The translations under genes and the position numbers were made by a program. 40,105 nt of DNA from Thermococcus sp. 21S7 (lineage in GTDB: Archaea; Methanobacteriota_B; Thermococci; Thermococcales; Thermococcaceae). How positions within the stretch are numbered: the stretch's first letter is position 1; each line of letters opens with the position of its first letter. The stretch covers positions 1 to 40,105 of the forward strand of contig NZ_SNUT01000010.1 in assembly GCF_012027615.1 (NCBI RefSeq), in the 5' to 3' direction. The notes under the pieces were generated by a model. That model ran no database searches. It worked only from the letters and a program-made list of their open reading frames with translations, and was not told the DNA's origin. This document shows, piece after piece, positions 1 through 40,105 of the stretch.

Positions 1-275
1 AGGAATATTTAAACCTTGTGCTAACAAAAACCAACAAAAGTTACGAAAGTTACCGACTAAAGAACAGCCCCAAACTACCTGAAAGAAGACGGGGGAGAAA
101 ACCCTTAATCGTCCTCCAAAACAACCAATACAAGATTGACGGCAACAAACTAATTCTAAAAGGCCTCGGTAAGTTCAAACGTCTCGAAATCCAGTTCAAG
201 GGAAGAATACACTTTAAAGGCAAGCAGGGAAGGTTAGAAATCACTTACGACCCTCTGACCTCCTCCCCGCCGTGA
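1..275 (+). pseudogene. IS605-type TnpB fragment (internal part only)
   Basis: The frame at 18-275 encodes a basic stretch of about 80 residues (KLPERRRGRKPLIV, GNKLILKGLGKFKRLEIQF, GKQGRLEITYD) of the kind found in the middle of archaeal IS200/IS605 TnpB (OrfB) RNA-guided nucleases. A full TnpB is about 400 residues. The RuvC-like catalytic blocks and the zinc finger are absent, so this is a dead fragment. The frame stays open to the window edge, so more of the N-terminal side may lie upstream. Homology to TnpB appears to stop at about 252, where sequence resembling a right-end hairpin begins. About 55 bases at the left edge recur, inverted, at the right edge of the window. The family assignment is from recognition of the sequence; no search was run. 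Confidence 0.65.
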
Positions 276-427
276 GGGGCGAGGCTTTCAAAAGAAAAAT
301 GTAATTGGCCTGAGACCGGGCCAGAGGGGTTGAAGACTCGCTTTTGGCGGGATTTAATGAGACTCCTCAAACCTTCCCGCCCTCTGGGTAGAGGCTAAAT
401 CCCCTTCAGGGCAGGAAGAGGTCAGCT
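256..427. other. Palindrome-rich tract after the tnpB fragment (possible IS right end or omega-RNA relic)
   Basis: No convincing gene lies between 276 and 450. The tract opens with GACCTCCTCCCCGCCGTGAG (258-277) and closes with a degenerate inverted version of it (AGGGCAGGAAGAGGTCAGC, 408-425). Between them are nested complementary blocks: GGCC 307-310 with 319-322, GGCGGGA 346-352 with TCCCGCC 375-381, and CCAGAG 321-326 with CTCTGG 382-387. The last two 3' arms are contiguous, as in a bulged hairpin. IS605 elements carry a structured omega-RNA at their right end, so this may be a relic of one. A MITE-like remnant is the alternative. Confidence 0.45.
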
Positions 428-480
428 AATAACCTAAAAATTTAATAAGCATGAAACGGCCTTTCATTTGTGATGAAATC

Positions 481-1170
481 ATGGAATTCATAGCCTTCAC
501 ATACGTCGGGAACTTTGTGAAGGAGGAGATTATAAGGGAGGTCGTGTTCAACGTATTTGATGAAGCCAATCATTTCTTCGAGGAGAGCGATATCCCCCTG
601 CGGTTTCTGTACATCGGGAAGCTCAAGCTTGAGCCGGGATACCTGATAAGCCTGAACACCCCTGAAGGTAAGGTCCGGGTTTACCCCCTCGAAGCGCTGG
701 TCGACGTCCTCCACGCCAAGCTGCTCAACGAGATAGGGGAGAGGCCCGACATCAAGATGAACAAGATATTCGCCCTGACAACATTTCCCCTCGTCTCCCG
801 CAATCCCTACTTCGATTTCTTCGAGAAGTTCCTGGGGATACACGAAACCCGGCTCGGCCTCAGAATCATGGTGCTCTCAATGAAGCCCTTCGAACCCCCA
901 GAGCTCTCAGAGCTCCTTAAGAAACCCGGGGAGAGTGCGGATAAGGAGATTCTGAGGGCCAGGCTTGAACTCTTCAAGAACCGCCTCCTTAAAGGGGTTC
1001 TCCACGAGGTCGGCCACAGCTTCGGCCTCGACCACTGTACCGGCAACTGCGTCATGAACTCGCCATCGAGCATGGAGGAGTGGGACTCCCGGATGCTCGG
1101 CTACTGCGATTCCTGCTTCATCAGCCTCAAAAGGGCCGTTGAATGGTCCGACCTCAACCTCAGGGATTGA
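481..1170 (+). CDS. amzA: Archaemetzincin, zinc-dependent metalloprotease
   Basis: This is a 229-residue cytosolic metalloprotease of the archaemetzincin family. From the start used here, the zinc site HEVGH is at 175-179, followed by GLDH with the third histidine at 185. Then come C186, C190, the Met-turn at M192, and a CDSC pair (C209, C212) that forms the family's second zinc site. The family order HExxHxxG..HC..C.M..CxxC is complete, so the enzyme should be active. Substrates are unknown. An in-frame ATG at 451 would add 10 residues. The later ATG at 481 is preferred because a TATA-like TTTAATAA lies at 441-448, too close to 451, and because family members start near MEFIAF-type strands. 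It stands alone between an IS remnant and a pseudogene. It is somewhat longer than the roughly 180 residues usual in the family. Confidence 0.88.
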   Translation: MEFIAFTYVGNFVKEEIIREVVFNVFDEANHFFEESDIPLRFLYIGKLKLEPGYLISLNTPEGKVRVYPLEALVDVLHAKLLNEIGERPDIKMNKIFALTTFPLVSRNPYFDFFEKFLGIHETRLGLRIMVLSMKPFEPPELSELLKKPGESADKEILRARLELFKNRLLKGVLHEVGHSFGLDHCTGNCVMNSPSSMEEWDSRMLGYCDSCFISLKRAVEWSDLNLRD

Positions 1171-1172
1171 GC

Positions 1173-1749
1173 GATGGGTAGAGCACGTTCCTGAGTTCAT
1201 GGCACTGAAAATTGAGGATGCGTTCAAACGGGGCGCCAGGAACGTTAACTTCGTCGGCGGCGAGCCGACGCCCAACCTGACTTTCATTCTGGAAACCTGA
1301 GGTACGTGACCGTCCCGATTCCTGTCGTCTGGAACTCTAACATGTACATGAGCGAAGAAGCCATGAGGCTCCCCGATGGCGTGGTTGACGTTTATCTCGC
1401 CGATTTTAAGTGGGGAAACGACGTCTGCGCAGGGAAGTATTCGAGAGTCCTGAGGTACTGGAAGGTCGTGACGAGGAATTTCCTCCTCGCTAGGAGGCAC
1501 CTTGGAGCGGAGTTCATCATAAGGCACCTCGTGGTTCCGGGACACATCGAATGCTGCACGAGGCCTGTGCTCGAATGGATATCCAAGAACCTCGGACGCG
1601 ACGTGCGCCTCAACGTGATGTTCCAGTACCGGCCGGAATACAGGGCGGGTGAGCATCCGGAGATCAGCAGGAGGCTTAACAACGAGGAAATGCGAAAAGC
1701 CGCGGAGATGGTTGAGGAATTCGCCTTTAAAAACGCCCTGGTGGGCTAA
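1173..1749 (+). pseudogene. Radical SAM protein remnant (pyruvate formate-lyase activase-like), truncated and frameshifted
   Basis: Two consecutive frames together encode the middle and C-terminal part of a PflA-like radical SAM protein. The first holds RGARNVNFVGGEPT and ends at a TGA at 1298-1300. The second resumes at once with RYVTVPIPVVWNSNMYMS and runs to 1749. Restoring one C in the CC just before the TGA would read LETLRYVT without interruption, so a single-base deletion is the simplest explanation. The N-terminal part with the CxxxCxxC cluster ligands is missing, and coding similarity begins directly after the archaemetzincin stop. The gene is therefore doubly dead. The second half could still be translated as a 147-residue product from 1306, but it would have no cluster. 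Confidence 0.8.
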
Positions 1750-1860
1750 TCCCTACCAAGATTTTTAGTATATCTGCCCTTCTGGCGGTATTGCGGTCGT
1801 TATCTGCAGTCTCCTGATGTCATCTCAATGCTGGGGATTTATCGTTTCCGGAACCGCAAA

Positions 1861-1912
1861 ATTTATAAAGAATTGCACATATGCAATATTGCAGTTACAT
1901 GTGGAGAGGTGA
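1861..1912 (+). promoter_or_regulatory. Promoter with overlapping TGCA palindromes and RBS
   Basis: A TATA box ATTTATAAA (1861-1869) is followed immediately by three TGCA half-sites. TTGCA-CATA-TGCAA (1873-1886) is an inverted repeat, and TGCAATATTGCA (1882-1893) is a perfect 12-base palindrome sharing the middle arm. This is where transcription should begin, so a bound protein would most likely repress. GAGAGGTGAT (1903-1912) is the ribosome binding site for the ATG at 1919. Confidence 0.65.
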
Positions 1913-1918
1913 TATAAC

Positions 1919-2380
1919 ATGAAGAAGTTGCTGGCTGGATTCATGGCTTTGGCCGTGTTCGGGCTCGTGTTTGGAGCCGTTGCGGCCTACCAGGGCACTC
2001 CGGGACCAAACCCGGAAGTTGAGAGAAGCGCTACCCCCATGGCCTACGCCAGGGGCATGGGGCACGGAAACGGCGGCATGATGGCCGGAGAGGGCACTCC
2101 CTACATGGGGCTCGGTGTGAAGTCGGCCAACCTAACCAAGGTCAGCGTTGACCCCGCGGAGGTAACCGACTACCTTGTCCAGGTCTCGGTTGAGGAGTTC
2201 ACGAACAACCGCGGCATAACCGTCCAGAAACTCATCTACGATGGCGACTACGTTGGGAAGGTCGTCGGCGACTACAACCTCGATGAGCTGGACGTTTACG
2301 CCGCCTACGAAACCCTTAACGGTGTTAAGGTTTTCCTGGCCCACGACGGCAGCATAGTGGGATTCGTTCTCATGAAGTGA
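1919..2380 (+). CDS. Small exported Met/Gly/His-rich protein of unknown function
   Basis: This 153-residue protein has a typical Sec signal peptide (MKK, then a hydrophobic core to about residue 23 with GAVAA before YQG). Next comes a flexible stretch rich in Gly, Met and His (ARGMGHGNGGMMAGEGTPYMG, about 45-65), then a compact acidic domain (about 70-153) of predicted strand character. There are no cysteines. I do not recognise a named family. The Met/His-rich segment resembles copper-binding linkers, which is only a suggestion. The gene is monocistronic, with its own promoter and operator upstream and a T-rich terminator downstream. It may respond to whatever ligand controls the TGCA operator. 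Confidence 0.75.
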   Translation: MKKLLAGFMALAVFGLVFGAVAAYQGTPGPNPEVERSATPMAYARGMGHGNGGMMAGEGTPYMGLGVKSANLTKVSVDPAEVTDYLVQVSVEEFTNNRGITVQKLIYDGDYVGKVVGDYNLDELDVYAAYETLNGVKVFLAHDGSIVGFVLMK

Positions 2381-2392
2381 GCCCCAGCTCCT

Positions 2393-2407
2393 TCATTTTT
2401 TAATTTT
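2393..2407 (+). terminator. T-rich intrinsic archaeal terminator
   Basis: ATTTTTTAATTTT follows the 1919-2380 gene within 30 bases and lies between two convergent genes. Thymidine runs without a required hairpin are the usual archaeal termination signal. Confidence 0.55.
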
Positions 2408-2425
2408 CAGCCCGAGAGTCCTGTT

Positions 2426-2887
2426 CTATGAACCACCCATAAGCTTTCTCGCTTCCTCAAGAACCTTCCCCGCGTGGCCCTTTGCCCGGACGTTGTGCTT
2501 TTCCCACACGATTTCTCCGTTCGGGTTGAATATGAACGTGCTCCTTATCACACCCTCGTACTCTTTCCCGTAGCGCTTTTTCCTGCCCCATGCACCGAGG
2601 GCCTTTATCAGCTCCGCCCCGGGGTCGCTGAGAAGCCTTACTCCCAGCCCGTGCTTCTCCTTGAATCGAATGTGGCTTTTCACGGAGTCCTTTGAGACGC
2701 CCACAACCTGAAAGCCAAGCTTTTCGAACTCCCCGAGCAGTTCCGTGAATTCCCTCGCCTCGGCCGTGCAGCCAGGCGTGTTGTCCTTTGGATAGACGTA
2801 GAGAACCGTCCATCTGCCACCCAGAACTTCGCGGAGTGAGACATCCCTTCCATCCTCATCGAAAACCCTAACCTCCAGCGGGTTCAT
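2426..2887 (-). CDS. bcp: Peroxiredoxin, Bcp/PrxQ type, single-cysteine variant
   Basis: This is a thiol peroxidase reducing hydrogen peroxide and alkyl hydroperoxides in the cytosol. The 153-residue thioredoxin-fold protein has the peroxidatic motif YPKDNTPGC with C40 as active cysteine. Many PrxQ enzymes carry the resolving cysteine five residues later (position 45). Here that residue is Arg, and the protein has no other cysteine, so it must be recycled by an external thiol. The gene is divergent from pyruvate kinase. Its promoter contains an inverted repeat nearly identical to that of feoABC, which suggests control by iron or a metal-dependent repressor. Length and motif order are normal for the family. 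Confidence 0.93.
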   Translation of the reverse strand: MNPLEVRVFDEDGRDVSLREVLGGRWTVLYVYPKDNTPGCTAEAREFTELLGEFEKLGFQVVGVSKDSVKSHIRFKEKHGLGVRLLSDPGAELIKALGAWGRKKRYGKEYEGVIRSTFIFNPNGEIVWEKHNVRAKGHAGKVLEEARKLMGGS

Positions 2888-2903
2888 TCTACCACCCCTC
2901 CAG

Positions 2904-2930
2904 TTAGGGCATCCTAATTCATAAATCTTT
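2904..2930 (-). promoter_or_regulatory. Peroxiredoxin promoter with DtxR-like operator
   Basis: Read on the minus strand, a TATA-like GATTTATGAA is followed by TTAGG-ATGC-CCTAA (plus strand 2904-2917), 17 bases before the start codon. Extended, the site reads GAATTAGGATGCCCTAAC. It matches the feoA site at 25102-25118 in the arms and in the flanking GAAT and C. Its position between TATA box and start fits a repressor. Confidence 0.65.
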
Positions 2931-2982
2931 CCGAGGGCAAGTTATTTAGGGATTGAGTCGAATTGTTCCATTAGGTGAGAAC

Positions 2983-4419
2983 ATGAGGCTCCCATCCCAT
3001 AAAACCAAGATAGTGGCCACCATAGGCCCCGCCTCAATGAAGAGAACGACCTTTGAGGCCATGGTGAAAGCGGGACTGAGCGTCGCGAGGATAAACTTCG
3101 CCCACGGCGACCTTGAGCAGCATGCAAGGACGGTTGCTATGGTGAGGGAAGTTTCGGAGAGGCTCAACCGCCCGGTGGCAATTCTCGGGGATCTCCCGGG
3201 AGTAAAAATCCGCGTGGGGGAGATTCTCAACGGTTCCGTAACACTGAGACGGTGGCAGACCGTCGTTCTGACAACGAGGGACATCGTTGGGACAGAAGGT
3301 GAGATACCCGTGGAGTTCAAGGAGTTCCCCAAAATGGTGTCGAAGGGGGACATCATCTACCTGAGCGATGGCTTCATAGCGCTGCGCGTTGAGGAGGTTC
3401 GCGGTCAGGACGTCGTCTGCAAGGTTCTCGTCGGCGGAACGCTGTTCTCGCACAAGGGCATCAACGTGCCGAAGGCAAGAATGGCCATAGATGCAGTAAC
3501 GGACAGGGATTTGAGGTTCATCGAATTCGCGATTGAACACGGCATTGACGCCGTCGGCATAAGCTTCGTGGGTTCGGCCTACGACGTTCTCAAGGTCAGG
3601 AGATTCGTGGAGGAGAGGAACGGGAGTCTCTTCATAATCGCGAAGATAGAGAGGCCGGACGCCGTGAAGAACTTCGACGACATACTCTGTGCCGCCGACG
3701 GCATCATGATAGCCAGGGGCGACCTCGGTGTTGAAATGCCCATCGAGAAGCTTCCCGTCCTTCAGAAGAAGCTCATACACAAGGCCAACGTTGCCGGAAA
3801 GCCCGTGATAACCGCTACACAGATGCTGGAGAGCATGACCGAAGAGAAGCTGCCCACCAGGGCGGAGGTCACGGACGTGGCGAACGCGATTTTAGACGGC
3901 ACCGACGCGGTTATGCTCTCCGAGGAAACGGCGGTCGGCAAGTACCCCGTCGATGCGGTCAGGATGATGGCACGGATAGCCAAGACAATAGAGGCCTACA
4001 GGGATTCCCAGTGGTCCGCTCGCATAATCGAGTGGAAGATGACCCGCTGGAGCGAGAAGGGCCCGAAGAAGGGCACGATAAAGGACACGATAGCCCGGAG
4101 CATTATAGAGGCGCTGAACTCAATGGACATCAAGTACATACTCACCCCCACCAGAACGGGAGAAACGGCAAGGCTCATATCGCGCTTCAAGCCCAAGCAG
4201 TGGGTTCTGGCCTTCGCCACCGACGGACGCGTCGCGAGAAAGCTGATGTTTTCGTACGGTGTCTACCCGTTCGTCGTCAGCGAGACCAGCGAGGAGGAGA
4301 TACTGCGCCTCATACGGGGACTGGGATTGGTCAGGCAGAACGATACGGTCCTTCTGACCAAGGGAACGCCGATAGGGAAAACGGTCGGCACGAACACCAT
4401 AAGGATATTCACCGTCTGA
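2983..4419 (+). CDS. pyk: Pyruvate kinase
   Basis: Pyruvate kinase converts phosphoenolpyruvate and ADP to pyruvate and ATP at the end of glycolysis. The 478-residue protein starts at the ATG at 2983, preceded by AGGTGA (2973-2978). An upstream in-frame TTG at 2953 has no ribosome binding site. The sequence shows the N-terminal [12 protein letters not shown] and ARINFAHGD blocks, the B-domain from about 70 to 165, and the catalytic core [12 protein letters not shown] with K221 and E223. It also has IARGDLGVE with the metal ligand D247, and the substrate helix TATQMLESM. The C-terminal allosteric domain is complete, so the enzyme should be functional. The trmY gene follows on the same strand after about 26 bases and may be cotranscribed. 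Confidence 0.97.
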
Positions 4420-4445
4420 TGCCTTTTTATCTTCGGGTGATCAGA

Positions 4446-5057
4446 GTGAGGACATTCATAATCAAGGCCAGCAAAGCCCACACCGCCCCTGATTTCAAGC
4501 TCAAAGACCTACCCGGCACGAGCGGTAGAATAGACCTTCTGTGCAGGGTTCTCAACTCCGCCTTCCTCCTGTCGCACGGCTTCAGAAAAAACGTCAGGGT
4601 GTGGCTGAGCCTCTACGGCCCGCCAAACCCACCGAAGGCGATAAGGTTTGAGGGTCAGGAGATGAGGCCGAAGACGCTCAACCCCGATGAGCTCAGCACC
4701 GCCAAGCTGATAATCCGCGCGCTTAAGGCCGCCAAAGGCCTACGGGAACCAAGCAGAGAGATCGAAGTCCTGCCCGGCATCTACGTGAGCAACATGACCT
4801 TCGAGGACATCGTTAGAAGAACCCTCAAGGGCTCCGCCCTCTACTACCTCCACGAGGAAGGAAGACCGATCGCCGACGAGAGCTTTCCCCTGAACGTTGC
4901 CTTCGTTCTCGGTGATCACGAGGGACTGGGAAAGGAAGACGAGGCGTTCCTAGGGGGGATAGCACAAAAAATAAGCGTCGGGAGGAAGAGCTACCTCGCA
5001 TCCCATGTAGTCGCCTACGTCAATATTTTCCTCGACTCCCTCACTCCTCCGCCCTGA
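4446..5057 (+). CDS. trmY: tRNA (pseudouridine(54)-N1)-methyltransferase TrmY
   Basis: TrmY methylates N1 of pseudouridine 54 in the T-loop of archaeal tRNA using S-adenosylmethionine. The 203-residue SPOUT-class protein begins [16 protein letters not shown]. It has the knot-forming segment [10 protein letters not shown] near residue 155 and the C-terminal [12 protein letters not shown] strand and helix. The GTG at 4446 is taken as start because GGGTGAT (4435-4441) sits just before it and because the family begins with this strand. The frame is open much further upstream, but only as a shadow of pyk. The 3' end overlaps the convergent DUF2258-like gene by 17 bases. Confidence 0.92.
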
Positions 5058-5493
5058 GCTTCAGCGACGTGTGCTCCTGCTTGAGCTCCTCAATTTTCTC
5101 GATTAGCTCGTCGCTGAGCCTCTTCAGGCTGAGCGCCACTTCCTCAATGGCCTTAATCTTCTCCTCAAGTTCTCTCTCGCGCTCCTCAACTTCCTCCATC
5201 GCCTTCGCGAGCCTCTTTTCCTCGTCCTTCCTGTAAACCTCGATGTTCAGTGCCTCGTAGTCCCATCTGATGGACCCCCCTTCAATCCTGAACGGCACCG
5301 TTATCCTGATAACGTCGCTCTTCTCAACGCCAAGCTCCTGGAGCCTCTCAAAGATTCTCTGGTTCAGCTCCCCTGCCGCCCTGACGACCTCCCTTGGATC
5401 GACTTTCTTCCGCGTCAGTGCGAAGAGAACGCGCCTCACCTTGTGGGCATAGCCAGAGGCACGAACGAATCCGGTACTCAGCCTCACGGCCAT
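5041..5493 (-). CDS. DUF2258-like protein with C-terminal coiled coil
   Basis: This 150-residue protein has an N-terminal globular domain (about 1-90, starting [21 protein letters not shown]) and a long charged helix (about 92-150, [19 protein letters not shown]) that should form a coiled coil. It resembles the archaeal family DUF2258, whose function is unknown to me. The assignment is by general resemblance. The start is ambiguous: the codons are GTG GTG ATG and the ATG (5493) is preferred. There are no catalytic motifs or membrane segments. It is convergent with trmY and upstream of the separate tld operon in the same direction, 60 bases apart. Confidence 0.75.
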
Positions 5494-5554
5494 CACCACA
5501 AGTGTGTTGTCCTTTAGAAAATAAATAACTAACGGTAAAGAAAAGGTGGAAGGG

Positions 5555-6880
5555 TCACTTCCCCGCTATCTTCACGTTCTCAAACTTCACGAAGGGCGTT
5601 ATGATGGTCGTCATGAAGGGCATTACCGTCTGCTCCTTCGAAACTTCACTCGCCCCCTTCAGCAGTTCGTAGACGTTGCCCGCAATGAGGAAGACGCTGG
5701 AACCGACGACTTCTCCGTCCTCGATGAGGAACGCCGGGTTCGCAGTTACCGCGAAGTTTCCGTTGTCCGGGTTGCTTGAGTGTGCACCCTGGAAGCCGTC
5801 CACGAAGTAGCCGTGCTCGATTTCGGATATCATATCCTCCAGAGAGCGCTTTCCGTTCTCGATAACCATGCTGTGGAACCCGATGTTTATTCCTCCGCTG
5901 TTCAGGTCGCGCTTGCCGTTTCCTGTACTCTCGGTGCCGTGAACCTTCGCCCAGTAGTTGTCCCAGACGAAGCCCTTGAAGGTTCCGTTCTCGATGAGGA
6001 CGTTCTTCCTCGTCGGAACCCCCTCTCCGTCAGCTATGACAGGCTCGATGGCCAGCTCGTGGAACGGGTCGTCGTATATCGTGAGCACGTCGCTGGCTAT
6101 CTTCTCCCCGACCTTTTCTGCAAGGGGCGTCGTCTCCTTAACCAGGCGCTCGCCGCTGAAGGCCGGGAAGAGGGCATAGCTGAAGAGTCCCGCTATCGCC
6201 CAGGGGCCGAGTATTATCGGAACCTCCTCGTTTTTGCTTGCCTTGACGCTGTACGCCCATTTAACTTTCTGAACCGCCCTCTCGACGACCCCGTCAACGT
6301 CCAGGTTGAGGTCCCTCCTGGCATCGAAGTCGAAGATTCCGGGGGTAACGGTGCCCTCCTTTCTTCCCACCAGTTCAAGGAAGAAGAAGGCCGCACCGCC
6401 TTCCTGGAATACGTCTATTCCGTGGGAGTTGACGATGTGGCGCTCCTCCCACGAAACGCCGCCCTCTCCGCCCGCCACGATGACGTTCTCGTCCTTCTCA
6501 CGGGCGAGCTTTATGCCGCGGACGAGCATCTCAACGAGCTGATCAGGGGAGGCATCCTTCAGCTCGTAGTTGGGCTTCGGCTTCTCCCTGTATTTGCCCG
6601 GCTCGGGCAGGGAGACCCACTTCTCGTCCCTGCTGTTCAGCTTTGCCATCTTCGCCGCCTGTTCTATTGCCTCCCTTATCCTAGCAGGCTCGTCGCTGTC
6701 TATTATGGCCAGTCCGAGGCGCTTGTCCTTTATTCCGCGGAGTATCGTGACCGCGCCGCTTCTCGTGGAGGCCATCGAAATCTCGTTGAGCTCGACGCTT
6801 GCACTAACGTCCTTGGAGCGGTAAACGGCAATCTCAAGCTCGTCGAAAAACTTCTCGCCGTACCTTATGAGTTCCTCCAT
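5555..6880 (-). CDS. tldE: TldE/PmbA-type subunit of the TldD-TldE protease
   Basis: This 441-residue protein of the PmbA/TldD (modulator of DNA gyrase) family lacks the HExxxH zinc motif and so is the TldE-type partner. In Escherichia coli TldD and TldE form a heterodimer that digests unfolded peptides and matures microcin B17. The sequence has the family landmarks: the N-terminal EIAVYRSKDVSASVE strand pair, GGEGGVSWEERHIVNSHG, RKNVLIENGTFKGFV, and NPDNGNFAVTANPAFLIEDGE near the C-terminus. The ATG at 6880 is preceded by GAGGTGG and lies 10 bases after the tldD stop, so the two genes are cotranscribed. A longer open frame upstream overlaps tldD and is ignored. Confidence 0.93.
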   Translation of the reverse strand: MEELIRYGEKFFDELEIAVYRSKDVSASVELNEISMASTRSGAVTILRGIKDKRLGLAIIDSDEPARIREAIEQAAKMAKLNSRDEKWVSLPEPGKYREKPKPNYELKDASPDQLVEMLVRGIKLAREKDENVIVAGGEGGVSWEERHIVNSHGIDVFQEGGAAFFFLELVGRKEGTVTPGIFDFDARRDLNLDVDGVVERAVQKVKWAYSVKASKNEEVPIILGPWAIAGLFSYALFPAFSGERLVKETTPLAEKVGEKIASDVLTIYDDPFHELAIEPVIADGEGVPTRKNVLIENGTFKGFVWDNYWAKVHGTESTGNGKRDLNSGGINIGFHSMVIENGKRSLEDMISEIEHGYFVDGFQGAHSSNPDNGNFAVTANPAFLIEDGEVVGSSVFLIAGNVYELLKGASEVSKEQTVMPFMTTIITPFVKFENVKIAGK

Positions 6881-6890
6881 CTTCACCACC

Positions 6891-8258
6891 TCACCCGATG
6901 AGGATTCCTCCGTCAAAGCGCATGTGCGGACCGCCCGAGCTGACGAAGGCCGTCTGTCCCTTTCCGCAGAAGCCGACCTCAAGGCCGAAGTCCTTGCCGA
7001 CCGCGCTTATCTTCTTCAGCGCCTCGATGGCAACTCCGGTAATCGAGGTGTCCCTTATCGACTCGGCGATTTCACCGTTCCTGATGACGTAGCCCTCCTG
7101 GACGCCGACCTGGAAGGCGCTGTTGAGCTGGGCCTGGCCGCCGCGGAAGTCGACGACGTAGTAGCCGAACTTGATGTCCTCGATGAGCTCCTCGAAGGAG
7201 TAATCGCCCGGCTCAAAAATCGTGTTCCTCATCCTGATTATAGGCGGGTAGCGGTAGCTCTCGGCCCTCGCGTGGCCGTTCGGCTCCATTCCCCACTTCG
7301 CCGCGTACTCGCGGTTGAGCATTATCTCCTTCAGGATTCCGTTCTCGATGATGCGTATGTCCCTCACCGGAACGCCCTCGTCGTCGTACTTGTCGTTTCC
7401 AAAGCCGCCCTCAACGTAGCGCTCGCTCATTGTGACGTACTCGGGAGCAATCTGCTTGCCGATGAGGTCCTTGAAGGGCGAGTTTATCGTGAGGTCTGCC
7501 TCCGCGAGGTGGCCTAAAGCTTCGTGGGCGATGATTCCAACGACGATTGGGCCCGCAACGATGGGGAACTCGCCGCGCTTCGGGGCGACGCCCTTAAGCT
7601 GGCTGTGCATCTTCCTCAGCAGTCTCTCGGTGACCTTCTCGTTTGGCTCGTGCTCCGTCATGAGCTCCCAGCCGTAGTCCACGGCGCCTATGCTGTCCCT
7701 GGCCATGGCCAGCTTTCCGTCGGCCTTTCCGGTGACGTAGGTTCCCTGGTAGAGGTAGTTGTAGTCCCACTCTATGCGCGTTCCCTCGCTGGTGAGGAGG
7801 ATTTTCTGCCCGCCGCCGTCCTCGTAGCGAACCTGGACGCTCTTAACGGCCTCGTCCTCCTTCAAAAGCTTCTCCAGCTCCCTGAGGTGCGCGACCTTCT
7901 CCTCTATGTCAACCTCTTTCGGCTTGACCTTCATTTTGCTCTTCACGAAGTCCTCGACCGGCTTTATCTCGGCCAGCTCTATCTTCTCCCTCTTGGTCTC
8001 GGCGGCCGCTTTAGCCAGCTTGTAAGCCTCCTCGATTTTTCTCTCAAGGTTCGAGAGGTCGCTGGTCGAGGCAAACCCCCATGCTCCATCGGCCAAAACC
8101 CTTATTGCAACGCCCCTGTTCAGCTTCCCGGTAAAGCTGGTAAAAACGCCGTCCTTGAGGGAAAGTGCCGTCTTTCTAAGGTCCTCATAGCGTAGTTCCA
8201 CGTAGTCTGCTCTCAGGTTCTCCTCCGCCCAGCGGAGGGCTTTCTCCAGTTTCTCCAT
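6891..8258 (-). CDS. tldD: TldD metalloprotease subunit
   Basis: This 455-residue catalytic subunit carries the zinc motif HEALGH at 245-250 (HExxxH). It has the conserved glycine-rich C-terminus (VGFCGKGQTAFVSSGGPHMR), whose cysteine is a metal ligand in bacterial TldD. The active site should lie inside a TldD-TldE cavity admitting only unfolded or short peptides. The ATG at 8258 is chosen because GGTGAT lies four bases before it. An ATG at 8264 and a GTG at 8267 are possible alternatives. tldE follows after 10 bases. A TATA box (CTTTTATAGT on the minus strand, 8303-8312) lies about 45 bases upstream. Confidence 0.94.
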   Translation of the reverse strand: MEKLEKALRWAEENLRADYVELRYEDLRKTALSLKDGVFTSFTGKLNRGVAIRVLADGAWGFASTSDLSNLERKIEEAYKLAKAAAETKREKIELAEIKPVEDFVKSKMKVKPKEVDIEEKVAHLRELEKLLKEDEAVKSVQVRYEDGGGQKILLTSEGTRIEWDYNYLYQGTYVTGKADGKLAMARDSIGAVDYGWELMTEHEPNEKVTERLLRKMHSQLKGVAPKRGEFPIVAGPIVVGIIAHEALGHLAEADLTINSPFKDLIGKQIAPEYVTMSERYVEGGFGNDKYDDEGVPVRDIRIIENGILKEIMLNREYAAKWGMEPNGHARAESYRYPPIIRMRNTIFEPGDYSFEELIEDIKFGYYVVDFRGGQAQLNSAFQVGVQEGYVIRNGEIAESIRDTSITGVAIEALKKISAVGKDFGLEVGFCGKGQTAFVSSGGPHMRFDGGILIG

Positions 8259-8420
8259 AGCCATCACCGCCTGCAGTTGTCCACCAGTGTCTGGGTTCAG
8301 GAACTATAAAAGTCTTTTGAACATTTCGATGGGGGTCGAAAGGATTATCACAGAGATTATTGTTATATATAGTAAACTAAATCTAACTGTATCTTTTTGA
8401 ACTTCTTTTGAGCAAAAGTG

Positions 8421-8470
8421 TTATATATGATGAGTGTAAGAAAATTAATGCAAGAACCCGTTGGGGAGGT
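8421..8470 (+). promoter_or_regulatory. Promoter and RBS for the cysteine-rich protein operon
   Basis: TTATATAT (8421-8428) is a good TATA box, about 45 bases before the ATG at 8473. A second AT-rich TTATATATAG lies at 8363-8372. GGGAGGT (8464-8470) is the ribosome binding site. The whole 8268-8460 interval is A+T-rich and holds no gene. Confidence 0.5.
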
Positions 8471-8472
8471 CG

Positions 8473-9186
8473 ATGCGGAGGCGTGCACTGCTGGCCATAT
8501 TTGTGGTGTTGCTCCTTGTTGGAGCATACGGCGCCTACGTGGTCAGCTACCCCAAGTATCCAGAGGCAGAGGGTTGCGTCAACCCGTTTGCCGTTACAAA
8601 GCCAGTGGACAAGTTCCAGGAGAACTGGTCGAGAGCCCATGTATTCTTCAAGCTCGCAACGATGAGGGACTTCTGGAAGCTGGCCAAACCCTGGGACGTT
8701 GATTACTCTCACGTCAAAATTGTAAAGCACACAATTGAATACAACGGGGAAGAGATAACCATGCTCGCCATGGGAATTCTGCTGAAGGACAAAGAGCACG
8801 TGATAGCGCTGTACGAGTTCTCAAAGCCAGTACAAGGAGTGAAGATCCAGGGCTATGTTTTCAAGGTTGTCAATGGACAAATAAAAACCGAAGAGGTACT
8901 TACCAATGGAAGAGTTACTCCTCTAAGCGGATGTCAACATGAATGTTCAACTGCTTCAGACTGTGGACCATTTGGAAGGTGCATTCCGTATTGTTGTGAT
9001 CATGATTGGGGCTGCATAGCATCTTGTTGTGGAGACTGTGCTTTTAGTTGTGGTAGTTGCATGAGAGGAAACGCTGGAGGCTGTGCAAGTTGCTTATATT
9101 GTGTTTTGGTATCTTGTCCCTATTGTGCAACTTCCTGCTGTGAAGAAGAAGGGACCTACTGCGATTACTTAAGTCCCGGACCATAG
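8473..9186 (+). CDS. Exported protein with C-terminal domain of 20 cysteines (halocin-C8-like architecture)
   Basis: This 237-residue protein has a positively charged start and a hydrophobic helix (about 6-24), either a signal anchor or a signal peptide. A soluble domain of about 120 residues follows (about 30-150, with KFQENWSRAHVFFKLATM and a predicted strand-rich second half). The last 77 cysteine-spanning residues (154-230) contain 20 cysteines, often as CC or CxxC pairs, plus Gly, Ser and Ala, and almost no Lys or Arg. I do not recognise a named family. Halocin C8 of haloarchaea has the same plan: a signal, an N-terminal immunity domain, and a C-terminal cysteine-rich antimicrobial peptide cut from one precursor. 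The sequence becomes visibly A+T-rich from about 8880, near the domain boundary. The ATG at 8473 follows GGGAGGT; an in-frame TTG at 8461 is less likely. Confidence 0.75.
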   Translation: MRRRALLAIFVVLLLVGAYGAYVVSYPKYPEAEGCVNPFAVTKPVDKFQENWSRAHVFFKLATMRDFWKLAKPWDVDYSHVKIVKHTIEYNGEEITMLAMGILLKDKEHVIALYEFSKPVQGVKIQGYVFKVVNGQIKTEEVLTNGRVTPLSGCQHECSTASDCGPFGRCIPYCCDHDWGCIASCCGDCAFSCGSCMRGNAGGCASCLYCVLVSCPYCATSCCEEEGTYCDYLSPGP

Positions 9187-9197
9187 GGGGGATACCA

Positions 9198-9512
9198 ATG
9201 AAGGTGAGCAGAAAGGTCTATCTCACTCTTTTAATATCTTTGTTCCTTACCGGATTGGCAATATTTGACGGAACATCAATTTGGGTCGCCATAATAACTG
9301 TTACAATACCCGTTATGGCAAGTTACTGGCTAGTCGTAAGATTTAATGGAATTGGTATGGTACTCGTTCCAGTATTATGGGCACTTTCAGTTTTTGTAAG
9401 AAGTTACCTTACTGGAACGCTCACTTCAGAAACACTGAAAATAGTTAGTGTGAAGTCGTTTGGCAGTGTGGTTCTAGCCTTCGCTTATGTAACTTTTACC
9501 CGAAAAAGGTAG
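9198..9512 (+). CDS. Small polytopic membrane protein next to the cysteine-rich protein
   Basis: This 104-residue, very hydrophobic protein has about four predicted membrane helices (roughly 8-25, 28-46, 50-67 and 84-100). Its ends are basic (MKVSRKVY and TFTRKR), and there is no known motif or cysteine. It starts 11 bases after the cysteine-rich gene with GGGGGGAT as ribosome binding site, so the two are cotranscribed. Like the 3' part of that gene it is A+T-rich for this genome. A small membrane protein directly behind a putative antimicrobial peptide gene is a typical place for an immunity or export function, but that is inference from position only. Confidence 0.7.
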   Translation: MKVSRKVYLTLLISLFLTGLAIFDGTSIWVAIITVTIPVMASYWLVVRFNGIGMVLVPVLWALSVFVRSYLTGTLTSETLKIVSVKSFGSVVLAFAYVTFTRKR

Positions 9513-9660
9513 TGGATGCCATAACCTCTGAGGAGAAACCCAAAAGATTGACATATAAATTAAGTCTGGACATTGGTTAGTGGAGATTCACGATATTTTA
9601 ACGCGCATTCACCATGTCAAAATCGAGAAACTTAAAACAGGATACACCCATCACTCAACT

Positions 9661-10005
9661 ATGAAGGCCGAAATCAAGAATTTGATTGACAGAGGAACCT
9701 ACCGGAAGCTCCCTCTCTTCGAGGGCGAGCTGCCAGAAAACAGCTACGCCCAGATAGTGGAGGTCAAGCCCGGACAGACCGTTGGGAAGCACTACCACCT
9801 CCGCCAGTACGAGCTGTTCTACATAATGAGCGGCGAGGCAAGGCTCGGCATCGGCGAGACTGAATACCTCGCAAGGCCCGGCGATATCTTCCTGGTAAAG
9901 CCCAAAACCGTCCACTGGGTCGTCAACGAGCGTGACGAGCCCTTCAGGCTCTTCGTGGTGAAGCTGAACTACCGCGGGGATGACTCCGTTTGGCTGGAAA
10001 AATGA
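9661..10005 (+). CDS. Single-domain cupin protein
   Basis: This 114-residue one-domain cupin has both conserved motifs. Motif 1 is GQTVGKHYHLRQYELFYIMSG, with His, His and Glu metal ligands, and motif 2 is PGDIFLVKPKTVHWVVN, with the final His. A metal site is therefore intact. Small cupins of this kind may be isomerases, dioxygenases or sugar-binding proteins, and the substrate cannot be read from the sequence. The ATG at 9661 gives the usual family length. A GTG at 9580 is in frame and would add 27 residues. A TATA-like CATATAAA lies at 9553-9560. The gene ends 12 bases before the convergent oleate hydratase gene. Confidence 0.85.
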   Translation: MKAEIKNLIDRGTYRKLPLFEGELPENSYAQIVEVKPGQTVGKHYHLRQYELFYIMSGEARLGIGETEYLARPGDIFLVKPKTVHWVVNERDEPFRLFVVKLNYRGDDSVWLEK

Positions 10006-10016
10006 GGAGAAATGAA

Positions 10017-11681
10017 TCAGCCGAAGAGGAAGAGGTTCAAACTCCTCTTCAGCATCCCCCTTTTATCGTCATCAACGAGCGTTTCGGCGGCCTTTACAAG
10101 GACGTCAATCCTCTTGTATGGCTTGTAAGCCTCCGGCGGTTCCCTGCCAAGGTCGAGCAGGCCGTAAACTCCCATCATGGCAGACTTGACGGAGTACTCG
10201 ACTGTAAAGACGCATTCGCCTGGAACCTCAACAAACTGTCCCAAGAGGGCAAGGTTCCCATAGTTCTCCGGGATGACCGGCGGCCTGTCTCCGGGATGCC
10301 TCGGCATGAACTGGCTCGTTATGTACGGCATCATGGCGGTTCTGACGTTTATTACGGTCCCGAGGAGCTCTTCCTTTTTATCTAGCCAGCCGAGATGGTA
10401 GAGCAGTTCAAGGAATATCTCCTTACCTGTGCACTGGCTCATGGGTTTCTTGATGTAGTCTCCCTCCCTGTCCACGAACAGTCCATAGCCCCAGATTACC
10501 GTTACGTCGTCGGGCTGGTTCCTGAAGTGGGGCTGTCTGAAGGCCACTATGGACATGAGCCACGAGGAGTCCTTGAAGGTAACCAGACCGCCGGTTCCGG
10601 TTTTGTTTCCGGTGAACTCTTCGAGCATCCTGAGGAACTCCTTCCCCCTGAAGGTTATCGTGAAGGATTCCCACTTCGTTTTGTCTATCTCAGATGCGAA
10701 AACGTCGGGGTTTCCGAGGGATGGGTCTTTCTTGACCCGGTTCCGCCAGAGCCTCCATACGTCTCCCTCTCCCCTGTTGAGGACCGGGGGGTGCTCAAAA
10801 TCGCCGTAGGTGGAGTTCTCGACCATCGAGCCAATGGTTATGAAGACCAGGTCCTTCGGTCTGACCTCGATGGTGCCCCCTTTCTGGCCCTCGGTGTGGA
10901 GCTTGGTGACGTACTTTTTGCCGTCGATTTCCTCGATTTCAACATCCACGACCTTCGTCCCCATGATGAAGTTGACTCCCCTATCCTGGAGCCATTTCTG
11001 AATTGGGAGAATCATTGAGTCGTACTGGTTGTAAGGAGTCCTCAGGACGCCTTCAATTTTGTTCATCCCAGGGACTAGGTGCATGAAGCGGAGCATGTAG
11101 CGCCTCATTTCCATAACGCTGTGCCAGGGCTGGAATGCGAACATCGTCGCCCAGAAGTACCAGAAGTTGGTCTCGAAGAACGAGGGTGAGAACCACTGCT
11201 CTATTGTTATCCCCCCAAGCTGATCCTCCGGGGTCAGCAGGAGTTCGTTGAGCTCGTTTAAGTGCCTGAGCGTCAGTCCGTACTTGGAGAAGTCAACCTT
11301 CCTGCCGGGCGTCCCCACAAGCCTGCACTTGGATGAACCCACGTACTCCTTGTTGAACTCAACCACCTCGTCCAGGAGGGTCTTCCCGGGGTCGTCGAGC
11401 GAGGGAATGCTTCCGAGCAGATCCCACGTGGTCTCGTAGTGGGTCTCGAACATCCTTCCCCCTCTGAGCAGATAGCCGTTCTCGGGGTCTCCGGAGCCGT
11501 CGAGACAGCCGCCGTTTATGGGGGTCTTCTCAAATATGTAAATATTCTCCCCGGGCATCTTGGCGTCCCTGATGAGGAAAACCGCCGCCGCAAGCGAGGC
11601 AATACCCCCGCCGACCAGGTAGGCATTCCTTTCCTCTATGTCCGGAACCTTCCTCGGGGTCGTTCTCTTGTAGTTCAACAT
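10017..11681 (-). CDS. Oleate hydratase (MCRA family), flavin-dependent
   Basis: This 554-residue enzyme of the myosin-cross-reactive-antigen family adds water to the cis-9 double bond of unsaturated fatty acids and requires FAD. The N-terminal dinucleotide fold YLVGGGIASLAAAVFL is at 21-36. Family blocks GGCLDGSGDPENGYLLRGGR, QPWHSVMEMRRYMLRF and PVIPENYGNLALLGQFVEVPG follow. The position that is Glu in most bacterial enzymes (GGRE, the water-activating residue) is Met here: GGRM with M77. As I recall, a monomeric Rhodococcus enzyme has the same replacement. The start follows GGGTGAGG. The archaeal membrane has ether-linked isoprenoids, so this enzyme presumably detoxifies or uses external fatty acids and was probably acquired. 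A perfect inverted repeat lies in its promoter. Confidence 0.9.
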   Translation of the reverse strand: MLNYKRTTPRKVPDIEERNAYLVGGGIASLAAAVFLIRDAKMPGENIYIFEKTPINGGCLDGSGDPENGYLLRGGRMFETHYETTWDLLGSIPSLDDPGKTLLDEVVEFNKEYVGSSKCRLVGTPGRKVDFSKYGLTLRHLNELNELLLTPEDQLGGITIEQWFSPSFFETNFWYFWATMFAFQPWHSVMEMRRYMLRFMHLVPGMNKIEGVLRTPYNQYDSMILPIQKWLQDRGVNFIMGTKVVDVEIEEIDGKKYVTKLHTEGQKGGTIEVRPKDLVFITIGSMVENSTYGDFEHPPVLNRGEGDVWRLWRNRVKKDPSLGNPDVFASEIDKTKWESFTITFRGKEFLRMLEEFTGNKTGTGGLVTFKDSSWLMSIVAFRQPHFRNQPDDVTVIWGYGLFVDREGDYIKKPMSQCTGKEIFLELLYHLGWLDKKEELLGTVINVRTAMMPYITSQFMPRHPGDRPPVIPENYGNLALLGQFVEVPGECVFTVEYSVKSAMMGVYGLLDLGREPPEAYKPYKRIDVLVKAAETLVDDDKRGMLKRSLNLFLFG

Positions 11682-11694
11682 ATTCCTCACCCAG

Positions 11695-11747
11695 ACATGT
11701 CTTACAAAGACATGTTTGATATAGTCATAGTGGCCAACTTTAAAAAG
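11695..11747 (-). promoter_or_regulatory. Oleate hydratase promoter with 21-base palindromic operator
   Basis: ACATGTCTT-ACA-AAGACATGT (11695-11715) is a perfect 9-base inverted repeat with a 3-base spacer, 14 bases upstream of the start codon. On the minus strand the TATA box is CTTTTTAAAG (11738-11747). The operator therefore covers the expected transcription start, as for a TetR- or MarR-like repressor that would be released by a fatty acid. Confidence 0.65.
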
Positions 11748-11776
11748 GTTTCCCAATAACGGCCAATGGTGATTGA

Positions 11777-12475
11777 ATGGCCGAGAGAACCATCGGCATC
11801 CTCGGCGGCATGGGGCCCCTGGCGACCGCAGACCTCTTCAGGAGGATAGTCGAGAAGACCCCGGCAAAGAGGGACCAGGACCACCCGCGAATCATCATTT
11901 ACAACGACCCCAAAATCCCGGACAGAACCGCATTTATCCTGGGGAACGGGGAAGACCCGAGGCCCGCCCTTGTGGAGGGGGCGAGAAAGCTCGAAAGCTG
12001 GGGGGCGGACTTCATCATAATGCCCTGCAACACCGCCCACTTCTTCGCCGAGACCGTCCAGAAGGCGATAACGATTCCGCTCGTCAGCATGATCGAGGCA
12101 ACGGCGGATGCAATAGAGCAACTCGGCCTTCGCAGGGTTGGGCTCCTTGCAACCGACGGCACCATAAAGGGACTCGTCTACCATCGCGCGCTCCTTAACA
12201 GGGGGATAGGCATAGCCGTCCCTGGAAAGAACGACCAGGGGAAAGTTATGCGGGCGATATACCACGGTGTCAAGGCGGGGGACATCGAGGCCGCAAGGAA
12301 GCTCCTCATGGATGTGGCGAAGAGGCTCGAACGCAGGGTCGATGGAATGATAGCCGGCTGCACCGAGGTCAGCGTCGCCTTGAGGCAGGACGACCTGAGC
12401 GTCCCCCTGATCGATCCGCTCGACGTGATAGCGGAGAAGGCCGTGAGGCTCGCCCTCGGCCTTGAGGAGCTCTAA
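11777..12475 (+). CDS. Aspartate/glutamate racemase family protein, probably aspartate racemase
   Basis: This is a cofactor-independent racemase interconverting L- and D-aspartate by a two-cysteine mechanism. The 232-residue protein has the N-terminal GILGGMGPLATADLF, the first catalytic cysteine in MPCNTAH (C84) and the second in AGCTEVSV (C195). This is the complete pair found in the Pyrococcus enzyme. GGTGAT (11768-11773) precedes the ATG. It is divergent from the oleate hydratase gene, and its 3' end overlaps the convergent corA by four bases. D-amino acids occur in Thermococcales, so a metabolic role is plausible. Confidence 0.92.
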   Translation: MAERTIGILGGMGPLATADLFRRIVEKTPAKRDQDHPRIIIYNDPKIPDRTAFILGNGEDPRPALVEGARKLESWGADFIIMPCNTAHFFAETVQKAITIPLVSMIEATADAIEQLGLRRVGLLATDGTIKGLVYHRALLNRGIGIAVPGKNDQGKVMRAIYHGVKAGDIEAARKLLMDVAKRLERRVDGMIAGCTEVSVALRQDDLSVPLIDPLDVIAEKAVRLALGLEEL

Positions 12476-13455
12476 ATCCATCCTTTTCTTCTGAAGTAGG
12501 CGAGCATGCCGAGGGCGATTCCGAGCATAGCCGCCAGAACGGCTGGATAGCCGTAGCGCCAGGTTAGCTCGGGCATGTAGCGGAAGTTCATTCCGTAGAG
12601 GCCGGTTATGAAGGTCAGCGGGATGAACACCGTCGAGACGACCGTGAGGATGCGGATTATGTCGTTGGTCTTCATTGAAATCGTTGAGTAGTAGAGTTCG
12701 ACGAGGCTGTTGGCAAGCTCCCTCTGCCCCTCAAGTATCTCCATTACCTCAAGGACGTGGTCGTGGAGCTCCCCCATACAACCCCTGGTCTCCTCGGTGA
12801 AGAACCTTCCCCCCTCAAGTTCAAGCCTCCTGAACGCCTCCAGCAGAGGAAATACCGTGCGGCGCATGAAGAGTATCTCCCTCCTGAGCCCGTGTATCCT
12901 GTGGAGAACACCCTCTCCTCCCCGCGACAGTATCTGCGCTTCGAGGGACTCCATTTTGGAGCTAATCTTCTCTATCATCGGGACGTAGTTTTCAACTATC
13001 GCCTCAAGGAGGGCAAAGAGCAGGTAATCCGCGCCGCGCTCCCTGAAGAGACCCTCCCCCTCGCGGATGCTCTCCCGGATGGGGTCAAAGACGTCCCCGG
13101 GTATCTCCTGCACCGTCACCACGAGGTTGCCCCGGAGCAGTAGCCCTATCCTCTCCCTCTTCAGCCCGCCGTCTATCTCGTAGACCTGGTGCAGGATGAG
13201 GAACAGATAATCCGGGAACACGAAGACCCTGGCGTGTGTACTCGCCCTTCGCAGAACCTTCATTGGCCCCTCGTGGAGGTTAAGGGCCTCCATTATCTCT
13301 GGAACTGCCTCGACGGTGTCAACGTTTGCCCAGATAACGTCGTAGCCCTCGATTTCGAGGACGTCTCTCATGCTTGAAACCTTCCTGCTGAGGAAATCGT
13401 CCCGCGAATAGGCAATGACCGTTATCCTTGGCTTCCCTTCGGCTTCCCCGGCCAT
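12472..13455 (-). CDS. corA: CorA-type magnesium/cobalt transporter
   Basis: This 327-residue inner-membrane channel of the CorA family takes up Mg2+ and possibly Co2+ or Ni2+ as a homopentamer. The N-terminal cytosolic funnel (about 1-260) is rich in charged helices (EKISSKMESLEAQIL). Two C-terminal membrane helices follow, the first ending in the signature FITGLYGMNF with the GMN selectivity loop. The last residues are basic (YFRRKGWI) and cytosolic. The ATG at 13455 follows GAGGTGATG. It lies 9 bases after the stop of the MBL-fold gene and is likely cotranscribed with it. Confidence 0.94.
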   Translation of the reverse strand: MAGEAEGKPRITVIAYSRDDFLSRKVSSMRDVLEIEGYDVIWANVDTVEAVPEIMEALNLHEGPMKVLRRASTHARVFVFPDYLFLILHQVYEIDGGLKRERIGLLLRGNLVVTVQEIPGDVFDPIRESIREGEGLFRERGADYLLFALLEAIVENYVPMIEKISSKMESLEAQILSRGGEGVLHRIHGLRREILFMRRTVFPLLEAFRRLELEGGRFFTEETRGCMGELHDHVLEVMEILEGQRELANSLVELYYSTISMKTNDIIRILTVVSTVFIPLTFITGLYGMNFRYMPELTWRYGYPAVLAAMLGIALGMLAYFRRKGWI

Positions 13456-13464
13456 GCCATCACC

Positions 13465-14292
13465 TCAGAACTCAACCACCATTCCGGAGTGCAGCTTGTG
13501 GAAGCGCTCGCCGTATGCCTCCAGGAATGCCGCCTCGGCCCTTAGCCCGGTGCAGTGCCCCGTGTAGACCTCCTCCACTCCGAGCTTCTGAAGTTCCCGG
13601 ACCGTCCCCTTTATCCGCTCATCGTCGGCCTCGATAAGATGGAAGCCGCCTATGACGGCTTTTATCCTCCTCTCGCCGGTCATCCGTATCGCATGCTTTA
13701 CTATGCTCACTATGCCCGCGTGGCTGCAGCCGCTCACGATAACCAGGCCCCCGGAGGTTTTGGCCACGATGCTCATGTCGTCCATAATGGCGTCCTCCAT
13801 TACCCGGCCGTCCCTCAACGTGTAGACCCCTATATGCCCCCGCTCGAAGTCCTCGCGGCTGCGGACCTCACCCGTGGAATAGATACCCCCGACTATCTCG
13901 ATGGGCTCAGCGGTGAGGTACAGGTCGGCGAACTCCTCAACCTCCTCCCGCCTGAAGGGGATTCCAACGTCCCTTAGGTAGGGCTTCATAACGAAGTGCC
14001 TTCTGAAGATACTTGGGTACGCTATGACCGGAACCCGCCTTCCGATGGCCTTTAGAATGCCCAAAAGCCCACCAGTGTGATCGTAGTGGCAGTGGCTCAG
14101 GAAGATGTAGTCGATGTGTGAACCCGGGTCAAGGCCGAGGAGCCTCATGTTGTGGAGTATCGGCTCGGCGCTCTGGCCGGTGTCGAAGAGAATCCCTCTT
14201 TCGGCCTCCTCTATCAGGAAGCTCACTCCGTGCTGGGCCAGAAAAGGGCTTTCGTAGCCGGAATAGTCCTCAACCAGAACGTAAACCCTCAA
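13465..14292 (-). CDS. MBL-fold hydrolase of the dihydropterin-synthase-like (MJ0301) group
   Basis: This 275-residue metallo-beta-lactamase-fold protein has the metal motif HCHYDH at 67-72, further ligands in SGCSHAGI and GGFHL, and a late GHCTG. The order and length match the archaeal group annotated as 7,8-dihydropterin-6-methyl-4-(beta-D-ribofuranosyl)aminobenzene-5'-phosphate synthase after Methanocaldococcus MJ0301. Thermococcus does not make methanopterin in the way methanogens do, so the true substrate is uncertain. A TTG at 14292 preceded by GGTGG is taken as start; a GTG at 14301 is an alternative. The gene is divergent from the YchF-like GTPase gene, and the two promoters are packed into 94 bases. 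Confidence 0.85.
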   Translation of the reverse strand: MRVYVLVEDYSGYESPFLAQHGVSFLIEEAERGILFDTGQSAEPILHNMRLLGLDPGSHIDYIFLSHCHYDHTGGLLGILKAIGRRVPVIAYPSIFRRHFVMKPYLRDVGIPFRREEVEEFADLYLTAEPIEIVGGIYSTGEVRSREDFERGHIGVYTLRDGRVMEDAIMDDMSIVAKTSGGLVIVSGCSHAGIVSIVKHAIRMTGERRIKAVIGGFHLIEADDERIKGTVRELQKLGVEEVYTGHCTGLRAEAAFLEAYGERFHKLHSGMVVEF

Positions 14293-14386
14293 GGGAACCA
14301 CCGGTATAAAGAACGCGGAGGTTCGTTTATAGTTTTCGGCCGAAACCCCTTAAAACCCTCCCCGCGAAGTTAGCCCGGTGGTGAGC

Positions 14387-15580
14387 ATGGAGATAGGTGT
14401 CGTTGGGAAGCCAAACGTTGGAAAGTCGACCTTTTTCTCGGCCGCTACGCTCGTTGACGTTGATATTGCCAATTATCCGTTCACGACCATTGATGCCAAC
14501 GTCGGCGTCACCTACGCGATAGCGGAACATCCCTGCAGAGAGCTCGGCTGCCAGCCAAATCCCCAGAACTACGAGTACCGCGACGGGAAGGCTCTCATCC
14601 CGATAAAGATGATCGACGTTGCGGGATTGGTACCCGGGGCACACGAGGGACGCGGTCTGGGCAACAAGTTCCTCGATGACCTCAGAATGGCCTCGGCTTT
14701 AATTCACGTCGTTGATGTTACCGGTAAGACCGACGCAGAGGGACAGCCGACCGACCACCACGACCCGGTGGAGGACATCGAGTTCCTTGAGAGGGAGATA
14801 GACTACTGGATATACGGTATTCTGAGGAAGAACTGGGAGAAGTTCGCAAAGCGCATTAAACTCCAGCACCTCAAGCTCGCCCAAGCCATAGCCGACCAGC
14901 TGACGGGAATCGGTGTGAGCGAGGGGGATGCCTTCGAGGCCATCCACAAGCTCGGCCTCGGGGACGACCCGACGAAATGGAGTGATGAAGACCTCTTCTC
15001 CTTCGTCCGTGAGCTGAGAAAGATAAACAAGCCGATTATCATAGCGGCCAACAAGGCGGACGCCGCTGCCGATGCCCAGATAGAGCGCCTGATCAAGAAG
15101 GGAAAGAGCAGGGGGTATATAGTCGTCCCGACGAGTGCGGCGGCGGAGCTGACGCTGAGAAAGGCCGCCAAGGCGGGATTCATCGACTACGTTCCGGGTT
15201 CAAGCGACTTCAAAATCCTTAAGCCGATGAGCTCCAAGCAGGAGAAGGCGCTCATGCTCATAAAGGAGAAGGTTCTGGACCGCTTCGGCTCCACCGGAGT
15301 CCAGGAGGTAATAAACAGGGCGACCTTTGAGTTGCTCAACCTCGTACCCGTTTACCCGGTTGAGGACGAGCACAAGCTCACCGATGGGTTCGGCAACGTT
15401 CTGCCCCACGTTCACCTTCTCCCCAAGGGTTCAACGCCCCGCGATTTGGCCTACAAGGTGCACACCGACCTCGGGAAGACCTTCCTCTACGCGGTGAACG
15501 CGAGAACCCACAGGCGCGTTGGAGAGGACTACGAGCTGGGCTTCAACGACATAATCAAGATAGTCGCGACGGCGCGCTGA
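14387..15580 (+). CDS. YchF/Obg-related GTPase with TGS domain
   Basis: This 397-residue P-loop NTPase of the YchF branch of the OBG family is a cytosolic, ribosome-associated regulator. The G1 motif GKPNVGKS is at 7-14, the switch region runs through [14 protein letters not shown]3 is [14 protein letters not shown], and G4 is NKAD near 225. The C-terminal TGS domain contains [21 protein letters not shown]. The N-terminal insertion with C49 and C54 is shared by archaeal homologues, including the Pyrococcus protein of known structure. Some YchF proteins prefer ATP to GTP. The ATG at 14387 follows GGTGGTGAG; the in-frame GTG codons before it form that binding site. Confidence 0.93.
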
Positions 15581-15581
15581 G

Positions 15582-16103
15582 CTATTTCTCCGCTTTTTTC
15601 TCGGTTTCCCTGATGAGCTCCTGGTAGAGCCTCGGCTCCACGTCCTTCTCGGTGAGGCCGAGTTTTCTGGCGGTGTCCCATATCCTCCGCTTTGCTTCCC
15701 CAACGTCGTCGGAGATAACCTCGATGTCGAGGAAGCCGCCGAGCCCCTCGACCTCGCTCAGCTCGAAGGTAACCTCCCCCAGCCTGTAAACCAGACGCCG
15801 CTTCCTGACCCGGACGTCCTCCTTAAAGCCGAGGCGCCTTAGAATCTCCAGGGCGGTCTCGAAGTCGCCCACCTCGACCTCAACCTCGTCGAACTCCTCG
15901 TTCCTGCCGGGGTCGGCTATGCGCTTGTACGTCAGAAAAGAACGGTTTAGATTGCTTATTCTCCTCACCCTGAGGAGTTCGGGCAGGGGGACGGAGAGGT
16001 AAACATCCTCCTGTATCTCCTCCCCAACGAACGCCGCCCCAAGGGATTCTATAGCCCTTCTGGCGGAGTTGAAGTCAACGCGGAATTTGACCTCTACCTC
16101 CAT
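15582..16103 (-). CDS. CYTH-domain protein (class IV adenylate cyclase/triphosphatase family)
   Basis: This 173-residue CYTH-fold protein (triphosphate tunnel metalloenzyme) begins with the signature MEVEVKF, that is ExExK at 2-6. The family includes CyaB-type class IV adenylate cyclases, thiamine triphosphatases and inorganic triphosphatases, and the sequence does not tell which. Alternating Arg, Lys and Glu strands (LLRVRRIS, FLTYKR, DEVEVEV, RKRRLVYRLG, LDIEVIS) are those that line the tunnel. Its ATG (16103-16101) overlaps the TGA of the regulator gene by one base, so translation is probably coupled. It is the last gene of a ubiX-lrp-CYTH operon. Confidence 0.9.
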   Translation of the reverse strand: MEVEVKFRVDFNSARRAIESLGAAFVGEEIQEDVYLSVPLPELLRVRRISNLNRSFLTYKRIADPGRNEEFDEVEVEVGDFETALEILRRLGFKEDVRVRKRRLVYRLGEVTFELSEVEGLGGFLDIEVISDDVGEAKRRIWDTARKLGLTEKDVEPRLYQELIRETEKKAEK

Positions 16104-16585
16104 CACACACCCACCAGAACGCCCGCGAGGCCTTCACCCTTTATGAACTTGTCGATCGGGAAAACCTCCACCCTTTTGAGGGTGGGAAGGGTTCTTATGG
16201 TGTCGTCCACGAACTTGTGAAGGCCCTCCTCGCTGTCGGCACCCACTATGGCCAGTACTCCGTCCCTTCCGCTCTTTGCCACGACCAGAACGTTGGGGAG
16301 CATGGAAAGGGTCTTCGTCAGGTACTGGATGTACCTGTCCAGAAACTCCTCTATGATGGGTGTCTCCGCCTGTATGTAGACCACGGCGAGCGCCTTGGGC
16401 TGGAACTGTTCGCCCAGAACTATCGTGTACTTCTGGATTACCTTCTTCTCCTGCAGCTTTTTTATTCTGAAGTGAATCGTGGATTCAGGGCGGTTGAGCC
16501 TGTCGGCAATCTCTGATATAGTTAACCGCGCATCCTCCTTTAGAATGCGGAGGATAGCCCTATCAAGGTCATCGAGCTGGACCAT
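16103..16585 (-). CDS. Lrp/AsnC family transcriptional regulator
   Basis: This 160-residue DNA-binding regulator has an N-terminal winged helix-turn-helix (DDLDRAILRILKEDARLTISEIADRL and STIHFRIKKLQEKKVI, about 4-56). A C-terminal RAM effector-binding and oligomerisation domain follows (about 65-150). The effector is unknown. The ATG at 16585 is preceded by GGAGG inside the end of ubiX, two bases after its stop, so the pair is translationally coupled. A longer frame starting at 16621 lies within ubiX and is rejected. Its placement between two enzymes suggests that it controls its own operon. Confidence 0.92.
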   Translation of the reverse strand: MVQLDDLDRAILRILKEDARLTISEIADRLNRPESTIHFRIKKLQEKKVIQKYTIVLGEQFQPKALAVVYIQAETPIIEEFLDRYIQYLTKTLSMLPNVLVVAKSGRDGVLAIVGADSEEGLHKFVDDTIRTLPTLKRVEVFPIDKFIKGEGLAGVLVGV

Positions 16586-16586
16586 G

Positions 16587-17120
16587 TTAACTCCTCCATC
16601 GAGGGTATATCTCGTTCTCAATCCCCAGAAGGTCTAAGATTTTTCCAATTATAAAGTTTATCATATCGTCCAAAGTTTTGGGCTTTGTGTAAAATCCTGG
16701 GGAAGCTGGCATAATTATCCCCCCAGTTTGTGTAACCATTACCATGTTTTGGAGATGTACCAAGTTCAACGGCGTCTCTCTAACGAGCAGAATGAGTTTT
16801 CTGCGCTCTTTCAGCGCCACGTCGGCGGTTCTGGCTATCAGGTTGTCCGCGTAGCCGTGGGCAATGGCGGCCAAGGTCTTCATGGAGCAGGGGGCTATTA
16901 CCATGGCATCAAACGGATTTGAGCCCGATGCTATCGGAGCGAAGAGGTCATCCTCCATGTAATCTGGATTGAACTCCACCCCCGTCTCGTGCTTCATAAC
17001 CGCGAGACCGGTTCTGGAGGCCACGGTAACGACTTCGTGGCCAAGCTCCCTGAGAACCTGAACCAGCCGCAGGCCGTAGATTGAGCCGCTCGCTCCGGTG
17101 ATTGCAACGACTATCCTCAT
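16587..17120 (-). CDS. ubiX: UbiX-like flavin prenyltransferase
   Basis: UbiX attaches a dimethylallyl group to FMN to make prenylated FMN, the cofactor of UbiD-type decarboxylases. The 177-residue flavoprotein has the typical start [22 protein letters not shown]- and substrate-site blocks follow: [48 protein letters not shown], and [17 protein letters not shown]. Length and motif order are complete. The start at 17120 follows GTGGGGG. No ubiD lies in the window. The gene heads the ubiX-lrp-CYTH operon and is divergent from dacZ, with promoters in about 100 bases. Confidence 0.93.
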
Positions 17121-17220
17121 CCCCCACACCAAAAAGGCTTCGCCGGCTCATGTTTTAACGTTTTCTAAGGACGGTAGGTTTTTATACCCGCCGGAGTTAC
17201 GTTATCAATGGTTGGTGAGT

Positions 17221-18024
17221 ATGGGCAAGGAGGTTCCCGAGGTTCTAATTAAGGGCGCGGTGGACGTCGTGAACGCCCTAGACGGAAAGGCCCTCGTTAT
17301 TCTGGAGGACATCGAGCCTGAGAAAGTTCCCGATGTGGACGTCACCGTTGTAATCGTGGGCTCTTCCTTCGATGTGGAGAGCGACAGGGTGAAGAGGGTC
17401 TCGATCCCGCAGAACCTCGACATCAACAACGTCCTCAACCTCATATCCGCGTTCCTCCTGGAACACGAGATACTCAGAGAGGGCGACTCCTTTGTCTACG
17501 TCACCCGGGAGCTTATCGGAATCAAGACGGTTAAAAAGAGCATCTCCGCGATGAGGGGGTTTTTCGCTCAGAATCAGAACGTTCTCCAGAGGCTCCTTGA
17601 GATAACGATAGAGCTGAGCATCGAGGGCAGGGAAGGAGTTCCCGTTGGAACCATCTTCGTCATAGGCGACACCAGGCGGGTTCTCAGACACTCCCACCAG
17701 CTCATACCCAATCCCTTCAAGGGGCACAAGGTAAACGTTCTCGACAGGAACAGCAAGGAGATAATAAAGGAGTTCGCCCAGCTAGATGGGGCGTTCATCG
17801 TGAGGGACAACGGCAGGATAGCCGCCGCCGGCAGGTACCTCGAAGTCGAGCCGAAGGTGATAGACCTCATGCTCCCCCCTGGCCTCGGAAGCAGGCACAT
17901 AGCCGCCGCCGGCATAACCCGGCTCACGAAGGCGATAGCGATAACCCTCTCGGAAAGCGGCACGATAAGGATATTCAAAAACGGCCTCATGTTGCTTGAA
18001 TACAACCCAAGGATAAGGTACTGA
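17221..18024 (+). CDS. dacZ: Diadenylate cyclase DacZ (c-di-AMP synthase)
   Basis: This enzyme condenses two ATP to the second messenger cyclic di-AMP. The 267-residue protein has an N-terminal archaeal domain (about 1-110) and a C-terminal DAC domain. The catalytic DGA is at 189-191 (QLDGAFIVRDNGRI), and the nucleotide-binding motif is GLGSRHIAAAG, with RHI at 225-227 in place of the bacterial RHR. The C-terminal HhH domain of bacterial DisA is absent, as expected for DacZ. The ATG at 17221 is used, with GGTGAG just before it and a TATA box TTTTTATACC at about 17178-17187. In euryarchaea c-di-AMP affects osmotic balance. The CRISPR leader lies about 300 bases downstream on the same strand. 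Confidence 0.92.
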   Translation: MGKEVPEVLIKGAVDVVNALDGKALVILEDIEPEKVPDVDVTVVIVGSSFDVESDRVKRVSIPQNLDINNVLNLISAFLLEHEILREGDSFVYVTRELIGIKTVKKSISAMRGFFAQNQNVLQRLLEITIELSIEGREGVPVGTIFVIGDTRRVLRHSHQLIPNPFKGHKVNVLDRNSKEIIKEFAQLDGAFIVRDNGRIAAAGRYLEVEPKVIDLMLPPGLGSRHIAAAGITRLTKAIAITLSESGTIRIFKNGLMLLEYNPRIRY

Positions 18025-18329
18025 TTCGTTTTCATCATGCTGATCCTTCCCCTTTTCAAGTCTTCGGCCCGGTTGTGGAGCTTTGTCCGGAACAAGCCAT
18101 CATACGTGTCCAGGAATCCCCTTTTTGTGGTTCCAGAGATGTAACATTTGGTGACGCCCAAATTTTAAGACATAACGAATTTTCTTCGGATTGCGGGATA
18201 AAGACATTAGAATGCAGGATGGGATCGTTTCCCCGCAGAAATCGGTTTTTCTTGAAATCCCGGACATTCAAGTGAACCTCGGCGGATTTAAAGGGTTGCA
18301 TGAGGGCAGAAATTCCACGAACATATGAT
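18025..18329. other. Intergenic stretch between dacZ and the CRISPR leader, no gene seen
   Basis: No frame here has a start, binding site and coding character together. One plus-strand stretch (about 18068-18115) reads ELCPEQAIIRV, faintly like a ferredoxin cluster motif, but it has no partner motifs and is treated as chance. Confidence 0.4.
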
Positions 18330-18495
18330 GCCCCCAGCAACAGGACGCCCGTGATGCGTTTATTCCTGCGTTCACCCCTACCGCTGCCGCCTCTTTATGG
18401 GGATGTGAAGGACCCAATTAGAGGTTTCTGCAAAAAGGTTTTATAGACGGGCACTCATTAAACTCCATTGGGGAAACGGAGCAAAAGACCGCCCT
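18330..18495 (+). promoter_or_regulatory. CRISPR leader with promoter
   Basis: This A+T-rich stretch precedes the first repeat. AAAGGTTTTATAGAC (18434-18448) contains a TATA box, so transcription should start about 25-30 bases before the first repeat. The leader side is fixed by the opposite end of the array, where repeats are degenerate, and by the AATTGAAAG 3' end of the repeat, which gives the usual crRNA 5' tag. The exact left limit of the leader cannot be seen. Confidence 0.65.
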
Positions 18496-20847
18496 GTTGC
18501 AATAAGACTTTAGGAGAATTGAAAGAAGAGCAGTTCGAGCGCTTTGACAGGATATTCAAGAGTTGCAATAAGACTTTAGGAGAATTGAAAGTTTTTGAAC
18601 ATGTTCACTATTTTCAACAGGACGTAAGTTGCAATAAGACTTTAGGAGAATTGAAAGTTTGTTTGGTGTAATCTTAGGAACTCCTATAAAGTATGTTGCA
18701 ATAAGACTTTAGGAGAATTGAAAGATGAGGTGGTAAACAATCCTGTTTAACGTGTAGGTCTTGTTGCAATAAGACTTTAGGAGAATTGAAAGACTGGCTT
18801 GTGAAACTGCTTATAGTCGTGGTGATAGGGTTGCAATAAGACTTTAGGAGAATTGAAAGTGGTTGATTGGGGAGCTCAAAGGGCCAAACTGAAGAGTTGC
18901 AATAAGACTTTAGGAGAATTGAAAGCAGCTCGGTGACGAGCGGATGGGTCACGGTCATTTTGGTTGCAATAAGACTTTAGGAGAATTGAAAGCAGAACAG
19001 CGTCACGTCTGAAAACGTTGAGTCCTCTGGTTGCAATAAGACTTTAGGAGAATTGAAAGGGAGCCTACACCTTGAGGATTGAGGCCATCGCACAGAGTTG
19101 CAATAAGACTTTAGGAGAATTGAAAGGCATGCGAGCGAGGACGCTTATATCAAGGTCTGTCGGGTTGCAATAAGACTTTAGGAGAATTGAAAGGAAGAAA
19201 TCAACCCTGCTGCCAGGATGCATCTTCCAGGTTGCAATAAGACTTTAGGAGAATTGAAAGTCTTTATCGGCTTGGGAGTAATCACAATGCTATTACGTTG
19301 CAATAAGACTTTAGGAGAATTGAAAGTGAACAGCGCCGGGCCGGCAAGGCTTATCAGCTCGTGTTGCAATAAGACTTTAGGAGAATTGAAAGCATACGTG
19401 GCCGGGCTGTCGTGGAGCACGAGCTCAAAGTTGCAATAAGACTTTAGGAGAATTGAAAGCATACGTGGCCGGGCTGTCGTGGAGCACGAGCTCAAAGTTG
19501 CAATAAGACTTTAGGAGAATTGAAAGTTGGGATTTACTACGTCGTCAAAATGGAGTCGCTCAAGGTTGCAATAAGACTTTAGGAGAATTGAAAGCAAGTT
19601 CATTGTCTGGAAAGAGAAGGGCACACTGTACAGTTGCAATAAGACTTTAGGAGAATTGAAAGAACTCCTCCTTTGCCTCGGCCACCTGCTCGGGGAGGTT
19701 GCAATAAGACTTTAGGAGAATTGAAAGTCTTCGCCCAATTGTCGGCGACGGAGAAGTCAATCCACGTTGCAATAAGACTTTAGGAGAATTGAAAGTTCGA
19801 CTAAAATTCCATCCTTCAGTGTAGATAGAATAGTTGCAATAAGACTTTAGGAGAATTGAAAGGGGAAAGGGGCAGGCTGCCAACCTCGACCCTTTCCCCG
19901 TTGCAATAAGACTTTAGGAGAATTGAAAGGTTGTAGCGCCGGTTGGGGCAGGACAACTAACGCGTGTTGCAATAAGACTTTAGGAGAATTGAAAGTGTAA
20001 ACTGTAGTAGAAATATCTATGTTGCTGTTGGCGTTGCAATAAGACTTTAGGAGAATTGAAAGATCAGAATATGGGAGGATAAAAGGTCTGAGACCCTCAG
20101 TTGCAATAAGACTTTAGGAGAATTGAAAGCAAAGTCCCGCATCGGGTGGTACTTTATCGCAGGTGTGTTGCAATAAGACTTTAGGAGAATTGAAAGCTCA
20201 CTTGCCGATTTGGTCGCTCTTCTCAAGTACCGGGTTGCAATAAGACTTTAGGAGAATTGAAAGCCAGAGTTATTTTCAATTTATTATACGACCTTAGACT
20301 GTTGCAATAAGACTTTAGGAGAATTGAAAGTTACATCATCAGCATACTGCCAGACCCAATCAACAAGTTGCAATAAGACTTTAGGAGAATTGAAAGGAAG
20401 AGATATTGCGCGGTAAGGCGGCTAAAGAATATTGTTGCAATAAGACTTTAGGAGAATTGAAAGGCTTCAGCTCGACAACAATCAGAAAATCATAGACGAG
20501 TTGCAATAAGACTTTAGGAGAATTGAAAGTAGTCCTGCATCTGAAATCGAGATTGTCTTAGTGTCAGTTGCAATAAGACTTTAGGAGAATTGAAAGCTAC
20601 ATTTACAAAACACTCACAACCACTCTTACCAATGTTGCAATAAGACTTTAGGAGAATTGAAAGAAGCGATTTTTCGCGCGCGTAATATATATGCTGAAGC
20701 TGGTTGCAATAAGACTTTAGGAGAATTGAAAGGGTCAGTGATGATGACAGCGACAGCAGCTGACAGGAGGTTGCAATAAGAATTTAGGAGAATTGGAAGT
20801 CCAGTAGCCGGTTTTTTGAAAATGAAGTGGTATTGTTGCAATAAGAC
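18496..20847 (+). CRISPR. CRISPR array, 30-base repeat, 35 spacers
   Basis: The repeat is 30 bases, starting GTTGCAATAAGAC and ending GGAGAATTGAAAG. Thirty-four copies look identical (first 18496-18525, 34th 20703-20732). The 35th (20770-20799) has two changes (C13A, A27G), and a 36th is cut after 13 bases (20835-20847). Spacers are 35-39 bases, mostly 36-37. Spacers 14 (19393-19429) and 15 (19460-19496) are identical. Spacer 21 (19863-19899) has 9-base complementary ends. The repeat type matches Thermococcales arrays served by Cas6 and type I and III effector complexes. No cas gene lies in the window, so effectors must be encoded elsewhere. Open frames crossing the array are artefacts. Confidence 0.98.
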
Positions 20848-20888
20848 CCCCTCAGAATCAAGAAACAAAATCAAAAGGGATTCACTCC

Positions 20889-21160
20889 ATCAGGCCGCCA
20901 GGAGGTGGCCGATGATGTCGCCGTTCTCGTAGACGTTGTACAGGTTCGCGACGATTATCATGACGCCGTTGTCGTATATCCGGCTGATCCACGGCCATAC
21001 CTTTTTGTTCGGATTGGGATAGAGCTTCCTGACCAAGAGGGCAAACCGGAGAACAACCAGCGCAAATATCGAGGTTCTGAGCTGGTATCGCTGTTGTGCA
21101 ATATGGAGTTGACGAAATCGAGGAACACGACGAATATCACCAGAGCCAGGGCGACATCTT
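20889..21160 (-). pseudogene. Frameshifted remnant of a small membrane-protein gene
   Basis: On the minus strand a hydrophobic frame (VALALVIFVVFLDFVNSILH, from about 21160) loses sense near 21095. A neighbouring frame then continues with QLRTSIFALVVLRFALLVRK and ends with NLYNVYENGDIIGHLLAA at a TGA (20889-20891). Joined, the two give about 85 residues with two membrane helices and a soluble tail. A TAG lies just upstream in the first frame, so the original N-terminus is also lost or very short. The protein family is not recognised. The remaining sequence from 20848 to 21282 holds only the decayed array end and A+T-rich spacer. Confidence 0.6.
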
Positions 21161-21282
21161 CCTACAACTGAGCTTTCTCTTTTCGTAGAACTCCACCATA
21201 TGTTCCACTTCGATCAACTACGGGGTTCGAGGATAAAAACCTATTGCCCGAAGATCGAGAAAAATGAGTATGAAAAGGGAAC

Positions 21283-22524
21283 TCAGAAGAGCCACTGGTT
21301 CTCTATGCACTCGTCGCACGGCGGCTTTTCTCCCGCTATGGCCTTGAACTTGGTGTAGATACATTCGGGCAGGCCGAGCGGGCAGCGCTCGGGGGTGACG
21401 CCGGGCCTCACCTTGGTCGGGTCAAGCTTTATCTTTATGTATGCCTCGTACTCCTCGACCTTCTTCCACGGCAACACTTTGGCGCCGTAGATGACCAGGT
21501 TGTCGTATATTCTCGCGTAGTCGCCGACAACGGCGTTCTCCTTGAGGATGACGTTCTTCCCGACGACGACGCCCTCACCGAGGATGCTGTCCTTTATCTC
21601 GGAGCGCTCCTTGACGATGTCGTTGCCTATGAGTATGGCGCGCTTGAGGTAGGCCTTGTCCTCTACTATGGTGTTCGGCCCGATGTAGGTGTAGGCCTTT
21701 ATCTTGACCCCGTGTCCTATCTTGGCGCCTTCGTCTATGTACGCCGGCCCCTGTATCTCGACGTCCTCCGGAACCTCGGCACCCTCAGCGATGGTGTAGT
21801 AGCCGTTCTGCTTGGTTATCTCGTCCATGGCGAGCTGATGTGCGTAGAACAGGTCGTCGGGCGTTCCGAGGTCAATCCAGTAGTACTCGCGGGGTATCTT
21901 GTGAGCGTACACCGCCTCCTGACCCACGAACCTCGGAAGAACCTCCCTCTCGAAATAGACCTCCTTGCCCTTGGGTATGGCCTCCAGAACCTTCTTGTTC
22001 ACCATATATACTCCCGCATCAACGAGGTTGGTCTTGGGCCTCTTGGGCTTCTCCTCAAAGTGGGTTACCCTGCCATCTTCGTTCATCTCAACGACACCGT
22101 ATTTCTCGGGGTCGTAGACCTTGGTAACGGCCACCGTTATGAGGCCTTCGTTTTCCTTGTGGGCTTCGATGAGTTCGCCAAAGTTAAAGTTCGTGAAGAC
22201 GTCACCGTATATTACCAGAAAGTCCTCGCTCACGTAATCCTCAACGTTCTTGAGGGCTCCTCCGGTCTCCAGGGGCATCGGGTCGTTGACGAACCTTATA
22301 CCCTTGGGGTAGTCGCTCATCTTCTCATCAATGAACTCCCTTATCTCACCGCGCATGTAGTGAACCGACAGGATTACTTCGTCAATCTCCGGTATCTTCT
22401 CCAGGCTCTCCAGGAGGTACTGGAGGTTGGGCTTTCCAAGAACTGGTATCATGGGCTTCGGTCGGGTCGATGAGAGCGGCCTTAACCTGGTACCAAAACC
22501 GCCGGCAAGAATAACAGCTTTCAT
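21283..22524 (-). CDS. Sugar-phosphate nucleotidyltransferase (mannose-1-phosphate guanylyltransferase-like)
   Basis: This 413-residue enzyme activates a sugar 1-phosphate with NTP, for glycan or glycolipid synthesis. The N-terminal Rossmann-like domain (about 1-235) starts KAVILAGGFGTRLRPLSSTRPKP, with the nucleotide-binding GGxGTR and the catalytic Lys. It also has VIYGDVFTNF and EKPKRPKTNLVDAGVY. A left-handed beta-helix with hexapeptide repeats follows (about 245-370, VEIQGPAYIDEGAKIG). The C-terminal tail has clustered cysteines (PERCPLGLPEC and PPCDEC), which may bind metal. The ATG at 22524 follows GGTGAT. A minus-strand TATA box AAAATATATAAG lies at about 22554-22566. The exact sugar cannot be read from the sequence. 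Confidence 0.88.
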   Translation of the reverse strand: MKAVILAGGFGTRLRPLSSTRPKPMIPVLGKPNLQYLLESLEKIPEIDEVILSVHYMRGEIREFIDEKMSDYPKGIRFVNDPMPLETGGALKNVEDYVSEDFLVIYGDVFTNFNFGELIEAHKENEGLITVAVTKVYDPEKYGVVEMNEDGRVTHFEEKPKRPKTNLVDAGVYMVNKKVLEAIPKGKEVYFEREVLPRFVGQEAVYAHKIPREYYWIDLGTPDDLFYAHQLAMDEITKQNGYYTIAEGAEVPEDVEIQGPAYIDEGAKIGHGVKIKAYTYIGPNTIVEDKAYLKRAILIGNDIVKERSEIKDSILGEGVVVGKNVILKENAVVGDYARIYDNLVIYGAKVLPWKKVEEYEAYIKIKLDPTKVRPGVTPERCPLGLPECIYTKFKAIAGEKPPCDECIENQWLF

Positions 22525-22611
22525 GGTATCACCGTTAGACATTCCGGTGGGAAACTTATATATTTTACGGCCATTAAATATGCCCAACGATGAACCGGAA
22601 GGAGGACGCGC

Positions 22612-22866
22612 TCATTTCTGTGCATCAATCCGAAATTCGGTCACCGCGTACACCTTTCCCTTGAACCTGAAGCACGAGCCGGGGCAGACGCTTTTCAGAG
22701 GGCAGCTTTGGCAGGCGGAGCCGCCAAGCTCCACCCGCTCAACGTACCCCATGCTCTCCAAGACGCTGAGGGCCCCCTCGACCTCCTCCCTGGGTATCGA
22801 AAGCTCCCTCGCTATCTCTTCGACGCTTTTCCCTTCCTTTATAAGGTTAAGTATCCTCTCCAGCAT
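22612..22866 (-). CDS. feoC: FeoC-like winged-helix protein with four-cysteine cluster
   Basis: This 84-residue protein is the third gene of the feo operon, starting 9 bases after feoB. The first 45 residues form a winged helix (EEIARELSIPREEVEGALSVLESMG). C52, C55, C61 and C65 (CQSC and CPGSC) then form a likely iron-sulfur cluster site, as in bacterial FeoC. FeoC may stabilise FeoB or sense iron or oxygen at the transporter. The order feoA-feoB-feoC and the motif agree. Function as a transcription factor is possible but unproven. Confidence 0.8.
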   Translation of the reverse strand: MLERILNLIKEGKSVEEIARELSIPREEVEGALSVLESMGYVERVELGGSACQSCPLKSVCPGSCFRFKGKVYAVTEFRIDAQK

Positions 22867-22875
22867 CCTTATCCC

Positions 22876-24852
22876 TCAGTATCCCAGAGCCGTCCCTATG
22901 TTCCATACGAGTATTCCCACGATGCTCGCAAGGCCTATCATGTAGACGACGGTAAAGACTGCCCACTTCCAGTTGCTCTCGGCCCTTATTGCCCCTATCG
23001 TGGCGATGCACGGGACGTACAGCGTTGTGACGAGGGCCAGCACAAAGGCCTGAAGGGAGGACATTGAGTTGACTATCTCGTCGACGCTGCCGTAGATTAT
23101 GCCGTAGGTGGAGATGACGTTCTCCTTGGCGATGATTCCAAAGAGCAGACTCACCGCCGCCTTCCAGTCGAGTCCCATGAGGCGCATGTAGGGCTCGAAG
23201 AAGGCCCCCAGTCTCTCGGCGTAGCTTCCCCCCGTTCCTATCTCAACAGGGTAGGTGCTGAGGTACCAGATGACCACCGAACCCAGCAGGATTACCGTTC
23301 CCGCCTTCTTGACGAACTCCTTGCTCCTCTCCCACGAGTGGAGCGCCACAGTCTTCCACGAGGGTATGAGGTACTCCGGCAGCTCTATTATGAAGGGACT
23401 CTCCTCTCCCCTGACCACGAATCTGCTGAAGAGCCACGCCATGAGCAGTGCCAGCAGTATGGCCGTTGCGTATATGCTTACCGCGACCAGCGCCTGATTC
23501 CCCACGAAGAAAGCCCCCGCCAGGAAGCTTATGACGCTCAGCCTGGCGCTGCACGGTATGAGCGGGTTGACCAGCATCGTTATCAGCCTATCCCTCTCCT
23601 CATCCAGGGTTCTCGTTGCCATGACTGCCGGAACGTTGCAGCCGAAGGCGAGGACGAGGGGAATGAAGCTCTTCCCGGGGAGACCGAACTTCCTCATGAT
23701 GCGCTCCATGACGACCGCGGCCCTCGCCATGTAGCCCACATCTTCGAGGATCGACATGGCGAGGAACAGCAGGAAGACCAGCGGGAAGAAGCTCAGGACC
23801 GAGCCTACACCGGCGATGATGCCGTCAACGAGGAGGCCGCGGAGCGTTTCGTTGGCGATGTGAGGCCCCAGCCACTCGCCAAAGGCGGAAAATGCATCAT
23901 CCAGCAGGCCCTGCAGGGGCAGTCCGAGGGCGAAGACGAACTTGAACAGGACGTAGAACACGGCAAAGAGGGCAATGAGGCCGTAAACCGGGTGCGTGAG
24001 GAACCTGTCCAGCTGGTCGCTGAAGGTCTCGCCCTGCTCGTGGGAGTACCTCACGAAGCGGTGCATGAGGCCGTCTATAAACTCGTACTTCTGGCTGGCT
24101 ATGATCAGATCCATCGCCCTCTTGTAGCGCTCCTCCACCTCGGCTATGTGCCCCATGATTTCGTCGAGCTTCTCCTTTCCGAGGTGCCTGAGAACGAGCT
24201 TTATCACGCCGTCGTCCCTCTGAAGGAGCTTCACCGCGAGCCATCTGAGGTTGTACTCCCCTGCGAGCTTGGTATGCTTGAGGGCTTCGATTATGTGCCC
24301 TATTTCCCTCTCGACCTCCGGGTCATAGGTGGGAACAGTGGGGCTGGTCTTGATCTCGCCGTTCGCCATCAGACGTATCTTCTCCTTGAGTTCCTCCAGT
24401 CCGGCGCCTTCCTTCGCGCTCATCGCTACGACCGGAACGCCTAAGAGCTCCTCCATCCTCCGGACGTTTATCTCGATGCCGCGCTTCTCGGCGAGGTCGG
24501 TTTTGTTGAGCGCTATTATAACGTTCCTCAGGCCCATCTCAAGTATCTCCATCGTCAGGAAGAGATTCCTCATGAGGGCAGTCGCGTCAACGACGTTCAC
24601 AACGACATCGGCGCTCCCCTTGAGAAGGAAATCCCTGGCAACCAGCTCGTCAACGGAATGAGCTGTCAGGGAGTATATTCCAGGCAGATCAACCACGAGA
24701 AACTTCTGGCCTTTGTATTCAAGAATCCCCTCCTTCTTCTCAACGGTCACGCCGGGCCAGTTGCCAACGTGCTGGCGCATCCCAGTGAGGGAGTTGAAGA
24801 CGGTGGTCTTTCCAACGTTGGGGTTCCCTGCCAGAGCCACTACCCGCATCAT
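22876..24852 (-). CDS. feoB: Ferrous iron transporter FeoB
   Basis: This 658-residue membrane protein is the main Fe2+ importer under anaerobic conditions. The N-terminal G domain has G1 GNPNVGKT (9-16), the switch [13 protein letters not shown]3 DLPGIYSL and G4 NKTD. A helical GDI-like segment follows to about 265. The C-terminal half has about ten membrane helices with the paired gate and core regions, including [19 protein letters not shown] and [13 protein letters not shown]. The start ATG at 24852 is chosen because GAGGTG lies six bases before it; GTG at 24861 would overlap that site. It lies 10 bases after feoA. Confidence 0.96.
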
Positions 24853-24862
24853 GATGGGCACC

Positions 24863-25090
24863 TCACAGCTTTCTTACCATGACCCTGCCCGCCATTCCCC
24901 GTCCTATGGCGAACCTTACGCCTCCCACGGAGATTATTATGGGCCCCAGCGAGTGTGACTCCAGCACCTGAACCGTCGCCCCTGGGGTCAGCCCCATTGA
25001 GACGAGCTTCCCCCTGGCGTTATGGCCGCCGAGGATGTTGACGACGACACCCTTCTCGCCGGGCCTCATGCTGTTTAAAGGTACAATCAT
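24863..25090 (-). CDS. feoA: Ferrous iron transport protein FeoA
   Basis: This 75-residue SH3-like protein assists FeoB at the cytosolic side. The sequence has the family core: [32 protein letters not shown] and [15 protein letters not shown]. The ATG at 25090 is preceded by GGTGAT at the usual distance. Upstream codons GTG 25099 and ATG 25096 lie within that binding site. It is the first gene of feoABC, and its promoter carries a TTAGG-N4-CCTAA operator. Confidence 0.93.
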
Positions 25091-25101
25091 GAGCATCACC
25101 G

Positions 25102-25150
25102 TTAGGCTTTCCTAATTCGATATTCCAATCTCTCGATGGCCTTAAAAAGC
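25102..25150 (-). promoter_or_regulatory. feoABC promoter with DtxR-like operator
   Basis: On the plus strand TTAGG-CTTT-CCTAA (25102-25115), read on the minus strand as GAATTAGGAAAGCCTAAC, lies 11 bases before the feoA start codon. It fits the TTAGG-N4-CCTAA core of iron-dependent DtxR/IdeR-type repressor boxes. A further half-site GCCTAAC is at 25159-25165, and a TATA-like CTTTTTAAGG at 25140-25149 (minus strand). Iron-dependent repression of uptake is the expected outcome. Confidence 0.65.
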
Positions 25151-25313
25151 TTTGGTGAGCCTAACAAAACCCAGGGGTTCGAGATCAGAAATCATGGGGT
25201 TCTGAGATGTTAAAGACGCGGGTCCGGTTATTGGAAGCCGGGTTAAAACTTTGGAAAGGTATTTAAGGGATTGAAGAGAATACAATTGATTGAATTTCGG
25301 AGGTGCATCGATT

Positions 25314-25676
25314 ATGGAAGAGATTCCACCCGAAGAACCCAAGGGGACTTCCTTGGGTATGGACGAGAACGTTGAGGGGTTACTGGCGTACGTGCTTGGA
25401 TGGTTTACTGGCGTAATCTTCCTGCTACTTGAAAAAGAGAGCGACTTCGTTCGTTTCCACGCTATGCAGTCAACGATAACGTTCCTTGGGCTTACGATAG
25501 TTGCCTTTATCCTTGGATTCATTCCAGTGATAGGAGCTATCATTGGAGGTCTTCTCTGGATCGTTGGTCTAATATTCTGGATACTCGGCATGGTCAAGGC
25601 CTACCAGGGCGAGCGCTACAAGTTCCCCATCGTCGGCAACTTGGCCGAGCAGTGGGTCGGCAAGGTCAACGTCTGA
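25314..25676 (+). CDS. DUF4870-like small membrane protein
   Basis: This 120-residue protein has a soluble acidic N-terminus, the sequence MDENVEGLLAYVLGWFTGVIF, then three or four membrane helices separated by short loops (EKESDFVRFHAMQS and QGERYKFPIVG). It resembles the DUF4870/Tic20-like small membrane proteins common in archaea and bacteria, of unknown function. The ATG at 25314 follows GGAGGTG (25300-25306), and a TATA box GTATTTAAGG lies at 25259-25268. It is divergent from feoABC but has its own promoter. Confidence 0.78.
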   Translation: MEEIPPEEPKGTSLGMDENVEGLLAYVLGWFTGVIFLLLEKESDFVRFHAMQSTITFLGLTIVAFILGFIPVIGAIIGGLLWIVGLIFWILGMVKAYQGERYKFPIVGNLAEQWVGKVNV

Positions 25677-25713
25677 GGCTCAGATTTTTAAGCCTCCCCA
25701 ATTATTTTTTCCC

Positions 25714-26535
25714 ATGATAAGCGAGGCGGTCAGGGAAATCAGTGAATTCTCACGGCGGACCGGTATCGATAAAAAAAGGATTCTCGTCCTCTTTTCGGGC
25801 GGAAAGGACTCAAGTTTAACCCTGTACCTCCTGCGGAAGGCGGGCCTTAACGTATCGGCGCTGACCTTCTTCCACAGGTGGAGCTGGAGGGAACCGCTGA
25901 GGTGGGCGATGGGGTTCACCAGGGGTCTTGGAGTGGAGCACTACCTCGTTGACATCACGGACGGTCTCCTCCGAGAGGTCGTGGGGAGGAAGGGGCCGGT
26001 CTGCATCAACTGCAAGAAGGTCATGCTCTGGAACGCCAAGTGGTTTGCCCTCAACAACGGCTTTGAGGTGCTGGCCAAGGGCGACAACGCCAACGATAAG
26101 GTAATCGGTGCCCTCCTCGACCAGTGCGAGACTGATATAAGGCTCTGCGGGCTTCCAAAGATGGGAATTCCATTCTTCCGCCCGCTCATAAATTACACCG
26201 CGGAGGAGGTCGAGGCGCTCGCCGAAGAGGCAGGAATAAGGCCCTACCGCATGTACGAGCACTCGCGGAGGAGGCAGTGGCGAGAAGGCTGCCCGCTCCA
26301 GTACATTGACAGGGAGGAGATTGTAACGCCCGCGCTGATGGATTTGGCCTACCGGGTCAACGTTGAAGTGAGCAGGCTGGCGAGAAGACGGAGGGTTCGC
26401 ATGAGCGTTCGCGTACCGAGCTTCGAGGTCATGTGCTGGGGCTGCGACGGGGAAACCCTCCGGGAGGTGGGGGAGATTATCTCGAAGTTTGGAGGGGATG
26501 AAGGTGAAGCTTCCGCTCGGAAAACTGAGAAATGA
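25714..26535 (+). CDS. PP-loop ATP pyrophosphatase-like protein (adenine nucleotide alpha hydrolase fold)
   Basis: This 273-residue protein has the PP-loop SGGKDS at 28-33. The family activates a substrate by adenylation, often for thiolation or amidation. Cysteine pairs follow: GPVCINCKK, QCETDIRLC, REGCPLQY and, near the end, VMCWGCDGE. These recall the metal-cluster or sulfur-carrying cysteines of TtcA/Ncs6-like tRNA thiolases, although the arrangement is not that of NcsA. The exact reaction is unknown. The last 38 bases overlap the next gene, which encodes a PurM/HypE-like protein, so the pair is cotranslated and probably acts in one pathway. Confidence 0.82.
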   Translation: MISEAVREISEFSRRTGIDKKRILVLFSGGKDSSLTLYLLRKAGLNVSALTFFHRWSWREPLRWAMGFTRGLGVEHYLVDITDGLLREVVGRKGPVCINCKKVMLWNAKWFALNNGFEVLAKGDNANDKVIGALLDQCETDIRLCGLPKMGIPFFRPLINYTAEEVEALAEEAGIRPYRMYEHSRRRQWREGCPLQYIDREEIVTPALMDLAYRVNVEVSRLARRRRVRMSVRVPSFEVMCWGCDGETLREVGEIISKFGGDEGEASARKTEK

Positions 26536-27508
26536 TGTTCTGAGGGACGTCGTGTTCCCCAACCTGGGAGTGGAGGACATGAGGGTTGTGTACGGACCCA
26601 GGGAGGGGTTCGACTCGGCGGTTCTCGAATACGACTGCGACCACTACCTGGTGGTTGCCACCGACCCCGCCCTCGGTGTCCCCCATGAAACCTTCGGATT
26701 CTTCTCGTACCACTTCGCGGCCAGCGACGTGGCGGTTTTTGGAGCGAGGCCAAGATGGCTGGTGGTTGACATCCTCCTCCCCCCGGGAAGCGAGAGGGAA
26801 TTCATTGAGAGGGCGATGCGCGACCTGAACACCGAGTGCAGGAAGTACGGGAGTTCAATAATCGGGGGACACACCGGGGTTTACCCAACTATAGCCGAGC
26901 CAACTTCAACGACCACTGCACTGGGGCTGGTGAAGAGGGACGAACTGAGGCTTCCGCTGGCGAAACCGGGTGACAGGATTGTGGTCACGGGCAAAGTCGG
27001 TCTTGAGTTCGCCGTTTCTGCCGCATATTTCCGCGAGAATGAGCTGAGAAAGCTCCTGAGCTTCAGGGAGATTGCGAGACTCAAAAGGTCATTTAGGTTT
27101 GAAACCGCTGTTCCGGATGCCCTCACGGCAAAGCCTTTCGTGAGGGGTATGCACGATGCCACGGAGGGGGGTTTAACCGCCCTTCATGAGATAGCCGACA
27201 ACTCCGGGGTCGGATTCAGGGTCTATGCCGAGGGACTTCAGCTCGACCCGATGGTGAGGAAAGTTCTCGATTTCTACGGCCTCGATCCCTGGGGCGTCTC
27301 CTCGACCGGCACGCTGATAGCGATAGTTCCCCCAGGGAACGTCGATTCCTTGATTACAGAATTCAACAAAAATGGAATTATTGCATTTGAACTCGGCGAG
27401 TTCACCGCCGATAGGAGGCGCATCCTAATCGAAAACGGGGAAGAAAGGGAGTTTCCGACGTTTAAGAGCGATCCCTACGTGGAGCTGTACAGCAAGGAAC
27501 TCACTTAA
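26498..27508 (+). CDS. AIR synthase (PurM/HypE-like) family protein
   Basis: This 336-residue protein has the fold shared by PurM, HypE, SelD and ThiL, which use ATP to activate or dehydrate their substrates. The N-terminal half has the acidic substrate loop GFDSAVLEYDCDHYLVVATDP and the signature SSIIGGHTGVYP. The C-terminal half has PGDRIVVTGKVG, MHDATEGGLTALHEIADNSGVG and STGTLIAIVPP. No C-terminal HypE cysteine is present, so it is not the hydrogenase carbamoyl-dehydratase, and it differs from purine-pathway PurM in several blocks. The ATG at 26498 follows TTGGAGGG. It overlaps the PP-loop gene by 38 bases and the convergent pelA by 8. Confidence 0.85.
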   Translation: MKVKLPLGKLRNDVLRDVVFPNLGVEDMRVVYGPREGFDSAVLEYDCDHYLVVATDPALGVPHETFGFFSYHFAASDVAVFGARPRWLVVDILLPPGSEREFIERAMRDLNTECRKYGSSIIGGHTGVYPTIAEPTSTTTALGLVKRDELRLPLAKPGDRIVVTGKVGLEFAVSAAYFRENELRKLLSFREIARLKRSFRFETAVPDALTAKPFVRGMHDATEGGLTALHEIADNSGVGFRVYAEGLQLDPMVRKVLDFYGLDPWGVSSTGTLIAIVPPGNVDSLITEFNKNGIIAFELGEFTADRRRILIENGEEREFPTFKSDPYVELYSKELT

Positions 27509-28574
27509 TCCTGAACCTCAGCAGCGCCGCCAGCCCTCCGAGGGCCTTCAGCTTGTCGCCGCCCTCGTGCTCCGAACTTACCACGACCACCTCGCCGCGG
27601 GAGTAGCGAACCGCGTCCATGAGCTCCTCTATCTTCTCCCTGTGCTCGCCTTTGAGGAGCTCGTCGAGAACCAAGAGCGTCTCAACCGCGCCGTAATTGA
27701 CCGCCTCCTCGACCTCTCTAAGACCGTAAGCCGCTAGACCGTTGTTTCTGGCCACGTTTTCGAGCACCTTTTCAACGAGCTGGACTTCCTTGGCAACGCG
27801 GTTCTCGTGATAGACTTTATCGACCGTACCGCGCCTTATGACCTCGTAGATGCCCGTCCTTCCGGTCACGCTCGTGTCCTCGATGACCACCTTCTTAGCT
27901 AACTCTGGATAGTTCTCGCGCAGGAACTTGTAGAAGTCCTCCTTGACGAAGCCGGGGCCAGCTACGATTGCCCTCTCTATGCCCTCGCGGCTTATTATCT
28001 CCTCCATGCTCTTCGCCACGTCGTGGAAGAACTTTTTCTCCTCGCTCTCGCGGTTGGTGCTGTACCTCTTCCCGCCGAGGTTGTAGCGTATCCCCTTGAG
28101 TATCTCGACGCCGTACTCCCTGATTATCGCCATGTCTGCCTCGCCGTCATCTATGACGACTATCATGACCCTTGCCCTCTTTGACGCCTCAACCGCTTCC
28201 TTCAGCCTCTCGATGTGGTGCTCCTTCCAGCGGGACTTCTGAATGGTGACGACCGTGCCCTCTTCGATGGCTATCGTGTGGTACTTTCCAAGGGGGACGT
28301 CGTCCCTGCTGGCGTAGACGATGGGGCCGGTAACGCGGACCTGGTTGGCGAACTTGTGGAAGTTTATCTTCTCCGCCCTAACGCCGAGAAAGACGGGAAT
28401 CACCTCGACCTTCTCCGCCCTGAGCGAGTCCGAGCGCTGGGCCTGCTTCCTGAGTGTTTTTGCGTAAACAACATCTCCAGGGTCGATGATGTGGTACAGG
28501 TGCCAGAGGTCGTCGAGCGTCTCGGCCTTAACCTTCACCTTGCCCTCCTTGACGTCCTGGTGGATTATCTGCAC
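27501..28574 (-). CDS. pelA: Pelota, ribosome rescue factor
   Basis: aPelota binds the empty A site of stalled ribosomes and, with aEF1A and ABCE1, splits them in archaeal mRNA surveillance. The 357-residue protein has the N-terminal Sm-like domain (KVKAETLDDLWHLYHIIDPGDVVYAKTLRKQ, to about 125) and two eRF1-like domains (about 130-265 and 270-357). The GGQ motif of eRF1 is absent, as it should be. GTG at 28574 is the start, preceded by GGGGTGAG. The 3' end overlaps the AIR synthase-like gene by 8 bases. Length is normal. Confidence 0.95.
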   Translation of the reverse strand: MQIIHQDVKEGKVKVKAETLDDLWHLYHIIDPGDVVYAKTLRKQAQRSDSLRAEKVEVIPVFLGVRAEKINFHKFANQVRVTGPIVYASRDDVPLGKYHTIAIEEGTVVTIQKSRWKEHHIERLKEAVEASKRARVMIVVIDDGEADMAIIREYGVEILKGIRYNLGGKRYSTNRESEEKKFFHDVAKSMEEIISREGIERAIVAGPGFVKEDFYKFLRENYPELAKKVVIEDTSVTGRTGIYEVIRRGTVDKVYHENRVAKEVQLVEKVLENVARNNGLAAYGLREVEEAVNYGAVETLLVLDELLKGEHREKIEELMDAVRYSRGEVVVVSSEHEGGDKLKALGGLAALLRFRIK

Positions 28575-28622
28575 CTTCTCACCCCTTTCGGAGTACGGGC
28601 GACGGTTTAAAAACCTGCCACA

Positions 28623-29030
28623 TCACATGAAGCCCTTCATCATCCTAAGGGTGTCGGGATGGTACTTGATCTCGATGTGCTTCATCCCGAAAGCGTTCAT
28701 AAGAATGGAGTTTGCCTTCGCTCCCATTATCATGACATCATTTCCGCGGTATTTTATAATGGCCGTCTTGCCCTGGGAAGCCAAGTCTTCGGCGTAGAGC
28801 TTCATCTCGTTCATCATCTTCATTTTCTCCCTCATGCCGCCCTTTCCGGACCCCATTATGGGCGAGAAGGCATCCATCAGCTTTTTCATCTTATTTGGGT
28901 CGTGGATGTCGATTATAATCTCGTCCCTGGTTAGCGTGAAAGAGTCGTCTCCCACGGCTATCGTGACGGAGCCACAGCAGATAGCGTTTTGAAAGCCAAG
29001 GGCCAGTCTAAAGAGGGGGTGAAGGTCCAT
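28623..29030 (-). CDS. Unknown protein, methionine-rich helical middle
   Basis: This 135-residue protein is of unrecognised family. Strands at the N-terminus (SVTIAVGDDSFTLTRDEIIIDI) precede a methionine- and lysine-rich helical middle (KMKKLMDAFSPIMGSGKGG and EKMKMMNEMKLYAEDL). A second strand-rich half follows (TAIIKYRGNDVMIMGAKA). There is a CC pair near residue 18. No membrane segment is predicted. The start is uncertain: ATG at 29030 after GGTGAG is used, and an in-frame GTG at 29045 overlaps the stop of the upstream gene. It is cotranscribed with the small upstream gene ending at 29042. Confidence 0.65.
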   Translation of the reverse strand: MDLHPLFRLALGFQNAICCGSVTIAVGDDSFTLTRDEIIIDIHDPNKMKKLMDAFSPIMGSGKGGMREKMKMMNEMKLYAEDLASQGKTAIIKYRGNDVMIMGAKANSILMNAFGMKHIEIKYHPDTLRMMKGFM

Positions 29031-29041
29031 ACTCACCGCGC

Positions 29042-29248
29042 TCACTCCTCTTTGATGGGCTTGATCCTGAATCTAACCTCACCATCCATCCTGAAGTCGT
29101 TGAAGCTCATCCGTACCTCGTTCTCGCGCAGAATCTGAATGATGACCTCCATAAGCCCCATTCCTGTCTTAGAACCGGGTATTGCTGCCAGGTCAAGCCC
29201 GATGGTCTCGACCTTCTTCATTTCCCCCTCAATGTCGCCGACCACCAT
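29042..29248 (-). CDS. Unknown small protein, first gene of a two-gene operon
   Basis: This 68-residue protein (MVVGDIEGEMKKVETIGLDL to RMDGEVRFRIKPIKEE) has alternating strands and helices and no recognised family. It starts at ATG 29248 with GGGGTGG as ribosome binding site. A degenerate TTAGGAAACCTTGG (minus strand, near 29271-29284) sits 23 bases upstream, partly like the feo and peroxiredoxin operators. It is followed at once by the 135-residue unknown gene, suggesting that the two proteins work together. Confidence 0.65.
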   Translation of the reverse strand: MVVGDIEGEMKKVETIGLDLAAIPGSKTGMGLMEVIIQILRENEVRMSFNDFRMDGEVRFRIKPIKEE

Positions 29249-29344
29249 GCTACCACCCCACGTAAATTTTCCAAGGTTTCCTAAGAAAAATTACTCGGAG
29301 GTGCTTTTAAAAGTTACTGAGTGTTAGAAAAAGATTGGGAGGAC

Positions 29345-30391
29345 TCAGATGAGTTCCCTCTCGGTCTTGGTGAGCCTCAGCGCACCGTTCTCCGTTATGA
29401 GCACGGTGTCCTCGATGCGGACGCCGCCGAACTTGGGAAGATATATTCCCGGCTCGATTGTGATGACCATTCCTGGCTTGAGAACGGTCTCGTCCTGCTG
29501 GCTAACGCCCGGCCACTCGTGAATCTCCAAGCCGACGCCGTGACCGGTTGAGTGTATGAAGTAATCCCCGTAGCCGTACTCTTTGATGACGTCCCTGACG
29601 ATGGTGTCCAGCTCCTTGGCGGTCATTCCCGGCCGCGCCGCCTCGACTCCCTTCTTCTGAGCCTCCAAAACCGCCTCGTAGATGTCCCTCTGCTTCTCGC
29701 TGGGGGAGCCCACGACTATGGTTCTGGTCATGTCGGAGTGGTAGTGCCTGTAAAGCGCTCCCTCGTCGATGACGACCAGGTCGCCCTTCTCTATCCTTTT
29801 GTCGCTCGCCACTCCGTGCGGCAGTGCGGCGCGCGGGCCGCTGGCTATTATCGTGTCAAAAGCGGGCTTTTCCGCCCCGTTCATTTTCATGACGTACTCC
29901 ATCTTGGCTGCTATCTCCCTCTCGCGCTTGCCTTCGCTTATCTCCTCTATCGCGGCCAGCATTGCCTGGTCCGCTATTTCGCAGGCGGCCTTTATGGTCT
30001 CAACCTCTTCAGGAGTCTTGACTATCCTGAGCTCCTTGATAACGTCGTCAACCACAACGAAGTCCTCAACGCCGAGCTTCTCCCGATAGGCCTGAACCGA
30101 GGAATAGCTCATCCTGCCCTCTATTCCAAGGCGGTTGATACCGAACCCCTTGAGCTTCTCGTATAGCTCGTCTCCCCTCTTGAACTTGTCAACCGGAACG
30201 CGGGAGGTTTCGCGAGCCTCCTCGTACTCCAGTTCCGGGACGAGGAAAAGGGCATCGTCAGCGGTCACGAGCAGATAGCCCCCAAGGACCGGCGAGCTTC
30301 CCGTGAAGTAAAAGAGGTTCGGCTTTGAGGTGATTAGAACACCATCGAGTTCCTTTTCGGCTATGAACTCTTTGAGCTTTTCAATCCTCAT
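29345..30391 (-). CDS. pepQ: Xaa-Pro dipeptidase (prolidase)
   Basis: This metal-dependent dipeptidase cleaves Xaa-Pro dipeptides in peptide catabolism. The 348-residue protein has the length of Pyrococcus furiosus prolidase and all five dinuclear metal ligands at the same numbers: D209, D220, H284, E313 and E327 (VVIDEGALY, HYHSDMTRT, STGHGVGLEIHE, TIEPGIY and VRIEDTV). The N-terminal domain (about 1-120) is the creatinase-type dimerisation domain. It has its own transcription unit and is divergent from the HAD gene, with promoters in the 106-base gap. Confidence 0.97.
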   Translation of the reverse strand: MRIEKLKEFIAEKELDGVLITSKPNLFYFTGSSPVLGGYLLVTADDALFLVPELEYEEARETSRVPVDKFKRGDELYEKLKGFGINRLGIEGRMSYSSVQAYREKLGVEDFVVVDDVIKELRIVKTPEEVETIKAACEIADQAMLAAIEEISEGKREREIAAKMEYVMKMNGAEKPAFDTIIASGPRAALPHGVASDKRIEKGDLVVIDEGALYRHYHSDMTRTIVVGSPSEKQRDIYEAVLEAQKKGVEAARPGMTAKELDTIVRDVIKEYGYGDYFIHSTGHGVGLEIHEWPGVSQQDETVLKPGMVITIEPGIYLPKFGGVRIEDTVLITENGALRLTKTERELI

Positions 30392-30497
30392 TAGGCAACC
30401 ACCCGTTTCCTGTAATCCCGCCGAGAATAAAACCCTTTCGGAAGCCCCTTCGGATGGGCCGGAAAAAGTTATAACCCCGTCGGTGATACCTTATGGT

Positions 30498-31166
30498 ATG
30501 GTGACGTACCTCTTCGACTTCGATGGAACCTTAGTGGACAGCACGGGCGCGGTTGAGAAGGCCCTCCGCATAGCCATTGAGAAGACCGTTCCTGCAGTCA
30601 TCGAGAGCGACCTGTACGAGGATTACTACAAGGCCCTGTTCCTCTTCATCAAGGGAAAGCTGACCTACCAGTACCTCGGGGTCATACACGAACTGGTGGC
30701 ACAGGGAACCATACACGAGTACTACAAGCTCATGCCCCGGTACATCAAGGACTTCCCCGACGCGAGGAGGGTTGTTCGGGAGCTCAGGGCGCGGGGGAGG
30801 CGCGTCATAAGCTTCTCCGGAGAGCACACCTACCCCGGCGGGAAGGTCATCTTCATGAAGAAGACGAACTGGTACGACGAGTTCGACGAGGTGATAACCT
30901 TCAGGGGAACCAAGGACATGCTCAAGAAGTTCCAGACACTGCGAGAGTTCTATCCGGATGAGCCCTTCGTGTGGGTGGACGACAGCCCGGGAAGGTTCAC
31001 CTATATACTTGACGAAAACACACTTCTCGTTCAGAAGGCCTCCCCATACAAGAGCGACGTCGCTCTCCTCTTCGAGAGGCAGAACTTCTTGAAGATACGA
31101 AGCATCAGGGAAGTGCTGGAGATAGACGATGGACTCTCCGCCTTCTCCGAGGGGGATAAAACTTAA
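30498..31166 (+). CDS. HAD-superfamily hydrolase
   Basis: This 222-residue phosphatase-type HAD protein has motif [10 protein letters not shown] (nucleophile D7, acid D9), a motif II Ser in [10 protein letters not shown], Lys residues in [11 protein letters not shown] or KDMLKKF, and motif [14 protein letters not shown] helical cap lies between about 15 and 85. The substrate is not evident. The start ATG at 30498 is taken with GGTGAT at 30482-30487, which is farther than usual. The frame upstream is a shadow. The L35Ae gene follows after about 40 bases. Confidence 0.85.
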
Positions 31167-31207
31167 AAATACCGCCGGACGAACCTCCTCCGGTGGAGGT
31201 GGGGACG

Positions 31208-31474
31208 ATGGCCAGGGGAAAGGCTCTCGTCCTTGCCTACGCCGGGACCAAGGAGCACCAGGACAACCACCACATGATTCTGAAGCCCCTCGGCATCGAC
31301 GACAGGAACGCAGCTTCGAGGCTCATAGGCAGGAAGGTCGTCTGGAGGACGCCGACCGGCAGGAGGATGTACGGCAAGATTCTCAAACCCCACGGCAAGG
31401 GGGGCGAGGTAAAGGCATACTTCAAGCCGGGCCTGCCCGGTCAGGCACTTGGTGACTACGTCGAAATCCTCTGA
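31208..31474 (+). CDS. rpl35ae: 50S ribosomal protein L35Ae (eL33)
   Basis: This 88-residue ribosomal protein is found in Thermococcales and eukaryotes. The basic start [15 protein letters not shown] is followed by [48 protein letters not shown] and the C-terminal GDYVEIL, which are family landmarks. The ATG at 31208 follows GGTGGAGGTGGGG. The trm1 gene starts 47 bases after its stop and the two may be cotranscribed. Confidence 0.96.
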
Positions 31475-31520
31475 GCGCAACCCTTTAAACCTCCCAACCT
31501 TTTCTTTCTCCGGTGAGAGG

Positions 31521-32657
31521 ATGGAGTTCGTCGAGGTGCGCGAGGGTCTTGCAAAAATCCTTGTCCCAAAGGCGGAGAGAATATACGACGCCCCCGTCTT
31601 CTATAACCCGATAATGGCATTAAACCGGGATATAAGCGTCCTGGCCGTTGAAGTGCTCAAACCGAGGACCGTTCTCGATGCCCTCTCTGCCACTGGAATC
31701 AGAGGCATCCGCTACGCCCTCGAAACCCCCGCAGAGGAGGTCTGGCTCAACGATATAAGCGAAGATGCCTTCAATCTGATTCTGGAAAACCTCCGGCTGA
31801 ACCTCGGCGTCGATGGGGAGAGGATAGGTGAGAGGAGGTTCTCATTCGAGGGAGAGAAGAAGGTTATAGCCAACCTCGACGACGCCAACAGGCTCATGGC
31901 CGAGAAGTTCAGGCACTTTGATTTCCTCGACCTCGACCCCTTCGGCTCACCGGTGGAGTTCCTCGACACGGCACTGAGGAGCGTCAGGAGAAAAGGAGTT
32001 TTAGCGGTCACCGCCACCGACACCGGCGTCCTCTGCGGCGCCTACAGACACGCCTGCCGCAGGAAGTACCTGGCGGAGCCGATAAGGGGAGAGCTCTGCC
32101 ACGAGGCGGGTTTGAGGATACTCATCGGAACCGTTGTCAGGTACGCCGCTAAGTACGACCTCGGCGTTGAGGTTCTCTTAGCATACTACCGCGACCACTA
32201 CTTCAGGGCCTTTTTGAGGCTCAAGAGCGGCGCTAGGAAGGCCGACGGGAGCATTGAACGGCTCGGCTACCTGTGGCAGGATGAAAACGGCAGGTTCGGG
32301 TACGAGAACTCCTTCCTGCCCAAAAGACAGGGCGCATACGGTCCCCTCTGGCTCGGTCCGCTCAAGAGCCAGGAGTTCGTTGACGAGGTGCTGAAGCTGG
32401 CTGAAGAGCACCCCCCCGCCCACAAGAAGACGCTCCCGTTCCTCGAAACCCTCGTGGAGGAGCTGGACGTTCCTTTCCACTACGATACCCATGCCCTCGC
32501 TAGGAGGAACAACCTCCAGGTCGGAAAGCTCGCGGAGATAATCGAGACCCTCCGCGGGAAAGGCTACTCCGCAACGAGGACGCATTTCTCGCCGGTGGCC
32601 ATCAAGACAGACGCACCCTTCGACGAGGTGCTGGAGGCGCTGAGGGCACTTCACTGA
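31521..32657 (+). CDS. trm1: tRNA (guanine(26)-N2)-dimethyltransferase Trm1
   Basis: Trm1 methylates the exocyclic amine of guanosine 26 in tRNA to m2G or m22G. The 378-residue protein (Pyrococcus enzymes are about 380) has a SAM-binding Rossmann domain with [17 protein letters not shown]. The catalytic motif is [16 protein letters not shown] (DPFGS), and a C-terminal domain is specific to Trm1 (about 260-378). The ATG at 31521 follows CGGTGAGAGG. The frame upstream overlapping L35Ae is not used. The stop is followed by a T-rich tract. Confidence 0.96.
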
Positions 32658-32707
32658 CTTTTTTCTTTCATCAGGCCTCACCCTTCACGGCGGGGAGGAG
32701 GTCAGCG
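32658..32707 (-). mobile_element. IS605-type right-end relic between trm1 and the ferritin gene
   Basis: The plus strand here contains CACGGCGGGGAGGAGGTCAG (32686-32705), preceded by TTTTTTCTTTC and GCCTCACCCT. The reverse complement of 256-300 has the same succession (ATTTTTCTTTT, GCCTCGCCCC, CACGGCGGGGAGGAGGTCAG). No transposase gene lies beside it, so only an end or a small derived element remains. The T-run may also serve as the trm1 terminator. Confidence 0.6.
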
Positions 32708-32752
32708 ACACCCATTTAACCTCGGCCGCCGTTCTTTCCAGGGGGTGAGGGA

Positions 32753-33847
32753 ATGGACGAGATGCTTGAACTGGCGAGGGGCTTTTATAGGGACGAGTAC
32801 GCAGACTCGGTTCTCTACGCCCAACTGGCCAGGATAGAGAAGGACGAGGGGATAAGGAATGAATTTCTGCGGCTCTCGAATATCGAGTCAAAGCACGCCA
32901 AGTTCTGGCACGACTTCATAAAGCGACATGGGGGAGAGGTTCCGAAGCCTTCGGTTAAGAGGCTCACAATATTCAGCGTCAAGCTCCTCAGGAGACTCCT
33001 CGGCCCCGGCTCGGTCGCCTCGCTCCTTGAGATGGGCGAGAACAGTGCGATACAGAAGTACTTCAAATACCTAACGACCTATGCCGACAAGTTCAGCGAA
33101 GAGGAGATGAAGGAGATAAAGGACGTTATACTGGACGAGCTTGAGCACGAGAAGTTCTTCTACGAGAGCAAGGAGCGATTCCACGTCGAGAACACCCGCG
33201 ACCTCGTTCTGGGCATGAACGACGGGCTGGTTGAAATCCTCGGTGCCGTCACTGGTCTCTCCGCGGTGTACCCAAACAACCCGCAGCTCGTCGGAATAAG
33301 CGGCCTCATAGTCGGTGTAGCCGGTGCGCTCTCGATGGCCATAGGCACCTTCGTCTCGGTTCGCTCCCAGAGGCAGATTAAGGAATCCATCCGCGACAGG
33401 ATGGAGGTCCTCTTCAGAGTTTCGCCAGAAAGGGCGGCCGAAGAGCTTGTGGAGAAGCTCGTCGAGGGAGGAATGCCGGAGGAGGTTGCGAGGGAGGTCG
33501 CAAAGGAGCTCGCCGACAACAGCGATGCGATTATGCAGCTCCTCCTCCCGGAGGCGGAGGAGAACGAGATAAGGGCGGCGCTCTACACCGGTCTTTCTTA
33601 TCTGGTCGGTGTTGCCTTCCCTGTTACGCCGTACTTCCTCGCGTCGGGCTCGCTGACGGCCCTTCCCTTCTCGATACTGCTTGCTGGCTCGGCCCTGGCG
33701 ATAGTGGCGACCCTGATATCGCTCCTCTCCGGAATCTCAATCAGGAAGAAGGTCGCCGAGATGGTGGCGACGGGCCTGGGTGCGGCGTTCCTGAGCTATC
33801 TCTTCGGCCGGCTCATGGAGGTTCTCTTCAACGTCTCGGCGCTTTAG
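32753..33847 (+). CDS. Ferritin-like domain fused to VIT1/CCC1-type iron transporter
   Basis: This 364-residue two-part protein has an N-terminal ferritin/rubrerythrin-like four-helix domain (about 1-145) with iron ligands in EYADSVLYAQLARIEKDE, NIESKHAKFWHDF, MGENSAIQKYF and DELEHEKFF. The C-terminal VIT1/CCC1 domain has about five membrane helices, starting at HVENTRDLVLGMNDGLVEILGAVTG. The architecture is that of membrane-bound ferritins such as MbfA, which oxidise or bind iron and export or store it. The ATG at 32753 follows GGGGGTGAGG. The 3' end overlaps the convergent vapC by 4 bases. Confidence 0.9.
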   Translation: MDEMLELARGFYRDEYADSVLYAQLARIEKDEGIRNEFLRLSNIESKHAKFWHDFIKRHGGEVPKPSVKRLTIFSVKLLRRLLGPGSVASLLEMGENSAIQKYFKYLTTYADKFSEEEMKEIKDVILDELEHEKFFYESKERFHVENTRDLVLGMNDGLVEILGAVTGLSAVYPNNPQLVGISGLIVGVAGALSMAIGTFVSVRSQRQIKESIRDRMEVLFRVSPERAAEELVEKLVEGGMPEEVAREVAKELADNSDAIMQLLLPEAEENEIRAALYTGLSYLVGVAFPVTPYFLASGSLTALPFSILLAGSALAIVATLISLLSGISIRKKVAEMVATGLGAAFLSYLFGRLMEVLFNVSAL

Positions 33848-34242
33848 AGGTAGAGCACCTCAACGCCGAGTTTCTCCGCTATTTCTCCCTGCTTTTCGTC
33901 GCTGGTGGCAAGTTCGCCATACTTCAGGGCCTGAGCGATGTAGAGGGCGTCATAGATTGGGATTCGGTGGTTAACAGCTATCCCCCTTGATTTCTCCAAA
34001 TACTGCATTCCACTCTCAAGAACGACGACGTTCGGGAGAGCATCCACAACCTTTGATCTCTTATTGAACTCCTCCAGGGATATCTCACCGTAGAGGACGT
34101 GATGTTTCCAGAGGGCGTTTGAAACCTCTGCCAAGGCATAGTCAAGTGAGACGACGTCTTTAGAAAGTAGCTCCTCTACCCGTTCCCAACCGGGTTCAAG
34201 GAGAACGTACTTCGCAAGGACGGAGGCGTCAATTGCTATCAC
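33844..34242 (-). CDS. vapC: VapC-family PIN-domain toxin
   Basis: This 132-residue PIN-domain ribonuclease is the toxin of a type II toxin-antitoxin pair. The acidic active-site residues are in place: D5 (MIAIDAS), E39 (LAEVSNALW), D98 (PIYDALYIAQA) and D115 (LATSDEKQ). The target RNA is unknown. The antitoxin gene lies directly upstream and overlaps it by 14 bases, the usual antitoxin-first order. The toxin looks intact. Confidence 0.92.
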   Translation of the reverse strand: MIAIDASVLAKYVLLEPGWERVEELLSKDVVSLDYALAEVSNALWKHHVLYGEISLEEFNKRSKVVDALPNVVVLESGMQYLEKSRGIAVNHRIPIYDALYIAQALKYGELATSDEKQGEIAEKLGVEVLYL

Positions 34243-34450
34243 GGTCCTCCCTCACGTATCTTTTTGCGGTTCCTTCTTTAGCAGGAGTTCCCCCAGCGAG
34301 CAGCTCGTGCATCATCTCAATGGTTCTTCTTTTCTCCTCTTCGTTTATTCTCAAGACTATGAACGCCCTTATCTCCTCGCTCCAGTTAATATCGTACTCC
34401 TTCATCTTGGCCTTTAGTTCATCGGGAATACGGACGCTTATCACAGCCAT
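34229..34450 (-). CDS. vapB: VapB-like ribbon-helix-helix antitoxin
   Basis: This 73-residue antitoxin pairs with the VapC encoded downstream. The first 45 residues fit a ribbon-helix-helix fold (AVISVRIPDELKAKMKEYD strand and helix, then NWSEEIRAFIVLRI). The charged C-terminus (AKEGTAKRYVREDRDSN) should wrap the toxin. The two genes overlap by 14 bases. Such proteins commonly repress their own promoter; A+T-rich sequence upstream (34460-34497) is a likely site. Confidence 0.88.
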   Translation of the reverse strand: MAVISVRIPDELKAKMKEYDINWSEEIRAFIVLRINEEEKRRTIEMMHELLAGGTPAKEGTAKRYVREDRDSN

Positions 34451-34497
34451 GCAACCACCATTTACAAAAACGCATTACAAAGATATAAACATTACTG

Positions 34498-35898
34498 TCA
34501 TACCTTCACGTATTTCCACTTCCCCCTCTTGAACGCCCACCAGAAGAGGGCCGCCGTCGTGAAGGTCTCCAGGCTCATGGCTATCCACGCCGCTATAACG
34601 CCCAGTCCCTCGAAGGTGAAGCCGGGGAAGGTTATGCCCAGTATCTCAAAGGGTGGTATTGTAAAGCCGAATCCGAGGATGTACGCCGGAACTATGCGGA
34701 AGAGGAGCTTGCTGGTGGCGGTGATGTACATCGGCGTTTTTGTATCCCCTGCCCCCCTCAGTGCACCGCCGAGGACGAAGAGCCAGCCAAGGGGAACTTC
34801 GCTTATTCCGACTATTATGAGGTATATACTCGCCAGCCTCATGACCTCGCTGTAGTTCGGGTCGCTCGGGTTTATGAAGGGCATGACGAGGTAGCGCGGG
34901 AAGACGATCAGGATGACCGCCATGACGCTCATGAAGAGGCCCACCATCTTCAGAGCCTCGTAGACCGTGCGCTCTGCCTTCTCCGGGTTCCCCTCCCCGA
35001 GCCCCTGGCCAACCAGGGCGGAGGTTGCGACGTTGAAGCCGAAGGCGGGCATGTAGGCTATGCTCTCAACGCGCAGTCCTATCTGGTGCGCCGCCAGGGC
35101 GAGGGTTCCGAAGCGGGTCACGATGCTCATGTAGAGGAGATTGTAGAAGCTGAATATACCACGCTCGACCATCGTGGGAACTCCCACGCGGAGGATTCTC
35201 CTGGCCATGTCGAGATGGAAGCTCCAGCTGGGCTTGAAGTGGAGAACGAGCCTCCCGCTCCAGAGGAGGTATAGGCCGAGGAGGAAAGAGGCCGTTATGC
35301 CCAGCCCGGAGGCCCAGGCGGCGCCGACCGGGCCGAGTTTTGGGAAGCCGAGCTTCCCGAAGATGAGGAGATAGTCAAAGATCGCGTTGATTATGTTCAT
35401 CAAAATGCCGAGCTTCATGGGGGTTCTCGTGTCCCCCGCCCCCCTCAGTGCCGCGAAGGCCGTGAAGCCAGCGAACCGTATCGGGTAGAACGCGAAGAGC
35501 ACCTTGATGTACTCGTAGCCCAGGGCAACAACGTCCGGTTTTGCTCCCATTATCCGCAGTATGTCGTCCCCCAGGAACCAGCCGAAGAACATAACGGGGA
35601 TTCCGAGGAGGAACGCCAGGTAGAGGCTCTGCTCCAGTGCAAGGGTGGCGTTGGCGTCGTCCTTCGCCCCGACGAACCTAGCCACCAGCGCGAGGGTTCC
35701 GGTCGCAACCGCCGCCATGATGGGCATCATGAACCAGCTCACCTGACCGCCGAGGCCGACGGCGGCAAGTGCCAGGGCGCCGAGCTGTCCGACCATCATC
35801 ATGTCCACTAGGTTGAGAAGCGTCTGGGATATGTTGCCCATTATCGCGGGCCAGGCGAGCTTCCAGAGACGGCGCTGATCCTCGTTGAGGCGAATCAT
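34498..35898 (-). CDS. MATE-family multidrug/sodium antiporter
   Basis: This 466-residue membrane protein has twelve predicted helices in two related halves of six, each with the MATE landmarks. The first half has LAWPAIMGNISQTLLNLVDMMMVGQLG and AAVATGTLALVARFVGA. The second has GVPTMVERGIFSFYNLLYM and ATSALVGQGLGEGNPEKAE. The duplicated ALRGAGDTRTPM and GALRGAGDTKTPM mark corresponding loops. MATE proteins export cationic drugs or metabolites against Na+ or H+; the substrate here is unknown. The start is the ATG at 35898, with a GAGGGACG-like site upstream. Confidence 0.94.
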   Translation of the reverse strand: MIRLNEDQRRLWKLAWPAIMGNISQTLLNLVDMMMVGQLGALALAAVGLGGQVSWFMMPIMAAVATGTLALVARFVGAKDDANATLALEQSLYLAFLLGIPVMFFGWFLGDDILRIMGAKPDVVALGYEYIKVLFAFYPIRFAGFTAFAALRGAGDTRTPMKLGILMNIINAIFDYLLIFGKLGFPKLGPVGAAWASGLGITASFLLGLYLLWSGRLVLHFKPSWSFHLDMARRILRVGVPTMVERGIFSFYNLLYMSIVTRFGTLALAAHQIGLRVESIAYMPAFGFNVATSALVGQGLGEGNPEKAERTVYEALKMVGLFMSVMAVILIVFPRYLVMPFINPSDPNYSEVMRLASIYLIIVGISEVPLGWLFVLGGALRGAGDTKTPMYITATSKLLFRIVPAYILGFGFTIPPFEILGITFPGFTFEGLGVIAAWIAMSLETFTTAALFWWAFKRGKWKYVKV

Positions 35899-36020
35899 TA
35901 AGACGTCCCTCTAAACGATGAAGTGGCTGTAGAAGTTAATAAGGATTGTGGTTCGGTAGAAGTCTCAAAACCTCAACCTCGCGGACTGAGAAGGATTCAA
36001 ATCAAAGGAAAAGAAAAGGT

Positions 36021-36209
36021 TCAGAGGAGGTTCCTCTTCTTCTTCCACTTGTGGGACCAGCTGTACTTCCTCATGCGCCTGCTCCTGCCGAAGCCACAGG
36101 CGGCGCAGTAGCCCTTCTTGATGTTGTAGGCGCGCCTTCCGCAGCGCCTGCACTTGATGTGAGTTGGAGTGTGGTTCCTCCTGCCCTTCGGTGCAGTCCC
36201 GCTTCCCAT
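36021..36209 (-). CDS. rpl37e: 50S ribosomal protein L37e (eL37)
   Basis: This 62-residue basic zinc-ribbon ribosomal protein starts [19 protein letters not shown]. The zinc-binding cysteines are in CRRCG and CAACG, and the tail is rich in Arg, Lys and Trp. It follows the LSm gene after 25 bases with GGGGTGAT as binding site. The LSm-L37e pair is a conserved archaeal operon. Confidence 0.97.
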
Positions 36210-36234
36210 GCTATCACCCCGCTAAGGTCTCACT

Positions 36235-36465
36235 TCACTCAATCTCGACAGGGGAAATTGCCAGAACGTTGTCTCCCCTGATGACGATTTTACCGTAGTT
36301 CTTAACGACCTCGCCGTCCTGGATGAGGGCGGCGTCGGCGAGGACGACGTTCAGGTGGATGTCGTAACCGATGAGCCTGCCCCTGAATTCGGAACCCCTC
36401 TTCAGGAGTACGAGCACGTCCTTGTCAAGCGACCTGTGAATAACATCGAGTGGTCTTTCCGCCAT
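36235..36465 (-). CDS. LSm (Sm-like) RNA-binding protein
   Basis: This 76-residue archaeal Sm-like protein should form heptameric rings that bind U-rich RNA. The Sm1 motif is DVLVLLKRGSEFRGRLIGYDIHLNVVLADA and the Sm2 motif is IVIRGDNVLAI. The ATG at 36465 follows GGAGGTG. The longer frame from 36489 is discarded. It is cotranscribed with L37e and divergent from glyS, with a TATA box AGTTATAAAC (minus strand) at about 36516-36525. Confidence 0.95.
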   Translation of the reverse strand: MAERPLDVIHRSLDKDVLVLLKRGSEFRGRLIGYDIHLNVVLADAALIQDGEVVKNYGKIVIRGDNVLAISPVEIE

Positions 36466-36622
36466 TTTCACGCACCTCCAAATAATCAAAGCTCGTAACG
36501 ATAACGAGGGAAACGGTTTATAACTCTTTCCGTCCCCCGAAGGGGGAAGGTTGACGGTTAGACAACGCCCCTCCCAAAAGCTTTTTATGAAATGGTCTTA
36601 CTCCAGTTTCAGGTGGTGAGTG

Positions 36623-38335
36623 ATGGGAGAGAAGCCCGAGAAGTACGAGGTTCTTCAGGATTTGATGAGGAGGAGAGGTTTCGCGTGGGGCAGCTTTGAA
36701 ATCTACGGCGGTGCGAGGGGTTTTTACGATTACGGTCCTCTTGGAGCTACGATAAAGAGAAAAATCGAGCAGAAGATACGCGAGGCATTCCAGAGAGAAG
36801 GCTTCTTCGAGCTTGAAACACCGGATATAACCCCTGAGAGGGTCTTCATCGCAAGCGGTCACGTTGACAAGTTCGTTGACCCGCTGGTCGAGTGTAAGAA
36901 GTGCGGTGCTCGCTTTAGGGCCGACCACCTCGTCGAGGAGGCCCTCGACATCGACACGGAGGGCATGAGCGCCGAGCACCTCACCCAGCTCATCCGCGAG
37001 CACGAGGTCCGCTGTCCCGAATGCGGCGGCGAGCTTTCCGAGGTCTGGTACTTCAACCTAATGTTCGAGACCAAAATCGGCCCCTATGGGGACCAAAAGG
37101 GCTACCTGAGGCCCGAAACGGCCCAGGGTATCTTCGTGAACTTCAAAAGGCTGAACGCTTTTGCTAGGAACAAGCTCCCCTTCGGAGTCTTCCAGATCGG
37201 CAAGGCCTACCGCAACGAGATTTCACCGAGGCAGGGGATGTTGAGGCTCAGAGAGTTCACCCAGGCGGAGGCCGAGATATTCTTCAACCCAAAGGAGACG
37301 GAGCATCCGCACTTCGACGAGGTCAAGGACGAGGTTCTGCGTCTCTATCCGATAGAGCACCAGCTCAAGAACCTCGGCACAATTGAGATGACCGCACTGG
37401 AGGCCGTGGAGAAGGGTTACATTATGAACACCTTCTTCGCCTACTACATGGTCATGGTCAAGCGCGTCCTCCTCGATATCGGCATCCCCGAGGATAAGAT
37501 ACGCTTCCGCCAGCAGCTGCCCGAGGAGCGCGCCCACTATTCGCGCGACACCTGGGATGCAGAGATACACAGCGAGCGCTTCGGCTGGGTGGAGTGCGTT
37601 GGAATAGCCAACCGCGGCGACTACGACCTCAGCAAGCATCTGAAGATGAGCGGGGCAGATTTAACCGTCCTCATCCACTACGATGAGCCCAGGATAGTCA
37701 AGCACCTCAAAGTGAGCCTCAACATGAAGCGCGTCGGCCCTAAGCTGAAGAAGGACGCCAAGAGGATAAACGAGCTCATCCAGGGCTGGGACGAAGAGAA
37801 GCTGAGGAACCTGGTTGAAGTCCTGGAGAGGGACGGCAGAATCACCATCGAGGGCTACGAGCTGGAGAAGGACGACTTCATAATCAAGGAAGTGGAGGAG
37901 AAGATAACCGGCGAGAAGATAGTCCCCCACGTCCTTGAGCCGAGCTTTGGAATAGACAGGCCGTTCTACCTGCTCCTTGAGAACAGCCTCGTCATCGAGG
38001 AAGACAGAACCTACCTCAGGCTCAAGAAGGACATGGCGCCGATTGAGGTCGCGGTTCTTCCGCTCGTCGCCAAGGAGCCGTTGAAGAGCATAGCCTACGA
38101 CGTCTTCAGGACGCTCCAGAAGGCAGGTTTCATAGCGGTCTACGACGAGAAGGACACCGTTGGGAGGAGATACCTCCGCTACGACGAGATAGGAACGCCC
38201 TACTGCGTCACCATCGACAACCAGACGCCCGAGGACAACACCGTTACAATCCGCGACCGCGACACGAGGGAGCAGGTGAGGGTGAAGATTGAAGAACTGC
38301 CCGAGAAGCTCAGGGAGCTGATTTTCGGGGAGTGA
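36623..38335 (+). CDS. glyS: Glycyl-tRNA synthetase, archaeal/eukaryotic dimeric type
   Basis: This class II synthetase charges tRNA-Gly. The 570-residue protein has motif 1 near GFAWGSFEIYGGARGFYDYGP and a zinc-ribbon insertion (CKKCGARFRAD and CPECGGELSEVWYF). Motif 2 is FRNEISPRQGMLRLREFTQAE and motif 3 is PSFGIDRPFYLLLE. The C-terminal anticodon-binding domain starts at about PIEVAVLPLV. The ATG at 36623 follows GGTGGTGAG, and a TATA box CTTTTTATGA lies about 40 bases upstream. A hairpin CCCCC-GAA-GGGGG (36535-36547) sits in the divergent promoter region. The gene is convergent with the MNT gene, three bases apart. Confidence 0.96.
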   Translation: MGEKPEKYEVLQDLMRRRGFAWGSFEIYGGARGFYDYGPLGATIKRKIEQKIREAFQREGFFELETPDITPERVFIASGHVDKFVDPLVECKKCGARFRADHLVEEALDIDTEGMSAEHLTQLIREHEVRCPECGGELSEVWYFNLMFETKIGPYGDQKGYLRPETAQGIFVNFKRLNAFARNKLPFGVFQIGKAYRNEISPRQGMLRLREFTQAEAEIFFNPKETEHPHFDEVKDEVLRLYPIEHQLKNLGTIEMTALEAVEKGYIMNTFFAYYMVMVKRVLLDIGIPEDKIRFRQQLPEERAHYSRDTWDAEIHSERFGWVECVGIANRGDYDLSKHLKMSGADLTVLIHYDEPRIVKHLKVSLNMKRVGPKLKKDAKRINELIQGWDEEKLRNLVEVLERDGRITIEGYELEKDDFIIKEVEEKITGEKIVPHVLEPSFGIDRPFYLLLENSLVIEEDRTYLRLKKDMAPIEVAVLPLVAKEPLKSIAYDVFRTLQKAGFIAVYDEKDTVGRRYLRYDEIGTPYCVTIDNQTPEDNTVTIRDRDTREQVRVKIEELPEKLRELIFGE

Positions 38336-38338
38336 GTT

Positions 38339-38644
38339 TCAAATTGGCACGAGCTCTTCTTTTATTTCCTTCCAGAAGCGATTCCTACTCATGGCCGCGT
38401 TTTTTGTTATCAGATCCACCTTAACTCCAAGCAAGGATTCGAGGTAGTCCCTGAGGTCGACTATCTCCCATCCGATGGGCCGTTCAAACTCAACGAGAAT
38501 GTCAACGTCGTTAAGCTCGGTCTCCTCGCCCCCCGCATAAGAACCGAATATGGCGATTGAACTGACCCCAAACCTCTCGCGAAGCTCTTCTTTGTGCTTC
38601 CGGAGAATTTTCTCGATCTCAGCAAGGTCCAGTTTGGTCATCAT
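38339..38644 (-). CDS. MNT-type minimal nucleotidyltransferase, orphan
   Basis: This 101-residue protein of the minimal nucleotidyltransferase family has the active-site motif GSYAGGEETELNDVDILVEF: GS at 34-35 and the metal-binding D46 and D48, with Asn in place of the usual Ser in SDxD. In MNT-HEPN toxin-antitoxin pairs this protein AMPylates or otherwise neutralises a HEPN ribonuclease encoded next to it. No HEPN gene is seen on either side, so it is an orphan. The start could be either of two adjacent ATG codons (38644 or 38641). The gene is A+T-richer than its neighbours. Confidence 0.88.
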   Translation of the reverse strand: MMTKLDLAEIEKILRKHKEELRERFGVSSIAIFGSYAGGEETELNDVDILVEFERPIGWEIVDLRDYLESLLGVKVDLITKNAAMSRNRFWKEIKEELVPI

Positions 38645-38766
38645 TCAAGGTTCTGCTTTCAAAATATTAAAAGGTTTCAGGTGCCCAGTATTTTTGTTTT
38701 ATCCCTATCAGCATGAGGTAAACTAAAAGATATAAACCAGCCTGCCAATAATGTGGCGTGAGACAC

Positions 38767-38982
38767 ATGCCAGTGTACGAAATTGTGATAACGGTTGGAT
38801 TCGAAAACGATAAGATAGTGTGGGAGGATGTATTTCGCTACGTTGCTATAGCCGATACACCTGAGGAGGCATCAGAGTTCAGTATCAAGGCGCTTCCAGA
38901 ACAGTACTCGGAAATGATCCTTAAGGCGTCGGTTAGGGAGCTAAAAGAGAAAGGTGTCATCTGCAAGGGGTGGCCGCCGTGA
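38767..38982 (+). CDS. Unknown small protein upstream of DUF402-DUF167
   Basis: This 71-residue protein is of unrecognised family, with a strand-helix pattern (PVYEIVITVGFENDKIVWED, TPEEASEFSIKALPEQYSE). It contains one cysteine (C66) and no membrane segment. The ATG at 38767 is preceded by GGCGTGAG, and a TATA box GATATAAACC lies at 38730-38739. Its stop overlaps the GTG of the next gene in a GTGA four-base overlap, so the two are translated together. Confidence 0.7.
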   Translation: MPVYEIVITVGFENDKIVWEDVFRYVAIADTPEEASEFSIKALPEQYSEMILKASVRELKEKGVICKGWPP

Positions 38983-39770
38983 AAATCCACCTCCTCTACC
39001 GCCGCCTTCCGAACAGGCTTCTTGAGCGTGATGACGAGGTAGTCGCTGATTTGGGCGAGGTCGTGGTTGCCAGAGCTAAGTTCGAAGGCATGCTCGCCCC
39101 GCTGAGGGTGAACGGCGTCGAGGTCATCAAAAACGGCTACCGCATGCTATACTTTGCATTCATCGGGGAGAACTACGATGTCCTGAAGGTCTACGACGAG
39201 GAGGGGGACTTCAAAGGCCTTTACATCGATGTCCTGGCCTACACGAGGCGCGACGGGAACACCCTCGAAATGCTCGACCTCTTCCTCGACATCTTCATCT
39301 TTCCAAGCGGGGAGGCATTTCTCCTTGACGAGGACGAGCTTGAGATGGCCCTCAACTACGGCGTGATTGACAGGGAGACCTTTGATTTTGCCTACCGGAT
39401 TGCCCGGAAAATCCTTGAAAAGATTAGGAGGAAGGAGTTTCCGCCCGATATCGTGTGGGAGTACGACTTGGGGGGATTGAGAATGAGCGCGAAGTTCCTG
39501 AAGGAGACCAAGGACGGAACGCTGCTCCTGGTCTACGTCCAGCCGAAGGCGAAGAAGAACGAGATTGAGGGGATAGACGAGTGGCGCGGAAGGCTGAAGG
39601 TCAAAATAAAAGCCCCACCGGTTGAGGGAAAGGCGAATAAAGAGCTTGTGAAGTTCCTCTCGAAGCTCCTCGATGCGGAGGTCAGCATCCTGCGGGGAGA
39701 GACGGGCAGGGAGAAGGATTTGCTCGTCAGGCTGAGCGCGGAAGAGGTGAAGAAGAGGCTGGGACTTTGA
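38979..39770 (+). CDS. DUF402 protein fused in frame to DUF167/YggU protein
   Basis: This 263-residue product consists of two domains normally seen as separate proteins. Residues 1-165 match the DUF402 family (KIHLLYRRLPNRLLERDDEVV, DFKGLYIDVLAYTRRDG and PSGEAFLLDEDELEMAL), a phosphatase-like fold in some relatives. Residues 169-263 start MSAKFLKETKDGTLLLVYVQPKAK and end KKRLGL, matching the DUF167/YggU (UPF0235) family of about 95 residues. The junction has six G (39470-39475) followed by ATTGAGAATGAGC. With five G the first frame would read LGD and stop at TGA, and GGGGGATTGAG would be a binding site for the ATG at 39483. The fusion may thus stem from one extra base. The start GTG overlaps the upstream stop. 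Confidence 0.82.
   Translation: MKIHLLYRRLPNRLLERDDEVVADLGEVVVARAKFEGMLAPLRVNGVEVIKNGYRMLYFAFIGENYDVLKVYDEEGDFKGLYIDVLAYTRRDGNTLEMLDLFLDIFIFPSGEAFLLDEDELEMALNYGVIDRETFDFAYRIARKILEKIRRKEFPPDIVWEYDLGGLRMSAKFLKETKDGTLLLVYVQPKAKKNEIEGIDEWRGRLKVKIKAPPVEGKANKELVKFLSKLLDAEVSILRGETGREKDLLVRLSAEEVKKRLGL

Positions 39771-40105
<335 letters not shown>

What the first reader, a model, noticed from the sequence alone, without database searches (positions are those of the whole stretch)
2904..2920. Peroxiredoxin and feoABC share one operator
GAATTAGGATGCCCTAAC before bcp and GAATTAGGAAAGCCTAAC before feoA differ only at the spacer bases. Both lie 11-17 bases before a start codon and fit TTAGG-N4-CCTAA, a DtxR/IdeR-like core. 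This ties iron uptake and peroxide removal to one regulator.
Basis: partly seen in the sequence, partly recalled or inferred. Interest (0 to 1): 0.55.

Follow-up and report, generated by a model that had tools for sequence, protein, structure and literature searches.

The report
Shared iron-repressor operator, Thermococcus bcp and feoA
In heat-loving Thermococcus archaea, a peroxide-removing enzyme and the iron importer carry the same DNA switch, which very probably belongs to the cell's iron sensor and also sits in front of several other iron, sulfur and repair genes.

Summary
TTAGG-N4-CCTAA lies 16 bp before bcp (2904-2917) and 11 bp before feoA (25102-25115). The genome has 11 exact copies at ten promoter regions, none inside a gene. 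All 94 family genomes carry it: 985 copies against 258 for the reversed control. Ten genomes of the same class outside the family show no excess. It is exact before 50 of 60 bcp orthologs, with a freely varying spacer, and before 29 of the 30 feoA genes examined.

The best candidate regulator is the short DtxR-family protein (TK0107/PF0851 type by recall). Its own promoter carries the element with exactly one base off in 39 of 39 genomes read. The 14-bp element equals one half of the bacterial 19-bp IdeR iron box; five family genomes also hold perfect 19-bp boxes. Fur is not needed: 20 of the 50 exact bcp operators are in genomes without a strong Fur match.

DtxR control of feoAB in Pyrococcus and archaeal DtxR regulons are already published (recalled). 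Conserved bcp, endonuclease IV and SipA/IssA-family targets and the tuned dtxR site may extend them. Binding and the peroxide response are untested.

The parts
2904..2917 (-). bcp operator TTAGGATGCCCTAA (18-mer 2903-2920), between TATA-like box and ribosome-binding site
   Evidence: same element exact in 50 of 60 bcp orthologs, own included
2919..2930 (-). BRE/TATA-like element AAAGATTTATGA directly upstream of the bcp operator
   Evidence: Sequence; consensus aAAggtTTAtgA in 26 aligned bcp promoters. Promoter function inferred
2426..2887 (-). bcp/PrxQ-type peroxiredoxin, 153 aa, one cysteine
   Evidence: Pfam AhpC-TSA 1.2e-33; PrxQ models best in NCBIfam but under their cut-offs; translation
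2983..4419 (+). divergent pyruvate kinase; operator lies 65 bp before its ATG. Control by the operator possible but not indicated
   Evidence: Pfam PK 6.8e-112; gap 62-67 bp in four genomes
25102..25115 (-). proximal feoA operator TTAGGAAAGCCTAA, 11 bp before the ATG
   Evidence: exact in 29 of the 30 feoA promoters examined
25140..25150 (-). TATA-like GCTTTTTAAGG of feoA, between the two operators
   Evidence: Sequence, conserved in 30 aligned promoters. Promoter function inferred
25151..25164 (-). distal feoA site TTAGGCTCACCAAA (one base off), abutting the TATA-like box
   Evidence: present in 28 of 30 promoters: 22 by script, six by reading the output
24863..25090 (-). feoA
   Evidence: Pfam FeoA 1.9e-20
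22876..24861 (-). feoB
   Evidence: Pfam FeoB_N 2.8e-65
22612..22866 (-). feoC-like small winged-helix protein
   Evidence: FeoC 20.9 bits, just under its 21-bit cut-off; TrmB scores higher, 28.3 bits

Best explanation
TTAGG-N4-CCTAA is the operator of the family's short (145-aa, two-domain) DtxR-type metal-dependent repressor. One dimer binds the 14-bp site, each subunit one pentamer. At bcp the site lies between the TATA-like box and the start codon; at feoA one copy abuts the TATA-like box and another lies near the start. Metal-loaded repressor would therefore block recruitment or escape of RNA polymerase. Loss of the metal would free feoAB, bcp and the other operator-bearing promoters together (eight further promoter regions with exact copies in this genome). 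Loss could follow iron shortage, capture of Fe2+ as iron sulfide, or oxidation of Fe2+ by peroxide. The regulator's own site is kept one base off consensus, giving looser self-repression. Shown here: the shared element, its conservation, its promoter position, its specificity to the family and its presence at dtxR. Inferred: DtxR as binder, repression as the mode, Fe2+ as the main metal, and peroxide release.
For: Enrichment over control in 91 of 94 family genomes (equal in 2, lower in 1), 985 against 258; no excess in 10 genomes outside the family, 12 against 47 (my sums). Sites avoid genes: 5 of 100 inside, against 306 of 384 for all other N4 pentamer palindromes in the same loci. bcp half-sites carry about 2 bits per base, spacers 0.2-0.6 bits, with 19 spacers among 26 promoters. 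Repeated targets in nine genomes are metal uptake and Fe-S handling: feoA in 9, a 4Fe-4S/MinD-like ATPase in 8, radical SAM in 7, an FeMo-cofactor-domain protein in 7, SipA/IssA-family proteins and a ZnuA-like binding protein in 6 each, ZIP and endonuclease IV in 5 each (own-genome SipA/IssA and ZnuA sites have one mismatch). dtxR promoter: 39 of 39 read with exactly one mismatch. The protein has both DtxR domains and E9, E12, H78, C101, E104, H105 invariant in 11 aligned. The site equals one half of the 19-bp IdeR box; one copy (L009) matches it 14 of 14. TATA-like boxes upstream in 64 of 77 sites, 18 expected from shuffles.
Against: No binding or expression data for bcp were found. Reports disagree with a simple iron-repression model. 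In T. gammatolerans under cadmium, the DtxR gene and iron transporters rose but no oxidative-stress gene changed (PMC3407056, passages). sipA is induced by sulfide only when iron is sufficient (PMC5524996, passages). In T. kodakarensis both feoAB operons rose after iron loading (PMC12827226, section 3.5). On sulfur, T. onnurineus SipA rose while peroxiredoxins fell (PMC4463584, passages). The protein scores better as MntR than DtxR, below both cut-offs, so manganese is possible. A second, weaker match to the DtxR DNA-binding domain passes Pfam's cut-off in this genome (28.7 bits, 355-aa frame, L013) and was not studied. The bcp site is degraded (2-3 mismatches) in 4 of 60 genomes. For dtxR the reversed control reached one mismatch in 1 of 39 promoters and two in 1.
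Confidence: 0.78

Rival explanations
1. A Fur/PerR-type regulator, not DtxR, binds the element and responds to peroxide.
For: The own genome has a Fur gene. A Fur gene lies within about 2 kb of bcp in 14 genomes, one of them with a broken bcp (coordinates).
Against: 20 of 50 exact bcp operators are in genomes with no Fur match below E 1e-10, 18 of them at least 90% complete. Fur of T. kodakarensis is reported as having no role in the global iron response (Louvel 2009 as cited in PMC12827226).
Confidence: 0.06
2. Another unnamed redox or sulfur regulator uses the element; the copy at dtxR only means that dtxR is one of its targets.
For: Targets overlap families induced by elemental sulfur (PMC6981617). 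sipA responds to sulfide only with sufficient iron.
Against: The 14-mer is exactly half of the IdeR box, and perfect 19-bp IdeR boxes occur in five genomes of the family. A DtxR match is present in 73 of 74 good genomes. Recalled: P. furiosus DtxR binds the feoAB promoter.
Confidence: 0.12
3. The element works as RNA: a 5-bp stem with a 4-base loop near the translation start.
For: Stem and loop sizes suit a hairpin; 50 of 77 sites with a near start end 11-20 bp before it. Seven of the 39 dtxR copies change a G-C pair to a G-U pair, which RNA would tolerate.
Against: Half-sites are fixed while the loop varies, without covariation in the aligned bcp promoters. In 32 of 39 dtxR promoters the changed base breaks a pair without compensation. 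The distal feoA site lies upstream of the TATA-like box.
Confidence: 0.03
4. Chance similarity of two promoter palindromes.
For: With 1-2 mismatches allowed the motif is not more frequent than controls.
Against: Exact-copy enrichment, conservation and avoidance of genes.
Confidence: 0.01

Closest known systems
Archaeal DtxR-family iron regulons (FetR; Leyn and Rodionov 2015, recalled; paper not held)
   Same: By recall: DtxR-type regulators, palindromic operators, feoAB, ZIP and TroA-type transporters as targets
   Different: Whether their Thermococcales regulon already lists bcp, endonuclease IV, IssA or the one-off dtxR site could not be checked
Pyrococcus furiosus DtxR PF0851 (Zhu et al. 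2013, recalled; not held; cited in PMC12827226 and PMC8516115)
   Same: By recall: represses feoAB with iron and binds its promoter
   Different: All nine genomes of genus g3, which I suspect to be Pyrococcus (names are not given), lack a close bcp ortholog, so bcp control would be a feature of other genera
Bacterial IdeR/DtxR iron box TTAGGTTAGSCTAACCTAA (PMC10317159, passages)
   Same: Pentamers TTAGG/CCTAA and their N4 spacing; overlaps the promoter
   Different: Single 14-bp site instead of two overlapping ones; the regulator lacks the third SH3-like domain
PerR peroxide regulon (recalled)
   Same: Peroxiredoxin and iron genes under one metal-dependent repressor
   Different: Different protein family and different operator

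Membership tests
DtxR/IdeR-type iron regulon | Regulator with Fe_dep_repress and Fe_dep_repr_C domains encoded in the genome | tested here: met
   4e-17 and 1.9e-18; match in 86 of 94 genomes, 73 of 74 good ones
DtxR/IdeR-type iron regulon | Operator pentamers TTAGG/CCTAA in iron-box register | tested here: met
   14-mer equals positions 1-14 of the 19-bp box; N4 preferred
DtxR/IdeR-type iron regulon | Full 19-bp double-dimer box | tested here: not met
   bcp and feoA have the 14-bp half only; no double box in the own genome within 2 mismatches, 12 of 94 family genomes have one
DtxR/IdeR-type iron regulon | C-terminal SH3-like third domain of classical DtxR/IdeR | tested here: not met
   145 aa, only the two domains found, as in MntR
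DtxR/IdeR-type iron regulon | Iron-uptake genes among targets | tested here: met
   feoA in 9 of 9 genomes; ZIP in 5, ZnuA-like in 6
DtxR/IdeR-type iron regulon | Fe-type rather than Mn-type metal ligand set | tested here: inconclusive
   Cys101 replaces MntR Glu99 and is invariant in 11 aligned of 30 fetched (ligand numbering recalled), but NCBIfam scores MntR higher, under cut-off
DtxR/IdeR-type iron regulon | Metal-dependent DNA binding | not testable with these tools
   Needs purified protein
Fur/PerR regulon | Fur-family regulator present wherever the operator is | tested here: not met
   20 of 50 exact bcp operators without a Fur match below E 1e-10

The most novel reading that the evidence does not exclude
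The short DtxR of Thermococcaceae is the missing regulator of the 'secondary' elemental-sulfur response (SipA/IssA, FeMo-cofactor-domain proteins, Fe-S ATPases, radical SAM protein, feoAB) and also governs peroxide defence (bcp, endonuclease IV). One protein would read sulfide, iron and peroxide through a single variable, free Fe2+. The strength of each operator (perfect, one-off, doubled 19-bp) would set the order in which promoters open, with the regulator's own site kept deliberately weak.
Probability: 0.3. Interest if true: 0.7.

Novelty: new member of a known kind. Interest (0 to 1): 0.5.

Why it matters
It turns two matching promoter palindromes into a predicted regulon in a genetically tractable group of hyperthermophiles, with a named candidate regulator and an operator that can be tested base by base. 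It links iron uptake, Fe-S storage, peroxide removal and abasic-site repair. It offers a regulator for the iron-sulfur part of the elemental-sulfur response. It also shows the bacterial iron-box grammar used in archaea as half-boxes and, at some accessory loci, as whole boxes.

Tried and rejected
One-mismatch sites as a general predictor: 51 sites with up to one mismatch against 88 for the control in the own genome, and 13 of the 36 one-mismatch sites that I classified lie inside genes; so they were used only where conserved. Four of the 40 one-mismatch sites were not classified. Glutamate synthase as a target: the protein I first guessed to be one is an Mrp/NBP35-type ATPase. The pyruvate kinase promoter as the real target: its distance varies a little (62-67 bp) and it lies on the far side, whereas the bcp distance is 16-17 bp. 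A spacer of 9, the outer-pentamer distance of the IdeR box: no match in the own genome. Named bcp loci from genome contigs were used only to learn that the closest relatives are Thermococcus; they do not enter any count.

Rows dropped: three broken or partial bcp copies (G039, G028, G063) and genomes with only distant peroxiredoxins; one dtxR locus that the script could not orient (L066); six feoA loci missed by the script and read. The feoA set is the best 30 of 91 genomes with a match; the dtxR set is the best 30 plus ten chosen from other genera, of 86. Regulon targets come from the own genome and eight relatives; one of their 101 exact sites (in G007) was not fetched. The Fisher value treats sites of related genomes as independent and is only indicative. 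The two literature sources central to novelty are not held (the DOI was recalled wrongly). Ten paper searches were made; I saw no listed title or abstract on DtxR control of bcp, but the library is partial.

Full report
WHAT WAS CHECKED. The 18-mers before bcp and feoA are present as described and differ only in the 4-bp spacer. bcp is an AhpC/TSA-type peroxiredoxin with PrxQ models as best NCBIfam matches (under cut-off); the feo genes are feoA, feoB and a feoC match just under cut-off. The exact motif occurs 11 times in the 2.37-Mb genome, against 4 for the reversed control. With one mismatch it is no longer enriched (51 against 88), so the recognised sequence is strict.

POSITION. A codon-model gene caller placed 0 of 11 exact sites inside genes in this genome and 4 of 100 in nine genomes (one site of G007 was not fetched). 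A second count over the same loci gave 5 of 100 inside, while 306 of 384 other pentamer-N4 palindromes lay inside genes. In 77 of the 100 sites a predicted start codon follows within 25 bp; 64 of these 77 have a TATA-like box within 40 bp upstream of the operator, where shuffled upstream sequence gave 18. The site therefore usually lies downstream of a TATA-like box, which suits repression. A spacer of 4 is preferred: 11 of 16 and 15 of 25 matches with spacers 0-14 in two genomes.

CONSERVATION. All 94 genomes of the family have the motif, 985 against 258 control matches, higher in 91, equal in 2, lower in 1. Ten genomes of the same class outside the family had 12 against 47 (my sums). I examined 60 bcp orthologs, own included, the 30 best by loci and the other 30 by fetched stretches: 50 exact, 6 with one mismatch, 1 with two, 3 with three; the reversed control never came closer than two mismatches. 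In 26 aligned bcp promoters the half-sites are nearly fixed while the spacer takes 19 forms, which shows selection on the half-sites. Of the 30 feoA promoters with the best protein match, 29 are exact and one has one mismatch; 28 also keep a second, one-off site next to the TATA-like box (22 by script, six by reading).

THE REGULATOR. The genome has one strong DtxR-family gene (G000:C4:34001-34435); a second match to the DNA-binding domain is weak (28.7 bits, just over the cut-off, in a 355-aa frame) and was not studied. The strong one has the DNA-binding and metal-binding domains but no third domain. Residues equivalent to the metal ligands (numbering recalled from MntR and DtxR) are invariant in 11 aligned proteins, with Cys101 where MntR has Glu99. 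Its own promoter carries the element in 39 of 39 genomes read, always with exactly one mismatch. Thermococcus has TTTGG-N4-CCTAA (29); the ten promoters read from other genera have TTAGG-N4-TCTAA (7) or TTAGG-N4-ACTAA (3). For this set the reversed control reached one mismatch once and two mismatches once. Three different single-base departures in a site never found perfect among the 39 suggest that a weakened autoregulatory operator is kept; this is inference.

THE OPERATOR GRAMMAR. The review PMC10317159 (passages) gives the IdeR box as TTAGGTTAGSCTAACCTAA, bound by two dimers, each subunit contacting one of four CCTAA repeats. Its first 14 positions are TTAGG-N4-SCTAA. Hence the Thermococcus site is one dimer's share of that box (pairing of repeats 1 and 3 is my inference). 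The copy in L009 is identical to it. Perfect 19-bp boxes exist in five family genomes, and 12 of 94 have one within two mismatches, none for the control. I read one locus for each of these 12 genomes. Four lie beside a second feoA (L315, L317, L318, L320). Seven lie beside a KaiC-like ATPase gene (L313, L316, L319, L321, L322, L323, L324), four of them also beside a 189-aa FeoA-domain protein (with a possible HTH, a weak match only) and an FeoB-like GTPase (Pfam was run on proteins of L313, L315 and L322 only). One (L314) lies beside neither.

THE REGULON. Across nine genomes (own, G002, G004-G007, G022, G031, G071), clusters of similar proteins with the site within 130 bp of the start are: feoA (9), a MinD-like ATPase with 4Fe-4S domain (8), a radical SAM protein (7), an FeMo-cofactor-domain protein (7), SipA/IssA-family proteins (6), a ZnuA-like binding protein (6), ZIP (5), endonuclease IV (5), bcp (4), UbiA (4), Mrp/NBP35 (3), TYW1 (3), an AhpC-like peroxiredoxin (2), a CoA-disulfide-reductase/NADH-oxidase-like flavoprotein (2), a FolE2-family GTP cyclohydrolase (2) and a ferredoxin (2) (in the own genome the SipA/IssA, ZnuA, Mrp, TYW1 and cyclohydrolase sites have one mismatch; many further clusters occur, most of them in one or two genomes). 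Distances to the start are nearly constant in several clusters (ZIP 2 bp in five genomes, endonuclease IV 17-18, radical SAM 12-14) and vary in others (SipA/IssA 18-87, ZnuA 1-69).

LINK TO PUBLISHED EXPRESSION. In Palaeococcus pacificus on elemental sulfur, 4 of the 10 most induced genes (SipA, an Fe-Mo cofactor-binding protein, two CobQ-type ATPases with Fe-S domain) are of families that carry the operator here, and feoAB, a radical SAM protein and Mrp/NBP35 also rise (PMC6981617, passages and tables). This is a match of families, not of accessions. It fits removal of Fe2+ by sulfide, as proposed for DtxR and FeoB in a methanogen (PMC8516115, passages). Against a simple model: sipA needs sufficient iron for its sulfide response (PMC5524996, passages); iron loading raised feoAB, with peroxiredoxin Tk0537, in T. 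kodakarensis (PMC12827226, section 3.5); cadmium raised the DtxR ortholog and iron transporters but no oxidative-stress gene in T. gammatolerans (PMC3407056, passages); SipA and peroxiredoxins moved in opposite directions in T. onnurineus on sulfur (PMC4463584, passages). Whether any of those peroxiredoxins is the bcp ortholog was not established here.

FUR. Forty of 94 genomes have a Fur match below E 1e-10 (my count). Twenty of the 50 exact bcp operators are in genomes without one, 18 of them at least 90% complete. Fur is thus not required, although its gene is a neighbour of bcp in 14 genomes (one with a broken bcp).

NOVELTY. DtxR control of feoAB in Pyrococcus (Zhu 2013) and archaeal DtxR regulons (Leyn and Rodionov 2015) are recalled; neither was readable here. 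I therefore file the system as a new member of a known kind. The bcp, endonuclease IV and SipA/IssA-family membership, the one-off dtxR site and the half-box/whole-box relation are the parts that may be new.

Noticed in passing
G000:C8:22889-22902 and 23876-23889 (L237): Two FeMo-cofactor-domain proteins with glycine-rich tails (152 and 205 aa; the latter with the proline-rich then W/G/R-rich tail described for IssA/SipA) each have a one-mismatch operator 20 and 56 bp before the start.
   Followed up: partly
L313, L316, L319, L321, L322, L323, L324: A KaiC-like ATPase gene (about 250 aa) lies next to perfect or near-perfect 19-bp iron boxes, in four loci (L319, L321, L322, L323) with a second, roughly 230-aa protein of no Pfam family where scanned, and in four (L319, L322, L323, L324) with a FeoA-domain protein and FeoB-like GTPase beside it; function unknown.
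   Followed up: partly
G020, G024, G028, G030, G033, G042, G044, G046, G055, G068, G069, G074, G077, G081: A Fur-family gene lies within about 2 kb of bcp on the opposite strand (coordinates; bcp is broken in G028).
   Followed up: no
window 2426-2887: The Bcp protein has a single cysteine (in PGCTAEA), so the usual PrxQ resolving cysteine five residues on is missing (PrxQ pattern recalled).
   Followed up: no
G000:C2:153971-154078 (L002, L003): A second feoA in the own genome has three sites in 108 bp: two exact and one with one mismatch.
   Followed up: partly
L034, L026, L039, L050: Four bcp promoters have lost the operator (2-3 mismatches), three of them with a recognisable decayed copy in place, although DtxR is kept.
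   Followed up: no
window 1306-1749: Looks like the remnant of a radical SAM gene cut at its 5' end, read only by eye.
   Followed up: no

Follow-up and report, generated by a model that had tools for sequence, protein, structure and literature searches.

A probable polymorphic, disulfide-rich archaeocin system with candidate membrane immunity proteins in Thermococcales

The stretch of DNA analysed here (hereafter the window) comprises 40,105 nucleotides of Thermococcus sp. 21S7 (contig NZ_SNUT01000010.1, positions 1 to 40,105 of the forward strand) and contains, between tldD and a cupin gene, two small genes whose parts are listed in Table 1. The first of these, which starts with the ATG at 8473 and ends with the stop codon at 9184–9186, encodes a precursor protein with 21 cysteines, 20 of which are crowded into residues 154–230, i.e., exactly 77 residues in the last third of the chain, as a preceding sequence-only reading had indicated; the window has 122 stop-to-stop frames of at least 100 aa, and the next-highest count that any of them reaches over 77 residues is 6. 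The AlphaFold2 model of the precursor (28 sequences as input, pLDDT 81, pTM 0.75) displays a hydrophobic helix (residues 2–24) followed by a separate beta-rich domain (residues 44–150) and a compact tail, so that the signal or anchor helix and the separate domain proposed earlier to precede the cysteine-rich part are both recovered. The modelled tail consists of strands 168–177 and 223–232 around four helices, that is a beta-hairpin plus helices. Just before the tail lies an invariant Asn145-Gly146, which had been considered as a cleavage site and whose conservation is explained by its location in a turn between two strands of the model. An additional peculiarity of the protein is its invariant Cys35 (8575–8577, motif GCVNPF), placed right after the signal helix and unpaired within the N-terminal domain, for which dimerization, formation of a mixed disulfide and attachment are candidate roles; a broken precursor copy in genome G076 has Tyr in its place.

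The positive charge of the N-terminus and the hydrophobicity of the helix imply that the tail should face outwards, and export of the window precursor is likely in view of the canonical signal-peptidase motif AYA that relatives from other genera and from Archaeoglobus possess at the position of the helix; some of these relatives are probably secreted, and cleavage of the signal peptide in the window protein itself is putative. No known domain, and no recognizable trafficking or toxin domain, was detected in the precursor in Pfam, NCBIfam, PADLOC and PDB sequences; Foldseek comparison with the PDB and with viral models yielded no fold match at E ≤ 0.001, and the best result of a profile search of PDB sequences was a chance-level match with the waprin omwaprin-a (E 0.26). 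Likewise, no export machinery, processing protease or known toxin domain was found linked to the module.

The second gene begins 11 bases past the stop codon of the first, and both hydropathy and an AlphaFold2 model (pLDDT 80) assign to its product four hydrophobic helices (5–23, 28–49, 51–72 and 77–103), in keeping with the small polytopic membrane protein noticed at the outset. A TATA...ATGCAAGAACCCGTTGGGGGGTCG layout recurs upstream of the homologues of the precursor gene, including those at other chromosomal sites, and is retained before immunity genes that have no toxin gene. In the leader (8448–8472), a run of G residues directly before the start codon (4–8 G in the relatives) differs in length among species; translational tuning or slippage is possible. 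The G+C content is 0.57 in the flanking genes and 0.52 in the N-terminal domain, and falls to 0.40 in both the junction and the membrane gene, with 0.45 in the tail between them, the third-position GC dropping at the domain border from 0.67 (N-terminal domain) to 0.27 (tail); the A+T-rich shift reported to start near this border and to extend through the second gene is thus confirmed.

Table 1. Coordinates of the module and of its surroundings in the window
Feature	Position	Strand	Description and basis
tldD (PmbA/TldD metallopeptidase)	6891..8267	-	Flanking gene, outside the module; site marker; Pfam
Whole module	8346..9660	+	Presence/absence unit at the tldD-cupin site; absent in G032; in 18 genomes tldD adjoins the cupin gene without it
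Promoter and short leader	8421..8472	+	Conserved; TATA-like TTATATA at 8421-8427, G-rich ribosome-binding stretch
Precursor gene	8473..9186	+	ORF, 237 aa; constant N-terminal domain, variable cysteine-rich tail; homologues in 42/94 Thermococcaceae genomes
Signal or anchor helix	8473..8544	+	Residues 2-24; positively charged N-terminus MRRR; hydrophobic helix in model
Constant N-terminal domain	8545..8841	+	Residues 25-123, beta-rich, lone Cys35 invariant; alignment, and model with pLDDT about 90 (residues 51-130)
Exchangeable cassette	8847..9655	+	Junction, tail and membrane gene; DNA homology break in G014, G018, G029 and G078
Cysteine-rich tail	8929..9183	+	Residues 153-237, 20 Cys, ten disulfides predicted; even Cys count in 30/30 tails, co-varying pairs
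Predicted immunity protein gene	9198..9512	+	104 aa, 4 transmembrane helices (model); covaries with tail type; unpaired homologues in arrays and toxin-less loci
Cupin gene	9661..10005	+	Other border of the site; Pfam Cupin_2; homology with relatives restarts at gene start

The borders of the module are defined by an empty site. In genome G032, whose TldD fragment is 97% identical to that of the window, the sequence corresponding to window position 8345 is joined through 43 bp to that of position 9661, the entire module being missing. In other genomes the module is found at sites other than that of tldD, beside genes for SAHase, for an Elp3-like protein and others. Genes tldE and tldD (5555–8267) are oriented divergently from the precursor gene, and this neighbourhood, together with the example of microcin B17 in E. 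coli, suggested the idea that TldD/TldE could be the processing protease; however, a dedicated role was rejected because tldD is present in 72 of the 74 good genomes as opposed to 34 of 74 for the module, which moreover occurs at the other sites; a role of TldD/TldE as recruited, non-dedicated processing enzymes is possible. The tldD-cupin site is also a recurrent insertion hotspot, in which other DNA is found inserted (e.g., in L155, L158 and L164).

Within the module, a second pair of borders delimits the part that is exchanged. When the window is compared with four genomes whose modules occupy the same site but have other tails (G014, G018, G029 and G078), DNA homology extends from tldD across the intergenic region and the N-terminal domain, ends at 8843–8846 (around codon 124) and restarts at 9656–9661, i.e., at the start of the cupin gene, so that the exchanged unit corresponds to 8847–9655 (~810 bp). 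At the protein level the first ~123 residues of the precursors are nearly constant, followed by a tail that varies strongly on a conserved cysteine framework. Among 28 genomes, the N-terminal domains have a median identity of 73%, the tails of 40% and the membrane genes of 23%; in the 132 genome pairs whose N-terminal domains are at least 80% identical the medians are 42% for the tail and 24% for the membrane gene, the tails being <50% identical in 91% of the pairs. An extreme case is that of G014 and G072, which belong to different genera and have N-terminal domains 98%, tails 49% and membrane genes 26% identical. The proposal that the locus is a swappable cassette attached to a resident N-terminal domain is therefore supported by the breakpoints, by the empty site and by the pairing of tail and membrane gene described below, the killing activity that it presupposes being a prediction. 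The comparison with other genomes suggested at the time gave the expected picture: in about 30 genomes a conserved N-terminal domain is joined to cysteine-rich tails that differ, every tail being accompanied by a small membrane gene of its own.

The membrane genes, which were assigned to tails by position, form 16 clusters paired with tail types at a blastp threshold of E ≤ 1e-4, under which some clusters may be distant relatives. Tail similarity is correlated with membrane-gene similarity (Mantel r 0.65, p 0.0003), a value unchanged when N-domain similarity is partialled out, whereas the correlation of N-terminal domain with tail amounts to r 0.16. Since the pairing was set by position, the former correlation also follows from physical linkage, and what it shows is co-transfer of the two elements rather than proof of protection. 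The tail type of the window is found in three genomes of another genus (tails 64–79% and N-terminal domains 57–62% identical), and exactly these three other-genus genomes carry the membrane-gene family of the window. Both partners also diverge within types, the immunity genes faster (G014 and G016 have tails 80% and membrane genes 24% identical), so that the specificity of immunity for a given tail is presumptive.

The strongest argument for considering the membrane genes as protective comes from those that are not paired with a tail. One to three extra membrane genes belonging to other tail types follow the cognate pair in several genomes (G029, G022, G033, G070/G067/G071, G113, G107 and G090), the second membrane gene of G107 being of the type of the window. 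In four genomes (G001, G025, G035 and G095) the precursor is decayed, but two or three membrane genes, whole or in part, are still present; in G027, which is without precursor, the interval from tldD to cupin contains three small membrane genes, of which two follow a copy of the precursor promoter, and at the tldD sites of G004 and G079 promoter and membrane genes are kept, the intact precursor being missing. Decayed toxin genes are many and intact copies at most one per genome. Arrays of this kind are known from polymorphic toxin systems as polyimmunity loci (PMC3482391). As a separate observation, the same ~1.1 kb segment, which contains a membrane gene encoding 130 aa and belonging to the G022 immunity type, along with remnants of a tail and a membrane gene of the window type, is present with 97% identity at two chromosomal sites of G007 (L114:3466-4682 and L115:3528-4655), and this segment may be a mobile immunity-only unit.

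The alternative that best withstands these data is that the module serves hypervariable surface recognition (of kin, or of self and non-self) without killing, in which case the tail would be displayed as a ligand and the membrane protein would be the receptor matched to it or a partner in its display. A ligand-receptor pair would be expected to show pairing and hypervariability just as much, and Thermococcales possess VARTIG, another hypervariable surface module, made of Ig domains and of unknown role, for which the same option has been proposed (PMC8416519). The likeness with VARTIG extends to the archaeal order, to the exchange by recombination of the hypervariable C-terminal end of an exported protein and to the variability of the downstream genes; however, the VARTIG proteins are large chains of Ig domains whereas the present precursor is small with a cysteine-rich tail, and no Ig-family Pfam match (VARTIG Ig domains, arCOG07710) was found in 28 precursors. 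Recognition without killing appears unlikely to us, albeit less so than the other alternatives, insofar as the several membrane genes without tail gene (G027, G079 and G004 at tldD) fit resistance better, and the frequent decay of the tail with membrane genes being kept makes more sense as resistance than as an accumulation of receptors deprived of their ligand.

The state of the cysteines bears on a second alternative, put forward already in the sequence-only reading, namely that of a surface protein whose tail binds Fe-S clusters or heavy metals, with the membrane protein acting as transporter or electron carrier. The very high cysteine density of the tail, the probably anaerobic life of Thermococcus and the metal-rich vent fluids would be compatible with this premise. 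On the other hand, the cysteine number is even (14, 16, 18 or 20) in all 30 tails (29 from Thermococcales and one from Archaeoglobus); after removal of redundancy (<70% identity) 21 of 21 tails have an even number, compared with a mean of 10.5 and a maximum of 19 in 20,000 simulation runs having the same alignment-column cysteine frequencies as the tails. Furthermore, the cysteine columns covary, with phi 1.0 for pairs 40-78 and 59-67, 0.89 for 35-89 and partial covariation for 52-70, and both members of pair 40-78 are lost in G107 compared with its relative G113. Because cysteines are gained and lost in pairs and their counts are even, disulfides are to be expected and are, judging from the sequences, far likelier than metal clusters; the covariation also predicts the pairing of the disulfides, which can itself be checked. 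Neither Pfam nor NCBIfam nor the PDB provided a match of the tail to a metal-binding family, including iron-sulfur and metal-storage families, a homology that had been named beforehand, together with an invariable tail, as speaking against the swappable cassette. Finally, a cofactor domain would not be expected to be hypervariable or to have its partner gene swapped, so that a metal-cluster protein is very improbable.

A similarly small probability is attributed to a third alternative, in which an exposed protein, the membrane gene specifying its folding partner, would be diversified under the pressure of viruses as a decoy or receptor. The region is hypervariable and probably exposed, and cassettes are exchanged between species, as this would require; nevertheless, the complete replacement of partner genes by unrelated families (the 16 clusters) and the accumulation of unpaired partners constitute a poor fit, and no viral or plasmid relatives were found in IMG/VR viral contigs, INPHARED phages and PLSDB plasmids. 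The latter result also led to rejection of a virus or mobile element as carrier of the module. Besides the occurrence given in Table 1, the N-terminal domain is present in 34 of the 74 good Thermococcaceae genomes and in five of six genera, with 44–98% identity between genomes; no further matches were found elsewhere in the phylum, outside Thermococcaceae. The sole relative outside this family is encoded on a contig of the MAG Archaeoglobus sp. UBA230 (L130:4995-6873; 43% identity) and was retrieved from the GTDB contigs by an alignment-based search, a single-sequence search giving no match; its signal peptide is canonical, its tail has 18 Cys, and a row of three small membrane genes lies downstream. 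The ribosomal protein S8e of this contig aligns imperfectly with S8e of Pyrococcus/Thermococcus (about 57% by eye), which makes it unlikely that the contig is a Thermococcus contaminant.

As to the known systems, the initial reading had compared the locus with halocin C8. Small exported peptides with a dedicated small immunity gene downstream are typical of class II bacteriocins and are shared by the present module, which differs in that neither double-glycine leader nor dedicated ABC exporter is seen beside it, in the much greater length of the precursor and in its archaeal hosts; no homology to class II bacteriocins was found. Archaeocins have been characterized mainly from haloarchaea and Sulfolobus, and the parallel with halocin C8/ProC8 stands as an analogy in the order of the parts, both precursors being archaeal and exported and having a distinct N-terminal domain ahead of a cysteine-rich peptide of similar size at the C-terminus (76 vs about 85 aa here). 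It does not extend to homology, which was rejected: the NCBIfam model TIGR04449 recognizes halocin C8, used as positive control (E 1.1e-16), yet matches none of the 28 tails at E ≤ 1, and profile comparison with hhalign gives a probability of 0.1%. Moreover, halocin C8 has 10 cysteines, as opposed to 14–20 here, where there are also a separate membrane immunity candidate and swapping of tails as cassettes. For halocin C8, the immunity peptide is reported to be the N-terminal part of the precursor (PMC11509114), and the comparison would assign the same function to the N-terminal domain of the window protein. Being nearly constant across unrelated tails, this domain cannot be a tail-specific immunity, for which the small membrane gene is the candidate instead; a generic protective role of the domain is possible. 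A true archaeocin of the halocin C8 type, with the N-terminal domain released by cleavage as immunity protein, is accordingly the least credible alternative, its resemblance in part order being outweighed by the negative model and profile searches, by the inability of a constant domain to protect specifically against different tails and by the existence of a separate co-varying membrane gene.

The closest organizational likeness is with polymorphic toxins (PMC3482391), in which a constant N-terminal part precedes an exchangeable C-terminal part with an adjacent cognate immunity gene, and in which unpaired immunity arrays and remnants of displaced tails occur. The corresponding features seen here are the exchanged variable C-terminal regions, the distinct downstream partner gene and the polyimmunity-like loci with displaced-tail remnants. 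Unlike in those systems, what is exchanged is a small peptide rich in disulfides and not an enzymatic toxin domain, the immunity candidates are all small membrane proteins, there is no recognized trafficking domain and the N-terminal domain is short and without known fold. In the full-text literature searched, neither a description of the family nor an archaeocin of Thermococcales was found, the survey of Makarova et al. 2019 (mBio, doi 10.1128/mBio.00715-19), which may already list such a candidate, being outside its scope.

Taken as a whole, comparative genomics makes it quite probable that the locus specifies a polymorphic disulfide-rich archaeocin of Thermococcales accompanied by membrane immunity. 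According to this model, an exported N-terminal domain that does not vary, expressed from an equally constant promoter, would present a variable C-terminal peptide of ~85 residues, cross-linked by 7–10 disulfides, on or outside the cell, its proteolytic release being conceivable. The peptide would attack related archaea devoid of the matching partner at their membrane or envelope, the membrane of related cells being suggested as target by the membrane-embedded nature of the immunity candidates, and the small polytopic membrane protein encoded downstream would make the producer immune to the tail that it carries. Recombination at two points, one inside the precursor gene (around codon 124) and the other at the gene that follows on the chromosome, would swap tail and immunity gene jointly, and displaced immunity genes would accumulate downstream or persist alone as pre-emptive resistance.

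Thermococcales include genetically tractable model strains, and if the proposed mechanism is true, inhibition could be forecast from sequence alone: strains with differing tails would be antagonistic unless they have, perhaps in unpaired form, the membrane gene that matches. The module would also be a source of many disulfide-rich peptides, heat-stable and varied by nature, with a cognate immunity predicted for them. Somewhat less firmly than the nature of the locus itself, though still on the side of the probable, we would generalize to a polymorphic toxin system that spans a family of hyperthermophilic archaea and whose exchangeable weapon would be a folded peptide with 7–10 disulfides and not an enzyme. 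A genome would keep a single intact cassette at most, genera would exchange cassettes through recombination inside the precursor gene, and selection on neighbours would be recorded as arrays of unpaired membrane immunity genes, some of them keeping the promoter of the toxin after loss of the latter. Such a system would offer a handle on conflict among vent archaea.
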